From: Porphyrobacter sp. IPPAS B-1204
GTDB lineage: Bacteria > Pseudomonadota > Alphaproteobacteria > Sphingomonadales > Sphingomonadaceae
DNA: 64,000 nucleotides
Direction of reading: 5' to 3'
Assembly (NCBI GenBank): GCA_003724185.1
Contig: RHGM01000001.1
Location: 806,001 to 870,000 of the forward strand
The notes under the pieces are model-generated. The model saw only the letters and a list, made by a program, of their open reading frames with translations. It was not told where the DNA came from and did no database searches. A program made the translations under genes and the position numbers. Positions 1-64,000 of the stretch are shown here, piece by piece. Every line of letters begins with the position of its first letter. Within the stretch, counting starts at the first letter, position 1.

Positions 1-1
1 A

Positions 2-397
2 CTGTCGAGCGACCCGCGCTATTCCTCGCACATCGCGCGCGGGCACCATCAGGACGAGCTTGACGCGCTGATCAACGATTGGACCGGCACGCTCACCGTT
101 GACGAAGTCGATGCGTTGATGATCGAATATTCGATCCCGGCAGGCCGGGTCTACCGCGCCCCTGACATGCTCGCCGATCCGCATTTTCAGGCGCGTGAGG
201 CGATTATCGAGGTCGAAACGCAAAAGCGCGGCACGATCAAGATGCAGAACGCCTTCCCCAAACTGTCCCGGACGCCGAGCACCATCCGCCGCCCTGCCCC
301 GGCCGCACCAGGTCAGGACAATGCCGAGGTGTTTGCCGAAAGGCTGGGAATGGATGCTGCCGAACTGGCCCGGCTGGCCGAGGCCGGCGTGATCTGA
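2..397 (+). CDS. CaiB/BaiF CoA-transferase family protein, C-terminal part (5' end outside window)
   Basis: Open frame from the window edge to TGA at 395-397, about 131 residues, with no start in view. The C-terminal text (DPRYSSHIARGHHQDELDALI, then an ALMIEYSIPAGRVYRAPDML stretch) follows the usual end of class III (formyl-CoA transferase type) CoA-transferases, where a D-P-R-F/Y segment is followed by a short alpha/beta region with an I/VPAG.V motif. These enzymes move CoA between carboxylic acids by an aspartyl-CoA intermediate, but the catalytic Asp would lie upstream, so neither activity nor substrate can be judged. The stop overlaps the start of the next gene by one base (TGATG), so the two are very likely co-translated. 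Confidence 0.8.
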   Translation: MSSDPRYSSHIARGHHQDELDALINDWTGTLTVDEVDALMIEYSIPAGRVYRAPDMLADPHFQAREAIIEVETQKRGTIKMQNAFPKLSRTPSTIRRPAPAAPGQDNAEVFAERLGMDAAELARLAEAGVI

Positions 398-1038
398 TGG
401 CTGCCCCCACGGCATCCGACAATTACGCCGGTGTGTTCGAGGGGCGGTTGCAACCCGGCACGCGCCCGGCATTGCTGATCGTCGATGTGGTGGTAGCCTA
501 CCTCACGCAAGGCTCCCCGCTGTTCATGGACACCGCTGCGGCGGCCAGGGACTCCAACCGGCGCCTTGCCGATGCGGCACGCGAAGCGGGCGTGCCGGTG
601 GTGTTCACCAACGTTCAGTATAAATCCGATGGATCGGACGGAGGGGTGTTCTACCGCAAGGCTCCGGTGCTGAAGGCCTTTGTCGAAGGATCGCCGCTCG
701 GCGCCTTTCCCGATGACCTGACCCCTGCGCCGGGCGACCGCGTGTTCACCAAGCAATACCCAAGCGCCTTCTTCGGCACGGGCCTTGCCGAAGCATTGCA
801 CGCGGACAGCATCGATACCTTGCTGATCACCGGCTACTCCACCTCCGGCTGCGTCCGCGCGAGCGCGCTCGACGCGATGCAGCACGGCTTTGTCCCGCTG
901 GTGGTGCGCGATGCCTGTGCAGATCGCCATGAAGCCCCGCACGAGGCCAATCTGTTCGACCTTCAGGCCAAATATGCCGAGGTCATCTCCGAGGCCGAAG
1001 CACTTGGCCTGATCGCCGCCCTCAGGAAAAGTGCGTGA
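397..1038 (+). CDS. isochorismatase-family cysteine hydrolase
   Basis: 213 residues. The family triad is visible: Asp30 in ALLIVDVV, Lys119 in RVFTKQYPSAFFGTGL and Cys152 in GYSTSGCVRASALDA. Family members hydrolyse amides or vinyl ethers (N-carbamoylsarcosine amidase, nicotinamidase, isochorismatase); the TSGCVRASALDA segment is closest to the N-carbamoylsarcosine amidase-like and maleamate amidohydrolase-like branch. The ATG overlaps the stop of the upstream CoA-transferase gene (TGATG), implying one operon and perhaps one catabolic route for a small amide. The substrate cannot be read from the sequence. Cytosolic; no signal peptide. Bases 1039-1276 after it hold no gene that I can support. 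Confidence 0.85.
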   Translation: MAAPTASDNYAGVFEGRLQPGTRPALLIVDVVVAYLTQGSPLFMDTAAAARDSNRRLADAAREAGVPVVFTNVQYKSDGSDGGVFYRKAPVLKAFVEGSPLGAFPDDLTPAPGDRVFTKQYPSAFFGTGLAEALHADSIDTLLITGYSTSGCVRASALDAMQHGFVPLVVRDACADRHEAPHEANLFDLQAKYAEVISEAEALGLIAALRKSA

Positions 1039-1276
1039 CTACTGAAGATCGGCGCGGATTGCCGTTCTAAGTGCAAGGTCGGCCGCTTCGCGCCTGTCGA
1101 GACGGCCGATTGAGGTCCGCAAGGTCGATTGCGACCCGGCCCTGTGGAACTCTGGCGGGGGCGCTGCCGCAACGCGGCGTCCCCGCACTTATGGCCGCTT
1201 GAACGGACGATCTCGCCGCCCGCTCGCCATTCCTGTCACCGGCAACGCCCCGCAGCAGCACCGCGACGGTGCCGGT

Positions 1277-3382
1277 TCACGGCTGCACAGAGGTGGGTGC
1301 GCCGGTCTTGTACTTTTCGAACCACGCAAGGATGGCCGATGCCTTGGCCGCGCTCTGAGACGGACGGGCGGCGATACCGCCGTGGCTTGCGCCGGGGATC
1401 TTGACCAGCGCTGTCGGCACGCCGCGCAGCCGCAGCGCGGTGTAATATTGCTCGGACTCGCTCACCGGCGTGCGGAAATCCTCGGCGCCGACCACCACCA
1501 GTGTCGGTGTGGTGACATTGCCGACCAGCGACAGCGGCGATTGCTTCCAGTAAAGTTCCGGCTGCTCCCACGGCTGTGCGCCGAGCCAGTACCGCCCGAA
1601 GAAGGCCGGGTTATCGGCAGTCAGCACCTGCGTGGTCCAGTTGATCACCGGCTTCTGTGTCGCGGCGGCCTTGAACCGATTGGTCTTCCCGACGATCCAA
1701 CTGGTCAGCACCCCGCCGCCCGATCCGCCCGTGACGAACAGCGCTTCGGGATCGGCGACGCCTTGCGCAATCGCTTCGTCGACGATGCTGATGAGATCGT
1801 CATAGTCGTTGCCGGGATAGGCCTTGTCGATCCGGTTGGCGAAGTCCTCGCCGTAGCTGGTCGATCCGCGCGGATTGGCGGACAGCACGGCATAGCCTGC
1901 TGCGGCATAAAGCTGGTTGTCGGTGGCGAAATGCGGCCCATAGGCGGCAAAGGGCCCGCCGTGGATTTCTAGGATCAGCAGCACCCGCGTGCCTGCCACA
2001 TAGCCCGGCGGCAGGGTCAGCCAGCCTTCGATGGGCAGGCCATCAAAGCTGGATTTGGTGGTGATCTTGCGCACCTCGCCCATCGTCTTGACCGCCTTCA
2101 GCGAGGCGTTGAGATCGGTCAGGGTCCGGGTCTTGCCTGCCGCTGCCAGCTGCAATTCTGCGGGAAAGGTCGGCGCGCCGCCGGTGAAGGCCAGCGCATC
2201 ATTGGCTGCGACCGAAAAACTGCCGCCGGTGTAGGGCCGGTCAAAGCTGCTGCCTGTCACCCCCTGCACCACATCGCGGATCGCCCCGTCGAGCCCGATG
2301 CGTGCCACCCGCGTCTCGCCGCTGATGTCATATTGCGCATAGATGCCCGTGCCATCGGCATCCCACACGATCCCCGCCGGGCTGAAGTCCCAACCCGCCG
2401 TCAGATTGCGCCGGCCTGTGCCATCAGGGGCCATGATGTAGAGATCGTCGTCCTCATGCGCGCGGCCAGCATCGTCAAAGCCGAGGAACGCGATCAGCTT
2501 GCCATCGGGGGACACCTTGGGGCTGTGGTCGGGGCCGTCTCGGCTCGTGAGCGCGGTGATCGCGCCGCTCGCGATGTCGAGAGCGTGGATTTCTGCCTCG
2601 ACCGGATCGTTCTGCCAGTCAGGTTTGCGGTTGGCGCTGAAATAGAGCGTGCGGGCGTCCCTGGAAAAGGCCAGCGTGCCGCCATCATGGTAATCGCCGA
2701 AGGTCAGCTGACGCGGCGCTCCTCCGATGGCCGGGATGATGAAGATCTTCTCAAACCCCGGCTTGAGATAGCCCGCCCCGTCGGCACGGTAGGCGAGCAG
2801 GTCGTAGATTTGCAGCGGCTCGGCCCATTTGGCGCCTTCGGGCTTGCGGGAGGGGGCCTCACCCAGCTTCAGGCCCTCACCTTCGACCAGCATGGTGTAA
2901 GCAATTGTCGCACCGTCGGGCGACCAGGTGATGCCGGACGGGCTGCTGGGCAGACCCGTCAGGCGCACCGCCTCGCCGCCCTTCACCCACCTGACCCACA
3001 GCTGAGCGCCGCCGCTTGCGGTGGAGACATAAGCCAGCCGCGTGCCATCGGGCGACCAGCGCGGCGCAAAGGCGTCCGCTTCGCCCATTCCGCCCGCCAG
3101 CGGCACCTGTTCACCGGTGCGGGCATCCACCAGCCAGATCGAACGGCGCGCCCGGTCGGTCATGATGTCATTGCTGACCCGGACATAGGCGATGCGGGTG
3201 CCATCGGGGCTGATCTGCGGATCGCTCGCCATCGACAGGTCGAACAGATCCTGCGCGGTGAAGCGCCGCTCCGGCCCCGCTTCAACCGGTGATGCGGCTG
3301 GCGCATCCGTAGCAGCTTGCGCAAGCGCGCCATCGGTGGCCAGCAGCATCAGGGCTGCGGCAAGGCAGGTTCGTGTGATCAT
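1277..3382 (-). CDS. secreted S9-family serine peptidase (acylaminoacyl-peptidase / DPP-like)
   Basis: About 701 residues from the ATG at 3382 (MITRTCLAAALMLL...), which gives a clean Sec signal peptide ending near ALAQA; the ORF-track start ten codons upstream would spoil it. The N-terminal part carries WD40-like beta-propeller repeats (WSPDGTRLAYV, ISPDGTRIAYV, VSPDGKLIAFL). The C-terminal alpha/beta-hydrolase domain has the nucleophile in VTGGSGGG (Ser about 554), Asp about 635 in GAEDFRTPVSES and His about 667 in GASHGGIA. Family role: periplasmic cleavage of short or N-blocked peptides. It is the last gene of a minus-strand run TonB receptor - SurE - peptidase, with 61 bases to SurE, suggesting uptake and degradation of an external compound. 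Confidence 0.9.
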   Translation of the reverse strand: MITRTCLAAALMLLATDGALAQAATDAPAASPVEAGPERRFTAQDLFDLSMASDPQISPDGTRIAYVRVSNDIMTDRARRSIWLVDARTGEQVPLAGGMGEADAFAPRWSPDGTRLAYVSTASGGAQLWVRWVKGGEAVRLTGLPSSPSGITWSPDGATIAYTMLVEGEGLKLGEAPSRKPEGAKWAEPLQIYDLLAYRADGAGYLKPGFEKIFIIPAIGGAPRQLTFGDYHDGGTLAFSRDARTLYFSANRKPDWQNDPVEAEIHALDIASGAITALTSRDGPDHSPKVSPDGKLIAFLGFDDAGRAHEDDDLYIMAPDGTGRRNLTAGWDFSPAGIVWDADGTGIYAQYDISGETRVARIGLDGAIRDVVQGVTGSSFDRPYTGGSFSVAANDALAFTGGAPTFPAELQLAAAGKTRTLTDLNASLKAVKTMGEVRKITTKSSFDGLPIEGWLTLPPGYVAGTRVLLILEIHGGPFAAYGPHFATDNQLYAAAGYAVLSANPRGSTSYGEDFANRIDKAYPGNDYDDLISIVDEAIAQGVADPEALFVTGGSGGGVLTSWIVGKTNRFKAAATQKPVINWTTQVLTADNPAFFGRYWLGAQPWEQPELYWKQSPLSLVGNVTTPTLVVVGAEDFRTPVSESEQYYTALRLRGVPTALVKIPGASHGGIAARPSQSAAKASAILAWFEKYKTGAPTSVQP

Positions 3383-3443
3383 CGGTGGGCATCCTTTTGC
3401 GTCAGCCGACAATGCAACGCGAACCCCCGCTGGTCAAACGCGC

Positions 3444-4442
3444 CTATTCCCCCTGCGCGGGAACAAGCGCAGCCAGCGCCTCACGCGAAAGCACCGCGCC
3501 GCCTGCGGGATAGGCATAGCCGGCCTGCATCGGGCTGACAGCGATTGCTTTGCGATAGACAACGCTTTCATCCTCACGCTGGTCGGCAGCGGGTGCCGCG
3601 GTGTTGAAATCGAAGCTTACGCCCGGCAGCGGGGGGATCTCCATGCCGCGCGACTTGGCCATCATCTGCATCATCGGCGAGGCGCTGGCCGCCATGTCTG
3701 CGGTGAACCCGACCTTGTAGGCGTTGTAGGTGCCGATCCCGGCAAGCTGCCAGCGCGCACCTGCGAGCTGGTCGGGAAAGTTGACGTTCAGCGCAAGGCC
3801 CACCGGCAACAGCGCCCCTTCGGCAGCACGCGCTTCGAGGTGGGCGACAAGTTCGACCGAACGGCGCGCGACTTCGTCCGAAAGCGGATTGTCGAGACTG
3901 GCGCTTTCCGTCCCCGCCCCCGCGCTCAAGGCGATGGCGGGGATGCCGCTGACGGCGGCATATTGCGCCGCGCTGACCGTGCCCGAGGACAGGATGATCG
4001 CGCCGACATTCTGCCCTTCATTGGGGCCGGACAGCACCAGATCGGGCGCCTTGCCCCAGCGCGCCTTGGCGATCACGTCCAGCCCGTGAAGCAGCGCTGC
4101 CACGGGCGTGCCATCGACATAGTGGAAGTCGCCCGCAGGCAGGCCTGCGCGGGTCATAGGCCCGGCCCCCGGATCGCCGGGCTGCGCCGCATCGTTCAGA
4201 CACGCGGTCGTGAGCGGCGCGATCGGGCGGGCGATACCAAGCGCTGCTCCCTGTCCGCTCTGGTTGGTACAGGGCACCGACACCACAACATCGTGCCCGG
4301 CTTCCTTCAGCGCTTCATAGAGCGCAACGACATTGCTGGTCAGGCCGTCGTCATTGGTCAGGACGATGTTGCGCGCCGCCACGGTCGCCGGGGCGAGGCC
4401 CAGCACGCTTGCGGCAAGAAGAGCGGTGAGGTGGTGACGCAT
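3444..4442 (-). CDS. surE: SurE-type 5'/3'-nucleotidase with signal peptide
   Basis: 332 residues. After a Sec signal (MRHHLTALLAASVLGLAPATVAA) comes the SurE hallmark NIVLTNDDGL (metal-binding Asp-Asp at 31-32), followed by the second conserved motif LVLSGPNEGQNVGAIILSSGT. SurE enzymes dephosphorylate nucleoside monophosphates with a divalent metal. The common cytosolic SurE is about 250 residues; this one is longer and exported, as in a subfamily found beside TonB receptors, where it may release phosphate and nucleoside outside the inner membrane (inference). Only 20 bases separate it from the receptor gene upstream, so they form an operon. Confidence 0.88.
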   Translation of the reverse strand: MRHHLTALLAASVLGLAPATVAARNIVLTNDDGLTSNVVALYEALKEAGHDVVVSVPCTNQSGQGAALGIARPIAPLTTACLNDAAQPGDPGAGPMTRAGLPAGDFHYVDGTPVAALLHGLDVIAKARWGKAPDLVLSGPNEGQNVGAIILSSGTVSAAQYAAVSGIPAIALSAGAGTESASLDNPLSDEVARRSVELVAHLEARAAEGALLPVGLALNVNFPDQLAGARWQLAGIGTYNAYKVGFTADMAASASPMMQMMAKSRGMEIPPLPGVSFDFNTAAPAADQREDESVVYRKAIAVSPMQAGYAYPAGGAVLSREALAALVPAQGE

Positions 4443-4462
4443 GGCAGATCCCCTTGGATTGA

Positions 4463-7054
4463 TCAGAAGTTGAAGCGCACGCCGAACAGGTAACGCTCGC
4501 CAATGCGCTCCACTTCGGACGGGGTCGCAGGCGTGCCTTCATAGGCAACGTAGGTTTCATCGGTAAGGTTGGCGAGATCCGCGAACAGGGTGATATTGGG
4601 GGTCAGCGCGTAGCGGGCGGTGACATCGAGATTTTCGAACCCCTGCCGGAACTCGCCTGCGCCCAGCCCGCCGATGGTGTCGAGGAAATCGGTGCGCTTC
4701 TGATAGGCAACCCGCAGGCTGAGCCCGGCATATTCGTAGAACACCGAGGCGTTCATCACCGTATCCGACAGGCCCTGAAAGGCGAAGGTTTCCAGCTGTC
4801 CGGCGGCATTCCGCGCCTCGAAATCGCCGCCCAGCAGGGTAACATTGCCCTGCACCCCCAGGCCTGCCAGCGCGCCGGGCAGGAAATCGAACTGGGTCTC
4901 GATATTGAATTCCACCCCGTAGAGGTTGCCGCTTTCGCCGTTGAAGGTCGATCCCAGCAGGTAATCCGACCGGTCGATCCCGCCGCTATTGTACAGATCC
5001 GATCCGACCCGCTGCTGGCTTTGATACAGCACATCCTCAACCCAGCGGTTGAAGGCGCTAATCGATGCGATGCCGTTGCTGGAGAAATAGTATTCGATCG
5101 CCGCATCCACGCCCCAGGTGTATTCGGGGGTAAGGAAGGGGTTGCCGCCGCTGATGGTGGCGCCGGTGTCGCTGATCGAGGCGCCGACGCGGATCGCGGC
5201 ATAGGCCGGACGCGAAACGCCGCGCTGCCCGCCGAAGCGCAGCACGACATTGTCGCTGGCCTCGTAACGGATGTTGAGGCTCGGGAAGAGATCGAAGAAA
5301 TCCTGCGACACAGCCAGCGGGGTCTGGACCGCGCCGACCAGCACGGTGCCGGCATTGTCGATCTGGTATTGCTCGGCGCGCACACCGGCTACCAGTTGCA
5401 GCGGCCCGGCATCCCACTGGGCCATCGCATAACCGGCGATGATGCGTTCCTCCTGATCGTAGAACGAGGTGGGCAACACGAAGTTCGCCGGATCAATCCC
5501 TGCGCGGCCGAGCGCGGCCTGCAATTCGCGGTTCATCGCCCGGGTATCGACATAGTTGATCCCGACGCCGAGCGGGAACTGCGTGTCCCACGGCCGGTCG
5601 GTGGCGAAGCTGTTGGGGTTGAACCCGGTCGCGGCCAGCGGCACCACCCCGCCAATGCCGATGTTGTTTCCGACAATGTCGCGCTTGGTGGCATAAAGGC
5701 CCGCGCTGATCTTCAGTTCACCCGCCTGTTTCCAGGCATCAAGCCGCCCCGACCAGGCATCCGAGGTCACGCCCTGAATGATCGGGATCAGCAGGGTCCG
5801 CGGCAGGTTCTGTTCGGTGATCGGGATCGAGGTAAGCTCAGCCCCGCGCGACAGCACGCCGCCGGTGTTGACTGTGCGGAACAGTCGGACAGTGGGGAAG
5901 CGCGCGTCGGCAGTGCGATCATAATCGACGCTGACCGATCGGATCGAGGATTGGATCAGCGGCAGATCGGTGGTGTTTTCGGTGCGGGTGTAACCGACGA
6001 TGCCCTTCACCCCGCCTTCGGGCGTATCATAATCGAAACCGGCCGATCCGATGTAGTTCTGATTGAGATACAGCCCGTCGTTGTAATTGGTGGTGATCGA
6101 GACATTGTCGAGGCTGCCGCTCAGCAGTCCGCGGGTACCGCGCGCGGCAGCTTCGCCGATCTCGATTTCATAGGCGTGGCGTTCCTCGCGGTCGCGGAAT
6201 TCGGTGAAGATGCCGTTGACGAACAGCTTCAGATCGTCGCTCGCGCGCACCTCGAACGCGCCGAACAGCCCGTTGTTTTCGCGGGTCAGTTCATAATTGC
6301 GGATGTCGATGTCGATCGGGATGCCGTTGGCGTCGTAACCGGCCTCGCGGTTATCGGTCACCTGACTGCGGCGGTAGTGCGAACCGCCGATGGCGAAGCC
6401 GATGCTGTCATTGGTCCATGACAGGCGCAGCGAGCCCTGACGCTGCGGCCCTTCTCCCAGTTTCATGAAGCCGTAACCCGCATCGCCCGTCACGCTGAAA
6501 CCCGCCTTGCCATCATCCAGCGGCGAGAAGGTTTGCAGGTCAACCAACGCGGTGATCGCTTCCGAGGTGATATCGGGGGTGAGCGACTTGTTGACCACCA
6601 GCTGCTGCAACAGCACGGCAGGCACCGCATCGAACCGGAAGGCCCGCTCGCCGCCGCCTTCGTCGGTGCCCGTTTGCGGGAGGCCATCGATGCTGACCGA
6701 TGTCCAGCGGTTGGGGGCACCGCGCACCTGAATGTAACGCGCCTGCCCCTGGTCAAGCTGCACCGCAACCCCCGGCAGGCGGGCCAGTGCGGCAGCGATA
6801 TTTTCGTCCGGAAAGCGTCCAACCGAGTCAGCGGTGGCGACATCGGTAACGTTGAGCGCGGCGCGCTTGGCCTCGGTCGCGTTTTCCAGCGAACCGCGGA
6901 TCGATCCCGTCACGACGATGACGTTGCCCTCCCCGTCAGCGGCACCGGCTTCGGGCTCGGCTGAAACATTGTCCTGTGCGGCGGCTGGCAGCGCCAGCAC
7001 CAGCGCACTTGCACCCAGCAGCGCAGCACGGAAAGAGATGGTTGCATACGACAT
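4463..7054 (-). CDS. TonB-dependent outer-membrane receptor (Xanthomonas/Caulobacter type)
   Basis: 863 residues with Sec signal peptide (ASALVLALPAAAQ). The plug contains VATADSVGRFPDENIAAALARLPGVAVQ and the RYIQVRGAPNRWTSVSIDG segment, characteristic of the TonB-Xanth-Caul class of receptors, which usually import carbohydrates, peptides or other nutrients rather than siderophores. The end YLFGVRFNF finishes on aromatic Phe, as outer-membrane beta-barrels do. First gene of the minus-strand operon with SurE and the S9 peptidase, and divergent from a tandem TetR regulator 165 bases away, which is the natural candidate to control it. The substrate is unknown; the exported peptidase and nucleotidase hint at peptides or nucleotides. 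Confidence 0.9.
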   Translation of the reverse strand: MSYATISFRAALLGASALVLALPAAAQDNVSAEPEAGAADGEGNVIVVTGSIRGSLENATEAKRAALNVTDVATADSVGRFPDENIAAALARLPGVAVQLDQGQARYIQVRGAPNRWTSVSIDGLPQTGTDEGGGERAFRFDAVPAVLLQQLVVNKSLTPDITSEAITALVDLQTFSPLDDGKAGFSVTGDAGYGFMKLGEGPQRQGSLRLSWTNDSIGFAIGGSHYRRSQVTDNREAGYDANGIPIDIDIRNYELTRENNGLFGAFEVRASDDLKLFVNGIFTEFRDREERHAYEIEIGEAAARGTRGLLSGSLDNVSITTNYNDGLYLNQNYIGSAGFDYDTPEGGVKGIVGYTRTENTTDLPLIQSSIRSVSVDYDRTADARFPTVRLFRTVNTGGVLSRGAELTSIPITEQNLPRTLLIPIIQGVTSDAWSGRLDAWKQAGELKISAGLYATKRDIVGNNIGIGGVVPLAATGFNPNSFATDRPWDTQFPLGVGINYVDTRAMNRELQAALGRAGIDPANFVLPTSFYDQEERIIAGYAMAQWDAGPLQLVAGVRAEQYQIDNAGTVLVGAVQTPLAVSQDFFDLFPSLNIRYEASDNVVLRFGGQRGVSRPAYAAIRVGASISDTGATISGGNPFLTPEYTWGVDAAIEYYFSSNGIASISAFNRWVEDVLYQSQQRVGSDLYNSGGIDRSDYLLGSTFNGESGNLYGVEFNIETQFDFLPGALAGLGVQGNVTLLGGDFEARNAAGQLETFAFQGLSDTVMNASVFYEYAGLSLRVAYQKRTDFLDTIGGLGAGEFRQGFENLDVTARYALTPNITLFADLANLTDETYVAYEGTPATPSEVERIGERYLFGVRFNF

Positions 7055-7219
7055 CGGCGAAACCCCTGTTGCCTTGATTCGTATCGCAATTAGAACGCTT
7101 GTAAGTAATGTAAGTTACGGTGACACCGCCGGCCCGCATATCCGGAAAATGCAGGCAATTTCTGTCATCATCCCGCTGAAAGGGTCAAAAATGCATCACA
7201 TAATGATCAGAAAAACGAC
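7055..7219. promoter_or_regulatory. divergent promoter region between TonB receptor operon and tandem TetR gene
   Basis: 165 bases between divergent starts. It is AT-richer than its surroundings and holds two direct copies of GTAAGT (7101-7106, 7110-7115), the second inside the odd palindrome GTAAGTTAC (7110-7118). Such a site between a TetR-type gene and its divergent target is where an operator is expected; assignment to this regulator is inference. The N16-spaced repeat of the steroid island is absent here. Confidence 0.4.
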
Positions 7220-8380
7220 ATGAATTCGACAGAAAGTCGCCTGATTGACGCATTGCTCGACCTTTGGGCCGAATCGCCGACTGAAGCGGTTTCGGTTCGG
7301 GCACTGGTGCAGAAGGCAGAGACCGCCCATTCGTCGATCCATTACCACTTCGGCAATGTAGAACATTTGTATCAAAGCGCCTCAGGTGCAGCCCTCGCCA
7401 AGGCCGAGCATTGGATGGAGGCGCAATTGGCCGCGCTTGGCACGCTGGCGGTTGACCCGCTTCCCCCCGCCTTGCAGGCGTCGATCATGGCGTCGGTGAT
7501 TGCCGACTGGACGGGCGATCAGCGCCGCCTTGCGATGGCGTGGCGCCACGCGCCCGGTGCAGACTGGCAGACCGCGTGGGAGCGGTTCTGGGGCGAGGTC
7601 GCAAGGGTGATCGGCCTTGGCGACAATGCTGACACCATCGCCTGCTTTGCCGCCGGAGAAGCGGCGCGTCACCTGCTGGTGTGGCATCCGCTGCTCGACC
7701 GTGCGCTGCTTGAAGAGACCACCGCAGCATTGGTGCTGTGGTTGCGCGAGCGCCGCCTGCAGCCCGATCCTGTCCGCGCCATGTATCGCACGCGCGCGCT
7801 CAGACATTACCATGCGCCCCGGCCGCATCTTGATCGGCTGAACGACCCGATTTCCGCCGCCGCCGCCGCACTGCTGGCAGAACAGGGCCATGTCGGCGTC
7901 ACCTTCCGCGCTGTCGCTGCCCGGGCACAGGTGACGCTCGGCAAGGTCATCCACGTCTATGGGACCAAGAGTGAATTGCTGCACGCGGCCCTGTACAGCC
8001 TCTATGAACGTGAGGCGCTTCGCGGTGATGTGGAGCAGCTTGTCGCCCGGACCATCGCGCCAGACGTGATGCTGGACGAGCTGCTCAACGCCGTCCTGCG
8101 CGGTCGCCAGCCGGTGCTGGCCGCCTATGACGAGATCGAGCGGGCGATCTACAACGGCGAGGATCACGCCCCGTTGCGGGGGCTGGTGCGAGCCATGGAA
8201 GATCCGAGCGGGACATGGGCGCTCGCGCAGCTGCTTGGCGGGCTCCATCCGTCCGCGTCGCTGGTGGCGGCCTTTTCCGCGACCATCAGAGGGATCGGTT
8301 ACCGCGTTCAGCACGCAGGCGGCACGCAGGATGACCTGCGATCCGGTGCTGCGGCGGTGCTGCGTCCTTTCGCGCGTTAA
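7220..8380 (+). CDS. transcriptional regulator with two TetR-type modules in one chain
   Basis: 386 residues, about twice a normal TetR protein. Residues 5-55 form a TetR HTH (SVRALVQKAETAHSSIHYHFGNVEHLY, with the typical YHFGN...L end of the recognition helix). Residues about 206-256 form a second one (VTFRAVAARAQVTLGKVIHVYGTKSELL). Each is followed by a helical region that could be a ligand/dimer domain, so one chain may mimic a TetR dimer. The reading frame is continuous through the join (residues 180-210), so this looks like a true tandem fusion, not two genes. It is divergent from the TonB-SurE-peptidase operon and probably controls it and itself. Ligand unknown. Confidence 0.85.
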   Translation: MNSTESRLIDALLDLWAESPTEAVSVRALVQKAETAHSSIHYHFGNVEHLYQSASGAALAKAEHWMEAQLAALGTLAVDPLPPALQASIMASVIADWTGDQRRLAMAWRHAPGADWQTAWERFWGEVARVIGLGDNADTIACFAAGEAARHLLVWHPLLDRALLEETTAALVLWLRERRLQPDPVRAMYRTRALRHYHAPRPHLDRLNDPISAAAAALLAEQGHVGVTFRAVAARAQVTLGKVIHVYGTKSELLHAALYSLYEREALRGDVEQLVARTIAPDVMLDELLNAVLRGRQPVLAAYDEIERAIYNGEDHAPLRGLVRAMEDPSGTWALAQLLGGLHPSASLVAAFSATIRGIGYRVQHAGGTQDDLRSGAAAVLRPFAR

Positions 8381-8384
8381 CCGG

Positions 8385-8501
8385 TCAGCGCGCTGCAATA
8401 GTCACATAGATCTCGGCCCCGAAATCAGCGAAGCGGTCCCAAAGGACGATGACAAGCACGAGTGCGACGATGGCGATGATGATCTCTTTTCGGCGCTTCA
8501 T
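8385..8501 (-). CDS. possible 38-residue single-pass membrane protein
   Basis: Not in the ORF track. ATG at 8501 to TGA at 8385 encodes MKRRKEIIIAIVALVLVIVL followed by a short polar tail ending ITAAR-like (IYVTIAAR). A positively charged start followed by about 15 hydrophobic residues and then a charged WDRF segment is a textbook single membrane span with the N-terminus inside. The ribosome site is weak (AAGAGAAAA about 6 bases before ATG). It ends tail-to-tail with the TetR gene, four bases apart. No function can be assigned; it may be a chance frame, but the composition is unlike a random antisense frame. Confidence 0.4.
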   Translation of the reverse strand: MKRRKEIIIAIVALVLVIVLWDRFADFGAEIYVTIAAR

Positions 8502-8585
8502 CTGGTTTTCTCTTGGTTGGCGTGGAGGATTCGGTTTTTCTGTAAGGCAAGGTGCCCGGTGTAAAGCGGTGTGCGCACAGGGACG

Positions 8586-9224
8586 TCAGCCAAAGGCTGC
8601 CTCGCTTTGCACCGTCAGGGCAATGCGCGGCCCCATGCCTTTCAGATAGGCCAGCCGGACAACCAGCAGCATCGCCGGTTCAATGAAGCGCGCTGCCATC
8701 AGCGGTCCGGCATCGACCACCGTGGCAGGCAGTTGGGCAAGCAGGCCCGCCACGATCCCTTTCGCCTCGCTGTCGTCACCCGCAACGAACAGGCCTGGGG
8801 CCGCGCCGGCGATGAAAGGATCGTCTGCGTGCATCAGTTCGGCGAAAGGCGGCACGCCCTTGATCACCCTCGCCCCGGGCAGCAGGCGGGCGATCTCCTC
8901 TCCGCCCGAGGTATCGCCGCCCACCAGCAGGCCCGACAGATCGGGGGCGAGCGGATTGGTGCAATCCCAGACGATCTTGCCAGCGGCCGGGCCGAGAGCG
9001 GCGAGCGCATCGCCAACCGCAGCCCACGGAACTGCGATGACAATGACATCGCCAAAGGCGGCAAGCGCTTCGGGTGAGCCATAGCCGACCCCCGCTGCCT
9101 CGGCCGCTGCGGCCACCGCCTCGGGATCGCGGCCGAACCCCAGCATGATGTCGTGCCCGGCTGCCGACAATCGCCGCGCCAGCGCTGTGCCGACATTGCC
9201 GGCGCCCAGAATGGCAATCTTCAT
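8586..9224 (-). CDS. NADP oxidoreductase, coenzyme F420-dependent family fold
   Basis: About 212 residues from the ATG at 9224 (MKIAILGAGNVGTALARRL). The N-terminal Rossmann motif GAGNVG is the dinucleotide-binding loop of the F420-dependent NADP reductase / YqeC-like family, and WDCTNPL matches the conserved mid-region. Outside F420-using organisms these proteins act as NAD(P)-dependent reductases of unknown substrate. The upstream MRSDT codons of the ORF are unlikely to be translated, because the fold normally starts right before the Rossmann strand. Divergent from the AraC regulator, which probably controls it. Confidence 0.8.
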   Translation of the reverse strand: MKIAILGAGNVGTALARRLSAAGHDIMLGFGRDPEAVAAAAEAAGVGYGSPEALAAFGDVIVIAVPWAAVGDALAALGPAAGKIVWDCTNPLAPDLSGLLVGGDTSGGEEIARLLPGARVIKGVPPFAELMHADDPFIAGAAPGLFVAGDDSEAKGIVAGLLAQLPATVVDAGPLMAARFIEPAMLLVVRLAYLKGMGPRIALTVQSEAAFG

Positions 9225-9367
9225 CGTGTCGCTCCTCATTGTTCCGGTGCCTGCCGCCGGTCTTCACGGTCGATTTATGATGTGTTGCCGCGCGAAGGTA
9301 TTTCACGTTCCGGCAATGTCCGATCTGGCGGCACTGACATCGGCAAAAACCGCGCTAGAATATCGTC

Positions 9368-10192
9368 ATGCACAACCAGCGTTTCCCAGGCAGAAGCTTG
9401 CACGGGGCTACCGTCGCGCGGGTCCATTTCACCAAGGGCGACTATGTTCATCCGGCCTCGGGACAGCTTGAACTTCGGGTGGTCAGGCGCGGTTCGTCGC
9501 AAGCCGACATCGATCTGGGCAGCGGCAGCCGCTCTGTCTTTACCCGGCCGGGTGACGTGTTGCTTTCGCTTCCCGACCGGGCAACCCGGTTTCGGATATC
9601 CGACAACCGCGAGGTCTCGATCCTCGCAATTGCTGCGCCGCAAGCGCTGGATTGGATAAGGCAGGCCGGGGGATCGGACCTTGCCGAACTGCAACCGCTA
9701 TCGCGCAAGCCGATCCGTATCCCGCTGATCGCCAGCCTGATCGACAGGCTGGAGCAACCGGACGAAGCGTCTGCGCAGATCGATGAGGCGATCGTGCTCG
9801 TGATCCTCGCCGAATGCCTGCGCACCGCGCGGCGGCTGCGGGCAAGGCAGGGTGCAACGGTACTGTCCCACGCGGAAATCCTCAGGATCATCGGCAGGAT
9901 CGAAGCAGAGCTCGACAGGCCCGTATCGGCGGACGCGCTTGCCGTGCAGGCGGGCGTTTCGCGCCGCACCTTCAGCGCGACATTCAAGGAGGCAACCGGC
10001 CTGCCCTTCCACCAATATGTGCTGCAGCTGCGGGTCGAACGGGCGGTGCAATTGCTGACCAGCAGCGACCTTGCCCTGCCGCAAATCGCCGTGCGGTGCG
10101 GCTTTGCCCATCAGGCGCACATGAGCCGGATGATCAGCCGCTTGAAGGGAGAACCGCCCGGCGCCATCCGCAGGCGCAGCCAATCAGGATAG
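9368..10192 (+). CDS. AraC-family transcriptional regulator
   Basis: 274 residues. The C-terminal 100 residues contain the double HTH of AraC/XylS proteins: VSADALAVQAGVSRRTFSATFKEATGLPFHQYVLQLRVERA, then LPQIAVRCGFAHQAHMSRMISRLKGEPPG. The N-terminal part (VHFTKGDYVHPASGQLELRVV, VFTRPGDVLLSLP) looks like a cupin sensor domain. It is divergent from the NADP oxidoreductase gene with 143 bases between starts, the usual layout for an AraC activator and its target. Effector unknown. Confidence 0.88.
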   Translation: MHNQRFPGRSLHGATVARVHFTKGDYVHPASGQLELRVVRRGSSQADIDLGSGSRSVFTRPGDVLLSLPDRATRFRISDNREVSILAIAAPQALDWIRQAGGSDLAELQPLSRKPIRIPLIASLIDRLEQPDEASAQIDEAIVLVILAECLRTARRLRARQGATVLSHAEILRIIGRIEAELDRPVSADALAVQAGVSRRTFSATFKEATGLPFHQYVLQLRVERAVQLLTSSDLALPQIAVRCGFAHQAHMSRMISRLKGEPPGAIRRRSQSG

Positions 10193-10274
10193 AAGGCAAG
10201 CCAAAACGCCGCTTAACGCTCTGAAAAGGAAGTGCGCGCTATGGTCACACCACCATTTGCAGGGGGGCCAGAAC

Positions 10275-10919
10275 GTGGCGACAGCGGAACAGGGGCAGAC
10301 GTTTTCGGAGGCGACACGGATCTTTGATCGGTCGGTAGATTCGACCAATTTCCTGCTCGACCTGTGGTGGCTGTGGCTGCTGGTCATCGTGGTGGTGCTG
10401 GGCCTGCTGAAACTGCGCAGCCAGCATGCCCTGCTGGGCGAACTGGACGAGCGTTGCGGCGCCGCTTTCGGAGACATCGATGCCATCCTGGCAGAGCGGC
10501 ATGAACTGATCCCCAATCTGATCGCGACGACCAAGGCCTTTGCCGCACAGGAGCATCGCGTGCTGGATGATGTGATCGACGCGCGGGCCCGTGCGATGGC
10601 GTCGGCCGGCAATGCCCGGCTGGAGGCAGAATTGCAGGTGGGCCAATCGCTCAACAACCTCTGGGCCATAACCGAGAATTATCCGGAGCTGGCAAGCTCC
10701 CTGCACTTCCGCGAATTGCGGGCCGAGATGGTCCGGATGGAAGACCGGATCAATGCAGCGCGCAAGTTCTACAACCTGTCGGTCGAAGAGCTGAACGCCG
10801 TGCGCCGGGCCTTTCCGTACAACCTGATCGATGGGCTGGCCAAAACCGAACGGCACGAGAAATTCAGCCTCGGCGAGAAGCGCGCCGAATACAGCGCACC
10901 TGTCGTCGCCACGTTCTGA
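10275..10919 (+). CDS. lemA: LemA-family membrane protein
   Basis: About 214 residues from GTG at 10275, chosen because GGGGGG lies eight bases before it; the track start is a TTG six codons upstream. One N-terminal membrane span (LWWLWLLVIVVVLGLL) is followed by the LemA helical domain: HELIPNLIATTKAFAAQE, ITENYPELASSLHFRELRAEMVRMEDRINAARKFYN and a VRRAFPYNLI end, all standard LemA blocks. LemA proteins are inner-membrane proteins with a large helical domain outside, often paired with M48 peptidases. Here the next gene, 11 bases downstream, is an M48-like protein, which supports the call. Confidence 0.88.
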   Translation: MATAEQGQTFSEATRIFDRSVDSTNFLLDLWWLWLLVIVVVLGLLKLRSQHALLGELDERCGAAFGDIDAILAERHELIPNLIATTKAFAAQEHRVLDDVIDARARAMASAGNARLEAELQVGQSLNNLWAITENYPELASSLHFRELRAEMVRMEDRINAARKFYNLSVEELNAVRRAFPYNLIDGLAKTERHEKFSLGEKRAEYSAPVVATF

Positions 10920-10930
10920 TAGCCGCAGAC

Positions 10931-12370
10931 ATGGCTACCGAGGGCGCGGTTAACGGGGCTGCCTGGGGCGGCGTCCAGGGGTTTGTTACCTTCACGCATG
11001 ACAACCGGAACCGCTTTTTGCAGGTTTTCGGGCTGTACGTGCTGTCGCTGCACATGATCGGCGGGCTGGTGGCGATGCTGCCGCTGCTGCTTTTCGATCC
11101 CGAGCACATCATCCTCGTCGATCCGGTGGGCTATTTTGTCCGGTACGGCCTGCCGGTGACGGCGATATCCGCTTTCCTGTTCTGGCGCCTCTACACCTCG
11201 CACACCGAGGCAATCTGCCGGAAACTTGCGGTGAGGGAGGTCACGCGGATCGATGAGCGGCGGTTTGTCCGCCTGGCCGAGGAACAGTGCATCGCACTAG
11301 GTATTCGCAAGCCACGCTTCGGACTGATCGAGGTGTCCCAGCCCAACGCTTTGGCGGTGGGCGAAGGGCCGCAACGGGGCTTGATCGCGGTGACGCGGGG
11401 GTTGCTGGATCAGTTGGACGACGATGAGCTGGCGGCGGTTCTGGCCAATCTCGCCTCACAGATCCGAAACGGCGATACCAGCGTGCTCGCAGCCAACTTT
11501 GCCTTGATGCGCACCGCGGTGCTGATGCAGGTGAACAATGCGTTCCGCATCGAGGATTGGCGGCAGCTGATCATCGTAGTGTTTCTGCCGCCGATGCTGA
11601 CGATCCTGCTGCTGTCGGGCATGATCACCAAGGCATCGCTGGAAATCGCCCGAATGGCGCGGCGCAGCGTGAAGCTATCGCGTTTTCACATCGCCGATGC
11701 CGAGGCGATCCGCGTGACGCACCGGCCGGATGCGCTGCATTCGGCGCTGGTGAAGATAGGCGGCAAAGGCGCGTTTCCGGGCAGCGCGGTGTTTGACGAT
11801 GTTCTTTTTGACGGGCGCAGCGACACGGATGGGGGGAGCCATCCAGCGGTGATTGACCGGCTGAAGGCGATTGCGCGGCTTGGCGGTCCGATGATGCAAC
11901 CCGGCCGCGCTCGGCGTGATACGCGCGATGGTGTGGCTGTGCCGGGTGCTGGCGGGTTGGCGGATGGCCGGGTCGGCTTTGGCAGGCGCTACACCGCGGC
12001 CCATTTCCAGCCGGTTGCACCAGCCGAGGAAAAACCCCGCGAAAAGCCGCCGGTGATGGAGAACGATGCCCTGCTGGTGATGATGCTGACAGACTGGAAG
12101 GGCTACAAGGCCTATGTTGCGCAGTGCAACGACTGGTTCGAATGGCGGACAAATGATGGCCGCAATCTGTTCGGGCTCAAGCCGGAACTGCGGCTGCCGG
12201 TTGCGGCGGTGACGGCGGGGCTGTTGGTGTTGTACTGGCCAGCCGATGGCAACTGGCAGAAGCTTGCCAACCGCTTCAATCCCGTGTCGATGACGACCAT
12301 GTTCTCGCAACTGGATACGGGCAGAACATTCTGCACCCCGTCATCGGGCAAGAACGAGGATTGCGCCTGA
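10931..12370 (+). CDS. M48 (HtpX-like) membrane protein lacking the zinc site, probable pseudo-protease
   Basis: 479 residues with several membrane spans (about residues 35-55, 70-88 and 212-232, plus one near 425-440 in GLLVLYW). The M48 framework is clear: NALAVGEGPQRGLIAVTRGLLDQLDDDELAAVLA. However, the expected HExxH block (AHELAHIRN) reads ANLASQIRN (about 172-180), and the third ligand region, normally YEADA, reads FHIADAEA (about 252-259). Both His and the zinc Glu are therefore missing while the rest is kept, so it is probably inactive as a metallopeptidase and acts as a partner or scaffold of LemA (inference). The frame is open and not obviously decaying. Coupled to lemA and convergent with the next gene. 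Confidence 0.75.
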   Translation: MATEGAVNGAAWGGVQGFVTFTHDNRNRFLQVFGLYVLSLHMIGGLVAMLPLLLFDPEHIILVDPVGYFVRYGLPVTAISAFLFWRLYTSHTEAICRKLAVREVTRIDERRFVRLAEEQCIALGIRKPRFGLIEVSQPNALAVGEGPQRGLIAVTRGLLDQLDDDELAAVLANLASQIRNGDTSVLAANFALMRTAVLMQVNNAFRIEDWRQLIIVVFLPPMLTILLLSGMITKASLEIARMARRSVKLSRFHIADAEAIRVTHRPDALHSALVKIGGKGAFPGSAVFDDVLFDGRSDTDGGSHPAVIDRLKAIARLGGPMMQPGRARRDTRDGVAVPGAGGLADGRVGFGRRYTAAHFQPVAPAEEKPREKPPVMENDALLVMMLTDWKGYKAYVAQCNDWFEWRTNDGRNLFGLKPELRLPVAAVTAGLLVLYWPADGNWQKLANRFNPVSMTTMFSQLDTGRTFCTPSSGKNEDCA

Positions 12371-12375
12371 GCTGT

Positions 12376-12780
12376 TTACGGCACGACCTTGCGGCCGAAC
12401 ACAGGCCCGCTGCGGGTCTGCTGGGGTTCGGAAGGCGTATCGGATGCCGGTGAGGCCGCTTCGGACGCCTGCCGCTTTGCAAGGTGCCGGGCAATCACCG
12501 CATCGGCATCGAAGTCGGAGGGCTGGTCTTCGCCCCAGCTGGAGGCATTGCGGGATTTGGCAGAAGGGGCGCTTGCGGAAAATGACATGCGCAGCAGGCT
12601 GATCAGGCCGCCCACCCCGGCAAGCAGTGCAAGGGCGCCAGTGCCAATGATGGTCGGCATGCCCGGACCAAACTCGCCCATGTCATACCACATGGATGCC
12701 GCATAAGCCCATGTCGCGGCCAGCCCGAGTCCAATGAAGGCCCGGAACATATGCCCCATGTTCTGGAACAGCTTCAACAT
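12376..12780 (-). CDS. uncharacterised two-span membrane protein
   Basis: 134 residues. Two hydrophobic stretches (FRAFIGLGLAATWAYAASMWY and IIGTGALALLAGVGGLISLL) are followed by a polar, low-complexity tail rich in Ala, Ser and Pro (SASAPSAKSRNASSWGED, then ASEAASPASDTPSEPQQTRSG). AAGGGA stands about seven bases before the ATG at 12780, a reasonable ribosome site. It is convergent with the M48-like gene, five bases apart. I do not recognise the family. The 272 bases between it and the next gene (12781-13052) hold no supported feature. Confidence 0.6.
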   Translation of the reverse strand: MLKLFQNMGHMFRAFIGLGLAATWAYAASMWYDMGEFGPGMPTIIGTGALALLAGVGGLISLLRMSFSASAPSAKSRNASSWGEDQPSDFDADAVIARHLAKRQASEAASPASDTPSEPQQTRSGPVFGRKVVP

Positions 12781-13052
12781 GATGTTATCCCTTCACAGCT
12801 CGCCCGATCTTGCCCCGTCAATATCCGGCGACGCGGTTAACATCCTCATAATGAGCCTGAATCCTGGGTTTGCCGGAAGCCAGCGCGGGATTTCCCATCC
12901 ATTCCGCCGCGCGGATCGCCAGAATATGATGCAGGGTTCACGGACGCCCCGCCGCTGGGAAGCCCCAGCGCAAAAGCCATCTGGCCCCGCTGCCGTCCGA
13001 AGCCGCTTCCTCGCCCAGAGCCTGAATGCGGCGTCTAGACATCAGATCTGGC

Positions 13053-14465
13053 TCAACGCATGATTTCATAAGGTACGACGCCACGCTGCAAAGGATGGGT
13101 GGAGATCAGCTGGTCACTCGGGGGATAGGCGCGTTGCTCGCAATCCGGGCGCGGGCAGATCCGGCACGACACGCCAATGGGCGTCACTGCTCGCTCTGAA
13201 GCCAGATCGATGCTGTCAGCATAAACGAATTCACCTGAGTGCTGAACCTCACAGCCAAGCGCAACGGCATAGCGCCGTGGGTTGCGGTCGAAACGGCCCG
13301 ACCCCTTGATAAGCCCCTTGGCGATTGAGACATATCGGACACCATCGGGTGTCTCGGCCAGCTGAACCTGTATCCGATCAGGTATCGCGGCCGCCTCGTG
13401 CACGATCCACAAGGGGCAAGCGCCGCCAAAGCGGGCAAACTGAAAACGGGTGGCACTATGTCGCTTGGTAATGTTGCCGGCCATATCGACCCTACAGAAG
13501 AAGATCGGCAAGCCGCGCGCTCCTTCGCGCTGCATCGTGGAAAGGCGATGGCAGGTCTGTTCGAAACTGGTCTGATACAGCATCGCCAGTCGGTCGACGT
13601 CGTGCCGGAATTCGCGCGCGGTTTTGCGGAAGTGCCCATAGGGCATTAGGAGTGCCCCCGCGGCATAATTGGCAAGTCCGACGGTCAGCAGCCCGCGTGC
13701 GACTTCGCTCCGCAGCTGCGCAGTGTCGGCAATCATGCCAATCGCTTCGTCCAGCATAATCAGGGCAACATGGTAGGCAATCTGAAACCGGATGCTTGCG
13801 GTCGGTTGTCCGGCATCAATCACCAGCACCTTACCGGCTTCATCGAAGCGACGCAGGGAGTCCGACGGCCGGATTTCGACATCGATCGCATGATCTTCGC
13901 GCAGATGCCGGCACAATGCCTCGGTGCTGGGCACATAATCTGATCCACCAATCGTTGCGGCGAGATCTTCTGCCGCGCGATCAATCTGATCGACATAGTT
14001 GTTGGACAGATGGAACCAGTCGCGCACCTCCTCCCACGGCAGACGTGCGCCATTGTTGGCGTCAACAGTGAGCGTCTCATCAACCATTTCGAGACGTTGG
14101 CTCGCGCGACGGAATGCGCCGTACAGGTCCACGAAGCGCCGGGCAAAGGTCGGCTGCTGCTCAGCCAACCGCGCCAAAGCAGCCGGATCAATCGGGCTAT
14201 CGAACATCGGATCCCCCACCGCCTCTCTCAACAAGACCGATAGGTGTTCGGTCTCCTCTTGCGGAAAATCCTGCCATTCGAGCGGAAAAAGGGCTGCTAG
14301 TCGCTCGATCAGACGCGGCGTCAGCGGTCGATCGTCATGTTCGAGTTGGCTGAGATACGATGGGCTGATCTCCAGCCGCCGCGCAAGTTCGGCCTGCATC
14401 AATCCGCGGCGTTCACGCAAATGGCGCAGCTGCACTCCTGCAAAGATCCTTCGTCCGGCGCTCAT
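13053..14465 (-). CDS. ScfR/PccR/RamB-type short-chain acyl-CoA metabolism regulator (XRE + IrrE-like + DUF2083)
   Basis: About 470 residues from ATG at 14465, seven bases after AGGA. N-terminal XRE HTH (LRERRGLMQAELARRLEISPSYLSQLEHDDRPLTPRL), then a central IrrE/ImmA-like domain (IRFQIAYHVALIMLDEAIGMI) and a C-terminal DUF2083 part with the conserved ACPLWIVHEA block and a cysteine motif CRICPRPDCEQRA. This architecture is that of RamB, PccR and ScfR, which sense short-chain acyl-CoAs and control acetate, glyoxylate-cycle or propionyl-CoA genes. Steroid breakdown by the downstream island releases propionyl-CoA, so a link is plausible but inferred. Three TTTGCAA boxes lie directly upstream, matching the motif known for this family, so it is likely autoregulated. 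Confidence 0.85.
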   Translation of the reverse strand: MSAGRRIFAGVQLRHLRERRGLMQAELARRLEISPSYLSQLEHDDRPLTPRLIERLAALFPLEWQDFPQEETEHLSVLLREAVGDPMFDSPIDPAALARLAEQQPTFARRFVDLYGAFRRASQRLEMVDETLTVDANNGARLPWEEVRDWFHLSNNYVDQIDRAAEDLAATIGGSDYVPSTEALCRHLREDHAIDVEIRPSDSLRRFDEAGKVLVIDAGQPTASIRFQIAYHVALIMLDEAIGMIADTAQLRSEVARGLLTVGLANYAAGALLMPYGHFRKTAREFRHDVDRLAMLYQTSFEQTCHRLSTMQREGARGLPIFFCRVDMAGNITKRHSATRFQFARFGGACPLWIVHEAAAIPDRIQVQLAETPDGVRYVSIAKGLIKGSGRFDRNPRRYAVALGCEVQHSGEFVYADSIDLASERAVTPIGVSCRICPRPDCEQRAYPPSDQLISTHPLQRGVVPYEIMR

Positions 14466-14478
14466 CGTCATGTCCTGA

Positions 14479-14509
14479 TTTGCAAATTGCTGGTTTGCAA
14501 CTTTGCAAT
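14479..14509. promoter_or_regulatory. three TTTGCAA boxes, probable ScfR/RamB-type operator
   Basis: TTTGCAAA at 14479-14486, TTTGCAAC at 14494-14501 and TTTGCAAT at 14502-14508/9. The published RamB-type core is AACTTTGCAAA, and CAACTTTGCAATT here matches it closely. The boxes lie between the divergent ScfR-like and LuxR-like genes, 14 to 44 bases from the former start. Autoregulation by the adjacent XRE protein is inference based on the known family motif. Confidence 0.6.
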
Positions 14510-14578
14510 TTAACATTGGACTGATGGTGCAGCCTAAGCAAGGTTGCGTTCGGGATAGTTTGCTACGGGAGACTGCAA

Positions 14579-15388
14579 GTGGCCACCAATGTCCTCGCGC
14601 TTCACCAGTTCGACCGCGCCCCTCACGTTCGTGGAGGCAGAAATTGCGGGGTTATCTGCGTGCCTTCCGAAATCAGAGCGGTTGCACAGCGCCTGGCCGA
14701 CGAATTGCGGGAGGATGGCCTACGGGCAATGGTCTGGCCTGATCTTTCAACGCTGAGCGAACCAGTTGACGCCGATGGCCAACCGCTCAATGCCGAGGTT
14801 TTCGGTTGGGCCGAAGATGAACTTTCCCCATGGCGAAACGTCGACAAGGCGCTGCGCTCGCCGCTGCTGCGCGCAGCCCGGGTAACGAGCGAGCCCTTTT
14901 GCATTAGTCGACGCGGCATTCGCAGCCGGACCGTCAACCGCCTGCTCAATCAAATCAACTTGCTGGATCTGGAGCACGCTCCCGCGCCGCAGTCCGCGAT
15001 TGTCTTTCCCGTGCACATGCCCTTGGGACAGATCGGCGCCGCCATCCTGACTGCACCGGGCGGTGGGGAGGCAGACCTATCGGCCCTCTTCCGCACTAGC
15101 GTCGACCGGCTGGCAGCACCGGTGTGGCAGTTCGTGACTGGCTATGTCAGCGTGACTCGTGATGAACGCTACCTGCCAACCGAAGGCCTGCTTACCACAC
15201 GCGAAATCGAATGCCTGAGCTGGGTGGCGCACGGCAAGACAGACTACGAAATCAGCATTATTCTGGGGTGCAGCCACGCGGGGGTGAGATACCACGTCGG
15301 CCGCGCCTGCGCGAAGCTGGGCGCCGTCAACCGGGCGCAGTCGGTGTTCAGGGCTGCACAGCTGGGCTATATCGGCGTTCCGCTGTAG
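14579..15388 (+). CDS. LuxR-type HTH transcriptional regulator
   Basis: 269 residues from GTG at 14579, preceded by GGGAGA. The C-terminal GerE/LuxR HTH is clear: LLTTREIECLSWVAHGKTDYEISIILGCSHAGVRYHVGRACAKLG (about residues 203-250). The N-terminal 180 residues could be an autoinducer-type sensor fold, but I cannot identify ligand residues, and no luxI-like synthase is nearby, so it would be an orphan regulator. Divergent from the ScfR-like gene with the TTTGCAA boxes between. Its 3' end overlaps the convergent GMC oxidoreductase gene by about 41 bases. Confidence 0.8.
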   Translation: MATNVLALHQFDRAPHVRGGRNCGVICVPSEIRAVAQRLADELREDGLRAMVWPDLSTLSEPVDADGQPLNAEVFGWAEDELSPWRNVDKALRSPLLRAARVTSEPFCISRRGIRSRTVNRLLNQINLLDLEHAPAPQSAIVFPVHMPLGQIGAAILTAPGGGEADLSALFRTSVDRLAAPVWQFVTGYVSVTRDERYLPTEGLLTTREIECLSWVAHGKTDYEISIILGCSHAGVRYHVGRACAKLGAVNRAQSVFRAAQLGYIGVPL

Positions 15389-16997
15389 CCGCGCAGCCGG
15401 CCAAGATCATATCAGCCCCCTTCTCGCCGATCATGATCGCGGCCGCATTGGTGTTGCCCGACACGATCCGCGGCATCACCGATGCGTCGATCACCCGCAG
15501 TCCGTCCACGCCCCTGACCCGCAGATCCGGGCCGACCACCGCGCCATCGTCTATCCCCATGCGGCAGGTGCCGACGGGGTGATACCCCGTGTTCCCATAG
15601 GCCCGTGCATAATCGAGCAGTTCTTCGTCGCTCGAAAGGGCATCGCCCGGCCACACCTCCGCTTCGACCAGCGCGCTGAGCGCATTGGTGGCAATCAGGT
15701 CACGCGCCATCCGTATCGCCTTTAACGAGAGGCGCTGATCGGCGGTATCTGCCAGCCAGTTGTGCCTGATATCAGGGACAGCAGCCGGATCGGGCGCACT
15801 CAGCGTAACCTGACCGCGCGATTCCGGCCGCAAAACGCAAGGCCCGAAGGTCAGGCCCGGCCAGGGCGAGAGTTTCGATTTCTCGCCAGCCATCGCAGCG
15901 TCCATGTCGCCGGTCACCGGCAGGCAATGGAACTGGATATCAGGTCGGTCGAGCGCCGGATCGGATTTCACAAAGGCTCCGACCTGCGCCGCCGGAATGG
16001 TCATCGCCCCCTTGCGATTGACCGCGTAATTGAGAAGGTTCCCGAGCAGCCTCACCCCGCCAAGCTGCTGGTTGTAGCTATAGGCACCCTGACGCAGCCG
16101 CCAGCTCATGGTGAGGATGTAATGGTCTTGCAGATTGGCCCCGACCTGCGGGCTGTCATGCAGGACGTCGATGCCCATCGCCTTGAGATGCTGACCCGGG
16201 CCGATCCCGGACAGCATAAGCAGCTTGGGGCTGTGATAGGCACCTGCAGAAAGGACAACTTCCCGAGCGGCGGTGATCCGTTGAACCCCGGCCTTGGTGC
16301 TGACCTCGATACCGGTCGCACGCCCATTCTCGATCAGCACCTTTTGGCAATGCGCGTCGGTGATGACCGTCAGGTTCGGGCGGGCAAGGATCGGATGGAG
16401 AAACGCGTGGGCGGCAGAGCACCGTTTCCCGTCACCAATCGTTACCTGATAATAGAACGCGCCGTGCTGATCCTCGCCGTTGTAATCCTCTACCAGAGGA
16501 ACACCCGCTTCGGCAAAGGCCGCCAGCACGGCATCATTGGTGGGGTTGCGATGGGCAACCTCCTCGACCCGCAACGGGCCATCGCCGCCGCGCAGATCGG
16601 TCGCGCCCCGGGCGAAGTTTTCGCTCTTGCGGAAATAGGGCGCGACATCGGCCCAGCCCCATCCGAGTGCACCAAGGTTCGACCAGGTATCATAGTCCTG
16701 CTGCTGGCCGCGAACATAAAGCAGCCCGTTGATGTTGGACGATCCCCCCAGCCCCTTGCCCCGCGGCAGCAGCATCCGGCGCCCGCCAATGCTGGGTTCG
16801 GAAGCGCCGGAGTAATGCCAGGAATGCCCCGGCGCATTGGCGGTCACCCCGAAACCGGACGGCATGGACAGCAGGAACCCCCGACCATTTCCGCCCGCCT
16901 CAACCAGCACGACCCGGTTGCGGGGATCGGCCGAAAGCCGGTTTGCCAGCACGCAGCCAGCCGATCCGCCGCCCACCACCACGAAATCTGCGTCCAA
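15348..16997 (-). CDS. GMC-family FAD-dependent oxidoreductase (choline/alcohol dehydrogenase type)
   Basis: About 549 residues from a TTG at 16997, chosen because GGAGG lies five bases upstream and the FAD strand DADFVVVGGGSAGC begins at once; the ORF-track start 76 codons further up would run into the divergent sulfatase gene. Motifs: VVVGGGSAGCVLANRL (FAD), MLLPRGKGLGGSSNINGLLYVRG (GMC signature 1), GAYHSPKLLMLSGIGP (signature 2) and C-terminal GYHPVGTCRMG ... GNTNAAAIMIGEKGAD with the active-site His and Asn. The family oxidises alcohols or aldehydes. Divergent from the alkylsulfatase with about 103 bases between starts, so it may oxidise the alcohol released by that enzyme (inference). 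Confidence 0.88.
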   Translation of the reverse strand: MDADFVVVGGGSAGCVLANRLSADPRNRVVLVEAGGNGRGFLLSMPSGFGVTANAPGHSWHYSGASEPSIGGRRMLLPRGKGLGGSSNINGLLYVRGQQQDYDTWSNLGALGWGWADVAPYFRKSENFARGATDLRGGDGPLRVEEVAHRNPTNDAVLAAFAEAGVPLVEDYNGEDQHGAFYYQVTIGDGKRCSAAHAFLHPILARPNLTVITDAHCQKVLIENGRATGIEVSTKAGVQRITAAREVVLSAGAYHSPKLLMLSGIGPGQHLKAMGIDVLHDSPQVGANLQDHYILTMSWRLRQGAYSYNQQLGGVRLLGNLLNYAVNRKGAMTIPAAQVGAFVKSDPALDRPDIQFHCLPVTGDMDAAMAGEKSKLSPWPGLTFGPCVLRPESRGQVTLSAPDPAAVPDIRHNWLADTADQRLSLKAIRMARDLIATNALSALVEAEVWPGDALSSDEELLDYARAYGNTGYHPVGTCRMGIDDGAVVGPDLRVRGVDGLRVIDASVMPRIVSGNTNAAAIMIGEKGADMILAGCAATAERRYSPAVQP

Positions 16998-17100
16998 GCC
17001 TGCCTCCCCCAACCGTCTTGCCCAAAATGGGCGGCGATCACGTTCCGCCGCCGTCCCCGCCAAGTTATACGGAGGGTCGGTTGAGAGAGGGAGGACTTCG

Positions 17101-19080
17101 ATGCCCATTTTGAGCAGAGCAATCGGTGCAGCTGCGATGATTTGCCTTGTGGGCACACCTGCGGCCTTTGCCGGCCAAAGCGAGGAGTCGCCCGCCGCAC
17201 CCCGAAGCGCGACCGCTGCGACCAAGGCGGCGCTCGATCAGGCCGCCCGCGATCTGCCCCCGGAAAACGAACAGGATTTCGAATTTGCGCAGCGCGGCTT
17301 CATTGCCACCTGGCCGGAGCCGATCATTCTTCAGGACAATGGTCAGCCCGCCTTTGACCTTTCGGGAAATGACTTTGTCGAAGGCGCTGCTCCCGATACC
17401 GTCCACCCAGCCCTTTGGCGGCAGAACCGGGTGCTTCGAGCCGAAGGCCTGTTCCGCCTGGCCCCCGGGCTCTATCAGGTGCGCAACTTCGACAATTCGA
17501 ACGTCACCTTCATCGAAACGCCCAAGGGCTGGATCGTCGTCGATCCGCTCACCTTCACGGAGGTGGCACGGGCGGCCCATGACCTGATCAAGCAGCACGT
17601 GGCCGATAAGCCGGTGCTGGCGGTGATCTATACCCACACCCATACTGATCATTTCGCCGGAGCCGCCGGCGTGGTCAGCGTCGAGGATGTGGCCGCAGGC
17701 AAGGTGCAGATCATCGCGCCTCAGGGCTTTGTCGATGAAGTGGTGAGCGAATGGATCCTCGCGGGCACCGCCATGGGTCGCCGGGCGTTCTACCAGTTCG
17801 GCTATTTCCTGCCGCGCGGCCCGCAGGGTCACGTCGGCATGGGCATGGGCACAGCCATCGCCGCCGGAGCGCAGACCTTCATCACCCCCACGCTGGAAAT
17901 CGAACGCACCGGCGAAAGCGTGACGATCGACGGGGTCGAGCTGGTGTTCCAGATGGTGCCGGACACCGAAGCCCCGGCAGAATTCAATCTCTGGATTCCC
18001 CATGCCAAGGCCCTGCTCAATTCGGAAACCGCCACCGGGACGCTGCACAATGTCCAGACCCTGCGCGGGGCCAAGGTTCGCGATGCCAAGGCCTGGGCGT
18101 TCTACCTGACCGAGGGGCTGCGGCTCTGGGGCAACGAGGTCGAGGTGCTGCTCGCCTCGCACCACTGGCCACGCTACGGCAATGATGTGATCCGTCAGCA
18201 CCTGAGCCATCAGCGCGATGCCTATAAATTCATCCACGACCAGTCGGTGCGCAGGATGAACCTGGGGCAGACCCCGGACGAAATCGCCGAAGGTTTGCAG
18301 CTCCCGCCAGCGTTGCAAGACGACTGGGCCGTGCGGGGATATTACGGCACGGTGAAGCACAACGCCAAGGCCGTCTATGACAGTTATATGGGATGGTATG
18401 ACGGCGTCCCTGCCAACCTGGACCGGCATCCCCCGGTCGAACGCGCCAGACGGCTAGTTGCGGCCATGGGAGGGGCCGAAGCGCTCCATCGTCAGGCGCG
18501 AAAGGCGTTCGAGGAAGGCGATTATCGCTGGGCGGCTGAACTGGCCCATAATGGTGTTTTCGCGGACCCCGCCGATACGGTGTCCCGCAGCGTGCTGGCC
18601 AACAGTTATGAGCAGTTGGGATACCAGTCGGAAAGCGCCATCTGGCGCAACATCTACCTTACCGGCGCACGCGAACTGCGCCGGGCCAAGGCCGATACCG
18701 TCGCCCAGACCGGGCCGAATTACCTGATGATGGCCACCCCGCTCGAGAACTTCCTCGATCTGCTGGCAACCACGGTGATCCCGGAAAAGGCCGGAGCAAA
18801 CCGGCTGGCGTTCAATCTGGTTGATACCGGAGCCGGGGAGAATTTCGCCATCACGCTCGAAAACGCGGTGCTGGTGATCGAAAAGGGCCACAGCATTCCC
18901 GGCGCACCGCGCCTTTCGGGGCCGAAACCATTACTGCTGGGGATCTTGTTCAGTCAGGTTCCTCTGGATGCCATGGTCGCGGCTGGTCAAGCGCAGGTTG
19001 AAGGGGATGCGGCACAGATCAAGCTGCTTTCGACCCTGATCGAAATGCCGCGGCTCGATTTCAACATCGTCGAGCCTTAG
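17101..19080 (+). CDS. exported type III alkylsulfatase (SdsA1-like, metallo-beta-lactamase fold)
   Basis: 659 residues from ATG at 17101, preceded by GGGAGGA and giving a Sec signal (AMICLVGTPAAFAG); the ORF-track start at 16837 is too early. Metallo-beta-lactamase zinc motif THTHTDH at about residues 178-184, then AETATGTLHN-like NSETATGTLHNVQTLRG and ASHHWPRYGN, typical of SdsA1/YjcS/BDS1 sulfatases, followed by a dimerisation region and a C-terminal SCP2-like domain. Family reaction: hydrolysis of primary or secondary alkyl sulfates to alcohol plus sulfate in the periplasm. The divergent GMC oxidoreductase could oxidise the alcohol. Whether a steroid sulfate is the natural substrate cannot be told. 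Confidence 0.9.
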   Translation: MPILSRAIGAAAMICLVGTPAAFAGQSEESPAAPRSATAATKAALDQAARDLPPENEQDFEFAQRGFIATWPEPIILQDNGQPAFDLSGNDFVEGAAPDTVHPALWRQNRVLRAEGLFRLAPGLYQVRNFDNSNVTFIETPKGWIVVDPLTFTEVARAAHDLIKQHVADKPVLAVIYTHTHTDHFAGAAGVVSVEDVAAGKVQIIAPQGFVDEVVSEWILAGTAMGRRAFYQFGYFLPRGPQGHVGMGMGTAIAAGAQTFITPTLEIERTGESVTIDGVELVFQMVPDTEAPAEFNLWIPHAKALLNSETATGTLHNVQTLRGAKVRDAKAWAFYLTEGLRLWGNEVEVLLASHHWPRYGNDVIRQHLSHQRDAYKFIHDQSVRRMNLGQTPDEIAEGLQLPPALQDDWAVRGYYGTVKHNAKAVYDSYMGWYDGVPANLDRHPPVERARRLVAAMGGAEALHRQARKAFEEGDYRWAAELAHNGVFADPADTVSRSVLANSYEQLGYQSESAIWRNIYLTGARELRRAKADTVAQTGPNYLMMATPLENFLDLLATTVIPEKAGANRLAFNLVDTGAGENFAITLENAVLVIEKGHSIPGAPRLSGPKPLLLGILFSQVPLDAMVAAGQAQVEGDAAQIKLLSTLIEMPRLDFNIVEP

Positions 19081-19081
19081 G

Positions 19082-19537
19082 TCAGACCTCCGAACGCACG
19101 GTCTGGCTTTCCAGCATGGTCTCGATCGCCGCGAGATAGCGCACCGTGCTGCTGGTCAGATCCGCCAGATCATGGTTGGCGACATCGGTTGCGGTAACAT
19201 AACCATGCTCGCCGCGCTGAACCCACCCGCGCCCGATCAGTATCTCCAGCTTCCGCCGCACGGTTTCGCGCGGAATGCCGCTGAAGTCGGCAATTGATTG
19301 CAGGTTGATCGGTTGCGGCGCGATCTTGCCCACTGTGCCCGTCACAAACTCGTCGTGGCTCATGGAATCCGGGGCGCGCGGGGCGCTGAAGGTGCGCTCG
19401 CCGATAATCGCCATGATCAGGAACAGGTCGAGGTCACCGTCGCAGGCATGCCGGCATTCCACCAGATAGCGGGTCAAGGCATCGGAATGCAGCGCGTGAA
19501 GCTTGCCGAACCGGGTGTCGAACGTGCCGCTTGCCAT
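19082..19537 (-). CDS. small winged-helix transcriptional regulator
   Basis: 151 residues from ATG at 19537, with GGAG eight bases upstream. The C-terminal half carries an HTH resembling MarR/Crp-type winged helices: INLQSIADFSGIPRETVRRKLEILIGRGWVQRGEHGYV. The N-terminal half is helical with Cys-His (ECRHACDGDLDLFLIMAII). I cannot name the family more closely. It is convergent with the sulfatase gene (one base apart) and head-on with nothing; the 94 bases between it and the nitroreductase hold no gene. Confidence 0.7.
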   Translation of the reverse strand: MASGTFDTRFGKLHALHSDALTRYLVECRHACDGDLDLFLIMAIIGERTFSAPRAPDSMSHDEFVTGTVGKIAPQPINLQSIADFSGIPRETVRRKLEILIGRGWVQRGEHGYVTATDVANHDLADLTSSTVRYLAAIETMLESQTVRSEV

Positions 19538-19634
19538 CAATGCTGCTCCGGAGGGCTATCTATCGGCCCGTAGTGATGCTGGCACGCCGCGCGCGCAAGT
19601 GCGACAAGGATGATCGTCATGATCCCGCCTAGCC

Positions 19635-20315
19635 TCAGTCGCTCAGGAACCTCACTGTTTCCTCCAAGGGTGCGCGCGGGTTGGCAAAGTGGTTGAGAGC
19701 GGCTGCGGGATCGGGATAGCCGATGGCAAGGCCGCAAAAGAATATGTGATCATCGGGGATCTCGCCAACCCGCTTGACCGTCGCCGGATAGACCGACCAG
19801 GCCTCTTGCGCGCACGAACCCAAGCCCTGCTCGACCAGCAACAGCATGACTGTCTGCAACCACAGGCCGAGATCGGCCCACTGGGGCTTGCCCATGAGTT
19901 GCGGGGTATGGACCAGCAGCCCGACCGGCGCGCCAAAGAATTCGAAATTGCGGGCAATGGCGGCCATTCGGCTGGCCTTGTCGTCACGCGGGATGCCAAG
20001 GGCGCCGTACATTGCTTCGCCATTGGCCCCTCTGCGGCTGCGCCACGGATCGGGCAAATCCGACGGATAGATGCGGTATTCGGGAACCTCCGCACCGGGT
20101 GCCTGCGCCATCACCGCGCGCGTCTCCTGTTTCAGCCGGTCCAGTCTCGGCCCTGAAAGCACGGTTGCGTGCCACGGTTGCAGGTTACCGCCCGAAGGCG
20201 CCTGCCGCGCCTTGTCGAGGATATCGCGCAGCAGCGCCATCTCCACCGGGCGGTCGGTAAACTGCCGGATCGAACGGCGCGCTGCGACCGCCGTGCTTAC
20301 GCTCATTGTGTTCAT
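19635..20315 (-). CDS. nitroreductase-family FMN oxidoreductase
   Basis: 226 residues from ATG at 20315. N-terminal ARRSIRQFTDRPVEMALLRDILDKARQAPSGGNLQPW is the classic nitroreductase FMN-binding block, and the C-terminal GLGSCAQEAWSVYPATVKRVGEIPDDHIFFCGLAIGYPD matches NfnB/PnbA-like members. The family reduces nitro groups, quinones or enones with NAD(P)H. The gene starts one base after the stop of the enoyl-CoA hydratase gene, so the two are one operon. In this context an enone (for example an unsaturated ketone) is as likely a substrate as a nitro compound; this is inference. Confidence 0.85.
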   Translation of the reverse strand: MNTMSVSTAVAARRSIRQFTDRPVEMALLRDILDKARQAPSGGNLQPWHATVLSGPRLDRLKQETRAVMAQAPGAEVPEYRIYPSDLPDPWRSRRGANGEAMYGALGIPRDDKASRMAAIARNFEFFGAPVGLLVHTPQLMGKPQWADLGLWLQTVMLLLVEQGLGSCAQEAWSVYPATVKRVGEIPDDHIFFCGLAIGYPDPAAALNHFANPRAPLEETVRFLSD

Positions 20316-20316
20316 G

Positions 20317-21117
20317 TCAGGTGCCACTCCAGCGCGGTTCGCGCTTTTCCATGAATGCCAAGGGGCCTTCACGGGCATCAGCGCTTGTCGCCACGCGCAT
20401 CATCGCCGCATCGTTCGCTTGCCATAGTGCCGCGTCATCCGCACCATCGGCCGCGCGCGCCAGTTGCAGGCTTTCCCGCAAGGCAAGCGGCGCGTTGCGG
20501 GCGATCCGCCCAGCCAGCGCCATCGCAGTTTCTTCGAGCGCAGATGAATCCACCACCCGGTTCACCAGACCATGCGCCGCCGCAAGGTCGGCCGCAATCG
20601 GATCGCCCGTCAGCAAGGCTTCGATTGCGAGCGCGCGCGGCAACCGCCGTGGAAGCCGGATCGCGCCGCCCGCCATGGCCATCAAACCGCGCTTGACCTC
20701 AGGCAGTCCGAATTGCGCCCGGTCCGACGCAACGATCATCTCGCAGGCCAAAGCCAGTTCGAACCCACCGCCCATGGCCGCGCCGTCGACCGCGGCGATC
20801 CACGGCTTTGACCGATGCGCCCTCACAAATCCGCCAAACCCGTTGCGCGGATGGACAAGGTCAGCGCCGCCGCCGCGGGCGATTTCGGCGAGGTCTGCCC
20901 CTGCGCAGAACATCCCCGGAGTCGCCGAAGCAAGCACCGCCACGGCAATATCCGGGTTGGCATCGACTTCGCTGACGATCCACGCCAGCGCCCGCGTGAC
21001 CGCGCCGTTGATGGCATTGCGGCTTTGCGGGCGGTTGAGCGTGACAGAAGCGATCCCGGCTGAAACATCGAATCGCACGACATCGCCGATTTCTGCGGGT
21101 GCTGGCGTTCGTGTCAT
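20317..21117 (-). CDS. enoyl-CoA hydratase/isomerase family protein
   Basis: 266 residues from ATG at 21117; the 52 upstream ORF codons are Cys-rich and non-coding in character. Crotonase motifs: IASVTLNRPQSRNAINGAV, MFCAGADLAEIA (oxyanion-hole Ala-Gly) and WIAAVDGAAMGGGFELALACEMIVAS, then FGLPEVKRGLMAMAGG with a Glu at the catalytic position. Probable beta-oxidation hydratase or isomerase; length is normal for the family. It forms an operon with the nitroreductase. The promoter lies in 21118-21376, shared with the TonB receptor and its inverted repeat. Confidence 0.87.
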   Translation of the reverse strand: MTRTPAPAEIGDVVRFDVSAGIASVTLNRPQSRNAINGAVTRALAWIVSEVDANPDIAVAVLASATPGMFCAGADLAEIARGGGADLVHPRNGFGGFVRAHRSKPWIAAVDGAAMGGGFELALACEMIVASDRAQFGLPEVKRGLMAMAGGAIRLPRRLPRALAIEALLTGDPIAADLAAAHGLVNRVVDSSALEETAMALAGRIARNAPLALRESLQLARAADGADDAALWQANDAAMMRVATSADAREGPLAFMEKREPRWSGT

Positions 21118-21286
21118 GGCACGATCAGCCCCACGGGCCGCTTGCACCCGGCAAGACCTTGCCCTGCATTGCCCGGCAAGGCAGGAATCTGGCCCTTCAC
21201 AACCCGCGGCGGCGACACAGATATCGGCACACTTCTCAAGGCAAATCGATCCATCTCCGGCATACCCATCCACTATTCTTTCATAA

Positions 21287-21316
21287 TGCGTATCTCAAAT
21301 TGACATTTTTTACGCA
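21287..21316. promoter_or_regulatory. island operator site A (TGCGTAT-N16-TTACGCA)
   Basis: Left arm TGCGTAT at 21287-21293 and right arm TTACGCA at 21310-21316, separated by exactly 16 bases, 60 bases before the TonB receptor ATG. A good -35 box TTGACA (21300-21305) lies between the arms, so a bound protein would block or contact RNA polymerase. One of seven sites with the same geometry in the island. The regulator is not identified. Confidence 0.75.
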
Positions 21317-21376
21317 TTGATGCAATGACGCAGCACGGAGCGCCGCCAAGGTGCCAATAATGGGAGGGGTTACTCG

Positions 21377-23944
21377 ATGAAATCTGCTTTGAGCCGCGCC
21401 GCGAAGATCCGGCTTCTCGTTGGGACGAGCTTTGCGGTTGTGTCCGCGCCGCTGGCCGCCCAGGAAACAGAAGAAGCTGCCAGCAACACCATCGGCGAAA
21501 TCGTCGTCACCGCGCAAAAGCGCGAGCAGAACCTGCAGGAAGTGCCGCTGGCGATCTCTGTGGTCGGCAGCGAAAAGCTGCAACAGCTGCAGGTGAACGA
21601 CGCGCGCGACCTGACCGGTCTGGCCCCGAACGTGACCGTGGTTACCGGCCAGTCGAGCAACAATGCCGCAGTCATCTCGATGCGCGGCATCACCAGCCCG
21701 GCGAGCGAGACCTTCGGTCTCGATACCGCCAACGCGCTCTATCTCGATGGCATCTACATCGCGCGCTCAGGCGCCAGCGGCATGGACATGGCGGAAATCG
21801 AGCGGGTCGAAGTCCTGCGTGGTCCGCAAGGCACGCTGTTTGGACGCAACACCACCGGCGGTGCGATCGCTTTCGTATCGCGTGCGCCGAGCGACGAGCT
21901 GGGCGTTCGCGCCGAACTTGGATACGGCAATTTCGATGCCTTCAATGGCCGGATTGCTTTCGACACCGGCCTTATCGGCGGAGCGATCAAGGCAACCTTG
22001 TCCTACGCCCGCCGCCAGCGCGATGGGACCGTGGACGATATTCTTGAAACAGATTCGTCCCGCGATCCCGGATCGTTCCAGACCGATTCCTTCCGCGCCG
22101 CGGTGCGTGCCGACATTGGCAGCACTGGCTACGTCCAGTACATCTTCGACTGGACAAAAACGGACGGCACGCCGCTCGCATTCCAACTCACCAACGTGGC
22201 GAATGGTACGCCCCGCCCGCCGCTTACGGTTGGCGGCGTTCCGATCGTCCAGACCCAGCAAGCGCCGGTCGCACAGTATCTGGCAGGCGCGACCTTTGCT
22301 GACCCGCGCTGCGCCGCGCTGGCCGCGCCGACCCGTGAATTCCGTGACGAGGTGTGTTACAACGACAATCAGCCTTCGACCGACAAGATCTGGGGTCACA
22401 ACCTTCAGGTCTATAACGATTTCGGCGGATTTGCGGCTAAGCTCGTGACGGGTTATCGCCGGTGGGACAACACCATTCGCGGCAGCGATTTTGACGGTAT
22501 CGGCGCTTTCCAGGGGCCGCGATTCTCGCAGGCCACGTTGTTCAACGGATTTGCGGGAACGCCGGCCGCCCCGCTGCTGCCGTTTGTTTTCCCGGCCGGC
22601 ACGCCGCAAACAACGATCGACTTTGTCGCCAACTCACCCGTGCCGACAACCACTGCCGGACTGTTCAGCACCAGCAACCAACGCGAGCATGAACAATTCC
22701 AGGCCGAACTGGAAATCTCTGGTGACACCGACACCCTCGACTGGGTCGTCGGCGGGTTCTATTTCTGGGAAGAAGGCTCGGAAAACAACCCGCAGCAAAG
22801 TGGCTTTGTGCTCGACACCAATCAGGCGGTCTTCAGCCAATTCGGACCACTTTCCCCCGCCTTTCAGGCATCGAACCCGGCCCGCTACCGTCTGGTCGTA
22901 ACTCCGGCCGTGCTGACCTACAGCACAGATGCGGAATCGAAGGCGCTGTATAGCCAGGCAACCTTTTACCCGGGCGGGCGCGATAGCGGAGCCAGCATCA
23001 CCGCCGGTGCGCGCTATAGCTGGGACGAAAAATCGATCCTGCGCACACAGAACGGCGCGGCACCCTTGGCGGTCGCCGAGCAGGGTGACGTGAATTTCGG
23101 GAAGTTCACCTGGAACCTGATGGGCCGATATGAATTCTCGCCCGATGTCAGCGTCTATACCCGTATCGCCACGGGCTATCGTTCGGGCGGCTTCAACGCC
23201 TCCGATCCGGTCGCACCGGGCGGCTCGACGGTGCCGAACTTCGACGAGGAAACGGTCACTTCCTACGAGATCGGCCTCAAGTCGCAGCTGTTCGACAACC
23301 GCCTTCGTTTCAACGTGGCCGGTTATCACAACATCTATGAAGGGCTTGCCGTGTTCCAGCCGGTTCTGACCGGTCAGGGGACGTTCCAGACGGTTGTCAG
23401 AAACGCAGGCAAGGTGAAGTACACGGGGATCGAAGCCGATTTCCAGGCTGTCCTGTCGGACAATTTCTCGCTCGACGGGGCGATTGGCTATGTCGATGTA
23501 AACTTCAAGGAACTGCTCACCGGCCAGCCGGTCAACCCGGCCGACGGAGTGCAGAACATCGCCGAGTTTGCCAATCCGGGTTACACCTCGCCGCTGACCG
23601 CCAACCTTGCGGCAAATGCGGTATTTCCGCTCAGCGCGAATGGCACCGAGCTCCGCATGCGGGTCGGCTATACCTACGAGGACGGCAAATACAGCTTCAA
23701 CAACGTCATTTCCTCGCCCTTCAACGAAGAGATCCGCGGCGATAACATGAACCTCGTCGATGCCCAGATCGTGATCGACAAGATCCCGCTGGGCGGCGGT
23801 GAGGCCCGGGTGATGATCTGGGGCAAGAACCTGACCGACGACAACAACCTGCTGCGCGGGATCGATTTCGGTCCGTTGGGCTATGCCGGGGGCATTTTCG
23901 GCCTGCCGCGCACCTATGGCGTGACGCTCGGCTTCAATTACTGA
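21377..23944 (+). CDS. TonB-dependent outer-membrane receptor at start of steroid island
   Basis: 855 residues, Sec signal (SFAVVSAPLAAQ), a TonB-box-like start of the mature protein (GEIVVTAQKREQNLQEVPLAISVV), plug motifs (LYLDGIYIARSG, IERVEVLRGPQGTLFGRNTTGGAIAFVS) and a C-terminal YGVTLGFNY ending on Tyr. This is the class often found with catabolic genes for hydrophobic compounds in sphingomonads. Location, and the operator shared with the hsa/ipd operons, suggest it carries the steroid or bile acid across the outer membrane; specificity cannot be read. A strong hairpin terminator follows 22 bases downstream. Confidence 0.9.
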   Translation: MKSALSRAAKIRLLVGTSFAVVSAPLAAQETEEAASNTIGEIVVTAQKREQNLQEVPLAISVVGSEKLQQLQVNDARDLTGLAPNVTVVTGQSSNNAAVISMRGITSPASETFGLDTANALYLDGIYIARSGASGMDMAEIERVEVLRGPQGTLFGRNTTGGAIAFVSRAPSDELGVRAELGYGNFDAFNGRIAFDTGLIGGAIKATLSYARRQRDGTVDDILETDSSRDPGSFQTDSFRAAVRADIGSTGYVQYIFDWTKTDGTPLAFQLTNVANGTPRPPLTVGGVPIVQTQQAPVAQYLAGATFADPRCAALAAPTREFRDEVCYNDNQPSTDKIWGHNLQVYNDFGGFAAKLVTGYRRWDNTIRGSDFDGIGAFQGPRFSQATLFNGFAGTPAAPLLPFVFPAGTPQTTIDFVANSPVPTTTAGLFSTSNQREHEQFQAELEISGDTDTLDWVVGGFYFWEEGSENNPQQSGFVLDTNQAVFSQFGPLSPAFQASNPARYRLVVTPAVLTYSTDAESKALYSQATFYPGGRDSGASITAGARYSWDEKSILRTQNGAAPLAVAEQGDVNFGKFTWNLMGRYEFSPDVSVYTRIATGYRSGGFNASDPVAPGGSTVPNFDEETVTSYEIGLKSQLFDNRLRFNVAGYHNIYEGLAVFQPVLTGQGTFQTVVRNAGKVKYTGIEADFQAVLSDNFSLDGAIGYVDVNFKELLTGQPVNPADGVQNIAEFANPGYTSPLTANLAANAVFPLSANGTELRMRVGYTYEDGKYSFNNVISSPFNEEIRGDNMNLVDAQIVIDKIPLGGGEARVMIWGKNLTDDNNLLRGIDFGPLGYAGGIFGLPRTYGVTLGFNY

Positions 23945-23966
23945 CATTCACGATCCGCATGAAAAA

Positions 23967-24000
23967 GGGGCCGGAGCAGCGATGCTCCGGCCCCTTTTTT
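23967..24000. terminator. bidirectional rho-independent terminator
   Basis: Perfect 12-bp stem GGGGCCGGAGCA / TGCTCCGGCCCC with loop GCGA, preceded by AAAAA and followed by TTTTTT. Being symmetric, it would stop transcripts from both the TonB receptor and the convergent reductase operon ending at 24019. Confidence 0.9.
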
Positions 24001-24018
24001 GCGCCTTTCGTGCAGGCT

Positions 24019-26154
24019 CTAAGCGGCGAGCAACCGGCTGACGGTATCCGCCGCCCCGCGCATGGCGCCTTCGATATAGCTTACGCCATTGCAGTCTCCG
24101 ACCGTCTCGACTGTGAACCCCGCGGCGCGCAGGCTATCAGCCAGAACATTGTCCCCGCTCGCGCCCATCGCGACGATGACATTATCCGCCGGGACCATGC
24201 GCGCCTCACCGCCGACATCGGTGAAGGACACGTGGCTCTCACCGATCACCAGATCATTGACCCCGCCATGCAGCGCCACGCCATGTTCGCGCAGCTCCGC
24301 AATCAACCGCATCCGGCGCACCAGCAGCAGCCCCTTGCCGAGCCGAGGTGCCGGTTCGAGCACCGTCACCTCGCGCCCGCGTTCGTGCAGGAATTCGGCG
24401 AGTTCCAGCCCGACCAGCTCGCCGCCGATGATCGTGATATGCTTGCCCAGCGGCATCCAGCGCCGCGTCGCGCTGCGCACGAAATCGAGGTTGGCGGTCA
24501 TCCCGGTCGCCGCGCCGATTTTGGTCGCCAGCCGGGTCGCCAGGCCAGTCTTGCGTTTGAGTTCCTGCGAACCCTCACCCATCATCAGGTTGCGCATATC
24601 GTCACCGCTGAAGACGTGCGGCTGATCTGCGCCGGCAATGTCCGGCATGTCCCGCCGCGCACCGGTGGCAACGATCACCGCATCGGGAGCAAGTTTGCGC
24701 AGCAGTTCGGGTGTGGCGTCCGTATTGAGCCTGACATCGACCGACGACCACGCAATCTCGCGGGTCAGCCAATCCAGCAGGCCTTCATTGGCGGGGTAAG
24801 CCAGCGCAGCGATCCGCAGCGTTCCACCGAGACGCGGCCCTTGTTCGATCAGGGTCACGCGGTTGCCTTCGGCATTGAGCCTGCGGGCAGCTTCCATCCC
24901 GCCCGGCCCGCCGCCGATGACCACAAAATGCTTGCCGCTGACTGCGGCGGTCACCTGTTCGCATTCAAACCCGGTTTCGGGATTGACCGCGCAGCGCAAG
25001 GGCTGGCGAACATAGGCGGTCGATACGCAGGTATAGCAATAGATGCAGGGCCGCACGGTTTCCGGCGCATTGCCGGCGAGTTTGGCAGGCAGCGCCGGAT
25101 CGGCCAGCAGCTTGCGTCCCATGGCGAGGAAATCATAGACGCCCTTGGCGATATGCTTGTCCCCCGCTTCGGGTTCGACCCGGCCCGAGGCAATCACCGG
25201 GACGCCAACCGCGGCCTTGATCGCCGCGGCGGCGGGGATGTTGGTTTCCGGTTCGTGCGGAATGTTCGAAGCCGAATGCAGTTTGCCCTGCCCGCTATCG
25301 TGATAGGCGCTGACGGTGATTGCATCGACGCCCGCGGCCTCTACCAAGCGTGCGGTCTCGATCGCCAGGTCAAGCGTGATCCCGCCATCCTTGCCGACTT
25401 CGATGGAATCGAGCTTCACCCACAGCGGGAAATCCGCGCCCACCACCGCCCGGATCGCAGCAAGCACCCGCAGCAACAGCCGCGCCCGGTTTTCCAGCGG
25501 GCCGCCATATTCGTCCGTGCGCGTGTTGGTCTTGGGCGAAAGGAAGGATGAAATCAGGTAACCGTGGCCGCCATGCAGTTCGATCGCATCGAACCCGGCT
25601 TGCTTCGCCCGCCCGGCCGCCGCCGCGAACTGATCCACCACGCGGTCGATATCCTCGTGGCTCAGCAAGCGTAGCGAAGGCATCTTGCCGCTGAAGCCCG
25701 TCATTTCCTCAGGCAGGAAATAGTCGAGGAAATCGCCCTTGAATGGCGGGGGATAGCACGGCGCCCACAGCTCCTCGTCAAAGGCATCGGCGGAGTAGCC
25801 CGCCACCAGCCCGCCGTGATGAAGCTGCGCCGCAATCTTCGCCCCGTGGGCGTGCACCCGCTCCACCAAGGCGGTGAGCCCCGGCAAAAAGCGGTCATCG
25901 GAAATCGCGGTCTGGTTGGGCTGCACCGCGCCAGTGGGCCAGGCCACGCCCGCCACACCCGAGATGATCAGGCCCGCCCCGCCTTTTGCCTGCGCTTCGT
26001 GATAAGCGATCAGCCTTTCGCCAACCGTGCCATCAGGCTCCGACAGGCTGACACCCATCGCGGTCACCAGTATGCGGTTGCGCAGGTCCAGCGAACCGAT
26101 CCGTCCGGGAGACAGCAAGTGGGGATAGCGTGTCGCCGTGGCGGGGGCGGTCAT
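24019..26154 (-). CDS. FAD/FMN/[4Fe-4S] old-yellow-enzyme-type reductase (FadH / BaiCD-BaiH-like)
   Basis: 711 residues. Residues 1-370 form an OYE-type TIM barrel (PGRIGSLDLRNRILVTAMG, FDAIELHGGHGYLISSFLSP, then YGGPLENRARLL). Next comes a [4Fe-4S] cysteine cluster CIYCYTCVS...LRCAVNP, then an NAD(P)/FAD domain (HFVVIGGGPGGMEAARRLNAEG, ITIIGGELVGLELAEFL). This is the architecture of 2,4-dienoyl-CoA reductase and of the bile-acid enzymes BaiCD and BaiH, which reduce 3-oxo-delta4/delta1 double bonds. In a steroid island a steroid enone reductase is a reasonable guess; a dienoyl-CoA reductase is the alternative. Its start overlaps the stop of the preceding OYE gene by four bases (ATGA). Confidence 0.85.
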   Translation of the reverse strand: MTAPATATRYPHLLSPGRIGSLDLRNRILVTAMGVSLSEPDGTVGERLIAYHEAQAKGGAGLIISGVAGVAWPTGAVQPNQTAISDDRFLPGLTALVERVHAHGAKIAAQLHHGGLVAGYSADAFDEELWAPCYPPPFKGDFLDYFLPEEMTGFSGKMPSLRLLSHEDIDRVVDQFAAAAGRAKQAGFDAIELHGGHGYLISSFLSPKTNTRTDEYGGPLENRARLLLRVLAAIRAVVGADFPLWVKLDSIEVGKDGGITLDLAIETARLVEAAGVDAITVSAYHDSGQGKLHSASNIPHEPETNIPAAAAIKAAVGVPVIASGRVEPEAGDKHIAKGVYDFLAMGRKLLADPALPAKLAGNAPETVRPCIYCYTCVSTAYVRQPLRCAVNPETGFECEQVTAAVSGKHFVVIGGGPGGMEAARRLNAEGNRVTLIEQGPRLGGTLRIAALAYPANEGLLDWLTREIAWSSVDVRLNTDATPELLRKLAPDAVIVATGARRDMPDIAGADQPHVFSGDDMRNLMMGEGSQELKRKTGLATRLATKIGAATGMTANLDFVRSATRRWMPLGKHITIIGGELVGLELAEFLHERGREVTVLEPAPRLGKGLLLVRRMRLIAELREHGVALHGGVNDLVIGESHVSFTDVGGEARMVPADNVIVAMGASGDNVLADSLRAAGFTVETVGDCNGVSYIEGAMRGAADTVSRLLAA

Positions 26155-27230
26155 GCGGGTTCTCCTGCAGTGATAGCGGGGTAATCAATGTAGCCGCGCT
26201 CTTCCCCGGTGTAGAGCAGGCTATAGTCAGGCTTGGCCAGGGGTGCACTTGCGGCGATCCGTTCGACCAGGTCGGGATTGGCGATGAAAGCCCGCCCGAA
26301 ACTTACGGCTTCGGCACGCCCATCAGCCAGCAATCCAGCAGCAGTGTCAGGCTTGAGATTGTTGTTGGCAATCACCGGCCCGGCAAAATGGGTGCGCACC
26401 ATCGCCAGCGTATCAAACTCGGCAAGGCCCATGTCGACGACATGACAATAGGCAAGGCCGAGCGCACTTGCCGCCTTGAGGAACGGCACAAAGGTCGCTG
26501 CCGGATCAGCCGGGTCCATTCCATTATAGGGATTGCCCGGCGAAATCCGGACGCCAACCCGCCCTGCCCCGATCGCATCGGCCAGCCCGCGCAGGACTGC
26601 GATGGGGAAGCGGATGCGGTTTTCCGCCGATCCGCCATAATCATCCACGCGCCGGTTGCTCGCCGGGTTGAGAAACTGGTTGATCAGATAGCCGCTGGCG
26701 CAATGCAGCTCGACCCCGTCCATCCCGGCAGCGATGGCATTGCGCGCGGCTTGGGCATATTCTGCAATCAGAGCAGGTATCTCGGCCGCATCAATCGCGC
26801 GTGGCTCTGCACAGGGAACAGGCGTTCCGTCCGGCCCGGGCACCGGCACAGGGCAGGCAATGGCAGAGGGCGCGATCACATCGGCCTCGTAGCCGCGATT
26901 GGCCGGAACCACCACGCGCCCGCAATGCATCAGTTGCATTACGATCCGCCCGCCACGCGCATGAACCGCATCGGCAACCTTGCGCCAGCCTTCGACCTGC
27001 GCTGCCGAATGGATGCCCGGAGTGCGCCAATATCCCTTGCCCGCCGGGCTAGGCTGCACGCCCTCGGTAACGATCAGCCCGGCGCTTGCCCGCTGGGCAT
27101 AGTATTCTATCATGAGGTCGGTCGGCACATCGCCCGGCCCCGCGCGATCACGCGTCATCGGCGCCATGATGATGCGGTTGGCAAGACGGATGTCGCCCAG
27201 CTGGACAGGGCGCAAAAGGATCTCTTTCAT
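26151..27230 (-). CDS. old yellow enzyme family NADH:flavin oxidoreductase (NemA/xenobiotic reductase type)
   Basis: About 359 residues from ATG at 27230, preceded by AGGGATTGG; the ORF-track start nine codons upstream lacks a ribosome site. OYE motifs: LLRPVQLGDIRLANRIIMAPMTRDRA, YYAQRASAGLIVTEG, IVMQLMHCGRVVVP, GMDGVELHCASGYLINQFL and DYGGSAENRIRF, then VGVRISPGNPYNGM. The substrate-binding pair often His-His/Asn reads HC here (ELHCASGY). FMN enzymes of this class reduce alpha,beta-unsaturated carbonyls. First gene of a two-gene operon with the BaiCD-like reductase and divergent from an SDR; operator B lies between them. Confidence 0.87.
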   Translation of the reverse strand: MKEILLRPVQLGDIRLANRIIMAPMTRDRAGPGDVPTDLMIEYYAQRASAGLIVTEGVQPSPAGKGYWRTPGIHSAAQVEGWRKVADAVHARGGRIVMQLMHCGRVVVPANRGYEADVIAPSAIACPVPVPGPDGTPVPCAEPRAIDAAEIPALIAEYAQAARNAIAAGMDGVELHCASGYLINQFLNPASNRRVDDYGGSAENRIRFPIAVLRGLADAIGAGRVGVRISPGNPYNGMDPADPAATFVPFLKAASALGLAYCHVVDMGLAEFDTLAMVRTHFAGPVIANNNLKPDTAAGLLADGRAEAVSFGRAFIANPDLVERIAASAPLAKPDYSLLYTGEERGYIDYPAITAGEPA

Positions 27231-27268
27231 TCGAATCCAATCCCTGAATTCGGTCATTGACCATTCTT

Positions 27269-27298
27269 TGCGTTATCTTATAGCCCTATCGTTACGCA
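27269..27298. promoter_or_regulatory. island operator site B (TGCGTTA-N16-TTACGCA)
   Basis: Arms at 27269-27275 and 27292-27298 with 16 bases between, in the 86-base divergent region between the OYE operon (start 27230) and an SDR (start 27317). The right arm is only 18 bases before the SDR ATG, so binding could affect both promoters. Confidence 0.75.
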
Positions 27299-27316
27299 TA
27301 TCAAGGAGAGGCGGGG

Positions 27317-28069
27317 ATGAATTACGGGTTTGATGGCAAGGTTGCGCTGGTCACCGGGGCGAGCGGCGGGATCGGCCGCGCAACCGCACTCGCCTTTGCC
27401 GCAGAAGGCGCTGCCGTGGTCGTGTCCGACGTCAACGACGATGCCGGCGAAGAGACGGTCGCCCTGATCGCCGCTGCCGGGGGCAAGGCCACCTACCAAC
27501 GCTGTAACGTCGCCGAACCGGGTGAGGTCAAAGCGCTCGTCGCCCGCGCTGTGCAGGACTATGGGCGGCTCGATTTCGCGCACAACAATGCCGGCATCAA
27601 CAACATGGGCGCCAATGAATATGACGATCCGGTGTGGGACCGGGCCATCGCCGTCAATCTGTCGGGCGTGATGTATTGCATGCGCGAGGAGGCCGAGGTG
27701 ATGCTGGCGCAGGGCAAGGGCGCGATCGTGAATACATCCTCGATCAACGGGCTCGTCGGCAATGGTGCGCAGCCCGGCTATACTGCCACCAAGCATGGCG
27801 TGATCGGCCTGACCCGCCACGGTGCGCTGCGCTGGGCCAAGGCGGGGATCAGGGTCAACGCGGTGTGCCCCGGAGTGATCGAAACCCCGATGACAGCGCC
27901 GCTCGCCGCAAACCCCGACATGCGCAAGGTGATCGACGGCATGACCCCGATGGGCCGCATGGGCCAAGCGGAAGAAATCGCCGCTGCCGTGCTGTGGCTG
28001 TGTTCCGATCAGGCGAGCTTCGTGACCGGCCATCCGCTGGTGGTCGACGGGGGCGCAACCGCGTTCTAG
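27317..28069 (+). CDS. short-chain dehydrogenase/reductase (probable hydroxysteroid dehydrogenase)
   Basis: 250 residues, with GGAGAGGCGGGG before ATG. Classical SDR: TGASGGIG (residues 13-20), an acidic Asp at the end of beta2 (VVSDVND) indicating NAD preference, NNAGI, Ser141/142, and Tyr155-x3-Lys159 in YTATKHG. The C-terminal LVVDGGATAF is typical. Family enzymes interconvert secondary alcohols and ketones. The neighbourhood and shared operator argue for action on a steroid hydroxyl (3-, 7-, 12- or 17-position cannot be told). Followed by a strong terminator. Confidence 0.85.
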   Translation: MNYGFDGKVALVTGASGGIGRATALAFAAEGAAVVVSDVNDDAGEETVALIAAAGGKATYQRCNVAEPGEVKALVARAVQDYGRLDFAHNNAGINNMGANEYDDPVWDRAIAVNLSGVMYCMREEAEVMLAQGKGAIVNTSSINGLVGNGAQPGYTATKHGVIGLTRHGALRWAKAGIRVNAVCPGVIETPMTAPLAANPDMRKVIDGMTPMGRMGQAEEIAAAVLWLCSDQASFVTGHPLVVDGGATAF

Positions 28070-28079
28070 CATAAGCAAA

Positions 28080-28115
28080 GGGGCCGCACTGCGGTGACGC
28101 AGGCGGCCCCTTTTT
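28080..28115. terminator. bidirectional rho-independent terminator
   Basis: Stem GGGGCCGC(A)CTGC / GCAGGCGGCCCC with a five-base loop GGTGA, followed by TTTTT. It lies between the convergent SDR (ends 28069) and the Rieske oxygenase (ends 28138). It is flanked on the left by AAAG and can serve the SDR; service in the other direction is weaker. Confidence 0.85.
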
Positions 28116-28137
28116 CTGCTTCAAACCAAACTTGCGG

Positions 28138-29220
28138 TCAGGCCGCCGTTTCCCACGGTGCGGACTTCGTGCCGCGGGTGGTATAACGCCCGTTGACCCG
28201 CGTCTGAAAGGTCTGGGCCTGCGCGCGCGGATTGTAGAACTGGCGATACCAGATCCGCACCTTGTCGAACGGGCCATCGCCGCGCACCATCATCGGATGG
28301 ATGCAGGGCCGCTTATTCGACCAGATTTCGAAATCCTGCGCGAAGGCATCGACGCCAGCTTCCTCGTAGGACGAAGCGAGCGCGCGGTCTTCATCGGTCG
28401 GCTCGGCATTGTCGACCTTGACCATCAGCCCGTACCAGACCTTGATCACGCCATCGTCGACTGGCGTATGCGCGATCAGCATGTGCGACGGGTTGGCTCC
28501 GACCATCACCGACTGAAGAATGCCGGGACCGGTGTACCAGGTGTCGTTGGTCATCGGCTCGCCCCCATCAGCGGCGAGCGTCTTGTGCCCGGCTGACAGG
28601 ATCTGGCGGCAGACGTGATCCTCGAATGCGTTCTCGAACGATTCCATCGCGATCGATCCGTGCACGGGTTCAAGGTGGGCCTTGTCCGCCATGTTATCGA
28701 CCACTTCCTGCGGGTGGCAGGCCAGTTCGCCCAGCTCGCGCACGTTCCAGTTCACCCAGTGCGGGGCGTCATAGGATTCGAACGGCGGCAAGTCGTGATC
28801 CGGCTCCATCCCTTCGGGATCATGCCAGGCCCACAGGCACCCTGCCCGTTCCACCACCTTCCAGCTTTTGACGCAGGCCGATTTGGGGATCGGCGCCGGC
28901 GAATAGGGGATCTGGTTGACCTTGCCATCAGGTCCAAAGCGCCAGCCGTGATAGGGGCAGCGGATATTGTCACCCTGAACGTGCTCGCCATCCTTGACGA
29001 CATAGGAGGTGGTATTGCGCGCAAGGTGCGTGCCCATGTGCGGGCAATAGGCTTCGATCATGAAGACCTTGCCACTCTGCCCCCCACGGTAGAGCACCAT
29101 GTCTTCACCGAAGTAGCGCACCGCGAGCGGCGTTGCGCCCACTTCGTCGGACCGCGCAACCATGAACCAGCCGCGCGGATAGGTGAATTCACCCAGACCA
29201 TAATCTGCGGTCGTCGCCAT
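28138..29220 (-). CDS. kshA: KshA-like Rieske non-haem iron oxygenase
   Basis: 360 residues from ATG at 29220; the extra 18 codons of the ORF begin at a TTG without a ribosome site. Rieske [2Fe-2S] ligands Cys59-x-His61 (YCPHMGTH) and Cys88-x2-His91 (CPYHGWRF). Mononuclear iron motif D-x3-D-x2-H-x4-H in VVDNMADKAHLEPVHG (Asp179, His182, His187). The tail FEIWSNKRPCIHP ... IWYRQFYNPRA follows the pattern of KshA, the oxygenase of 3-ketosteroid 9alpha-hydroxylase, which together with KstD opens ring B. A hydroxylase of another steroid position is the alternative. No ferredoxin reductase (KshB) is present in the window. Operator C lies 100 bases upstream. Confidence 0.8.
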   Translation of the reverse strand: MATTADYGLGEFTYPRGWFMVARSDEVGATPLAVRYFGEDMVLYRGGQSGKVFMIEAYCPHMGTHLARNTTSYVVKDGEHVQGDNIRCPYHGWRFGPDGKVNQIPYSPAPIPKSACVKSWKVVERAGCLWAWHDPEGMEPDHDLPPFESYDAPHWVNWNVRELGELACHPQEVVDNMADKAHLEPVHGSIAMESFENAFEDHVCRQILSAGHKTLAADGGEPMTNDTWYTGPGILQSVMVGANPSHMLIAHTPVDDGVIKVWYGLMVKVDNAEPTDEDRALASSYEEAGVDAFAQDFEIWSNKRPCIHPMMVRGDGPFDKVRIWYRQFYNPRAQAQTFQTRVNGRYTTRGTKSAPWETAA

Positions 29221-29319
29221 ATCTCTCCCTCCAAAGCTTTCGCTCTGAATATAGGAAACGCAATCGTTCCGCAAGAGGGCTACGTATGATTGAGCGATTT
29301 TAGATAAATCACATTAATA

Positions 29320-29349
29320 CGCGTAATTCAGATTATCGAAAATTACGCA
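29320..29349. promoter_or_regulatory. island operator site C (CGCGTAA-N16-TTACGCA)
   Basis: Arms at 29320-29326 and 29343-29349 with 16 bases between. The right arm includes the stop codon of the Lrp/AsnC gene ending at 29343. Read on the minus strand it is TGCGTAA-N16-TTACGCG, 100 bases upstream of the KshA-like gene, whose promoter it presumably controls. Confidence 0.75.
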
Positions 29350-29846
29350 TCATCACCCGCAACATCAAGACGCGCACGGTCAGCCTCGGTGATCCGCACC
29401 ACCCGCGCATTGTATTTCACCGTCTTGACCGCAATCGAGGTCTCGACGTGGTGCACGCCGGGCATCGACAGGATCTGATCGGAGGCCAGTTCGAGCAGAT
29501 TATCGAGCGAGTTGAACAGACAGATCGCCAGCACGTTGAATCGCCCCATGGTGATCATCACCGCATTGACCGAAGGCAGTTCGGCAATGCGTTCGGCCAC
29601 GCCGCGCGCCTCGCTGACATTCACCTCCACCCCGATGAACGCCATCCGGGCCGAATCTGCGAGGCCGAAGCTGGTGATCGCCGTGAACGAGATCAGGCCA
29701 TCCATCTGCAAACGCTTGATCCGGCCGCGTACCGTTCCTTCGGTCACGCCAAGGTCGATCGCGATCTTGCGGTTAGAAACGCGCGCGTCCCGCGCCAGCA
29801 CTTCGATCAGCTGGCGATCGAGATCATCGAGTTGCGGTACGCTCAT
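29343..29846 (-). CDS. Lrp/AsnC-family transcriptional regulator (second of a pair)
   Basis: 167 residues. N-terminal AsnC HTH (LDDLDRQLIEVLARDARVSNRKIAIDLGVTEGTVRGRIKRLQMDG) followed by the RAM ligand-binding/oligomerisation domain (ARMAFIGVEVN, VAERIAELPSVNAVMITMGRFNVLAICLFNSLDNLLELASDQI, GVHHVETSIAVKTVKYN). The protein is shorter than E. coli Lrp only by trimmed ends. Its start overlaps the stop of the preceding Lrp gene (ATGA), so the two are made together. Sited inside the steroid island between the MFS transporter and the KshA gene, the pair are candidate regulators of the N16-spaced operator; the ligand is unknown. Confidence 0.88.
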   Translation of the reverse strand: MSVPQLDDLDRQLIEVLARDARVSNRKIAIDLGVTEGTVRGRIKRLQMDGLISFTAITSFGLADSARMAFIGVEVNVSEARGVAERIAELPSVNAVMITMGRFNVLAICLFNSLDNLLELASDQILSMPGVHHVETSIAVKTVKYNARVVRITEADRARLDVAGDDA

Positions 29847-30322
29847 TCTTCGCCCCTCGCATCGATCGGCGCGACATCGAACTTGTATTTGATGACGTCG
29901 ACCGCAATCGCCGGGACCATTGAACGAATACCGTCGATCTTGCCGAATTTCGTCAGGAACAGGTCAGGCAGCTCGTCAAAATCGCGCAGCACCACCAGCA
30001 TGTCGATATCATAGCGACCGGTGACCAGATGGGCGGCGAAGACTTCGGGGAACTGGACCAGTTCCTCGACCACATCAACTGCCGGCCGGCCGTCAACCTC
30101 GATCGCGACCTCCATCAAGACGTTGTAACCATGCGCGGAAAAATCCGACACGGCGACCACGCGCAGCTTGTTGGCGTCTTCCATGCGCCGGATGCGCGCC
30201 GAAACTGTCGCTGCGGTCAGGCCGAGCGTGTTGGCGATCTGCTGGTTGGTCGCCCGGCCATTCAGGCGCAACTGTTCGACAATTGCCCGGTCTACATCAT
30301 CAATCGAGAAGTCATTTGACAT
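29843..30322 (-). CDS. Lrp/AsnC-family transcriptional regulator (first of a pair)
   Basis: 159 residues. HTH: SIDDVDRAIVEQLRLNGRATNQQIANTLGLTAATVSARIRRMEDANKLRV. RAM domain: VLMEVAIEVDGRPAVDVVEELVQFPEVFAAHLVTGRYDIDMLVVLRDFDELPDLFL. Though related, it is clearly different in sequence from the partner gene, so this is not a recent duplication. Four-base ATGA overlap with the next gene suggests heteromeric assembly, as Lrp proteins form octamers of dimers (inference). No copy of the island operator stands before its own start, so it does not appear to control itself through that site. Confidence 0.88.
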   Translation of the reverse strand: MSNDFSIDDVDRAIVEQLRLNGRATNQQIANTLGLTAATVSARIRRMEDANKLRVVAVSDFSAHGYNVLMEVAIEVDGRPAVDVVEELVQFPEVFAAHLVTGRYDIDMLVVLRDFDELPDLFLTKFGKIDGIRSMVPAIAVDVIKYKFDVAPIDARGEE

Positions 30323-30381
30323 GGTGTCTCACAAACCCCGAATTTTGCAGTGCGTCAAGCTGACCACCGTTTGCGACGCGA

Positions 30382-31647
30382 TCATTGTGCACCAGCCAGC
30401 GCGATACGGTCGCGTTCCAAGCGGCTGGCGGCAAGAAAGGCGAGCAGCGAGGCGAGCACGCCGACCGGCACGATGATCGTCAAGGCCAACTGCAGGGAGG
30501 CCGCGTTGTCGCCGAAGGCCTGGCTCAGCGCACCGGTGAGCCAGGGCCCGATGAAGTAACCGATGAGGGTGTTCACCGCCACGAACAGCGCAGTGGCGCT
30601 GGCCCGGTAGGCAGACGGCAGCATGTATTGCAGTGCTGCAAACAGCCCGACTGACCACCCGCCGCCAAGCAGCCCGCAAGGGATCGCCAACCACTTCGCC
30701 ATCACGAAGGTTGGTGCCCAGACGGTGGCGATCACCAGCAGGGTCGCAGCCCCGAGCGCCATTGCCGAAAGCAGCGCGGGCCAGGCCCGGCTGCGGCGCG
30801 ACATCCGGTCCGCCAGAAAGCCAAAGCCGAGCATTCCGACCAGTCCCGAGAGGCCGAAATTGAGCGCAAATGCGGTTTTGGCCGCCACCGGATCAATCGC
30901 ATAGCTGCGGGCGAACAGCTCCGGCCCCCAGTAACCGAAAGATATGCCTGACATAACACCAAGACCAAAGCCCATTGCCATCAGCATGAAGCTGGGCGTG
31001 CGCACCAGACGGGCAACCAAGGCACCCAGCGGGATGATCACCTGTTCCTCGCCTTCGACCTGCCCTTCGCGCGGCGGCTCACGGATCAGGGCAAGGGCGA
31101 TCAGACCCAGTGCTACACCGGGAATCCCGATGGCGAAAAAGGCTGCGCGCCAACCATGTTCGGCTGCGATCATCGGCCCGCCCGCCTGCCCGCCAATCTG
31201 GCCGATATAGGTCGCAAGGCCGAGGATCGCGAAAGCCATCCCGCGCCGTTCCGGCTTGAAATAGTCGGACAGCAGCGAATAGGCGGGAGCGACAAAGGCC
31301 GCTTCGCCAAGCCCGACCGCAACCCGCGCCAGAGCGAGTGTGACGGGGCCGGTCGCAAGCCCTGTCGCCGCAGTCGCAAGGCTCCACATCATGCACCCGC
31401 CGGCAATGATCCGCACCCGCGATGATCGGTCCGCCAGCCGCGCAAAAGGCACGCCCATCAGGACATAGAACACAACGAAGGCCGGCCCCATCAGCAGACC
31501 CATGAGGTTGTCGCCGACCCCGAATTCGGCCTTGATCGGCCCCACCAACCCGGTCAGCAAATAGCGGTCGGCAAAGTTGAAGATATAGATCGTCAGCAGG
31601 ATGCCAAGCACCAGCCACGGGTTCGAACGGGGGCGCGCGGTGTCCAT
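30382..31647 (-). CDS. MFS transporter
   Basis: About 421 residues from ATG at 31647, which overlaps the stop of the upstream SDR gene by one base (ATGA). The ORF-track start 18 codons earlier lies inside that gene. Around twelve hydrophobic helices; after helix 1 the typical FADRYLLTGLVGPIKAEFGV, and GVPFARLADRSSRVRIIAGG is the MFS loop 2-3 motif. The sequence resembles the spinster/hexuronate-type MFS carriers found beside catabolic genes. As the last gene of the long minus-strand operon starting at 40404 it probably takes the steroid or a side product through the inner membrane; direction and substrate are inferred. Confidence 0.87.
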   Translation of the reverse strand: MDTARPRSNPWLVLGILLTIYIFNFADRYLLTGLVGPIKAEFGVGDNLMGLLMGPAFVVFYVLMGVPFARLADRSSRVRIIAGGCMMWSLATAATGLATGPVTLALARVAVGLGEAAFVAPAYSLLSDYFKPERRGMAFAILGLATYIGQIGGQAGGPMIAAEHGWRAAFFAIGIPGVALGLIALALIREPPREGQVEGEEQVIIPLGALVARLVRTPSFMLMAMGFGLGVMSGISFGYWGPELFARSYAIDPVAAKTAFALNFGLSGLVGMLGFGFLADRMSRRSRAWPALLSAMALGAATLLVIATVWAPTFVMAKWLAIPCGLLGGGWSVGLFAALQYMLPSAYRASATALFVAVNTLIGYFIGPWLTGALSQAFGDNAASLQLALTIIVPVGVLASLLAFLAASRLERDRIALAGAQ

Positions 31648-32408
31648 CAGTCGCGCTTGATCATGCCGCCGTTGACGTGCCAGACCTGCCCGTTGACCCA
31701 CTCCCCGTCGTCAGAAGCAAGAAACGCGACAGCGCCGGCAATGTCTTCAGCCTTGCCAAGCCGGGTGTGCGGAACGCCCTTGAGGGCGGACTCCACATAT
31801 TCGTCCGAAAGGTGCTGCTTGACCGCTTCGGTCAGCACCACGCCGGGGCTGACGCCGTTGGCGCGAATGCCCTTCTTGCCGTATTTCGTGGCGACATGGC
31901 GCACCAGCGCGTGAATGGCGTTCTTGGTCATCGGATAGGCGACCTGAAAGGCATTGCCGCCAATCGCTGCGCCGGACGACGTGTAGATCATCGCCCCGTT
32001 GCCGCGTTCGAGCATCACCGGAAGCGCAGCCTGCGTCGCGAAGAAGTGGCTCTTGGTGTTGATAGCGAAAGAACGGTCGAGGACTTCTTCGGTGCAGTTC
32101 AAAGCGTCAATATCACCTTCGGTCCCGCCGGCGAGGTTGGAGTGATAGAAGTCGAGCCCGCCGAATTCTTCCAGCGCAGCCGCAACGATGGCCTTTTGGG
32201 ATTCGGCGCTGGTTCCGTCGAGATAGACCCCGATCGCGCGCCCACCAGCGGTGCGGATGGCCTCGGCAGTTTCCTTTGCCCAGTCCTCGGCGATGTCACC
32301 GATGACCACTGCAGCCCCTTCCTCGGCCAGGCGCCGTGCCGTGGCCGCGCCGATCCCGCGGCCGCCTCCGGCAACAATGCCCACCTTGCCCTGCAATCCG
32401 CGCATCAT
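31647..32408 (-). CDS. short-chain dehydrogenase/reductase
   Basis: 253 residues (two consecutive ATGs; the second, at 32405, has better spacing to GGGAG). SDR motifs: GIVAGGGRGIGAATARRL (an unusual AGGGRGIG glycine loop), an Asp for NAD selection in VIGDIAED, an SNLAG segment where most SDRs have NNAG, and YPMTKNA as the Tyr-x3-Lys site. YTSSGAAIGGN supplies the Ser. The C-terminal HVNGGMIKRD is typical. NAD-dependent oxidation or reduction of a hydroxyl/keto group, probably on a steroid intermediate by context. Stop and MFS start overlap, so the two are translationally coupled. Confidence 0.83.
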   Translation of the reverse strand: MMRGLQGKVGIVAGGGRGIGAATARRLAEEGAAVVIGDIAEDWAKETAEAIRTAGGRAIGVYLDGTSAESQKAIVAAALEEFGGLDFYHSNLAGGTEGDIDALNCTEEVLDRSFAINTKSHFFATQAALPVMLERGNGAMIYTSSGAAIGGNAFQVAYPMTKNAIHALVRHVATKYGKKGIRANGVSPGVVLTEAVKQHLSDEYVESALKGVPHTRLGKAEDIAGAVAFLASDDGEWVNGQVWHVNGGMIKRD

Positions 32409-32417
32409 CTTCTCCCG

Positions 32418-32711
32418 TCAGGCGGCAAGGTGCCGCACAATGTAGTAAGCCCCGATCGGAAACACCCACCCCGGCCACGCCCAGCGCGCCAGTTTCGGGT
32501 TCTGGTGATTCCACAATCCCAGTGCGCCAGCCGCCCCCAGTGCCCCGGCGCCGTCAATCCAGAAACCCGCCAGACCGCCAAGACCGAGCAGGCCGAGCAT
32601 TCGTACTGCGCTGCCCGCTTGCCCCTGCGCAGGCGGCTGTCGCAGGCCTGCAAGGCCCGCCAGCCCGAACAGACCGAGCAAACCCGCCAAGGGTGCCAGT
32701 TCCACGCCCAT
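32418..32711 (-). CDS. small hydrophobic protein of unknown function
   Basis: 97 residues from ATG at 32711, 14 bases after the amidase stop. Gly/Leu/Ala-rich segments (LAGLLGLFGLAGLAGL, MLGLLGLGGLAGFWIDGAGALGAAGALGLW) suggest two or three short membrane helices, then WVFPIGAYYIVRHLAA. The family is not recognised. It lies within the operon, and its 3' end is 10 bases before the SDR start at 32408. Because it is low in complexity I keep modest confidence that it is translated. Confidence 0.5.
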   Translation of the reverse strand: MGVELAPLAGLLGLFGLAGLAGLRQPPAQGQAGSAVRMLGLLGLGGLAGFWIDGAGALGAAGALGLWNHQNPKLARWAWPGWVFPIGAYYIVRHLAA

Positions 32712-32725
32712 CACCCTTGCCCCTG

Positions 32726-34264
32726 CTAGGTCATTACCGGGCGACGACCCGACCATGGTGCTACCCGTTCAAGTTGCCCCGCCAATTGGTAAAGCAGCGC
32801 CTCCTTCCCGTAGCGACCGGTGAACTGCATCCCGATCGGCAACCCGTCTGCCGACATCCCGAGCGGCACCGACATGCTCGGCTGGCCGGTGAAATTGGCG
32901 ATCTGGGTGAAGGGCGAAAACATCGCAGCGCGCTGGCCCCATTCGGGGAACGGCACGCCGGGCGAAAGATTGATCTGGCCGATCTCCAGCGGCGGCTTGG
33001 CCAAGGTGGGCGAGAGGATCACGTCGTAGTTCTCCATGAACTGCGCCACTGCCACCGCCGCGCTCTGCATGGCGTTGTTGGCGCGGGCGAAATCCGCCCC
33101 CGTAGTGGTCTGCCCATAGCCGACGAAGCCAAGGGTAATCGGCTCCAGCACGTCCGGCCCGAGCTCGATCCCGAGCGCCTTGGCCCGGTCGACCAGGTCC
33201 GCCGCAAGTGACGAGGCAATCAGGACAAAACTCGCCTGCCCCAGCGCGGCAGCATCCAGTTTGGGCGCGGCTTCTTCGACGTGGTGCCCCATGCTTTCGC
33301 ACAGCCCCGCAGCTGCGTTCAGCGCCGCAAGACATTCCGGGTCGACCGGCGCGCCACTGGCAGGTGTGCTCATCAGGGCGATCCGCAACCGGCGCGGGTC
33401 CCGCTCGACATGGGACAGGAACGTGCCTTCGGGCGAGGGCGCGGAATAGCGCGAACCCGCTTCCGGGCCGTGCGTTGCATCAAGCAGCGCCGCCGAATCC
33501 CGCACCGAGCGCGTGATGACATGGTGCGTGGAGAAACCCGCCCACCCTTCTGTCCGGAATGGGCCCATCGGTGTCCGCCCGCGGCTCGGCTTCATCCCGA
33601 ACAGGCCGCAGCACGATGCGGGAATGCGGATTGAACCGCCCCCGTCGGTGGCGTGCGCCGCCGGGATTACGCCCGCCGCAACCGCCGCCGCCGCGCCGCC
33701 GGACGAGCCGCCCGCGATGCGTTCCGGATTCCAAGGGTTGCGGGTCGCGCCCATCAACGCGCTTTCGGTGGTACCGGTCAGGCCGAATTCGGGCGTTGTG
33801 GTCTTGCCGAACACCACGAGGCCAGCACGGCGGTAACGCTGCACCAGTTCGGTGGTGAACAGCCCGGTTTGGCCCTTGTTTAGCCGGCTTCCACCCTCGG
33901 TTGGCAGGCCCTCGATATAGGCGGCAAGGTCTTTGAGCAGCCACGGCACGCCAGTGAACGGGCCATCAGGCAGCCCGCGCGCGATTTCGGCGCGGGCGAA
34001 GTCATAATGCTTCTGTGCCATGAAGTTGAAGCGCGGGTTCATCGCCTCGGCCCGCGCGATGGCAGCTTCGAGCAATTCGCCGGGGGAGACCTCGCGTGCC
34101 CGCACCAGACCGGCGAGCCCAAGCGCGTCATGGTCGCCCAGAGCGTCGCTCGCACGCGCCGCCACGGCAGCGCCCGCCCCGCCCCCCGTCAGGCCGAGCG
34201 CAGCCAGAGCCGTGCCGCCTGCCAGCACTGAACGACGGGTGGTGAGCGATGATGCAGTCGCCAC
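32726..34264 (-). CDS. TAT-exported amidase (amidase signature family)
   Basis: About 512 residues from GTG at 34264, four bases after the Rieske gene stop. The start gives a twin-arginine signal TTRRSVLAGGTALAALGLTGGG. Amidase signature features: Lys in VPWLLKDLAAYIEG, the Gly/Ser-rich RIAGGSSGGAAAAVAAGVIPAAHATDGGGSIRIPASCCGLFGMKPSRGR, giving a Lys - cis-Ser - Ser triad. The family hydrolyses amide bonds. An exported amidase inside a steroid operon could remove glycine or taurine from conjugated bile acids before uptake, but that is inference; a generic amide is equally possible. The earlier ORF-track start would add 65 low-quality residues inside the Rieske gene. Confidence 0.82.
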   Translation of the reverse strand: MATASSLTTRRSVLAGGTALAALGLTGGGAGAAVAARASDALGDHDALGLAGLVRAREVSPGELLEAAIARAEAMNPRFNFMAQKHYDFARAEIARGLPDGPFTGVPWLLKDLAAYIEGLPTEGGSRLNKGQTGLFTTELVQRYRRAGLVVFGKTTTPEFGLTGTTESALMGATRNPWNPERIAGGSSGGAAAAVAAGVIPAAHATDGGGSIRIPASCCGLFGMKPSRGRTPMGPFRTEGWAGFSTHHVITRSVRDSAALLDATHGPEAGSRYSAPSPEGTFLSHVERDPRRLRIALMSTPASGAPVDPECLAALNAAAGLCESMGHHVEEAAPKLDAAALGQASFVLIASSLAADLVDRAKALGIELGPDVLEPITLGFVGYGQTTTGADFARANNAMQSAAVAVAQFMENYDVILSPTLAKPPLEIGQINLSPGVPFPEWGQRAAMFSPFTQIANFTGQPSMSVPLGMSADGLPIGMQFTGRYGKEALLYQLAGQLERVAPWSGRRPVMT

Positions 34265-34268
34265 CGGG

Positions 34269-35375
34269 TCAGCCCGCCACTCGCTGGGCGGCGGGAACGC
34301 CGTCACCCGCAGCATAGAAGCGGGTGTAGAACTTGCGGAAATGCGGGATCGGACCGTCGCCGTCGCAGATGATCGGATTGGGCTCGTAGCGCATCCGGTC
34401 CCACACCACCTTGTCCTGATCGAGCTGCTTGTTGACGTCCTTGATGATCGCCCGCGCAAGACCGGCCATCGGCCCTTCGGTCTGTTCGCGTGGCTGGGTG
34501 TAGCAGTAGATCACCTGCAACTCGTCAAGCTCTACCGGGATGATGCAGGCGATCAGCAGCGTTTCGCAGATACCGGTAAAGCGCACCCACGCCTGGCCCG
34601 GGCCCACAGAATTGCTGGTGATGGCACCATCGACCATCCCCTTGGGTGTGCCCATCTTGGCCCGGACGATCCCGCTGCGATCCCATTCCCCCCACGACAG
34701 CTCGGAGGTCGGCAATTCTGCGGTGCCGTGAATGTATTTGAAGTGGGCAAAATCCACGCCATTCTCGGCCATGTTCTGAAGCGAGCCAAAAATGCGCCAC
34801 TCGACCACGTCGTAGGGCGTCCAGTCAGGGTCGCTTGCTTCGGGCAGATGCACCACGTCGTAGAGCGGGGCGGCATCTTCAGGGTGATACCACATCCACA
34901 GCCACTGGTTGGCTTCACTGATGTGCCAGGTGCGGGTGCACTTGCGCTTGACCTGCGGCGGGATCGCCTTGGCGTAAGGGATCTCTTTCACCACGCCTTC
35001 CTCGCCATCATAACGCCACGCGTGGAACGGACATTCCAGCAGATTGCCATGCACCTTGCCGCCGTGCCCCATATGTGCGCCAAGGTGCTTGCAATAGGCA
35101 TCGACCATGCGCACCTGGCCATCCTCGCCGCGCCACACAGCAAGGTCCTGGCCGAAGTAACGCGCCGGCTTGACCTCGCCCACCGCGAGATCCTTCGCCA
35201 GCATGAAGGGATACCAGCCGAACGGAAAACCGATGTCGAGATTGCGCGCGGCAGCGGAGGGACGGTTGGCGATGGGCGCCACGCGCCACGCCTCGCGCTC
35301 TTCCTTGCTCATCTTTTCGAGCACCTGCCACACGGCCACCGGAGCGGTGCGGGCGTCGGTTGCAGTATCAGTCAT
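34269..35375 (-). CDS. second KshA/Neverland-like Rieske oxygenase
   Basis: 368 residues, with GGGAGGA before ATG. Rieske ligands Cys95-x-His97 (YCKHLGAHMG) and Cys115-x2-His118 (CPFHAWRYDGEEG). Iron site E-x3-D-x2-H-x4-H in ENGVDFAHFKYIHG (Asp208, His211, His216). The ECPFHAWRYD and D-F-A-H-F-x-Y-I-H-G blocks are shared with KshA and with the animal cholesterol 7-desaturase (Neverland/DAF-36) branch. It probably hydroxylates or desaturates a steroid ring carbon; which one cannot be told. It differs strongly from the KshA-like protein at 28138, so the two likely act at different positions. It needs an electron-transfer partner not seen in the window. Confidence 0.78.
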   Translation of the reverse strand: MTDTATDARTAPVAVWQVLEKMSKEEREAWRVAPIANRPSAAARNLDIGFPFGWYPFMLAKDLAVGEVKPARYFGQDLAVWRGEDGQVRMVDAYCKHLGAHMGHGGKVHGNLLECPFHAWRYDGEEGVVKEIPYAKAIPPQVKRKCTRTWHISEANQWLWMWYHPEDAAPLYDVVHLPEASDPDWTPYDVVEWRIFGSLQNMAENGVDFAHFKYIHGTAELPTSELSWGEWDRSGIVRAKMGTPKGMVDGAITSNSVGPGQAWVRFTGICETLLIACIIPVELDELQVIYCYTQPREQTEGPMAGLARAIIKDVNKQLDQDKVVWDRMRYEPNPIICDGDGPIPHFRKFYTRFYAAGDGVPAAQRVAG

Positions 35376-35414
35376 ATCGTCCTCCCCGGCAGCGCCGGAT
35401 TTGCATCAATCGGT

Positions 35415-36281
35415 TCAGAGTTTGAAAACGGCTTTCGCATTGTCGCGCAGGAACTTGGGCCACACCGCGTCCTTCAGCGGAACGGCTTCCATGTCGGACA
35501 TGATGCGTTCGAGGCTGAGCCCCATCGGGAAATATCCCGCATAGATGATCTTGTCCGCGCCGCGGGTGTTGGCGTAATCGATGATCGCCTTGGGGTAATG
35601 CTTGGGCGCGAAGGCGCTGGTCGAGTAATAGAGGTTCGGCCATTTCAGCATCAGCTTGACCGCGAGATCCTGCCACGGCTCGGCCCCGTGGCGCATCACG
35701 ATCTTGAGATCGGGGAAGAACCAGCAGACCTCGTCGAGGTGTTCGACCTTCTGGGTCTCCATCGGGATGCGCGGGCCGGGAATGCCGACATTCAGGCAGA
35801 TCGGCAGATCCAGTTCGACCGCGCAGGCATAGAGCGGGAACATATACTTGTGATTGATCGCCACCTGCGGCAGCGTGCCGGCCGGAAACACGCTGATCGC
35901 CGACAGGCCGACTTCGGCATGGATGCGCTTGATCCGGCGCACTTCCTCCATCCCCTTGTTGGGATCGCACGGCAGGTCGAAGAAGAACCGGTCGCCGTAC
36001 ATTTCCTTGGCACGGCGCGAAGTGGCGTTCTCGTTCCAGCCGACCAGCGCCTTGTCGATCCCGTTCTTGTCCATCTGTTCGACAGTCCAGCGGACATAAT
36101 CATCGGCATGGCCGGTCTGCGGCACATCCTTGAACATGTATTGCGCCGGCATGGAAAACTGCTGCAGCGTCTCGGCATCCTTGATCAGCGGCCGGAAGGC
36201 AGTGAACCAGTCGGACCGGTCCTCAGCCTCGGGAATGCCGAGCATGCAGTCGATAATGCCGATGTCCTTGGGGAACCCCAT
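35415..36281 (-). CDS. amidohydrolase-2 family metal-dependent hydrolase
   Basis: 288 residues from ATG at 36281, with GGAGAG seven bases upstream; the ORF-track start inside the CoA ligase is wrong. The family fold is suggested by AISVFPAGTLPQVAINHKYMFPLYACAVELDLPICLNVGIPGPR, LKIVMRHGAEPWQDLAVKLMLKWPNLYYSTSAFAPKHYP and IIYAGYFPMGLSLERI, the order seen in amidohydrolase-2 (ACMSD-like) proteins: a strand with catalytic His, then a C-terminal Asp/Gly loop. The usual N-terminal HxH (here IIDCML) is absent, so metal binding may be altered. Family members hydrolyse lactones, decarboxylate or hydrate cyclic acids. Role in the steroid pathway unknown. Confidence 0.7.
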   Translation of the reverse strand: MGFPKDIGIIDCMLGIPEAEDRSDWFTAFRPLIKDAETLQQFSMPAQYMFKDVPQTGHADDYVRWTVEQMDKNGIDKALVGWNENATSRRAKEMYGDRFFFDLPCDPNKGMEEVRRIKRIHAEVGLSAISVFPAGTLPQVAINHKYMFPLYACAVELDLPICLNVGIPGPRIPMETQKVEHLDEVCWFFPDLKIVMRHGAEPWQDLAVKLMLKWPNLYYSTSAFAPKHYPKAIIDYANTRGADKIIYAGYFPMGLSLERIMSDMEAVPLKDAVWPKFLRDNAKAVFKL

Positions 36282-36282
36282 G

Positions 36283-37947
36283 TCATTGCTCTCCGTAGAG
36301 TTTGGGCCAGGCCGCCCGCAGCGCGATCTTGTCGACCTTGCCGACGTGGTTGCGCGGCAGCGGATCAGATAGAAACGCGACGTGTCCGGGCGCCTTGTAG
36401 CGCGCAAGGCGCTCGCCGACCCAGTCCTTGACCTGCTGTTCGCCAAGGTTTTCAGCCCGCACCACGGCGACCAGCAATTCGCCCAACCGCTCATCAACAA
36501 TGCCAAAGGCAGCGCATTCGCCAATGCCGGGCAATTCGCCCAGCACCCGTTCAACCTCGGCGCAGTAGATGTTCTCACCGCCCGAGATGACCATGTCCTT
36601 CACCCGGTCGACGATGAAGATGTAACCTTCTTCGTCGATGTAACCGACATCCCCGGTGCGCAGCCAGCCATCCTTGGTGAAGGCGGCGGCAGTATCTTCG
36701 GGCCGGTTCCAGTACCCAGCCATCACCATGGCGCCCTTGAGCTGGATCTCACCGCTCTCGCCTGCGGGTTGCTGCGTGCCATCGGGCGCAACGATGCGCA
36801 CCTGAGCGAGCGGCAGGATCCGCCCCGCCGACGCGCGCTTGCGCAGGAAATCCTCACCCACCGCCTGCGCCAGCGAGCCCGAAGCCTCGGTCATCCCGTA
36901 GCCGGTGCCCATCACTGCCTGCGGACAGGCCTCGCGGATCGCATCGAGCAGATTGACCGGCAGCGCCTGTCCGCCGGACGCGATGTTGCGCAGCGACGAC
37001 AGATCGCTCTCGCCCGGCGCAGAGCGGTGCAGCAGATCCCAGAGCATGGTCGGCACGGCAGAGAACATCGTGATTGTCTCTGCCGCGATCAGCCGCGCCG
37101 CTTCACCCGCATCCCAGCGGCGCATGATCACCACTTTGGACCCGGCAAACAGGGGCGAGAGGAACGCTGCGCCGAGCCCTGAGATATGGAACAGCGGATA
37201 GACCAGCAGCACCGCTTGCTGCGGCAGCATTGCCATCAATTGCTCCGGCGTCATGCCGTGGGCGCGGGCCATGTTGTGCAGCACCATCGTGCCCGACAGC
37301 TGCATCAGCATCAGCCCGGTGATCAGGCTGCGATGGGTCAGCACCGCCCCCTTCACCCGCCCGGTCGTGCCCGAGGTGAACAGGATCGCAGCCGGGTCGA
37401 GCGGCGTGGACGGTGCGGGCGCATTCGCATCGGCGCTGCGGCGAGCGATCTCCGCCGCGTCGAATGGCCGGGTCAGATCAAGCATCCGCCCTTGGTAGCC
37501 GCCCTCGCGGATCAGGCCTGCACGGCGGCTGTCGGCCAGCACCACTGCCGGGGTCACCTCGGCGATCATCGCCGCCAGTTCGGCAGGCGATCCGCGGCTG
37601 TTGAGCAAAGCCGCCACCCCGCCTGCCTTGATCACCGCCATGAAGGCGACGATCCATTCGGCGCGGTTGCGCATGCAGATCGCCACCCGGTCACCACGCC
37701 GGATATCGAGCATCGCCGCCAACTGGTCGCGCCAGGTGAAGACCTGTTCAAAGGTCAGCCGCCGCTCTGCCCCGTCAGATGAGAAATCGACCAGAAAAGT
37801 CTTGTCCCCATGGCGCCGGGCATGGTCGATCATGATCGCCAGATCGGGCGCGGCATGGGCGAATTGCAGCAAACCGTCCTGCTCGACCAGCGCAAAGGGC
37901 GTACCCGGCGCAGTCACGGCAGCAAAGACGGGATCGACCGTGTTCAT
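36283..37947 (-). CDS. acyl-CoA synthetase (AMP-forming), first of two
   Basis: About 554 residues from ATG at 37947, which overlaps the stop of the upstream ligase gene (ATGA). ANL motifs: ILFTSGTTGRVKGAVLTHRSL (P-loop-like), GYGMTEASGS, GWLRTGDVGYIDEEGYIFIVDRVKDMVISGGENIYCAEVE and the final catalytic Lys region LPRNHVGKVDKIALR. Activates a carboxylic acid to its CoA thioester with ATP. In steroid islands such enzymes activate the side chain (cholate-type acids) or the HIP propanoate (FadD3). I cannot decide which; adjacency to a second ligase suggests one for each. Confidence 0.87.
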   Translation of the reverse strand: MNTVDPVFAAVTAPGTPFALVEQDGLLQFAHAAPDLAIMIDHARRHGDKTFLVDFSSDGAERRLTFEQVFTWRDQLAAMLDIRRGDRVAICMRNRAEWIVAFMAVIKAGGVAALLNSRGSPAELAAMIAEVTPAVVLADSRRAGLIREGGYQGRMLDLTRPFDAAEIARRSADANAPAPSTPLDPAAILFTSGTTGRVKGAVLTHRSLITGLMLMQLSGTMVLHNMARAHGMTPEQLMAMLPQQAVLLVYPLFHISGLGAAFLSPLFAGSKVVIMRRWDAGEAARLIAAETITMFSAVPTMLWDLLHRSAPGESDLSSLRNIASGGQALPVNLLDAIREACPQAVMGTGYGMTEASGSLAQAVGEDFLRKRASAGRILPLAQVRIVAPDGTQQPAGESGEIQLKGAMVMAGYWNRPEDTAAAFTKDGWLRTGDVGYIDEEGYIFIVDRVKDMVISGGENIYCAEVERVLGELPGIGECAAFGIVDERLGELLVAVVRAENLGEQQVKDWVGERLARYKAPGHVAFLSDPLPRNHVGKVDKIALRAAWPKLYGEQ

Positions 37948-39533
37948 CACGCGCTTGCCGCCAGTTCCTTGGCCCAGCGGTAATCCTGCTTGCCTGCAGG
38001 GGAACGACGAACTTCATCCACCCAGATCAGCGCCTTGGGCACCTTGTAGCCTGCCAGCCGCTCGGAAGCGAAAGCCTTGACCGCGCCAAAGTCGGGCGCA
38101 TCCGCGCCGTCCCTCAGCGCGACGACCGCCACCACCCGCTCCCCCCAGCGCGGGTCGGGCTGGCCTGCCACCACCGCATCGAAGATCGCCGGATGGCTCC
38201 GCAGCACTTCCTCGACCTCCTCAGGGAAGACCTTCTCGCCGCCGGTATTGATGCAGGTCGAACCGCGCCCGAAGACGGTGATCATCCCGTCAGGATCGAG
38301 CCTCCCGGCATCGCCCGATACGGCCCACAGCCGCCCATCAATGGTCACGAATGTCTCGGCGGTTTTGACGGGATCATTGTAATATCCCACCGGCGTATTG
38401 CCGGTCCGCGCGATCAGCCCCGTCTCGCCGACCGCGCCGATCCGCCCATCGACAATCACCTGCTGCTGATCATTGGCGGGCAGGCGCATCACCCCTTCAT
38501 CGGATTTCTCGGCGAGGCCCGACATGCCCGTTTCAGAAGAACCCAGGCCATCGGTGATCGCGGCGCTCGGCACCAGTGCCTTGAGATCATCCTTGAGATG
38601 CTGCGAAAACACCGCACCGCCCGAACCGAGATTGACCACCCGCGAGAGATCCCAGCGCCCCGGATGATCGCGCAGCGCATCACGCAGCGGGGTCGCCATC
38701 GCATCGCCTACAAACTGGATCATGTTAGCGCCTTCGCGCTCGGCCGTGTCGAGCACGCGTTCGGCATCGAACACCCGGCCTTCATCAAGGATGATCGTCA
38801 CCCCGTTAAGCAAGGCACTCCACACCGCCCACATCGCCGCCATGTGCATCAGCGGGGCGAGCGGGAACAGCGACAAAGGATAGCCGTCGCGGGCGCGGCT
38901 GACGATGTCCCGCGGCGCAGCGATCGGCCCGTGCGGATTGAAATACCCAGCCCCGCCCGCGCAGGCAAAGAGGAAGGCCCGGTGCGGCCACATCACCCCC
39001 TTGGGCATCCCCGTGGTGCCGCCGGTATAGCAGAGCAGGACATCTTCCTCGCTCCGCTCCCACGGCCCGCCCGGCGCGTTTGCAAGCAGCGCGGCATAGG
39101 GCACCGATCCGGCAAAATCCTCGCCCGACCCGTCCTCCACCGCGACTGTCACGCGCAGTGTCGCAATGTCGGAGCGCACCTCGCGCATCAGCGGAGAGAA
39201 TTCCGCCCCGTGAATGATCGCCACGCTGTCAGCGTTGGCAAACAGGTATCGCAGCTCATCGGCGCGGTAACGGTAATTGACGTTGAAAGGCACCGCGCCA
39301 AGCTTGCAGGCGGCAATGAAGCTTTCGAGATAAGCCGGGCCGTTGAGCAGGTAGAGCCCCACCGCATCGCCGCGCCCCACGCCCTGTGCCGCCAGCCCTG
39401 CCGCCAGCCGGTCGCAGCGGTCATTAAGCTCGGCAAAGCTATAGCGTGCCTCGGCACCGATCACGGCCAGCCGGTCAGGCACCGTGCGGGCGACCGTTTC
39501 AAACAGGTCGGCAAGGTGGAACCGGTCAGCCAT
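37947..39533 (-). CDS. acyl-CoA synthetase (AMP-forming), second of two
   Basis: 528 residues. ANL motifs: LLCYTGGTTGMPKGVMWPHRAF, GLGSSETGMSG, LWAVSGDAGRLDPDGMITVFGRGSTCINTGGEKVFPEEVEEVL and RSPAGKQDYRWAKELA. The YTGGTTGMPKGVMWPH form is typical of the FadD17/FadD19/SclA-like branch that takes steroid carboxylic side chains; this is resemblance, not proof. The gene starts one base after the stop of the upstream SDR and ends overlapping the next ligase, so the operon is tightly coupled. Confidence 0.87.
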   Translation of the reverse strand: MADRFHLADLFETVARTVPDRLAVIGAEARYSFAELNDRCDRLAAGLAAQGVGRGDAVGLYLLNGPAYLESFIAACKLGAVPFNVNYRYRADELRYLFANADSVAIIHGAEFSPLMREVRSDIATLRVTVAVEDGSGEDFAGSVPYAALLANAPGGPWERSEEDVLLCYTGGTTGMPKGVMWPHRAFLFACAGGAGYFNPHGPIAAPRDIVSRARDGYPLSLFPLAPLMHMAAMWAVWSALLNGVTIILDEGRVFDAERVLDTAEREGANMIQFVGDAMATPLRDALRDHPGRWDLSRVVNLGSGGAVFSQHLKDDLKALVPSAAITDGLGSSETGMSGLAEKSDEGVMRLPANDQQQVIVDGRIGAVGETGLIARTGNTPVGYYNDPVKTAETFVTIDGRLWAVSGDAGRLDPDGMITVFGRGSTCINTGGEKVFPEEVEEVLRSHPAIFDAVVAGQPDPRWGERVVAVVALRDGADAPDFGAVKAFASERLAGYKVPKALIWVDEVRRSPAGKQDYRWAKELAASA

Positions 39534-39534
39534 G

Positions 39535-40404
39535 TCAGTACACGGCGGCTGGGTTCTTCGGGCGCGGGCTGCCGAGCATCTCGCGGTAGCTGGGCTTGGC
39601 CTTGCCGCGATCGGTCACGCCCAGTTCCTGAGCAATCTCCGCCCCGATCAGGGTCTGCCCGGACAGTTCGTCGCGATTGGCGGAGCTGGCGATGGCATCG
39701 ATGATATGGGCGGTGAATTCGGGGTTCTCCGCCGCCTCGATGAAGCCTTCATATTGCTCTGGATTGGTCTTCTGCGCGATCAGCGAACGCTCGGTTACAA
39801 GCGGGCCCATCCAGATCGACACCGCGACGACGCCGGTGCCGCGCAGGTCATGCTCCATGTCATGCGCAAACTTGTCGACCCCGGCCTTTTGCGCGCCGTA
39901 AGCCGGGCCGTGCATGTAACACGAACCACCAAAGGACGAACCGAAGGCAATCACGCCCGAACCCTGCGCCACCATCATCCGCGCCGCATGCCAGCTCGCC
40001 ACATAGGCCGAGCGCAAGCCCACATCGAGGATCTTCACCGCGTCGAGATCCTTCTCCCAGAAGGGCATCTTCTCGATCAGCTGGTGGTGGATATAGGTCG
40101 CGTTGTTGACCAGCACATCGAGCTGGCCCTGCTCGCGCTCAATCTGGGCGAACAGCGCGGCGACCTGCGCATCATCGGCATGGTCGCACATGACGGCAAT
40201 GCCGGTGCCGCCCGCCGCAGTCACTTCCGCTGCGGTCTCAGCGACAGTGCCGGGCAGCACTGTGCCATCCCAGCCCTTGGCGTCACCCGGCGCAACGGTG
40301 CGGCCAGTGACATAGACCGTGTAGCCCAGCTCACCAAAACCGCGGGCGATACCCCGACCTGCCCCGCGGCTCGCGCCGGTGACAAGCGCCACCTTCGATG
40401 CCAT
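39535..40404 (-). CDS. short-chain dehydrogenase/reductase, first gene of the long minus-strand operon
   Basis: 289 residues from ATG at 40404, with GGGAGGGAG before it; MGGSC of the ORF is leader. SDR motifs: VALVTGASRGAGRGIARGF, NNATYIHHQL, FGSSFGGSCYMHGPAYGAQKAGVDKFA (Ser and Tyr-x3-Lys). The long C-terminal part (LSGQTLIGAEIAQELG) resembles the DHRS1-type branch. Opens the operon SDR - CoA ligase - CoA ligase - amidohydrolase - Rieske - amidase - small protein - SDR - MFS, about 10 kb with gaps of at most 39 bases. Its promoter holds operator D. Confidence 0.82.
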   Translation of the reverse strand: MASKVALVTGASRGAGRGIARGFGELGYTVYVTGRTVAPGDAKGWDGTVLPGTVAETAAEVTAAGGTGIAVMCDHADDAQVAALFAQIEREQGQLDVLVNNATYIHHQLIEKMPFWEKDLDAVKILDVGLRSAYVASWHAARMMVAQGSGVIAFGSSFGGSCYMHGPAYGAQKAGVDKFAHDMEHDLRGTGVVAVSIWMGPLVTERSLIAQKTNPEQYEGFIEAAENPEFTAHIIDAIASSANRDELSGQTLIGAEIAQELGVTDRGKAKPSYREMLGSPRPKNPAAVY

Positions 40405-40463
40405 GCAACTCCCTCCCACGATTCGACGTGTTTACGCCTTCAACCGGCACTATACCTGCGTCT

Positions 40464-40493
40464 TGCGAATTTCATAGACAATTTTTTTACGCA
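40464..40493. promoter_or_regulatory. island operator site D (TGCGAAT-N16-TTACGCA)
   Basis: Arms at 40464-40470 and 40487-40493 with 16 bases between, 60 bases upstream of the SDR ATG at 40404. On the minus strand a -35-like TTGTCT lies at the same offset inside the spacer as TTGACA does in site A. It would control the long operon 40404 to 30382. Confidence 0.7.
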
Positions 40494-40542
40494 AAATGCG
40501 CCGATTTATCCGATAAAGCCGATAATCGCGTCGCAGCAAGCC

Positions 40543-41244
40543 TCAGAAGCAGTACTGACCAGTCGGTATGACGTCGATCGTGCCGCGGTCGATAAAGCGA
40601 TCACAGCTTTCCATCATCCGATCGAGATTGGCGCGGAAGCGGACAGGATCACCTGTTGCATCAAAGAAAGCAAACGGATCGGTCAGCGCGGCTGGCGCAA
40701 AGCATTCCTCGACGATTGCGACATAGGGCGGCGCGCCGGATGTGATCGCCCGCACCACAAGGTTCTGCACATATTCGAAATTGGCCTGAGTCTCGATCGC
40801 CACCAGCGTGTGGTGATCCTGCCAGATGTCCAGCCACGCGTCATGGCTCAGCCGGTCCGGCAGGGTCAGAAACGCCATTTGCGCCCACCCGAACGTCCGC
40901 TGGCCGGGCACAGCGGGATGCAAGGTATTGGGAATGATGGTCGATTCCGCCACCACCCAGCCGTGCCATGCGGCGCAGGCGCCATCCAGCACGCGGTCGA
41001 TTGCACCTCGTTGCAGGGGGTTGGCCGATGGCAGCCAGAATTGCACCACCGCGTCATGCTGGCGCGGGCCGCGCGACTGGCGCAGCATTGCTCCCGCGGC
41101 ACATTCTGCATCTTCAACGTTGAGCCGGATTGTGCTCGCCCCAGCCTCGGCCAGCGCTGCCGGCAGATGCGCAAGCAGCTCGGCATTGAACGCCGAACGG
41201 TCAGTGCCCTCCTCGACCCAGAGCAGACAGATGACCTTTTCCAC
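40543..41244 (-). CDS. tandem EthD/DUF-type ferredoxin-like protein
   Basis: About 233 residues from GTG at 41244 (VEKVICLLWVEEG, the usual N-terminus of such proteins); an ATG at 41277 overlapping the SDR is the alternative. Two similar halves: residues 1-105 and about 115-230, each an alpha/beta ferredoxin-like module, with WHGWVVAESTIIPNTLHPAVPGQRTFGWAQMAFL joining. EthD-like proteins occur beside oxygenases and degradation genes as small binding or decarboxylase-like proteins of unclear role. It follows the SDR at 41252 in the same direction, seven bases apart, so both are transcribed from the site E promoter. Confidence 0.6.
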   Translation of the reverse strand: MEKVICLLWVEEGTDRSAFNAELLAHLPAALAEAGASTIRLNVEDAECAAGAMLRQSRGPRQHDAVVQFWLPSANPLQRGAIDRVLDGACAAWHGWVVAESTIIPNTLHPAVPGQRTFGWAQMAFLTLPDRLSHDAWLDIWQDHHTLVAIETQANFEYVQNLVVRAITSGAPPYVAIVEECFAPAALTDPFAFFDATGDPVRFRANLDRMMESCDRFIDRGTIDVIPTGQYCF

Positions 41245-41251
41245 CGGCCGT

Positions 41252-42013
41252 TCAGTCGAAATTGGCCTGCCCGCCATCAAGCGGGATCGTGGCGCCGGTG
41301 AGGTAGGCGAAATCATCCGAACACAGGCCCGCTACGGCACGGCCGATATCTTCCTCCAGCCGCCCGATCCGGCCCAGCGGAATCGTACGGAAGAAGGATT
41401 CGGCCTCCTCAGGGTTGTTGGCGACCCACCATTTGAGCCCCGGACTTTCGGCGTGCGGCGCGATGGTCAGCACCCGGATGCCCGCCCGGCCCCACTCGGC
41501 CGCCGCCGCCCGGCTCAGCACCCGCGTGGCCTGCTTGACCGCACCATAGGCACCATAGCCGCTCATATCCCAGCGGATCCCTGCCGAAGATGCGAGGTTG
41601 ACGATCACCCCGCCCCCGCGCGCAACCATGTGCGGATGAGCAAGCTTCATCAGCCGGAAGCTGGCGAGCGGGCCGGATTCGAACCCGGCCATGAAGGCCT
41701 CGTCACTGACATCGAGCAGCGGACCGTTGGGCACTTCCTGCGCGTTGTTGACCAGAATATCGAGCCCGCCAAATTCGGCGACAGCGCGATCCACCATGGC
41801 CCCTAGGCTTGCCGCATCCTTGACATTGCCTTCGATGGCGAGTGCCTTGCACCCGCGCTCGGCAATCAGTGCGCAGGTCTGCTCAAGCTTGGCCAGCGTG
41901 CGACCGGTCACTGCGACCGCCGCCCCTGCGGTGGCCAGCGCCAGGGCAATACCCTGCCCGACCCCCTGCCCTGCGCCGGTAACCAGCGCGACCTTGCCGG
42001 ACAGATCGGCCAT
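41252..42013 (-). CDS. short-chain dehydrogenase/reductase
   Basis: 253 residues. SDR motifs: VALVTGAGQGVGQGIALAL, NNAQ (NNAG variant), NLASSAG for Ser and YGAYGAVKQAT for Tyr-x3-Lys; the C-terminal ATIPLDGGQANFD is typical. VTGRTLAKLEQ after beta2 has Arg, hinting at NADP preference. Divergent from another SDR with operator E between. Probably oxidises or reduces a steroid hydroxyl/keto group; position unknown. Confidence 0.83.
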   Translation of the reverse strand: MADLSGKVALVTGAGQGVGQGIALALATAGAAVAVTGRTLAKLEQTCALIAERGCKALAIEGNVKDAASLGAMVDRAVAEFGGLDILVNNAQEVPNGPLLDVSDEAFMAGFESGPLASFRLMKLAHPHMVARGGGVIVNLASSAGIRWDMSGYGAYGAVKQATRVLSRAAAAEWGRAGIRVLTIAPHAESPGLKWWVANNPEEAESFFRTIPLGRIGRLEEDIGRAVAGLCSDDFAYLTGATIPLDGGQANFD

Positions 42014-42034
42014 TGCACCCCCTCTTTCTCAGGA

Positions 42035-42064
42035 TTCGTAATTTGAAACGTCAAATATTACGCG
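42035..42064. promoter_or_regulatory. island operator site E (TTCGTAA-N16-TTACGCG)
   Basis: Arms at 42035-42041 and 42058-42064 with 16 bases between, in the divergent region between two SDR genes (starts 42013 and 42157). A TTGACA at 42070-42075 is a plausible -35 box for the rightward operon (SDR - KstD). Confidence 0.75.
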
Positions 42065-42156
42065 TCAGCTTGACAGAATCTATATGCTTACGTCAATTGC
42101 GTTTTGCAAAAGGCAGACTGGCAGTGCATGATGCCAGCACACCACGGGAGAGGGAA

Positions 42157-42930
42157 ATGCCGCAGGATCTTACCGGCAAGGTCGCGCTTGTCACGGGCGG
42201 AAGTGACGGAATCGGCCTTGCCACCGCCGCTTTGCTCGCCCGGCGCGGCGCGCAGGTTGTGATTTGCGGACGGCGCGCCGAACAGCTCGAAATCGCCCGC
42301 GCGCAGATCGCTGGCGAAGGCGGCACTGTTGAGGTGGTCACTCTCGACGTCACGGACTTCCCCGCTTTCGAGGCGCTGATTGCCGATATCGCCGCGCGCC
42401 ATGGCCGGCTCGACATGTTGGTGAACAATGCCATGTCCACCCATTACGCCCCGATTGCGCGGCTCAAGATCGAACATTGGCGCAAGGATTTTGCGGTCAA
42501 CGCCGAAGCGGTGTTCATCGGCACCAAGGCAGCGATGCAGGTGATGGCGGCGCAAGGGTCAGGTTCGATCGTCAACATCGCCTCGACCACGGCCATCCGG
42601 GCGATGGCCAATTACGCGAGCTATTCGGCCTCGAAGGCAGCGCTGATCCAGTTCACTGCGGTCGCCGCAATGGAAGGCGCGCCGCTGGGCATCCGCGTCA
42701 ATGCCATCGTGCCGGGCATGGTCAACACCGCCGCGACGCTCGACTTTGCAACCAAAGCGCCCGAACTAGCTGCCAAGACCGCCGGCGCCATCCCGATGGG
42801 GCGCGGCGGCGAGCCGGAGGAACTGGCCGAGGCGATCGTCTTCATCCTGTCCGACGCGGCAAGCTACATCACCGGAGTGGCGCTGCCGGTTGATGGCGGC
42901 AAGGCCGCTCAGCTCTACATTCCGTCATGA
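42157..42930 (+). CDS. short-chain dehydrogenase/reductase upstream of KstD
   Basis: 257 residues from ATG at 42157, with GGGAGAGGG before it; the ORF-track start lies in the divergent promoter. SDR motifs: VALVTGGSDGIGLATAALL, NNAM (NNAG variant), NIASTTAIRAMANYASYSASKAALIQF with Ser and Tyr-x3-Lys; VICGRRAEQLE after beta2 suggests NADP(H). The C-terminal VALPVDGGKAAQ is typical. Operon with the ketosteroid dehydrogenase 13 bases downstream, so a hydroxysteroid dehydrogenase supplying its 3-keto substrate is likely (inference). Confidence 0.84.
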   Translation: MPQDLTGKVALVTGGSDGIGLATAALLARRGAQVVICGRRAEQLEIARAQIAGEGGTVEVVTLDVTDFPAFEALIADIAARHGRLDMLVNNAMSTHYAPIARLKIEHWRKDFAVNAEAVFIGTKAAMQVMAAQGSGSIVNIASTTAIRAMANYASYSASKAALIQFTAVAAMEGAPLGIRVNAIVPGMVNTAATLDFATKAPELAAKTAGAIPMGRGGEPEELAEAIVFILSDAASYITGVALPVDGGKAAQLYIPS

Positions 42931-42943
42931 AGCAGGCACTGGT

Positions 42944-44638
42944 ATGAACGAGGCTTGGGACAAGACGGTTGACGTTCTGGTGGTCGGCTCCGGCGCAGGC
43001 GGGATGCTTGCCGCCTTGGTCGCGGCCCGCAACCATGCCGAGGCGCTGATCATCGAGAAAGAGCCGCTGTGGGGCGGCACATCGGCGACGTCGGGGGCCG
43101 GCATCTGGATTCCGGCCAGCGATCAGGCTGCAGCGGCGGGCTTTCACGACAATGTCGAGGATGCCTTCACCTATGTCCGCGCCCTGTCAGCCGACAACGT
43201 GCCGGATGAAAACATCCGTGCCTATGTCGAGAACGCCGCGAAGATGCTGCGGTGGATGGGGGCGAATACCGAGATCGATTACCACGCTTTCCCCTACCCC
43301 GATTACCACGCCGAGAACCCCGGCGGATCGCCGACCGGTTATCGCACCCATATGCCGCTGCCTATTGATGGACGGAAACTGGGCAAGGATGTCCGCACCT
43401 TGCGTTTCGCCTCCCCTGCGGCGTCGCTGTTCGGCTACCTCAACTGGCATTTCGACGAGACCTATATCCTGCTGTTCCGCGCCAAGGGCTGGCCGTGGCA
43501 TCTCGCAAAGAGCCTTGCGCGCTACTGGTTCGACTGGCCGTTCCGCTTCACCTCGCGCAAGGACCGGCGGTTGACGCTCGGCAATGCGCTGGCAGGGGGC
43601 CTGCGGATGGCGCTGAACAAGGCCGGAGTTCCGCTGTGGCTGGATAGCCCGCTTGTCGAGCTGATCGAGGAAAACGGGCAAGTGACAGGGGCCGTGGTGC
43701 GCCACCAGAACCGCAATCTGCGCGTCAGAGCACGCAAGGGCGTGGTGCTGGCCGCCGGGGGCTTCGACAAGAACCAGACGATGCGCGATGCCAACGCCCC
43801 GCTCTATCCCAATGCGCTCTATTCGGGCGGGACCAGCGGCAACACCGGCGATGCCCTACGCGCCGGGCAGGCTCTCGGCGCCGAGACCATGAACCTGCAA
43901 TCGACCTGGGCCGCGCCGGTGTTCTACGTACCGGGCGAGGATCGCGGGCGGCTGTGCACCATCGAGCGTGCTCTGCCCGGATCGCTGATGGTCAACCAAA
44001 AGGGCGAGCGCTATCTCAACGAGGCGGCGTCCTACCACATCACCGGCCAGCAGATGGCGCGGCGTGAGCGCGAGCATGGCGATGCCAGCCCGTCATGGTT
44101 CGTGTTCGACCACACCTATCGGCACAGTTATCCGGTCGGACCGCTCTATCCGATCATGCCGGACTGGGCGCATCCGGGCGCCGTGCGCGGCATCCTGAAG
44201 AAGGGCCGCACAATCGCGGAACTGGCGGAGGCTATCGGGGCCAATCCGGTGCAGCTGGAAGCGACCATCGCGCGCTACAATACCCATGCCGCCAAGGGCG
44301 AGGACCCCGATTTCCACCGCGGCGAGGCGGCCTATGACAAGATGTACGGCGATCCGCGCGTCAGCCCCAATCCCTGCCTGCGCCCGCTCGACAAGGGGCC
44401 GTTCTACGCCATGCCGATCTACCCCGGCGACATCGGCACCAATGGCGGCCTGATGACCGACGCCCTGGCGCGGGTGATCGGCGCTGATGGCCAGCCGATC
44501 ACCGGCCTGCACGCCATCGGCAATTGTGCAGCCTCGGCCATGGGCGAAAGCTATCCGGGAGCGGGCGTCACCATCGGCCCGGCGCTGACCTTCGGCTATA
44601 TCGCTGCGAACCACCTGACAGGAAGCAATGCGGCATAA
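42944..44638 (+). CDS. kstD: 3-ketosteroid delta1-dehydrogenase-like flavoprotein
   Basis: 564 residues from ATG at 42944. FAD Rossmann motif VDVLVVGSGAGGMLAALVAA, then WGGTSATSGAGIWIP. GVVLAAGGFDKN is the second FAD contact; ALPGSLMVNQKGERYLNEAASYHITGQQM is a KstD-family block. The end MGESYPGAGVTIGPALTFGYIAANHLTG contains the Tyr and Gly of the KstD active site. Reaction: introduces the C1-C2 double bond into a 3-keto-4-ene steroid, which with 9alpha-hydroxylation opens ring B. Length is in the family range (510-570). Cytosolic or membrane-associated. Convergent with a SnoaL gene nine bases away. Confidence 0.87.
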   Translation: MNEAWDKTVDVLVVGSGAGGMLAALVAARNHAEALIIEKEPLWGGTSATSGAGIWIPASDQAAAAGFHDNVEDAFTYVRALSADNVPDENIRAYVENAAKMLRWMGANTEIDYHAFPYPDYHAENPGGSPTGYRTHMPLPIDGRKLGKDVRTLRFASPAASLFGYLNWHFDETYILLFRAKGWPWHLAKSLARYWFDWPFRFTSRKDRRLTLGNALAGGLRMALNKAGVPLWLDSPLVELIEENGQVTGAVVRHQNRNLRVRARKGVVLAAGGFDKNQTMRDANAPLYPNALYSGGTSGNTGDALRAGQALGAETMNLQSTWAAPVFYVPGEDRGRLCTIERALPGSLMVNQKGERYLNEAASYHITGQQMARREREHGDASPSWFVFDHTYRHSYPVGPLYPIMPDWAHPGAVRGILKKGRTIAELAEAIGANPVQLEATIARYNTHAAKGEDPDFHRGEAAYDKMYGDPRVSPNPCLRPLDKGPFYAMPIYPGDIGTNGGLMTDALARVIGADGQPITGLHAIGNCAASAMGESYPGAGVTIGPALTFGYIAANHLTGSNAA

Positions 44639-44647
44639 GCGATTGGC

Positions 44648-45295
44648 CTAATCAGCCCGCACTTTCACCTTTGGGGCAGCAGCCCCGCGCCGCATGGTTT
44701 CGAGGAACTTGTCTAGCGGTGCAGGCTCGGCCACCGGCCCGCCATGGTCGCCTTCGCGCGTCCAGAAATCGGCATAGCTGGGGAACAGCTTGTGGAAGTT
44801 GCCCTCCACCCATTCGGTGCCCGGCCAGCGCATCTTGTTCGCGCCCACCGGCGGCTTGTTGAGGTCGGTTGCGTACCAGTAGAGCGGCAGGCGGCGGGCA
44901 AAGAACCAGCGGCCCTGCTGGCGCACATAGTCATCGACATACATCATCTGCATGATGACCCATTCATCTGCCCCATTTGCCACAGGGGTCTCGTGCTCGT
45001 TCTTGGAATAGACGACCCCGTGCGCATGATCCGGATCGTCGAATTCGATCACATGGCCGCCGATATGGTGCGACGTCCCGGTGAACGGCGAGCGCAGCGT
45101 GCGGTCCATATAGGCCCTGAGCGCCAGCCGCCCGCTTGCGTCCTTGCCGACCCGCACATCATCGGGAAACAGCGACACCATCGCGTCCATATCGCGCATA
45201 TCCAGCGCGAGCGCATATTTGGCGGGAAGTTGCCGGATCGCATCGAGCGATTCCAGCCGGTCAATGCGCGCTTCGAGGTCTGGTTGGCCGGTCAT
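44648..45295 (-). CDS. SnoaL/NTF2-fold protein
   Basis: 215 residues from ATG at 45295 (MTGQPDLEARIDRLESLDAIRQLPAKYALALDMRDMDAMVSLFPDD); the earlier 21 codons of the ORF are leader. The N-terminus has the LEARIDRLESLDAIRQLPAKYALALD pattern common to the SnoaL-like steroid/bile-acid dehydratase group, and SHHIGGHVIEF holds a candidate catalytic His pair. It is longer than usual (130-160) through a C-terminal extension (LNKPPVGANKMRWPGTEWVEGNFHKLFPSYADFW). NTF2 folds include ketosteroid isomerase and BaiE, so a steroid isomerase or dehydratase role is plausible but unproven. Confidence 0.72.
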   Translation of the reverse strand: MTGQPDLEARIDRLESLDAIRQLPAKYALALDMRDMDAMVSLFPDDVRVGKDASGRLALRAYMDRTLRSPFTGTSHHIGGHVIEFDDPDHAHGVVYSKNEHETPVANGADEWVIMQMMYVDDYVRQQGRWFFARRLPLYWYATDLNKPPVGANKMRWPGTEWVEGNFHKLFPSYADFWTREGDHGGPVAEPAPLDKFLETMRRGAAAPKVKVRAD

Positions 45296-45439
45296 TGAGC
45301 ATCCTGTCCTGTGATTCCCACAGCGCCGCCAAGGTGCTGGCGGGACAATCCCTTGCACCTATCCGCTATCTGAAACGCGCACCATTTTCAACCAATGACT
45401 TACGCTAATCAAATTCAAGCTTGAGTCTTGATAATGTTA

Positions 45440-45469
45440 CGCGTAGATTATGAGATATAAAATTACGCA
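45440..45469. promoter_or_regulatory. island operator site F (CGCGTAG-N16-TTACGCA)
   Basis: Arms at 45440-45446 and 45463-45469 with 16 bases between, ending 28 bases before the TonB receptor ATG at 45497. A second TTACGC at 45400 and TTACGCG at 45437 (overlapping the left arm) make this promoter rich in half-sites. Confidence 0.7.
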
Positions 45470-45496
45470 TAAGGCGAAAGCCGCAGGGAGAATGCC

Positions 45497-47821
45497 ATGA
45501 AGAATCTTTTGATCGCAGCCTCGGCGTGCGCGCTGGCTTTTGCGCTGGCGGCTCCGGCAGCAGCCCAGCAATCGGACGAGGACCAGCCGAGTGACGACGG
45601 GATCGGCATGATCATCGTCACCGCGCAAAAGCGCAGCGAAAACGTGCAGGATGTGCCAATTGCGATCACCGCGATCGGCAACGAGTTCCTCGAAGCGCGC
45701 GGGATCGATTCAATCGATGACCTCGGCACCTTCGCGCCCAATGTGAAATTCGAACGCGCACCGGCTTCGAAAACCATCTCGCAGATCGCGATCCGCGGGT
45801 CGGTCACCATCAACCCGGCGATCACCTGGGAGCCTGCGGTCGGCCTCTATCTCGACGGGGTCTATATCGCCAAGGCGCAGGGTTCGATCTTCGACATCGC
45901 CGATCTCGAACGGGTCGAGATCCTGCGCGGGCCGCAGGGCACGCTTTATGGTCGCAACGCCTTGGCTGGCGCGGTCAACCTCGTCACCAAAAAGCCGAGC
46001 GGCGAAGCGGGCGGCAGCGCCGAAATCACCTATGGCAGCTTTGACGAAGTGCGTGTGCGCGGGGTTATCGACCTGCCGCAGATGGGCATTTTCTCCGCCA
46101 AAGTTTCCGGCCAGTATCGCAAGCGCGACGGGTTGATCGATCTGACCGCACCCGATGGACGCGGTCGCACCGCGACGGATTCGATTGATACCGGCAGCTT
46201 CATGGTGCAGCTGCGCGCCGAGATCACAGACAACATCACCGCCGATTACACCTATGATTACAGCAAATCGAACCAGACCCCGCCGTTCTCGCAATTGCTG
46301 AGCGTCAATCGCAATGGCGACCCGCGCGATATCTTTGATCCGGCCTCGCCCAGCTATCCCTTTGCCGGCGCGTTCTTCCCGCTCGATCAGATCGCCAATC
46401 CTGACCGGATCACAAGCGCGGCAATCGATGCGCCGGTCTACGAACGCTCGCGCAGCTATGGCCATGCGCTGACCTTGACTGCCGATCTTGGAGATGCCGA
46501 GATCAAGTCGATCACCGCCTATCGCGACCTTGCCTGGGCCGACGGGCTCGATCTCGATGGCTCACCCTTCCCGGTCGCCTTCACCCAGCGCATCAGCGAT
46601 TATCACGCCTTCAGCCAGGAACTGCAGCTGACCGGCACTGCCTTTGCAGACCGTCTCAACTATGTCCTCGGTGCGTTCTACTTCGACGAACGGGCCGAAA
46701 CCGTGAACCCGCAGACCTATTTCGGCGGCGGGGTCGATCTTGATTCCAACTACGGTTCGAACACCGAGGCATGGGCCGTCTATGCGCAGGTAGACTACGA
46801 CATCACCGACAGCCTGAAGCTGACCCTTGGCGGGCGTTATACGGAGGAAACCAAGGATATCAGCCGCTTCTTCCGGGTGAATTTCGATCCGGCCAACGGC
46901 ATCACCAGCCCGCTGGTGGTCGCAGATATTGCTTACGGCGATTTGCCCGATGCCAAGTTCACCGACTTCTCGCCCGCCGTAACCCTGAGCTACGCAGCGA
47001 GCGACACTATCAATCTTTATGCCCGCTTTGCGCAGGGGTTCAAATCGGGCGGTTTCAACGGCGAGAGCAACGTCTTTGCCGCGCCGACCCCCGATTGCCC
47101 GACCGGCGCGCTGGAACTGTGCCAGCCCTATCTGCCCGAACAGGTCGACAGTTACGAGATCGGCCTCAAGAGCCGGTTTCTGGATAATCGGGTGATCGTC
47201 AACATCGCTGCCTTCCGCGACGAGCGCAAGGATATGCAGCTGTCGGTGTTCACCGCCACCACCGGGGCGGCGTCGGTGATTCAGAATGCCGCTGCGGCGC
47301 GCATTCAGGGGCTTGAGATCGAAACCGTGTTGCGCCCCTTCGACGACCTGACCATCAATGCCTCGCTCGCGCTGCTCGATCCGGAGTACAAGCGCTTCAT
47401 CGACGGCGGCATTGACGTTTCGAACAATCGCGCCTTCCCCCACGCGCCGAAGACTACGGCATCCATCGGGGCGGACTGGCAGGTTGCTGAAGGTGACTGG
47501 GGGCGGCTCAACATCTATGCCGATCTCAATTACTCGTCCGAATACTTCACCTTCCCCTTTGCGCTGACCGCGCCCACCCCTTCAGATCAGGTTGCACAAT
47601 CAAGCCAGTCGCCGGGGCGGACGATCGTGAACCTGCGGGCGACGGTCGCGGAATTCCCGCTGGGCGGGCTTGATGCCGATATCTCGGTGTTCGTGCGCAA
47701 CCTGACCAAGGAAGACGCGCCGTCCAACTTCATCGATTTCGGGCCGGGCTTCGGCGGCATCCTGCTGGGCTATTTCCCCGACCCGCGCACATTTGGGGTG
47801 ACCGCAGGCGTCCGGTTCTAG
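45497..47821 (+). CDS. TonB-dependent outer-membrane receptor, second of the island
   Basis: 774 residues, Sec signal (SACALAFALAAPAAAQ), TonB-box region GMIIVTAQKRSENVQDVPIAITAIG, plug motifs LYLDGVYIAKAQGSIFDIADLERVEILRGPQGTLYGRNALAGAVNLVTKK, and a barrel end FGVTAGVRF. Same subclass as the receptor at 21377 but only partly alike, so a different ligand or size class of steroid is possible. Leads an operon with a BaiE/Hsh2-like dehydratase and an SDR (gaps of four and 12 bases), which ties it to steroid use. Confidence 0.9.
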   Translation: MKNLLIAASACALAFALAAPAAAQQSDEDQPSDDGIGMIIVTAQKRSENVQDVPIAITAIGNEFLEARGIDSIDDLGTFAPNVKFERAPASKTISQIAIRGSVTINPAITWEPAVGLYLDGVYIAKAQGSIFDIADLERVEILRGPQGTLYGRNALAGAVNLVTKKPSGEAGGSAEITYGSFDEVRVRGVIDLPQMGIFSAKVSGQYRKRDGLIDLTAPDGRGRTATDSIDTGSFMVQLRAEITDNITADYTYDYSKSNQTPPFSQLLSVNRNGDPRDIFDPASPSYPFAGAFFPLDQIANPDRITSAAIDAPVYERSRSYGHALTLTADLGDAEIKSITAYRDLAWADGLDLDGSPFPVAFTQRISDYHAFSQELQLTGTAFADRLNYVLGAFYFDERAETVNPQTYFGGGVDLDSNYGSNTEAWAVYAQVDYDITDSLKLTLGGRYTEETKDISRFFRVNFDPANGITSPLVVADIAYGDLPDAKFTDFSPAVTLSYAASDTINLYARFAQGFKSGGFNGESNVFAAPTPDCPTGALELCQPYLPEQVDSYEIGLKSRFLDNRVIVNIAAFRDERKDMQLSVFTATTGAASVIQNAAAARIQGLEIETVLRPFDDLTINASLALLDPEYKRFIDGGIDVSNNRAFPHAPKTTASIGADWQVAEGDWGRLNIYADLNYSSEYFTFPFALTAPTPSDQVAQSSQSPGRTIVNLRATVAEFPLGGLDADISVFVRNLTKEDAPSNFIDFGPGFGGILLGYFPDPRTFGVTAGVRF

Positions 47822-47825
47822 GCCG

Positions 47826-48323
47826 GTGACAAGCCTGGAAGAACGGCTGGCGCGGCTGGAGAATGACCGGGCGATCCGCGATCTCAAGGCCCGCTACCTG
47901 CGCGCCTGCGATGGCAAGGATCTGTCCGGTATCCGCGATACGCTATTGCCGGATGGGGCGGTGATTGCCTTCGACGGGTTCCCGCCATTTGCCGGCCGTG
48001 AGGCGTTTTTGGATGTCTATCGCCAGATGGCCTGCGTCCCCGGCGTGTTCGACATTCATCACGGCGCCAACGGGATCATCGCCTTCGAGACTGCCGAACG
48101 CGCGCGGGGGCAATGGTCGCTGCTGTTTCATTCGATCAACCTCGGCACTCGCACGCTCACGCTGATGGGGGTCGAGTATAAAGACCTCTACGTGAAGCAG
48201 GACGGGCGCTGGTGGATTGCCGAGACCCGCTCGCAGCGTCACTCGTGCCTGATCCATTCGGTCGATGACGCTGGAGCGGCCAGCGTCACGGTCATGGGAG
48301 AACCGCCCACAACTTTCGGCTAG
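47826..48323 (+). CDS. SnoaL-family protein resembling bile-acid 7alpha-dehydratases (BaiE/Hsh2-like)
   Basis: 165 residues from GTG at 47826, four bases after the receptor stop. LEERLARLENDRAIRDLKARYLRACDGKD closely follows the N-terminus of BaiE (EAIKELKGKYFRCLDGK as I recall it), keeping the Tyr and Asp assigned there to catalysis. FDIHHGANGII provides a His at the place of the BaiE catalytic His. The later Asp of BaiE seems replaced (GQWSLLFHSIN), so activity is not certain. Reaction of the homologues: loss of water from a 7alpha-hydroxy-3-oxo-4-ene bile acid to the 4,6-diene. Located between a TonB receptor and an SDR. Confidence 0.65.
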   Translation: MTSLEERLARLENDRAIRDLKARYLRACDGKDLSGIRDTLLPDGAVIAFDGFPPFAGREAFLDVYRQMACVPGVFDIHHGANGIIAFETAERARGQWSLLFHSINLGTRTLTLMGVEYKDLYVKQDGRWWIAETRSQRHSCLIHSVDDAGAASVTVMGEPPTTFG

Positions 48324-48335
48324 GATATCAGAACC

Positions 48336-49076
48336 ATGCGATTTGCAGGCAAGAACGTGCTCGTCACCGGCGCGGCATCGGGCATTGGACGCGCGACCGC
48401 GATCCTGTTTGCTCGCGAGGGTGCGCGCGTCACCATCGGCGACATCAATGCTGCGGGCCTTGCCGAGACCGCAGCGATGATCGGCGATGCGGCCCGGCCC
48501 GTAAGCTACGATGCCGAGGATCATGCCTCCTGCCAAGCCTTGGTCGAGACGGCCGCGACAGATGGTCTGGACGTGGTCTGCAACGTCGCAGGGATGCTCA
48601 AGTGGGGGCCGACCGAGAGCTTCGCCGTGGGCGATTTCGAGCGCTTGCTCGCAATCAACACGACCAGCGTTTTTGTGATCTGTCAGGCGGCATTGCCGCA
48701 CCTCGTTGAGGCCAAGGGCAATATCGTCAACATCGGATCGACTTCAGGTCTGAGGGGCATGATCTATACCGCCGGTTACTGCGCATCGAAGCACGCCGTG
48801 GTCGGCATGACCACCGCGCTCGCCGCCGAATATGCCGCCAGAGGCGTGCGGGTGAATGCAGTCTGCCCCGGCCATGTCTTGACCCCGATGACGCAGCAGG
48901 CGCCGCCCGAAGGCGATCTGGACTGGGACATGGTAATGCGTGGGATGCCCAAGCTGGTTGATGGCAGCTGCGCGCCCGAAGACATCGCCGAAGCGGTCGC
49001 ATTCCTCGCCTCGGATCAGGCCCGCAAGGCGACAGGGACCGTGCTGGTGGTGGATGGCGGCCAGCTGGTCAGCTAG
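48336..49076 (+). CDS. short-chain dehydrogenase/reductase
   Basis: 246 residues from ATG at 48336. SDR motifs: NVLVTGAASGIGRATAILF, TIGDINAAGL (Asp selects NAD), CNVAGM (NNAG variant), NIGSTSGLRGMIYTAGYCASKHAVVGM with Ser and Tyr-x3-Lys (YCASK). The C-terminal VLVVDGGQLVS is typical. Third gene of the TonB receptor - dehydratase-like - SDR operon; a hydroxysteroid dehydrogenase acting before or after the dehydration step is likely by context. Its stop overlaps the convergent SnoaL gene by four bases (CTAG). Confidence 0.84.
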   Translation: MRFAGKNVLVTGAASGIGRATAILFAREGARVTIGDINAAGLAETAAMIGDAARPVSYDAEDHASCQALVETAATDGLDVVCNVAGMLKWGPTESFAVGDFERLLAINTTSVFVICQAALPHLVEAKGNIVNIGSTSGLRGMIYTAGYCASKHAVVGMTTALAAEYAARGVRVNAVCPGHVLTPMTQQAPPEGDLDWDMVMRGMPKLVDGSCAPEDIAEAVAFLASDQARKATGTVLVVDGGQLVS

Positions 49077-49528
49077 CCCGCGAACAGCGCCCGCGCCGCC
49101 TCGCTCCCGTCGAGCAGGGCGTTGTCGCGGCGGGTGACCCGCCAGCCATCGGGCGTGCGCATGAGTTCCCAGCGATTGGCCGCAACCCGCACCGGCTCCC
49201 AGCCCTCACTGGCCTTTGCCAGCACGACCGAGTGGCACAGGGCCGTCGCCCGGTTGCCATCGAGGGTAATTGTCGCTGGCCCGAGCAGATGGGCGCACCC
49301 ACGCGCCATCAAGTCCTGGTGCACCGGCCCTTCGATCAGGGCGGCAATCGCTGCGTGACCGCGTGCTTCGGGAAAGCCGTCGACGGCATAAATGCCATCA
49401 TCCGTCCAAAGGGCCGCGACCCCTGCCGCATCACCCGCGTCGGCGAGCGGGCCATAGCGGGCGATCAAATCGGCAATCGCCGCGCGATCCTCAAGCGCCT
49501 GCAATCGCGCGGCAATCGCGTCAGCCAC
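49073..49528 (-). CDS. SnoaL/NTF2-fold protein
   Basis: About 151 residues from GTG at 49528, whose codon overlaps the stop of the flavoprotein gene (GTGGCTGA); the ORF-track ATG at 49576 is inside that gene. IAARLQALEDRAAIADLIARYGPLADAGDAAGVAALWTDDGIYAVDGFPEARGHAAIAALIEG is a standard SnoaL-like start with the Tyr and Asp positions of the family; CAHLLGPATITLDGN has a candidate His. A small hydratase/isomerase-like protein of steroid context; third such protein in 5 kb. Last gene of the minus-strand operon from hsaA. Confidence 0.75.
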   Translation of the reverse strand: MADAIAARLQALEDRAAIADLIARYGPLADAGDAAGVAALWTDDGIYAVDGFPEARGHAAIAALIEGPVHQDLMARGCAHLLGPATITLDGNRATALCHSVVLAKASEGWEPVRVAANRWELMRTPDGWRVTRRDNALLDGSEAARALFAG

Positions 49529-50981
49529 GCCCTGCAGCCCGCCCAGCCTGCCGCCCGAAGAAGGTGCAATCGGCAAGGCTCATGCCCGAAGAATAGCCAT
49601 GCCCCCACGCGGGCAGGCCCGATGTGCACCGACCGGCGGCGAACAGGCCCGGGATCGGCGCGCCGGTGCGATCCAGCACCGCGCCCTCGGTCGAGGTGTG
49701 CAGCCCGCCCAAGGTGAAAAAGCTGAAATAGCTACCCATGAAATCCAGTTCGAGCGCGACGAACGGCCCCTGATCGAGCGGAACGAGGATCGGCGCGCGT
49801 TTGTCGAACAGCGGATCGCGCCCTTCACGAGCATGGGCGTTGTAGAACGCCATTGTCGCCGAGAGCGTGCCAGCCGTCATGCCGAGTTCGCCCTCGACCT
49901 CGTCCCACGTCTCGCCCGTCCCGGCGATGGTGATGCGTGCGAAGTCCATCGGCTGAACAAAGTGGGCATTGTCGAGCAGCAGATAGACCTTGCCCCCCGG
50001 TTGATCGACCGCGCAGCGGCTCACCCGACCGTGGTAGCAATCCTCGTTGATAAAGCGCTGGCCGTGGATGTTGACGAACACGCCGTAAGCATGGCTTTCC
50101 GGCATGGTCCACGGGCAGGTGGTGAAGAACTGATCCATGTGGATCGCCTCACCGCCCGCGCCGAGCCCCAGCAGGATGCCGGTGCCATCATCCTTGTCAC
50201 CAATCGGATCGCCAAGCTTGAAGGTATCGGGGCAATGCTTGCGCCGCATCGCCTCGTTGAACACAAAACCGCCGGTCGCCAGCACGACGCCCTTGGCAGC
50301 GCGCACAAAACGCGGGGTATTGTCGATCCGCACCACCACGCCGACGATCCGGCCCTCGTCTTCTATCAGCGCCAGAGCGCGGGCATCGACCACCACTTCG
50401 ACGCCCTTGGCGCGGGCGCTGGCTTCGAGCACATCGACCAGCGGCCGTCCGCCGCCCCAGCCCATGTGCTGAATGGTATGGCCGCGCGGAGCAGGCTTGG
50501 CGATGTCGCAGAACGGCGCAGCCGCCTCGCTGCCCGACCAGATCAGGGTGGAATCATCGGTCGGCTCGATATGCTTGCCGGGCAGGTAATTGCCGCGATA
50601 GGGCACGCCCTGCGCCTTCAGCCAATCGTAATGGGCCAGTGCCTCGCGCCCATAAAGCTCGCACTTGGCCTCATCTACGCAAGGTCCGCCCGCCGCCTTG
50701 AGATAGGCAATGAAATCCTCGGTGGTATCGGCAAAGCCCGCAGCGGTTTGCGCATCAGTGCCACCGCCGCCGCCAATGTAGATCTCGCCGCCCGACAGGC
50801 CCGAAGCCCCGCCGCTGCCCGAATTGCGTTCGAACAGTATCACCTGCGCGCCAGCGTCCGCCGCTTCGATTGCGGCGCAGGCTCCGGCAGCGCCAAAACC
50901 GATCACCGCAACGTCGGTTTCAAAGTCCCAGTGCCCGACCGCGCTGGCCGGGAACGGCCGGTGCAGCGAAATCTCAGACAT
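49521..50981 (-). CDS. FAD flavoprotein resembling 3-ketosteroid delta4-(5alpha)-dehydrogenases
   Basis: 486 residues. FAD motifs: [50 protein letters not shown] and [15 protein letters not shown]. The end [42 protein letters not shown] matches the form GLYAAG...GYxSGxxLxxxxFFGRRAG of delta4-(5alpha)-KSTD and other steroid/fumarate-reductase-fold dehydrogenases. It is shorter than KstD and lacks the KstD Tyr-Pro-Gly-x-Gly end, arguing for a delta4 rather than delta1 enzyme. Reaction: introduction of the C4-C5 double bond into a 3-keto-steroid. Start overlaps the hsaF stop by eight bases. Confidence 0.78.
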
Positions 50982-52014
50982 CGACCCCTTGCGCCTTCAA
51001 CATGTCGAGCGCGACGTCGACGATCATGTCCTCCTGCCCGCCGACCATCTTGCGCCGCCCCAGTTCGACCAGAATCGCGCGAGTATCGAGCCCGTAGTCC
51101 TCGGCCGCCTTTTCGGCGTGGCGCAGGAAGGAGGAATAGACCCCGGCATAGCCGAGGCTGAGTGTTTCGCGGTCAACCCTGACCGGGCGATCTTGCAAGG
51201 GGCGCACCAGATCTTCCGCTGCGTCCATCAAGGCCATCACATCGCAGCCATGGTTCCAGCCTTTGCGGTCGGCAGCGGCGATGAACACTTCGAGTGGCGC
51301 ATTGCCCGCCCCCGCCCCCATGCCGGCAAGGCTGGCATCGATCCGTACCGCGCCGAACTGCGCCGCGACAATCGAATTGGCAACGCCAAGGCCGAGATTG
51401 TGGTGCGCGTGCATCCCGCGCTGGGTTTCAGGCTTCAGCACCCTGTCATAGGCCTCGAGCCGCTCGCGCACCCCGTCCATGTCGAGCGCCCCGCCGCTGT
51501 CTGTAACGTAGACGCACTCAGCGCCATAGCTTTCCATCAGCGCGGCCTGCTTCGCCAGAGCCTCGGCATCGATCATGTGGCTCATCATCAGGAAGCCGGC
51601 CACGTCCATGCCGAGATCGCGGGCGATGCCGATATGCTGTTTTGACACATCGGCTTCGGTGCAATGCGTCGCCACGCGGACTGACCGAACGCCGATGTCA
51701 TAGGCGCGGCGCAGTTCCTCGACCGTGCCGACGCCGGGCAGGATCAGCGTGGTCAGCACCGAACGGGTCAGCACATCGGCCACCGCTTCGAGCCATTCCC
51801 AGTCGGTATGTGCGCCAAATCCGTAGTTGAAGCTCATGCCCGACAACCCGTCGCCATGCGCAACCTCGATCGCATCGACCCCCGCTTTGTCCAGCGCAGC
51901 AGCGATTTCGCGCACCGCGTCGATGCCGTACATATGGCGAATGGCGTGCATCCCGTCGCGCAGGGTCACGTCCTGAATATAGAGCTTGTCGCCCCGTTCG
52001 ACGTCGAAGGTCAT
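50974..52014 (-). CDS. hsaF: 4-hydroxy-2-oxovalerate/oxohexanoate aldolase
   Basis: 346 residues. DmpG/HsaF/BphI hallmarks: [20 protein letters not shown] (Arg19, Asp20 and His23 of the active site), [37 protein letters not shown], then [18 protein letters not shown] with the metal-binding His pair. Cleaves 4-hydroxy-2-oxohexanoate (from the steroid ring A/B branch) to pyruvate plus propanal, passing the aldehyde by channel to its partner dehydrogenase. Four-base ATGA overlap with the dehydrogenase gene fits the known complex. Length normal. Confidence 0.93.
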
Positions 52015-52937
52015 GCCGCAATCCTTTCCGCGATCAGTTCTCCGGTGGCCTTGGCTGCGGCGGTCATGATATCGAGATTGCCCGAATAGCTCGGCAGGTA
52101 ATCGCCCGCGCCTTCGACTTCGAGCAGGATCATGGTCTTGATCCCGTGGAACTCGCCCATGCCGGGGATCTTCAGCGGATTGTTGTCGCCGAAGCGTTCG
52201 AACTGCACCTGCTGCTTCAATCGGTACCCCGGGACATAGGCCTGCACCTTCGCGACCATCGCTTCGACCGAAGCGCGGATCGCATCCTCGTCAGCGCCTT
52301 CGGAAAGAGTGAAGACGGTATCGCGCATGATCATCGGCGGCTCGGCCGGATTGAGGATGATGATCGCCTTGCCCCGCGTTGCCCCGCCAACCGCCTCAAT
52401 CGCGCGGGCGGTGGTGCGGGTGAATTCGTCAATGTTCGCTCGCGTGCCCGGCCCCGCCGAACGCGACGAGACCGAAGCGACGATTTCGGCGTAGTGCACC
52501 TTGGCGACCTGGCTGACAGCGGCCACCATCGGGATCGTCGCCTGCCCGCCGCAGGTCACCATGTTGACATTGGGTGCGTCGAGGTGCGCGTCCATGTTGA
52601 CCGGCGGCACGGTGAAGGGGCCAATGGCAGCCGGGGTCAGATCGATCACGCGGATGCCGTCCGCCTGCAAGGCCGCGTCATGCAGCTTGTGGGCATAGGC
52701 GCTGGTCGCGTCGAAGGCGATGCGGATGTCCTTGTAGCAATCGAGCGCCTTCAGCCCCTCGATCCCCTCATGGGTGGTGGCAATGCCATGCGCGCGGGCC
52801 ATTGCCAGACCTTCGCTTGCCGGATCGATGCCGACCACCGCCGCCAGTTCCATGTTCTGCGGATACTTGATCATCTTCATCATCAGATCGGTGCCGATAT
52901 TGCCCGAGCCGATGATCGCGGCCTTCACTCGTCCCAT
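52011..52937 (-). CDS. hsaG: acetaldehyde/propanal dehydrogenase (acylating)
   Basis: 308 residues. Rossmann motif [18 protein letters not shown], then [10 protein letters not shown]-like [18 protein letters not shown], and the catalytic Cys129 in [18 protein letters not shown]-terminal [37 protein letters not shown] is the DmpF/MhpF/HsaG standard. Converts propanal (or acetaldehyde), NAD and CoA to propionyl-CoA (acetyl-CoA). Works in complex with the aldolase encoded next. Propionyl-CoA is a likely signal for the ScfR-like regulator at 13053. Confidence 0.93.
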
Positions 52938-52946
52938 GTCTGTTCC

Positions 52947-53732
52947 TCAAATGAAGCGCGCGGTGCAACCGCCCACTCCATGCAATTGCATTTCGAAAAC
53001 ATCCCCCGGCACCGCCGGTTCGAGCGGCACCAGCGATCCCGACAGGATCACATCGCCTGCATCCAGCGTGACGCCATATTGTCCCAGCGTATTGGCGAGC
53101 CATGCCACCGCCTGCGCCGGGTCGCCCTGCACCGCCGCGCCGTATCCTTCGGACAAGGGCGCGCCGTTTTTGGTGACAGTGACGTGCAGGCCGGGCAGAT
53201 CATGCATGCGCGGATCTGCGCGCGTCTCGCCCAGCACGAACACGCCGCAGCTGGCATTATCGGCGACCGTATCGACGATACCGATTTTCCAGTCGGTAAT
53301 GCGACTGTCGACGATCTCGAAACACGGCGCGATCGCGGCGGTGGCGGCGATCACCTGCTCAGGCGTGACGCCCGGCCCCCGCAGCGGTTCAGCCAGAATG
53401 AAGGCGATCTCCGCTTCGGCGCGCGGCTGGATCAGGCGGCGTCCGGCGATGTCGATATCGCCCTCCACCAGCATGGCATCGGTCAGGAAGCCGAAATCGG
53501 GCTGATGCACCCCCAGCATATCCTGCACCGCCTTGCTGGTGACGCCGATCTTCTTGCCGATCACCCGCTCACCATCGGCCAATCGCCGGGCAAGAAAATC
53601 GAGGCTGATGGCATAGGCATCGTCGATGGTCAGCGTCGGATCGCGCGCAATCAGCGGCGACAGCGTTTGCCCGCTGCGCAGCGCCTGATAAAGCTGGCTG
53701 CCATGCAACACGCCAATGGTCTCGCGGCTCAC
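52947..53732 (-). CDS. hsaE: 2-hydroxyhexa-2,4-dienoate hydratase
   Basis: 261 residues from GTG at 53732, which overlaps the stop of the flavin reductase gene (GTGA); the 39 earlier ORF codons lie inside that gene. Fumarylacetoacetase-fold hydratase features: GKKIGVTSKAVQDMLGVHQPDFGFLTDAML, LIQPRAEAEIAFILAEPLRG (metal-binding Glu pair) and CFEIVDSRITDWKIGIVDTVADNASCGVFVLG. Adds water to 2-hydroxyhexa-2,4-dienoate to give 4-hydroxy-2-oxohexanoate. HsaE/MhpD/DmpE length is the same. Confidence 0.9.
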   Translation of the reverse strand: MSRETIGVLHGSQLYQALRSGQTLSPLIARDPTLTIDDAYAISLDFLARRLADGERVIGKKIGVTSKAVQDMLGVHQPDFGFLTDAMLVEGDIDIAGRRLIQPRAEAEIAFILAEPLRGPGVTPEQVIAATAAIAPCFEIVDSRITDWKIGIVDTVADNASCGVFVLGETRADPRMHDLPGLHVTVTKNGAPLSEGYGAAVQGDPAQAVAWLANTLGQYGVTLDAGDVILSGSLVPLEPAVPGDVFEMQLHGVGGCTARFI

Positions 53733-54223
53733 AGGTAACTCCCATCCTGATAGATCAGCGGAGCGACCGCATCGCTCACCCGCGCGCGGATCACCCGCGC
53801 GATGACGATGGAATGCGTGCCATAGGCCAGCATCGCATCGATAACGCATTCCAGATTTGCCTGCGCATCGGCCAGCAGCGGCAGGCCGTTGTCCGCCTCC
53901 TGCCAGTCGCCAACCTTGAAACGCTCCTCGCGCGGGGTCCCGCCGCCGAACGCCATGGACACGTCGCGGTGGTGGCGGGCTAGCAGATTGACCGAAAGCG
54001 GCGCGGTGGGAACCAGCAGGGCGTGCAGGCTGGTCATGCGGTTGACGCAGACCAGCACCGCAGGCGGATCGACTGTCAGCGAGGTAATCGAGGTCGCCGC
54101 CATGCCGACCGGGCCTTCATCACCCTTGGCCACGACAATCGAAACCGAAGCCGCCAGCCGCCGCATCGCCGCCTTGAAAATGTCGGGCAGGTCAGCCGGG
54201 ATCAGCGGATAGCCGTCAGTCAT
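53729..54223 (-). CDS. hsaB: flavin reductase component of 3-HSA monooxygenase
   Basis: 164 residues from ATG at 54223 (MTDGYPLIPADLPDIFKAAMRRLAASVSIVVAKGDEGPVGM), overlapping the hsaD stop by four bases; the ORF-track start is in hsaD. The flavin reductase motif GPVGMAATSITSLTVDPPAVLVCVNRMTSLHALL and HRDVSMAFGG are family standards. Supplies reduced FMN/FAD with NADH to the oxygenase HsaA. HsaB is usually 160-190 residues. Confidence 0.88.
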   Translation of the reverse strand: MTDGYPLIPADLPDIFKAAMRRLAASVSIVVAKGDEGPVGMAATSITSLTVDPPAVLVCVNRMTSLHALLVPTAPLSVNLLARHHRDVSMAFGGGTPREERFKVGDWQEADNGLPLLADAQANLECVIDAMLAYGTHSIVIARVIRARVSDAVAPLIYQDGSYL

Positions 54224-55047
54224 GCGCCGCAGCCCTTGAGGAAGGCGATGGCGTGGGTGTTGAATTCGGCCGCACGTTCGACCTGCACCCAATGGCCGAC
54301 CTGATTGAAGGTCATGGTCCGCGCATTGCAGCCCGCGGCAAGGAAATGGCGCGCGCCGCTTTCGGGGCAGAAATCGTCCTGCAGCCCCCACATCACCAAC
54401 ATCGGCTGAGCCAGCTCGCCAAGTCGCGGCGCAAGGTTCGGCGTGCGCATCCGCATCAGTACGTCCTTGGGTTGGGTGCGGGCGACAGCGAACCGTTCCT
54501 GCACCAGCGCATCGGGAATGCGGTCAGCGAAATCCGGGTGGACAAGGTTGCGCACCAGCCGCCGCTGTTCATCAAGGTTGAAGTCCGGGCCGCCGAAATT
54601 CGAAACCATCCGGGCAATGCCGGGCATGGTGAAGTAATGCACCTGCTCCTCGATGCAGCCCGGCGCCATCAGCACAAAGCCTTGCGCAAAGCCGGGATGA
54701 TCCAGCGCGATCTGCAAGGCGATCCCGCCGCCCAGCGAGTTGCCGACGAGGCTCGCCTGCGTCACGCCATGCGCCTGCAAGGCTTCGAACACCGTGTCAG
54801 CGAAAAGCTGCAGCGTGTAATCGATCCCTTCGGGCTTGGACGAGGCGCCATAGCCGATCAGATCGGGCAGGATCACCCGGTAACCGGCAGCAACGAATGC
54901 CTGCCAGTTGTCGCGAAAGTTCGATGCCCCCGATGCGCCCGGCCCGCTGCCGTGCAGGAACACGACCACGGGGCCGGAGCCGGCCTCCACCAGATGGATA
55001 TCGTAATCACCCGCGACTCTGTAGGTCGCCTCGCTCAGCCCCTCCAT
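54220..55047 (-). CDS. hsaD: meta-cleavage product hydrolase (DSHA hydrolase)
   Basis: 275 residues, alpha/beta-hydrolase of the BphD/HsaD group. Oxyanion HGSGPGASGASNFRDNW, nucleophile Ser104 in LVGNSLGGGIALQIAL, Asp224 in MWGLQDDFCPESG and His252 in QVGHWVQVERAAEFN. In the steroid pathway it splits the ring A cleavage product 4,9-DSHA into 2-hydroxyhexa-2,4-dienoate and the HIP/DOHNAA acid. Lies between hsaA (11 bases) and hsaB (overlap ATGA). A hydrolase of another meta-cleavage route is unlikely given the company. Confidence 0.9.
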   Translation of the reverse strand: MEGLSEATYRVAGDYDIHLVEAGSGPVVVFLHGSGPGASGASNFRDNWQAFVAAGYRVILPDLIGYGASSKPEGIDYTLQLFADTVFEALQAHGVTQASLVGNSLGGGIALQIALDHPGFAQGFVLMAPGCIEEQVHYFTMPGIARMVSNFGGPDFNLDEQRRLVRNLVHPDFADRIPDALVQERFAVARTQPKDVLMRMRTPNLAPRLGELAQPMLVMWGLQDDFCPESGARHFLAAGCNARTMTFNQVGHWVQVERAAEFNTHAIAFLKGCGA

Positions 55048-55058
55048 GCCTCGGCCCC

Positions 55059-56273
55059 TTACAGGAAGGGATTGAGCGGAGCCTCGCCCAGCATCGTGCC
55101 GATCGCATCTCCCGTGCGGTTCGCCGGATCATTGGCGACATGGGCACGGCCAGCGTGGAGATCGAGCCACGGCTGGATGATGTCGCTGGTCATGTAGATC
55201 GCGCGCCCGCCCAGCAGTTGCACGACATCATCGATCAGGCTGGCCAGCCGTCGCACCACAGTGCTTGACTGATAGGTGAAGAATGCCCGCTTCTCCATCG
55301 GGATGTCCTCACCGCGCTCGGCATAGGCCATCAGATCATCAAAGGTCAGACGCAGGGTGGTTTCCATCTCCCGCTTCTCGGCAATCGCCCGCGCCAGCGC
55401 GGCGTGCAGGATCGGATCCTGCTTGGAAGCCTTGCCGGTATTGGTCGAGATACGGTCCTGCATGATCGCCATCGCCGCATTGATCGCCGCCTGCGCCCCG
55501 CCGAATGCGGCAGTGGAAACAGAGCGGGTAAAGACCTGCGCCCAGGGCAGACGGTACAGCGGGCCGGTATTCACTTCCTGTCCGGGGTTCTGGCACAGGA
55601 ACCCATCAATCGAACGGTGGGTGCGGTAATCCGGGACGAAGGCATCGTCGACGATGATATCGTGGCTGCCCGTCCCTTGCAGGCCGAAGGTGTGCCAGGC
55701 GTTCTCGTCAATGGTGTAATCGCTGCGCGGCAACAGGAAGGTGCGCATCTCGGCAGGCGTGCCATCATCCTTGGGCGGACAGAACGCCCCGAGCAAGATC
55801 CAGCCGGAGTGGACCGACCCGGTCGAAAAGCCCCACCGGCCCGACAGGCGGAAACCACCCTCGACATGGGCGACCTTGCCGACCGGTTGATAGGTCGAAC
55901 AAACCAGCATGTCGGGATCATCGCCCCACACCTCTTGCTGGGCCTTCTCGTGGAACAGCGCCATTTCATAGGGGTGGCAGCCCAGCACGCCATACATCCA
56001 ACCGGTCGACATGCAGCCTTCTGCCAGCACCTTCTGCACTTCGAAGAAGTCGTTGGGGTGCATTTCATAGCCGCCGAAATTGGCGGGCTGAAGGATGCGG
56101 AAGAAGCCTGCCGCCTTCATCTCGGCGATGGTTTCCGCCGGGATGTTGCGCGCCCGCGTGCAGTCCTTGGCCCGTGCCTTCAGCGTCGGCACCATCGCCC
56201 GGGCGCGATCAAGCAACTCCTGCGCGCTCGGCTTCACACCCTCGATATCAATCCGCTTCACAGCAACGCCCAT
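55059..56273 (-). CDS. hsaA: 3-HSA 4-hydroxylase oxygenase component
   Basis: 404 residues with GAGGAG before ATG. Acyl-CoA-dehydrogenase-fold flavin-dependent monooxygenase: ETIAEMKAAGFFRILQPANFGGYEMHPNDFFEVQKVLAEGCMSTGWMYGVLGCH, GFRLSGRWGFSTGSVHSGWILLGA and C-terminal AIYMTSDIIQPWLDLHAGRAHVANDPANRTGDAIG are typical of HsaA/TesA2. Hydroxylates 3-HSA (the 9,10-seco phenol) at C4 to the catechol 3,4-DHSA. First gene of a minus-strand operon hsaA-hsaD-hsaB-hsaE-hsaG-hsaF-flavoprotein-SnoaL, with the operator G upstream. Confidence 0.93.
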   Translation of the reverse strand: MGVAVKRIDIEGVKPSAQELLDRARAMVPTLKARAKDCTRARNIPAETIAEMKAAGFFRILQPANFGGYEMHPNDFFEVQKVLAEGCMSTGWMYGVLGCHPYEMALFHEKAQQEVWGDDPDMLVCSTYQPVGKVAHVEGGFRLSGRWGFSTGSVHSGWILLGAFCPPKDDGTPAEMRTFLLPRSDYTIDENAWHTFGLQGTGSHDIIVDDAFVPDYRTHRSIDGFLCQNPGQEVNTGPLYRLPWAQVFTRSVSTAAFGGAQAAINAAMAIMQDRISTNTGKASKQDPILHAALARAIAEKREMETTLRLTFDDLMAYAERGEDIPMEKRAFFTYQSSTVVRRLASLIDDVVQLLGGRAIYMTSDIIQPWLDLHAGRAHVANDPANRTGDAIGTMLGEAPLNPFL

Positions 56274-56332
56274 CGACCGGCTCCTCTCTTATGGAGCTGG
56301 AGGCCTTAGCCGACTCAGCTCTCAATGTTGGT

Positions 56333-56362
56333 CTCGTAAAATTTTTTATCGTTTGATACGCA
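56333..56362. promoter_or_regulatory. island operator site G (CTCGTAA-N16-ATACGCA)
   Basis: Arms at 56333-56339 and 56356-56362 with 16 bases between; weakest of the seven (5 and 6 of 7 matches). It lies 60 bases before hsaA and 118 bases before the divergent SDR-hsaC-ipd operon, so one site may serve both ring-degradation operons. Confidence 0.55.
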
Positions 56363-56479
56363 AATCGTCAATTGAAAAGCCGTTTGGCTTCCGATAATGC
56401 GGTTTTAACAGCAGCCGCAAGCCGCGATTCAGAAAAATGACCGGGAAGATGGACAGCAAAGGGAGCTGCCGGATTGGCC

Positions 56480-57247
56480 ATGACGCCGACAATTGATCTT
56501 GCAAGACAGGTTGCTCTGGTAACCGGCGGGACCAAAGGTCTGGGCCGCGCCATTGCGCTTGCCCTTGCTGATGCCGGTGCGCAGGTGTTCGTCTGTGCGC
56601 GCAATGCCCCGGCTGAGCCGATGGCGGGGATTGTCTTTCGCGCCGCCGATGTGCGCGATCCTGATGCTGCCCGGACGCTGGTCGATGGGATCGTGGCCGA
56701 AACCGGGCGGATCGACATTCTGGTGAACAATGCCGGCGGCTCGCCTGCTGTCGCCGCAGCCGAAGCCAGCCCGCGCTTTTCCGAGGCGATCATCAGGCTC
56801 AACCTGCTCGCCCCGCTCTATCTGGCACAGGCCGCCCATCCGCACATGGTGCAGCACGGCGGCGGGAGCATCGTCAACATCGCCAGCGTTTCGGCGATCC
56901 GCCCTTCGCCCGGCACTTCCGCCTATGGCGCGGCCAAGGCGGGGCTGCTCAACCTCACGCAGAGCCTTGCGCAGGAATGGGGGCCGCAAGGCATCCGCGT
57001 CAATGCGATCATCGCCGGACTGATGGCGACCGAGACCGCCGAGGCGACCTATGGCGACGCCGCTGCGCAGGCCGCCGTCGGGCGGTCGATGCCGCTCCAG
57101 CGGATGGGCGCGGGCGAGGACATCGCGGGGGCCGTGCTGTGGCTGTGCTCGCCGCTTGCAGGCTGGGTCAGCGGGGCACGCATCAATGTCGATGGCGGCG
57201 GGGAGCGGCCATATTTTCTCGATCTTGTGAATGGAGGGCGGGCCTGA
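56480..57247 (+). CDS. short-chain dehydrogenase/reductase at head of hsaC-ipd operon
   Basis: 255 residues from ATG at 56480; a TTG at 56474 with better ribosome-site spacing (GGGAG eight bases upstream) is an alternative. SDR motifs: VALVTGGTKGLGRAIALALADAG, NNAGG, NIASVSAIRPSPGTSAYGAAKAGLLNL with Ser and Tyr-x3-Lys; the C-terminal RINVDGGGERPYFL is typical. VFVCARNAP after beta2 has Arg, hinting at NADP(H). As part of an ipd operon it may do the work of IpdF (reduction/oxidation of a C5 hydroxyl on the HIP-CoA skeleton); this is inference from position. Confidence 0.8.
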   Translation: MTPTIDLARQVALVTGGTKGLGRAIALALADAGAQVFVCARNAPAEPMAGIVFRAADVRDPDAARTLVDGIVAETGRIDILVNNAGGSPAVAAAEASPRFSEAIIRLNLLAPLYLAQAAHPHMVQHGGGSIVNIASVSAIRPSPGTSAYGAAKAGLLNLTQSLAQEWGPQGIRVNAIIAGLMATETAEATYGDAAAQAAVGRSMPLQRMGAGEDIAGAVLWLCSPLAGWVSGARINVDGGGERPYFLDLVNGGRA

Positions 57248-58176
57248 TGGCTGTGAAATCGCTGGGCTATGTCGTGATTGAAACGGCGCAGCCTGAAGAA
57301 TGGGAGCGGTTCCTGACGCAGGTCGCAGGCGTGATGCATGCGCCCGATGCGGCCGATGGCGCGGCGCTCTACCGGATCGACGACCGCCCGTTTCGGCTTC
57401 GTATCGAGCGGTCGGATCGAGAATGGTTCAAGGCTGCGGGCTATGAAGTGGCGGATGTCGCCGCGCTGGATGATCTTGCCGCACGGGTTGCCGCCGCCGG
57501 TCGTCCAATCGAGCGCTTCACGCCGGAAACGGCGGCGCTGCGCGGGGTGGAGGCCGGTTTTGTCACCAGCGACCCGGCGGGCAACGGGCTGGAATTCTAT
57601 TGCGGTGACAGCCGGACGGATGAACCCTTCGTCTCGCCGCTCGGCATTTCCCACTTCGTCACCGGCGAGATGGGCATGGGTCACGCGGTATTCTCCGCGC
57701 CGGACTTTCCCGCAACGCTCGCCTTCCACCGCGACGTGATCGGCTTTCACGAGACCGATATGCCGGCCTTCCACCTGATGGGGCCGGATGCCCCGCCGAT
57801 GCATTTCGCCTTTCTCCATGCGGATAATGGCCGCCACCACTCAATCGCTTTCGGCGAAGGCCCAGTGCTGCCTTCGGGCGCGGTGCATATCATGCTGCAA
57901 TACCCGAACCTGGTAGAGGTGGGCAAAGCCTATGACCGGATGAAGGCCATGGGCTATCCCGAAAGCGCCAGCCTTGGGCAGCATCTGAACGACGAAACCG
58001 TCGGCTTCTACGTGCAGACCCCCGGCGGCTTCGACCTCGAGATCGGTTGCGACAGTCTGGTGATCGATCCGGAGAGCTGGGAAGTGACCAAGCATATCGG
58101 CATCAGTATCTGGGGCCACGAATGGGCCTGGCAGAAGGCGATGGCCGCAGCGCAGAAGGCCGAGGCCGCCGAATGA
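57247..58176 (+). CDS. hsaC: 3,4-DHSA extradiol dioxygenase
   Basis: 309 residues from ATG at 57247, overlapping the SDR stop (TGATG); the longer ORF is an artefact. Two-domain type I extradiol dioxygenase (BphC/HsaC). Metal ligands His146 (EMGMGHAVFS), His214 (GAVHIMLQYP) and Glu265 (GGFDLEIGCDS). Acid/base set His198 (RHHSIAFGEG), His246 and Tyr255 (HLNDETVGFYVQTP). Cleaves the catechol ring A of 3,4-DHSA beside its hydroxyls to 4,9-DSHA. Unlike the actinobacterial layout, hsaC is separated from hsaA-D-B by a divergent promoter. Confidence 0.92.
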   Translation: MAVKSLGYVVIETAQPEEWERFLTQVAGVMHAPDAADGAALYRIDDRPFRLRIERSDREWFKAAGYEVADVAALDDLAARVAAAGRPIERFTPETAALRGVEAGFVTSDPAGNGLEFYCGDSRTDEPFVSPLGISHFVTGEMGMGHAVFSAPDFPATLAFHRDVIGFHETDMPAFHLMGPDAPPMHFAFLHADNGRHHSIAFGEGPVLPSGAVHIMLQYPNLVEVGKAYDRMKAMGYPESASLGQHLNDETVGFYVQTPGGFDLEIGCDSLVIDPESWEVTKHIGISIWGHEWAWQKAMAAAQKAEAAE

Positions 58177-59057
58177 GCACGCTCGACAAACGCATGTCCG
58201 CCGCCGACATCGTCAGCCGCCTCCAAAGCGGCATGACGCTCGGCATCGGCGGCTGGGGTCCTCGCCGCAAGCCGATGGCGCTGGTGCGCGAAATTTTGCG
58301 TTCCGACCTGACCGATCTCACCATCGTTTCCTATGGCGGCCCGGATGTCGGGATGCTGTGCGCAGCGGGCAAGGTGAAGAAGCTGATCTTCGCCTTCGTC
58401 TCGCTCGATGCGATTCCGCTCGAACCATGGTTCCGCAAAAGCCGTGAGGCCGGCGCTATCGAGGTGCTCGAACTCGACGAGGGCATGTTCCAGTGGGGCC
58501 TGAAAGCCGCCGCGTTCCAGCTGCCGTTCCTGCCGACGCGGGTCGGGCTCGGCACCGACCTGATCGAACTGGGCGGGCTGAAGACGGTGCAATCGCCCTA
58601 TGACGACGGTGAGGTGCTGGTCGCCATGCCCGCGCTCAATCTCGATGCGGCGCTGGTCCATGTCCAGCGCTGCGATCATCGCGGCAATGTGCAGGCCTTG
58701 GGGCCGGACACCTATTACGATGAATGGTTCGCCAAAGCGGCGAAGGAGTGCTTCGTATCCTGCGAGGAACTCGTCCCCGCGATGGAGGACGCTTATCCCC
58801 AAGACGCCCGAGCCAACCTGTTCGAACGCTGCTTCGTCACCGGCGTGACCGAAGCGAAAGGCGGCGCGCATCCGACCTCGCTGCCGCCCGACTATGGCTG
58901 GGACATGGGCTGGTTCAAGCGTTACGCCGCTGCCGCGAAAGACCCGGGTGACTGGGCAGCGGTGGCCGGGCAATTCGTCGGCGCGAGCGAGGCGGAATAC
59001 CTCGCTTCGGTCGGCGGTATGGAGGCGGTCGGGGCGCTCCCCCTGCCGGTGTTCTGA
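58173..59057 (+). CDS. ipdA: HIP-pathway ring-cleaving CoA hydrolase, subunit A
   Basis: 294 residues from ATG at 58173, overlapping the hsaC stop. Class I CoA-transferase fold: IVSRLQSGMTLGIGGWGPRRKPMALVREILRSDLTDLTIVSYGGPDVGMLCAAGKVKKLIF. IpdA and IpdB form a heterotetramer that opens the last steroid ring (ring C) of COCHEA-CoA hydrolytically rather than transferring CoA. Followed immediately by ipdB (one-base overlap). The member length (about 290) is normal. Confidence 0.92.
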   Translation: MSTLDKRMSAADIVSRLQSGMTLGIGGWGPRRKPMALVREILRSDLTDLTIVSYGGPDVGMLCAAGKVKKLIFAFVSLDAIPLEPWFRKSREAGAIEVLELDEGMFQWGLKAAAFQLPFLPTRVGLGTDLIELGGLKTVQSPYDDGEVLVAMPALNLDAALVHVQRCDHRGNVQALGPDTYYDEWFAKAAKECFVSCEELVPAMEDAYPQDARANLFERCFVTGVTEAKGGAHPTSLPPDYGWDMGWFKRYAAAAKDPGDWAAVAGQFVGASEAEYLASVGGMEAVGALPLPVF

Positions 59058-59845
59058 TGGCAAGCCTTGCAGAATTGTGCATCGTGGCGGTGGCGGAAGC
59101 CTTCCGCACGGACCGCGAGTTGATCGGCACGGGCATCGGCCCGGTCCCCCGGCTTGGCGTTGGCCTTGCCAAGCTGACCCATTCGCCCGGCCTGATGATG
59201 ACCGACGGCGAGGCCTTTCTGGTCGAACAGCCCGTCCCAATCGGGCCGCGCGGCTATGATGATCGCAAGCCCGCAGGCTATCTGCCGTTCAGCCGTTTCT
59301 TTGACAGCGCGGTGTGGACCGGGCGGCGGCACGCGATGGTCACGCCGACGCAGGTCGACCGTTTCGGCCAGACCAACCTTTCGGCACTCGGAGGCACCCA
59401 TGCCCAACCGAAAACCCAGATGCTGGGCGCACGCGGCTTTCCGGGCAACGGCATCTACCACGCCAATTCGATGTTCATCCCGGTGCATTCCGCGCGTGTG
59501 TTCGTGGCGGGCGAGGTCGATCGCATCTCCTCGCCGGGCTACAATCCGGCGCGGCGGATCGCGGGTGGCAATTATTCCGCCATCGACTTGAAGCGTATCG
59601 TCACCAACCTGTGCGTGATGGATTTCGGCGGGCCGGACCATGCGGTGCGCGTCGTAACGCTGCATCCAGGTGTGACCTTCGCCGAAGTGCAGGCCGCGAC
59701 CGGCTTTGACCTGATCGACGCCGTGGCGGGCGAAACCCCGCTGCCGACCGCCGAACAGCTCGGCATCATCGAGAAGCTGGACCCGCACGGCATCCGCCAC
59801 AGCGTGCTGGCCGATAACCCGCCTGCCCAAAGGAGCGCATCATGA
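59057..59845 (+). CDS. ipdB: HIP-pathway ring-cleaving CoA hydrolase, subunit B
   Basis: 262 residues, ATG overlapping the ipdA stop (TGATG). CoA-transferase beta-like fold: AELCIVAVAEAFRTDRELIGTGIGPVPRLGVGLAKLTHSPGLMMTDGEAFLV, VTPTQVDRFGQTNLSALGG and RRIAGGNYSAIDLKRIVTNLCVMDFGGPDHAVRVVTLHPGVT. The usual catalytic Glu of CoA-transferases (EN/SGxxG) is not evident, as expected for the hydrolase IpdB. Partner of IpdA in ring C opening. Its end overlaps the next gene by four bases (ATGA). Confidence 0.92.
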   Translation: MASLAELCIVAVAEAFRTDRELIGTGIGPVPRLGVGLAKLTHSPGLMMTDGEAFLVEQPVPIGPRGYDDRKPAGYLPFSRFFDSAVWTGRRHAMVTPTQVDRFGQTNLSALGGTHAQPKTQMLGARGFPGNGIYHANSMFIPVHSARVFVAGEVDRISSPGYNPARRIAGGNYSAIDLKRIVTNLCVMDFGGPDHAVRVVTLHPGVTFAEVQAATGFDLIDAVAGETPLPTAEQLGIIEKLDPHGIRHSVLADNPPAQRSAS

Positions 59846-60744
59846 GCGACGCCATCGTTCCCAAGGTTGATCAGCCCCCGGTCTACGAAACCGACGAGCC
59901 GGTGCTCTACGCCGCCGCCGACGGCATCGCGCGGATGACACTTAACCGGCCGCAGTTCCACAACGTCCAGAACAGCCAGATGACCTATGCGCTCGACGAT
60001 GCGTTCAAGCGCGCCGTCGATGATGACGATGTGAAGGTGATCATCCTCAAGTCCGATGCCAAGCACTTCACCGCCGGCCACGACATCGGCAGTCCGGGGC
60101 GCGATTTCCATTCCAGTTTTGACCGCCGGCTGATGTGGTACGATCACTCGAACAAGGGCGGCGCGGAAAAGGCCTATATCCGCGAGCAGGAAGTCTATCT
60201 CGGCATGTGCAAGCGCTGGCGTGCCCTGCCCAAGCCGACGGTTGCGCAAGTGCACGGTGCCTGCATCGCAGGCGGGCTGATGCTGGCCTGGGTGTGCGAC
60301 CTGATCATCGCCAGCGACGATGCCTTTTTTCAGGACCCGGTGCTCCAGATGGGCTTTCCGGGGGTCGAATACTTCGCCCACGCCCATGAATTGAACCCGC
60401 GCATCGCCAAGGAATTCCTGTTCCTCGGTGAACGCATGAGCGCCGAGCGGGCATACCAGATGGGCATGGTCAACCGCGTCGTGCCACGCGCCGATCTGGA
60501 GGCCGAAGTCGCCCGCGTTGCCGCCCGCATCGCCGAACAGCCGCGGCTTGCGCTGCAACTCGCCAAGCAGGCGGTCAACCACATGGAGACCCTCGCAGGC
60601 AAGGAAGCCGGGATCGACGCGAGCTTTGGTTATCACCACTTCGCCCACGCCAACAACCAGCTGGTATCCGGAGATTACATCGCAGGTTTCAGCGGCAAGT
60701 CGATGGCGGAAAAGAACAAAGAGCGCGAGGCTGGCAAGGGCTGA
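59842..60744 (+). CDS. enoyl-CoA hydratase/isomerase family protein (300 residues)
   Basis: 300 residues, longer than usual crotonases (about 260) through an N-terminal extension and an insert near DFHSSFDRRLMWYDHSNKGGAEKAYIREQ. Motifs: GIARMTLNRPQFHNVQNSQM, DAKHFTAGHDIGSP (oxyanion loop), PTVAQVHGACIAGGLMLAWVCDLIIAS and FQDPVLQMGFPGVEYFAHAHELNPRIAKEFLFLGERMSAERA. Resembles the EchA13-like branch. Located between ipdB and ipdC, so it acts on a C/D-ring CoA intermediate; its exact step is unassigned, since EchA20 is separately present at 61835. Confidence 0.82.
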   Translation: MSDAIVPKVDQPPVYETDEPVLYAAADGIARMTLNRPQFHNVQNSQMTYALDDAFKRAVDDDDVKVIILKSDAKHFTAGHDIGSPGRDFHSSFDRRLMWYDHSNKGGAEKAYIREQEVYLGMCKRWRALPKPTVAQVHGACIAGGLMLAWVCDLIIASDDAFFQDPVLQMGFPGVEYFAHAHELNPRIAKEFLFLGERMSAERAYQMGMVNRVVPRADLEAEVARVAARIAEQPRLALQLAKQAVNHMETLAGKEAGIDASFGYHHFAHANNQLVSGDYIAGFSGKSMAEKNKEREAGKG

Positions 60745-60746
60745 TT

Positions 60747-61835
60747 ATGGCCGATCCGCTCGCAACCCCTTTGGCTGCGCTGCTCGGCAGCCGCCTGCCA
60801 GTGATCCAGACCGCGATGGGCTGGATCGCAACGCCGCAGCTGGTGGCCGCCAGCAGCAATGCGGGCGCCTTCGGTTTCCTTGCCGGCGCGGTGATGCAGC
60901 CTGCCGAACTGGCGGCAGCGATTGCCGAGACCAGCCGCCTCACCCCGCACCGCTTCGGGGTCAATTTCCATAGCTTCCAGCCCGGCGCACGCGAGATCGT
61001 CGAGGTGATCCTCGCCAATGCCTACAGGGTGCGCGCGGTCAGTTTCGGGCGCGGGCCGGATGCCGGGATGATCGCCCGCTTCCGCGAGGCCGGGATCGTG
61101 TGCATCCCGACCGTCGGCGCGGTGAAGCACGCGGAAAAGATGGTCGCGCTTGGGTGCGAGGCGATCACCGTGCAGGGCGGCGAAGGCGGCGGGCATACCG
61201 GCGCGGTCGCCACCACAGTGCTGCTGCCGCAGGTGCTCGACGCGGTTCAGGTGCCGGTCGCGGCTGCAGGCGGGTTCGCCGATGGGCGCGGTCTGGCAGC
61301 CGCCCTGGCTTACGGCGCAAGCGGGATCGCGATGGGCAGCCGCTTCATGATGACCAGCGACAGCCCGGTGCCCGATGCGGTCAAGGCAGCCTATGCCGCT
61401 GCGGGCACGCAGGACATTTTCGTTACAGCCAAGATCGACGGCATCCCGCAGCGGATGATCCGCAACCCGATGCTCGACCGGATCGAGGCGGGCGGCGCGC
61501 TGGCGAAATGGCGGCGCGGGCTGACCGCCGCCCTCGCCATGAAACGCGCCACCGGGGCCAGCTGGAGCGAATTGCTCGCCGCCGCGCGCGGCATGACCAG
61601 CCACGGCGAAATGTCGCTGCCCGAAGCCATGCTCGCCGCCGCTGCGCCGGTTTTGCTGCAAAAAGCGGTGGTCGAAGGCGACGCAATCGGGGGGCTAATG
61701 GCCTCTGGGCAGGTGGCTGGACGCCTCAACGACCTGCCTGGCTGCGCCGAACTGCTCGCACGGATCGAGGCCGAAGCACGCGAACGGATCGCTGCGCTGG
61801 CTGGCCAACCCGAATCACTCAAGGGAGCGGCCTGA
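60747..61835 (+). CDS. ipdC: FMN-dependent IpdC-like reductase (nitronate monooxygenase fold)
   Basis: 362 residues. 2-nitropropane-dioxygenase/NMO-type TIM barrel: LLGSRLPVIQTAMGWIATPQLVAASSNAGAFGFLAG, CEAITVQGGEGGGHTGAVATTVLLPQVLDAV (FMN phosphate region), VPVAAAGGFADGRGLAAALAYGASGIAMGSRFMMTSDSP. In the ipd cluster this type of protein is IpdC, which acts on the 5-OH-HIC/HIEC-CoA double bond. The cluster position between ipdA/B and echA20 is as in actinobacteria. A nitronate monooxygenase is the weaker alternative. Confidence 0.87.
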   Translation: MADPLATPLAALLGSRLPVIQTAMGWIATPQLVAASSNAGAFGFLAGAVMQPAELAAAIAETSRLTPHRFGVNFHSFQPGAREIVEVILANAYRVRAVSFGRGPDAGMIARFREAGIVCIPTVGAVKHAEKMVALGCEAITVQGGEGGGHTGAVATTVLLPQVLDAVQVPVAAAGGFADGRGLAAALAYGASGIAMGSRFMMTSDSPVPDAVKAAYAAAGTQDIFVTAKIDGIPQRMIRNPMLDRIEAGGALAKWRRGLTAALAMKRATGASWSELLAAARGMTSHGEMSLPEAMLAAAAPVLLQKAVVEGDAIGGLMASGQVAGRLNDLPGCAELLARIEAEARERIAALAGQPESLKGAA

Positions 61836-62584
61836 TGCCGATTACCACCACCATCAAAGACCGGATCGCCGAAATCGTTTTCGATGTTCCGCCAGTCAAC
61901 GCCTTCAACAGCGAAACATGGCTCTCGCTGCCCGACATCATCACCGCAGCCGCCCGCAATCCGGACGTCAACTGCGTCCTGATCCGCGCCGAGGGCCGGG
62001 GCTTTTGCGGCGGGGTCGATATCAAGGAAATGCAGGCCCACCCGGAACGCATCACCCTGCTCAATCGCGGCAATTACCTGACCTTCAAGGCGATCCGCGA
62101 TGCCGAGGTGCCGGTGGTCAGCGCGGTGCACAAATTCGTGATCGGCGGCGGGATCGGGATCTGCGGCGCGTCGGACACGATCATCGCGGCGGACGATGCC
62201 TTCTTCAGCCTGCCCGAGGTTGATCGCGGGGCGATGGGCGGGGCCAGCCACCTGTCGCGGATGCTGCCGCTGCACAAGGTGCGCGCCGCCTTCTTCACCG
62301 GCGGCAATATCCCTGCGGAAGAGGCCTACCGCCTCGGCGCGGTGGAGAAGGTCGTGCCGCGCGCTGATCTGGAGGCCGAGGCGCGAGCCTTCTGCGCGGT
62401 GATCGCGTCGAAAAGCCGCAAGGCGCTGGTGATCGCCAAGGAAGCGCTCAACGGTCTCGAACCGCGTGACGTTGATCGCGGCTATCGCTGGGAACAGGGC
62501 TTCACGCTCGAAATGTACATGCACGAGGATAGCCAGAAGGCCCGCGATGCCTTTGTCGAAACGGGCAAGGCGGCCGAGTTCTGA
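61835..62584 (+). CDS. echA20: EchA20-like ring D hydrolase (crotonase family)
   Basis: 249 residues, ATG overlapping the ipdC stop (TGATG). Very like the actinobacterial EchA20 (247 residues), including IRAEGRGFCGGVDIKEMQ, VVSAVHKFVIGGGIGICGASDTIIA, SLPEVDRGAMGGASHLSRMLPLHKVRAAFFTGG and YRWEQGFTLEMYM. EchA20 hydrolyses ring D of HIEC-CoA. The GVDIKEMQ and LPEV(D/E)RGA(L/M)G blocks set it apart from generic hydratases. Strong evidence that the operon handles steroid C/D rings. Confidence 0.9.
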   Translation: MPITTTIKDRIAEIVFDVPPVNAFNSETWLSLPDIITAAARNPDVNCVLIRAEGRGFCGGVDIKEMQAHPERITLLNRGNYLTFKAIRDAEVPVVSAVHKFVIGGGIGICGASDTIIAADDAFFSLPEVDRGAMGGASHLSRMLPLHKVRAAFFTGGNIPAEEAYRLGAVEKVVPRADLEAEARAFCAVIASKSRKALVIAKEALNGLEPRDVDRGYRWEQGFTLEMYMHEDSQKARDAFVETGKAAEF

Positions 62585-62586
62585 TC

Positions 62587-63750
62587 ATGCACCTTGCTTA
62601 CACACCACAACAGCAGGCCTTCCGCGCCGAAGTGCGCGCGTGGCTTGCCGCGAACGTCCCCCCTGCCCCGCTGCTCACGCTCGAATGCGAGGAAGGTTAC
62701 CACCAGCATGTCGGCTGGGAACGGCAGCTCGCCAGCGGCAATTGGGGCATGGTCACGTGGCCGGAAGCCTATGGCGGGCGCGGGCTCGATCTGATCGAAT
62801 GGCTGATCTTTGAAGAGGAATACTGGGGTGCGGGCGCGCCCTTGCGGGTCAACCAGAACGGCATCTTCCTGCTCGGCCCGACGATCATGGAATATGGCAC
62901 CCCGGAACAGAAAGAGCGCTTCCTGACCCCCATGGCCGCAGGCGAAAAGATCTGGGCGCAAGCCTGGTCAGAACCCGGCGCAGGCAGCGACATGGCGGCG
63001 ATCAAGACCACCGCTTTTCGTGACGGCGATCATTACGTCATCAACGGCCAGAAAACCTGGTCCAGCCGCGCCAGCTTTGCAGACTGGGGCTTCGGCCTGT
63101 TCCGCACCGAGGAAGGCAGCCAGCGCCACAAGGGCCTGTCCTTCATCCTGTTCGATCTCGACACGCCCGGTGTGACCCGCCGCCCGATCCGCCAGCTGCA
63201 CGGCCATCCCGGCTTTGCCGAGCTGTTCTTCGATGATGTGCGGGTGCCGGTGGAAAACCGGCTGGCGGGCGAAGGCGAAGGCTGGAATGTGGCGATGGCC
63301 ACCGCCGGGTTCGAACGCGGGCTGATGCTGCGATCACCGGGGCGGTTTCAGGCGGCTGCGCGGCGGTTGGTGGAACTGTTTCGCCAGCACGAACACGCCG
63401 CAGCGCCTTCAGCACGTGAGGCGGTGGCGCGGGCGTGGATGGATGCGCAAGCCTATGCCTACAACACCTACGCTGTCGCGGCGAAGATCATGGCGGGCGG
63501 CAAGATCGGCGCTGAGGCGAGCCTCAACAAGATTTTCTGGTCGGAACTTGACCGGACAATGCACCGCACCGCGATGCAATTGTTGGGGGCGGCTGCCGAA
63601 CTGCGCCATCTGGCCGATGGTTCGATCAACGAATGGCTGGAAGGCTACATGTTCTCGCTCTCCGGCCCGATCTATGCCGGGTCGAACGAGATCCAGCGCA
63701 ACATTACTGCCGAGCGGCTGCTGGGCCTTCCACGCGTGGGAGCGGGCTGA
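62587..63750 (+). CDS. ipdE1: acyl-CoA dehydrogenase, IpdE1 (FadE30-like) subunit
   Basis: 387 residues. Acyl-CoA dehydrogenase: WPEAYGGRGLDLIEWLIFEEEYWGAGAPLRVNQNGIFLLGPTIMEYGTPEQKERFLTPMAAGEKIWAQAWSEPGAGSDMAAIKTTAFRDGDHYVINGQKTW, and end YAGSNEIQRNITAERLLGLPR. The WAQAWSEPGAGSD and INGQKTWSSRA motifs are shared with FadE30. Steroid-type ACADs work as alpha2beta2 with two different genes; the next gene encodes the partner. The pair oxidises an HIP-CoA derivative. Stop and next start overlap (TGATG). Confidence 0.88.
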   Translation: MHLAYTPQQQAFRAEVRAWLAANVPPAPLLTLECEEGYHQHVGWERQLASGNWGMVTWPEAYGGRGLDLIEWLIFEEEYWGAGAPLRVNQNGIFLLGPTIMEYGTPEQKERFLTPMAAGEKIWAQAWSEPGAGSDMAAIKTTAFRDGDHYVINGQKTWSSRASFADWGFGLFRTEEGSQRHKGLSFILFDLDTPGVTRRPIRQLHGHPGFAELFFDDVRVPVENRLAGEGEGWNVAMATAGFERGLMLRSPGRFQAAARRLVELFRQHEHAAAPSAREAVARAWMDAQAYAYNTYAVAAKIMAGGKIGAEASLNKIFWSELDRTMHRTAMQLLGAAAELRHLADGSINEWLEGYMFSLSGPIYAGSNEIQRNITAERLLGLPRVGAG

Positions 63751-64000
63751 TGGATATGCTGATTGCTCCCGAAAGACTCGAACTGGCCGAAGCCGTGCGC
63801 GACTATCTCGCCGGAACCCACGGGCCGGAAGTGCTGCGGCGGCTTGACGCCGGGCCGAACCGTGATCCTGCGATCTGGCAGGGGCTGGTCGACATGGGTC
63901 TGCCCGGCCTGCTGGTGCCGGAAACCCACGGCGGGCTTGGAATGGGCCTGCTCGATGCGGCGCTGATCGCACGCGAATGTGGGCGGGTATGTCTGGCAGA
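63750..64000 (+). CDS. ipdE2: acyl-CoA dehydrogenase, IpdE2 (FadE33-like) subunit, 3' end outside window
   Basis: First 83 residues visible: MDMLIAPERLELAEAVRDYL ... WQGLVDMGLPGLLVPETHGGLGMGLLDAALIARECGRVCLA. The (G/A)-L-P-G-L-L-V-P-E-x-x-G-G-L-G-M block is the acyl-CoA dehydrogenase N-terminal domain of beta-type subunits. ATG at 63750 overlaps the upstream stop. The ORF track misses it because the frame runs out of the window. Catalytic Glu and FAD residues lie beyond the edge. Pairs with IpdE1 by position. Confidence 0.82.
   Translation, partial: MDMLIAPERLELAEAVRDYLAGTHGPEVLRRLDAGPNRDPAIWQGLVDMGLPGLLVPETHGGLGMGLLDAALIARECGRVCLA

Follow-up and report, generated by a model that had tools for sequence, protein, structure and literature searches.

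The lemA-m48 locus

The window, by which we mean the whole stretch of 64,000 nucleotides that was analysed, carries an M48 gene directly downstream of a lemA gene on the same strand, with a gap of 11 bp between the two. The features used below are as follows.

10257-10919, + strand: lemA, 220 aa if read from TTG 10257, with one predicted membrane helix (PF04011)
10931-12370, + strand: putative M48 (HtpX-type) pseudopeptidase of 479 aa (PF01435, AlphaFold, Foldseek)
10991-10993: codon of residue 21 of the M48 protein
11447-11461, + strand: degenerate HExxH, here NLASQ (residues 173-177, AAT CTC GCC TCA CAG); most relatives have HEASH, the sister protein HQASH
11498-11500: codon of residue 190
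11684-11686, + strand: third-ligand position, Phe252 (TTT), with Phe in the sister also; 23 D-clade relatives have Asp here and those of the outer clade Glu
11837-11860, + strand: SHPxxxxR, a retained M48 motif (residues 303-310; H304 and R310 invariant, P305 nearly invariant in A2)

The M48 reading frame is unbroken, with the ATG at 10931 as its single possible start, and the first-pass annotation had the frame, its coordinates and the NLASQ pentad right. The product matches PF01435 at 1.4e-11 (45.1 bits against a Pfam cut-off of 20.3). NCBIfam HtpX models match it at up to 1.8e-21, all far below their equivalog cut-offs (76.7 bits against a curated value of 355). The AlphaFold model, built with 25 homologues, gives a confident M48 fold (mean pLDDT 83, pTM 0.79) in which the active-site helix, residues 164-179, reaches a pLDDT of about 95, and the model of an active homologue has the identical order of elements. 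Foldseek matched the HtpX domain 3cqb with a probability of 1.00, Ste24p (4il3) with 0.99 and ZMPSTE24 with 0.97, at modest E-values, and 3cqb was likewise the top HMMER match. By profile and by fold, then, the protein belongs by descent to family M48 (HtpX-type). The sequence and the predicted helices are consistent with about four membrane spans, two preceding the M48 domain and one or two following it.

The LemA protein matches PF04011 at 9.5e-35 (120 bits, cut-off 26.2) and the NCBIfam model of the magnetosome protein MamQ at 9.4e-21, the latter below its cut-off; comparison makes GTG 10275 a likelier start than TTG 10257. Two other LemA proteins are encoded in the genome; a TPM-domain gene is found near one of them and a DUF3137 gene near the other. 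A genome search with the M48 protein as query found no second LemA-linked copy. The genome has three further M48 proteins, each with HExxH, which are distant enough that this query did not recover them. Models of defence systems gave no match. Elsewhere in the window, positions 7220-8380 encode a 386-aa regulator with two tandem TetR_N DNA-binding domains, and positions 13053-14516 an ordinary HTH/M78/ScfRs regulator of the short-chain fatty acyl-CoA regulator type.

Active-site residues in the window protein and its relatives

Homologues were searched for in samples of the genus (114 genomes), the family (401), the order (401), a Novosphingobium-type genus (196), another genus (71) and the class (385), and in contigs of named genomes. 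This gave 33 LemA-linked M48 homologues including that of the window (32 distinct in sequence), and lemA lies directly upstream of m48 in every one of the 33 loci. HExxH is kept in 31 of them. The exceptions are the window protein and its nearest relative L062/L074, probably from the genus of Novosphingobium huizhouense, which is 62% identical, reads HQASH...RFHIADAEA and is referred to here as the sister; the two loci share 62.5% identity in M48 and 62.7% in LemA. The relatives bearing HExxH stand at about 52% identity to the window protein or less. The D-clade (L002, L003, L009-L014, L038-L052, L071, L075, L076) has Asp instead of the usual Glu as third ligand, with HExxH intact (23 of 23).

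The active-site helix reads DELAAVLANLASQIRNGD in the window protein as against DELAAVLAHEASHIRNGD in relatives. Within the pentad the changes are H173N, E174L and H177Q, with A and S unchanged. The first-pass annotation had NLASQ replacing HELAH; the local ancestor is HEASH, so that only the three functional residues were altered. The third zinc ligand of M48 proteins is the residue three before the A of AD, as seen in the other M48 proteins of the genome and in class-level relatives. Both groups have Glu there (ELEAD, EASTD and ETQSD in the three of the genome), as does the outer LemA-M48 clade; the clade to which the window protein belongs has Asp, and the window protein itself Phe252. Ile254 of FHIADAEA, which had been taken for the lost third ligand, is normal in active members (RDHIAD) and that assignment fails, while the loss of all three ligands is confirmed as H173N, H177Q and D252F. 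With NLASQ in place of HExxH and Phe252 in place of Glu or Asp, the protein is almost certainly not a zinc protease, as far as absence of zinc and of proteolysis can be read from sequence. Also, two histidines of the active members, His21 (found in 22 of 23) and His190 (in 20 of 23), are replaced in both inactive ones, by F/L and F/Y; these histidines may be part of the catalytic machinery or of a second metal site.

In the tree, window and sister pair at a support of 100/99, which makes the loss in part common to both and old. Next to them come L075 (HEAAH) and L012 (HETAH), both with Asp, and the grouping with HExxH-D types is supported at 97/95. Codon 174 is GAA in an active relative, CAG in the sister and CTC in the window. 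Most simply, as judged from two tips, the Glu and the third ligand would have been lost in the common ancestor and the two histidines in the window lineage. Independent losses of Glu in the two lineages are possible, but a common origin is likelier because the shared Phe cannot be reached from Asp by fewer than two base changes. A half-way stage in the sister, which is of another genus, means that the loss is old and stepwise and not a recent accident. Tested on orthologues, a recent local mutation is therefore contradicted for the Glu and the third ligand, both gone in the closest relative; the loss of both histidines is confined to the window protein.

The inactive set has two members, with one genome per species; no other was found in the Novosphingobium-type genus (196 genomes), genus g79 (71), two genera of 3 genomes each, a further one of 14, or the order and class samples. 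A homologue with E below 1e-70 is present in 3 of the 114 genomes of the genus. Viral contigs gave no relative, and plasmids only one weak Rhizobium match (32%). A short C-terminus was considered as a mark of the inactive type and ruled out, several active members also ending near 455-490 aa. A 767-aa protein of the cyanobacterium Roseofilum halophilum (L055:4218-6521; M48 match 1.5e-6) has TQLAH for HExxH and Leu at the third-ligand position; it is apparently an independent degenerate M48 protein without an adjoining lemA.

Constraint on the M48 protein

A set of 43 invariant columns was taken from 23 active-type relatives (22 different sequences). The window protein breaks four of these, namely H173N, E174L, H177Q and D252F, all in the active site, and keeps all 39 non-catalytic ones; the sister breaks two (E174Q and D252F) and no others. 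With breaks placed randomly over these columns, the chance of hitting exactly those four would be 1 in 123,410 (8e-6). The four breaks are exactly the four active-site columns, which is therefore not chance. For window versus sister, dN/dS of M48 is about 0.23 (dN 0.29, dS 1.27), as compared to 0.26 for LemA and 0.23-0.25 for active M48 pairs of like divergence; the window-sister ratio is rough since dS is about 1.2-1.27, near saturation, and it averages the time before and after the loss. GC by codon position is the same as in neighbouring genes. The end branches of the inactive members (0.39 and 0.36) are not accelerated relative to those of the nearest active ones (0.50 and 0.83). Together, conservation, dN/dS, codon composition and branch lengths speak for a maintained protein and against decay: the catalytic residues are lost while the fold and the other constraint are kept. 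A selected non-catalytic function is thus very probable.

Function of the pair

We favour, with some reserve, a real pseudopeptidase that has been retained for work other than catalysis, most likely as part of a membrane complex with LemA. The first-pass annotation had proposed a retained non-catalytic function, such as a scaffold with LemA. The function itself is well supported by the partly common loss in the 62% orthologue, by the constraint described above and by the linkage to lemA in 33 of 33 loci. The scaffold, with its presumed contact between the two proteins, fits this linkage, and that the work is done together with LemA is probable to a lesser degree. The window LemA keeps 21 of 22 invariant LemA columns. 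A comparison of the LemA sequences for correlated changes that might outline a contact surface gave no clear signal, only T166N being common to both LemAs with inactive partners. Among 13 homologous loci compared by blastp, lemA is the only conserved neighbour, and so no pathway is hinted at. The sister pair (L074:1-6000) adjoins genes for an Mpl-like Mur ligase and an LD-carboxypeptidase, which the window pair does not. LemA is widespread, yet to our knowledge its function is hardly known, and a search of open-licence papers for LemA with M48 or HtpX returned nothing to the point.

Other explanations were weighed against this one. The gene may be a pseudogene in early decay, the pair being unneeded, catalysis gone and the frame intact by luck. 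The patchy occurrence in the genus (3 of 114) implies that the pair is dispensable, and the window protein has lost more than the sister, as expected of ongoing relaxation. But the 39 retained columns, the low dN/dS, the normal codon composition and the branches of ordinary length oppose decay, as do the equal conservation of LemA and the existence of an intact sister at 62% that shares part of the loss, and we regard decay as improbable. A sequencing or assembly error hardly deserves consideration: neither E to L nor D to F can arise from a single base change, the reading frame is unbroken, and D to F is seen again in the sister, whose genome is an independent one. That the protein is still an enzyme, through a displaced metal site or some other chemistry, is very improbable too: the family SHP...R motif is retained, but neither the general base nor any of the three ligands is left, and with H21 and H190 also lost there are no obvious substitute histidines.

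A non-catalytic role independent of LemA is the explanation to be taken more seriously, if still an unlikely one. The protein could, for example, act as a decoy or in regulation and shield substrates from the other M48 proteases of the genome; lemA would then be its neighbour by inheritance only. Three other M48 proteins with HExxH are indeed present in the genome; pseudoproteases often regulate active cousins (PMC11266112), and MamO activates MamE-dependent proteolysis (PMC4794232). However, those three M48 proteins are distant from the window protein, the pair stays together in all 33 loci, and LemA and the M48 protein evolve at equal pace.

Returning to the LemA-linked pseudopeptidase, its history may be pictured as follows. 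The protein would descend from those M48 membrane proteases of HtpX type that are linked to LemA in sphingomonads. The ancestor common to window and sister would have lost the third zinc ligand together with the catalytic Glu, and the window lineage afterwards both zinc-binding histidines. Purifying selection has held the fold and all other invariant residues. The product may be an inner-membrane structural or substrate-holding subunit with LemA, whose old cleft would bind clients, either peptides or membrane proteins, and leave them uncut, so that the assembly performs only the non-proteolytic part. A stepwise conversion of this kind (HEASH/D to HQASH/F to NLASQ/F) into a purely structural LemA partner is a tentative proposal, possible rather than probable. 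If true, LemA-M48 pairs would generally have a protease-independent function that is kept when catalysis is dispensable. A natural catalytic-null M48 partner with an intermediate relative suggests that the pair acts without proteolysis, and the two proteins offer a ready-made means of separating scaffold from protease roles.

As for known systems, the HtpX (M48B) membrane metalloproteases share with the window protein the M48 domain, the about four spans (predicted helices) and the NA..G and SHP..R motifs, but the window protein has neither HExxH nor the third ligand. The LemA-linked M48 pairs of sphingomonads and Bradyrhizobium have the same lemA-m48 order, lemA being upstream on the same strand in the window as well, and about 46-52% full-length identity in the closest group; theirs keep HExxH and Asp (Glu in the outer clade). 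M48 is absent from a 2024 review of metallopeptidase homologues that have become inactive (PMC11266112), and an M48 pseudopeptidase may fill a gap in that record, as far as a non-exhaustive literature search goes. Among zinc families, the parallel is with the FtsHi pseudoproteases of chloroplasts (M41), which have lost HExxH and the third ligand and are kept as complex members (PMC11266112, PMC8197885). These are likewise membrane zinc-protease relatives with lost ligands, but plant AAA+ proteins of another family. In functional terms the nearest counterpart is MamO, a magnetosome protein of HtrA type that is no longer catalytic and works in another way (PMC4794232). In both, a protease fold with a degenerate active site would be retained for non-catalytic work, except that MamO has a serine-protease fold and gained metal binding (PMC4794232), whereas the window protein has the fold of a zinc protease.
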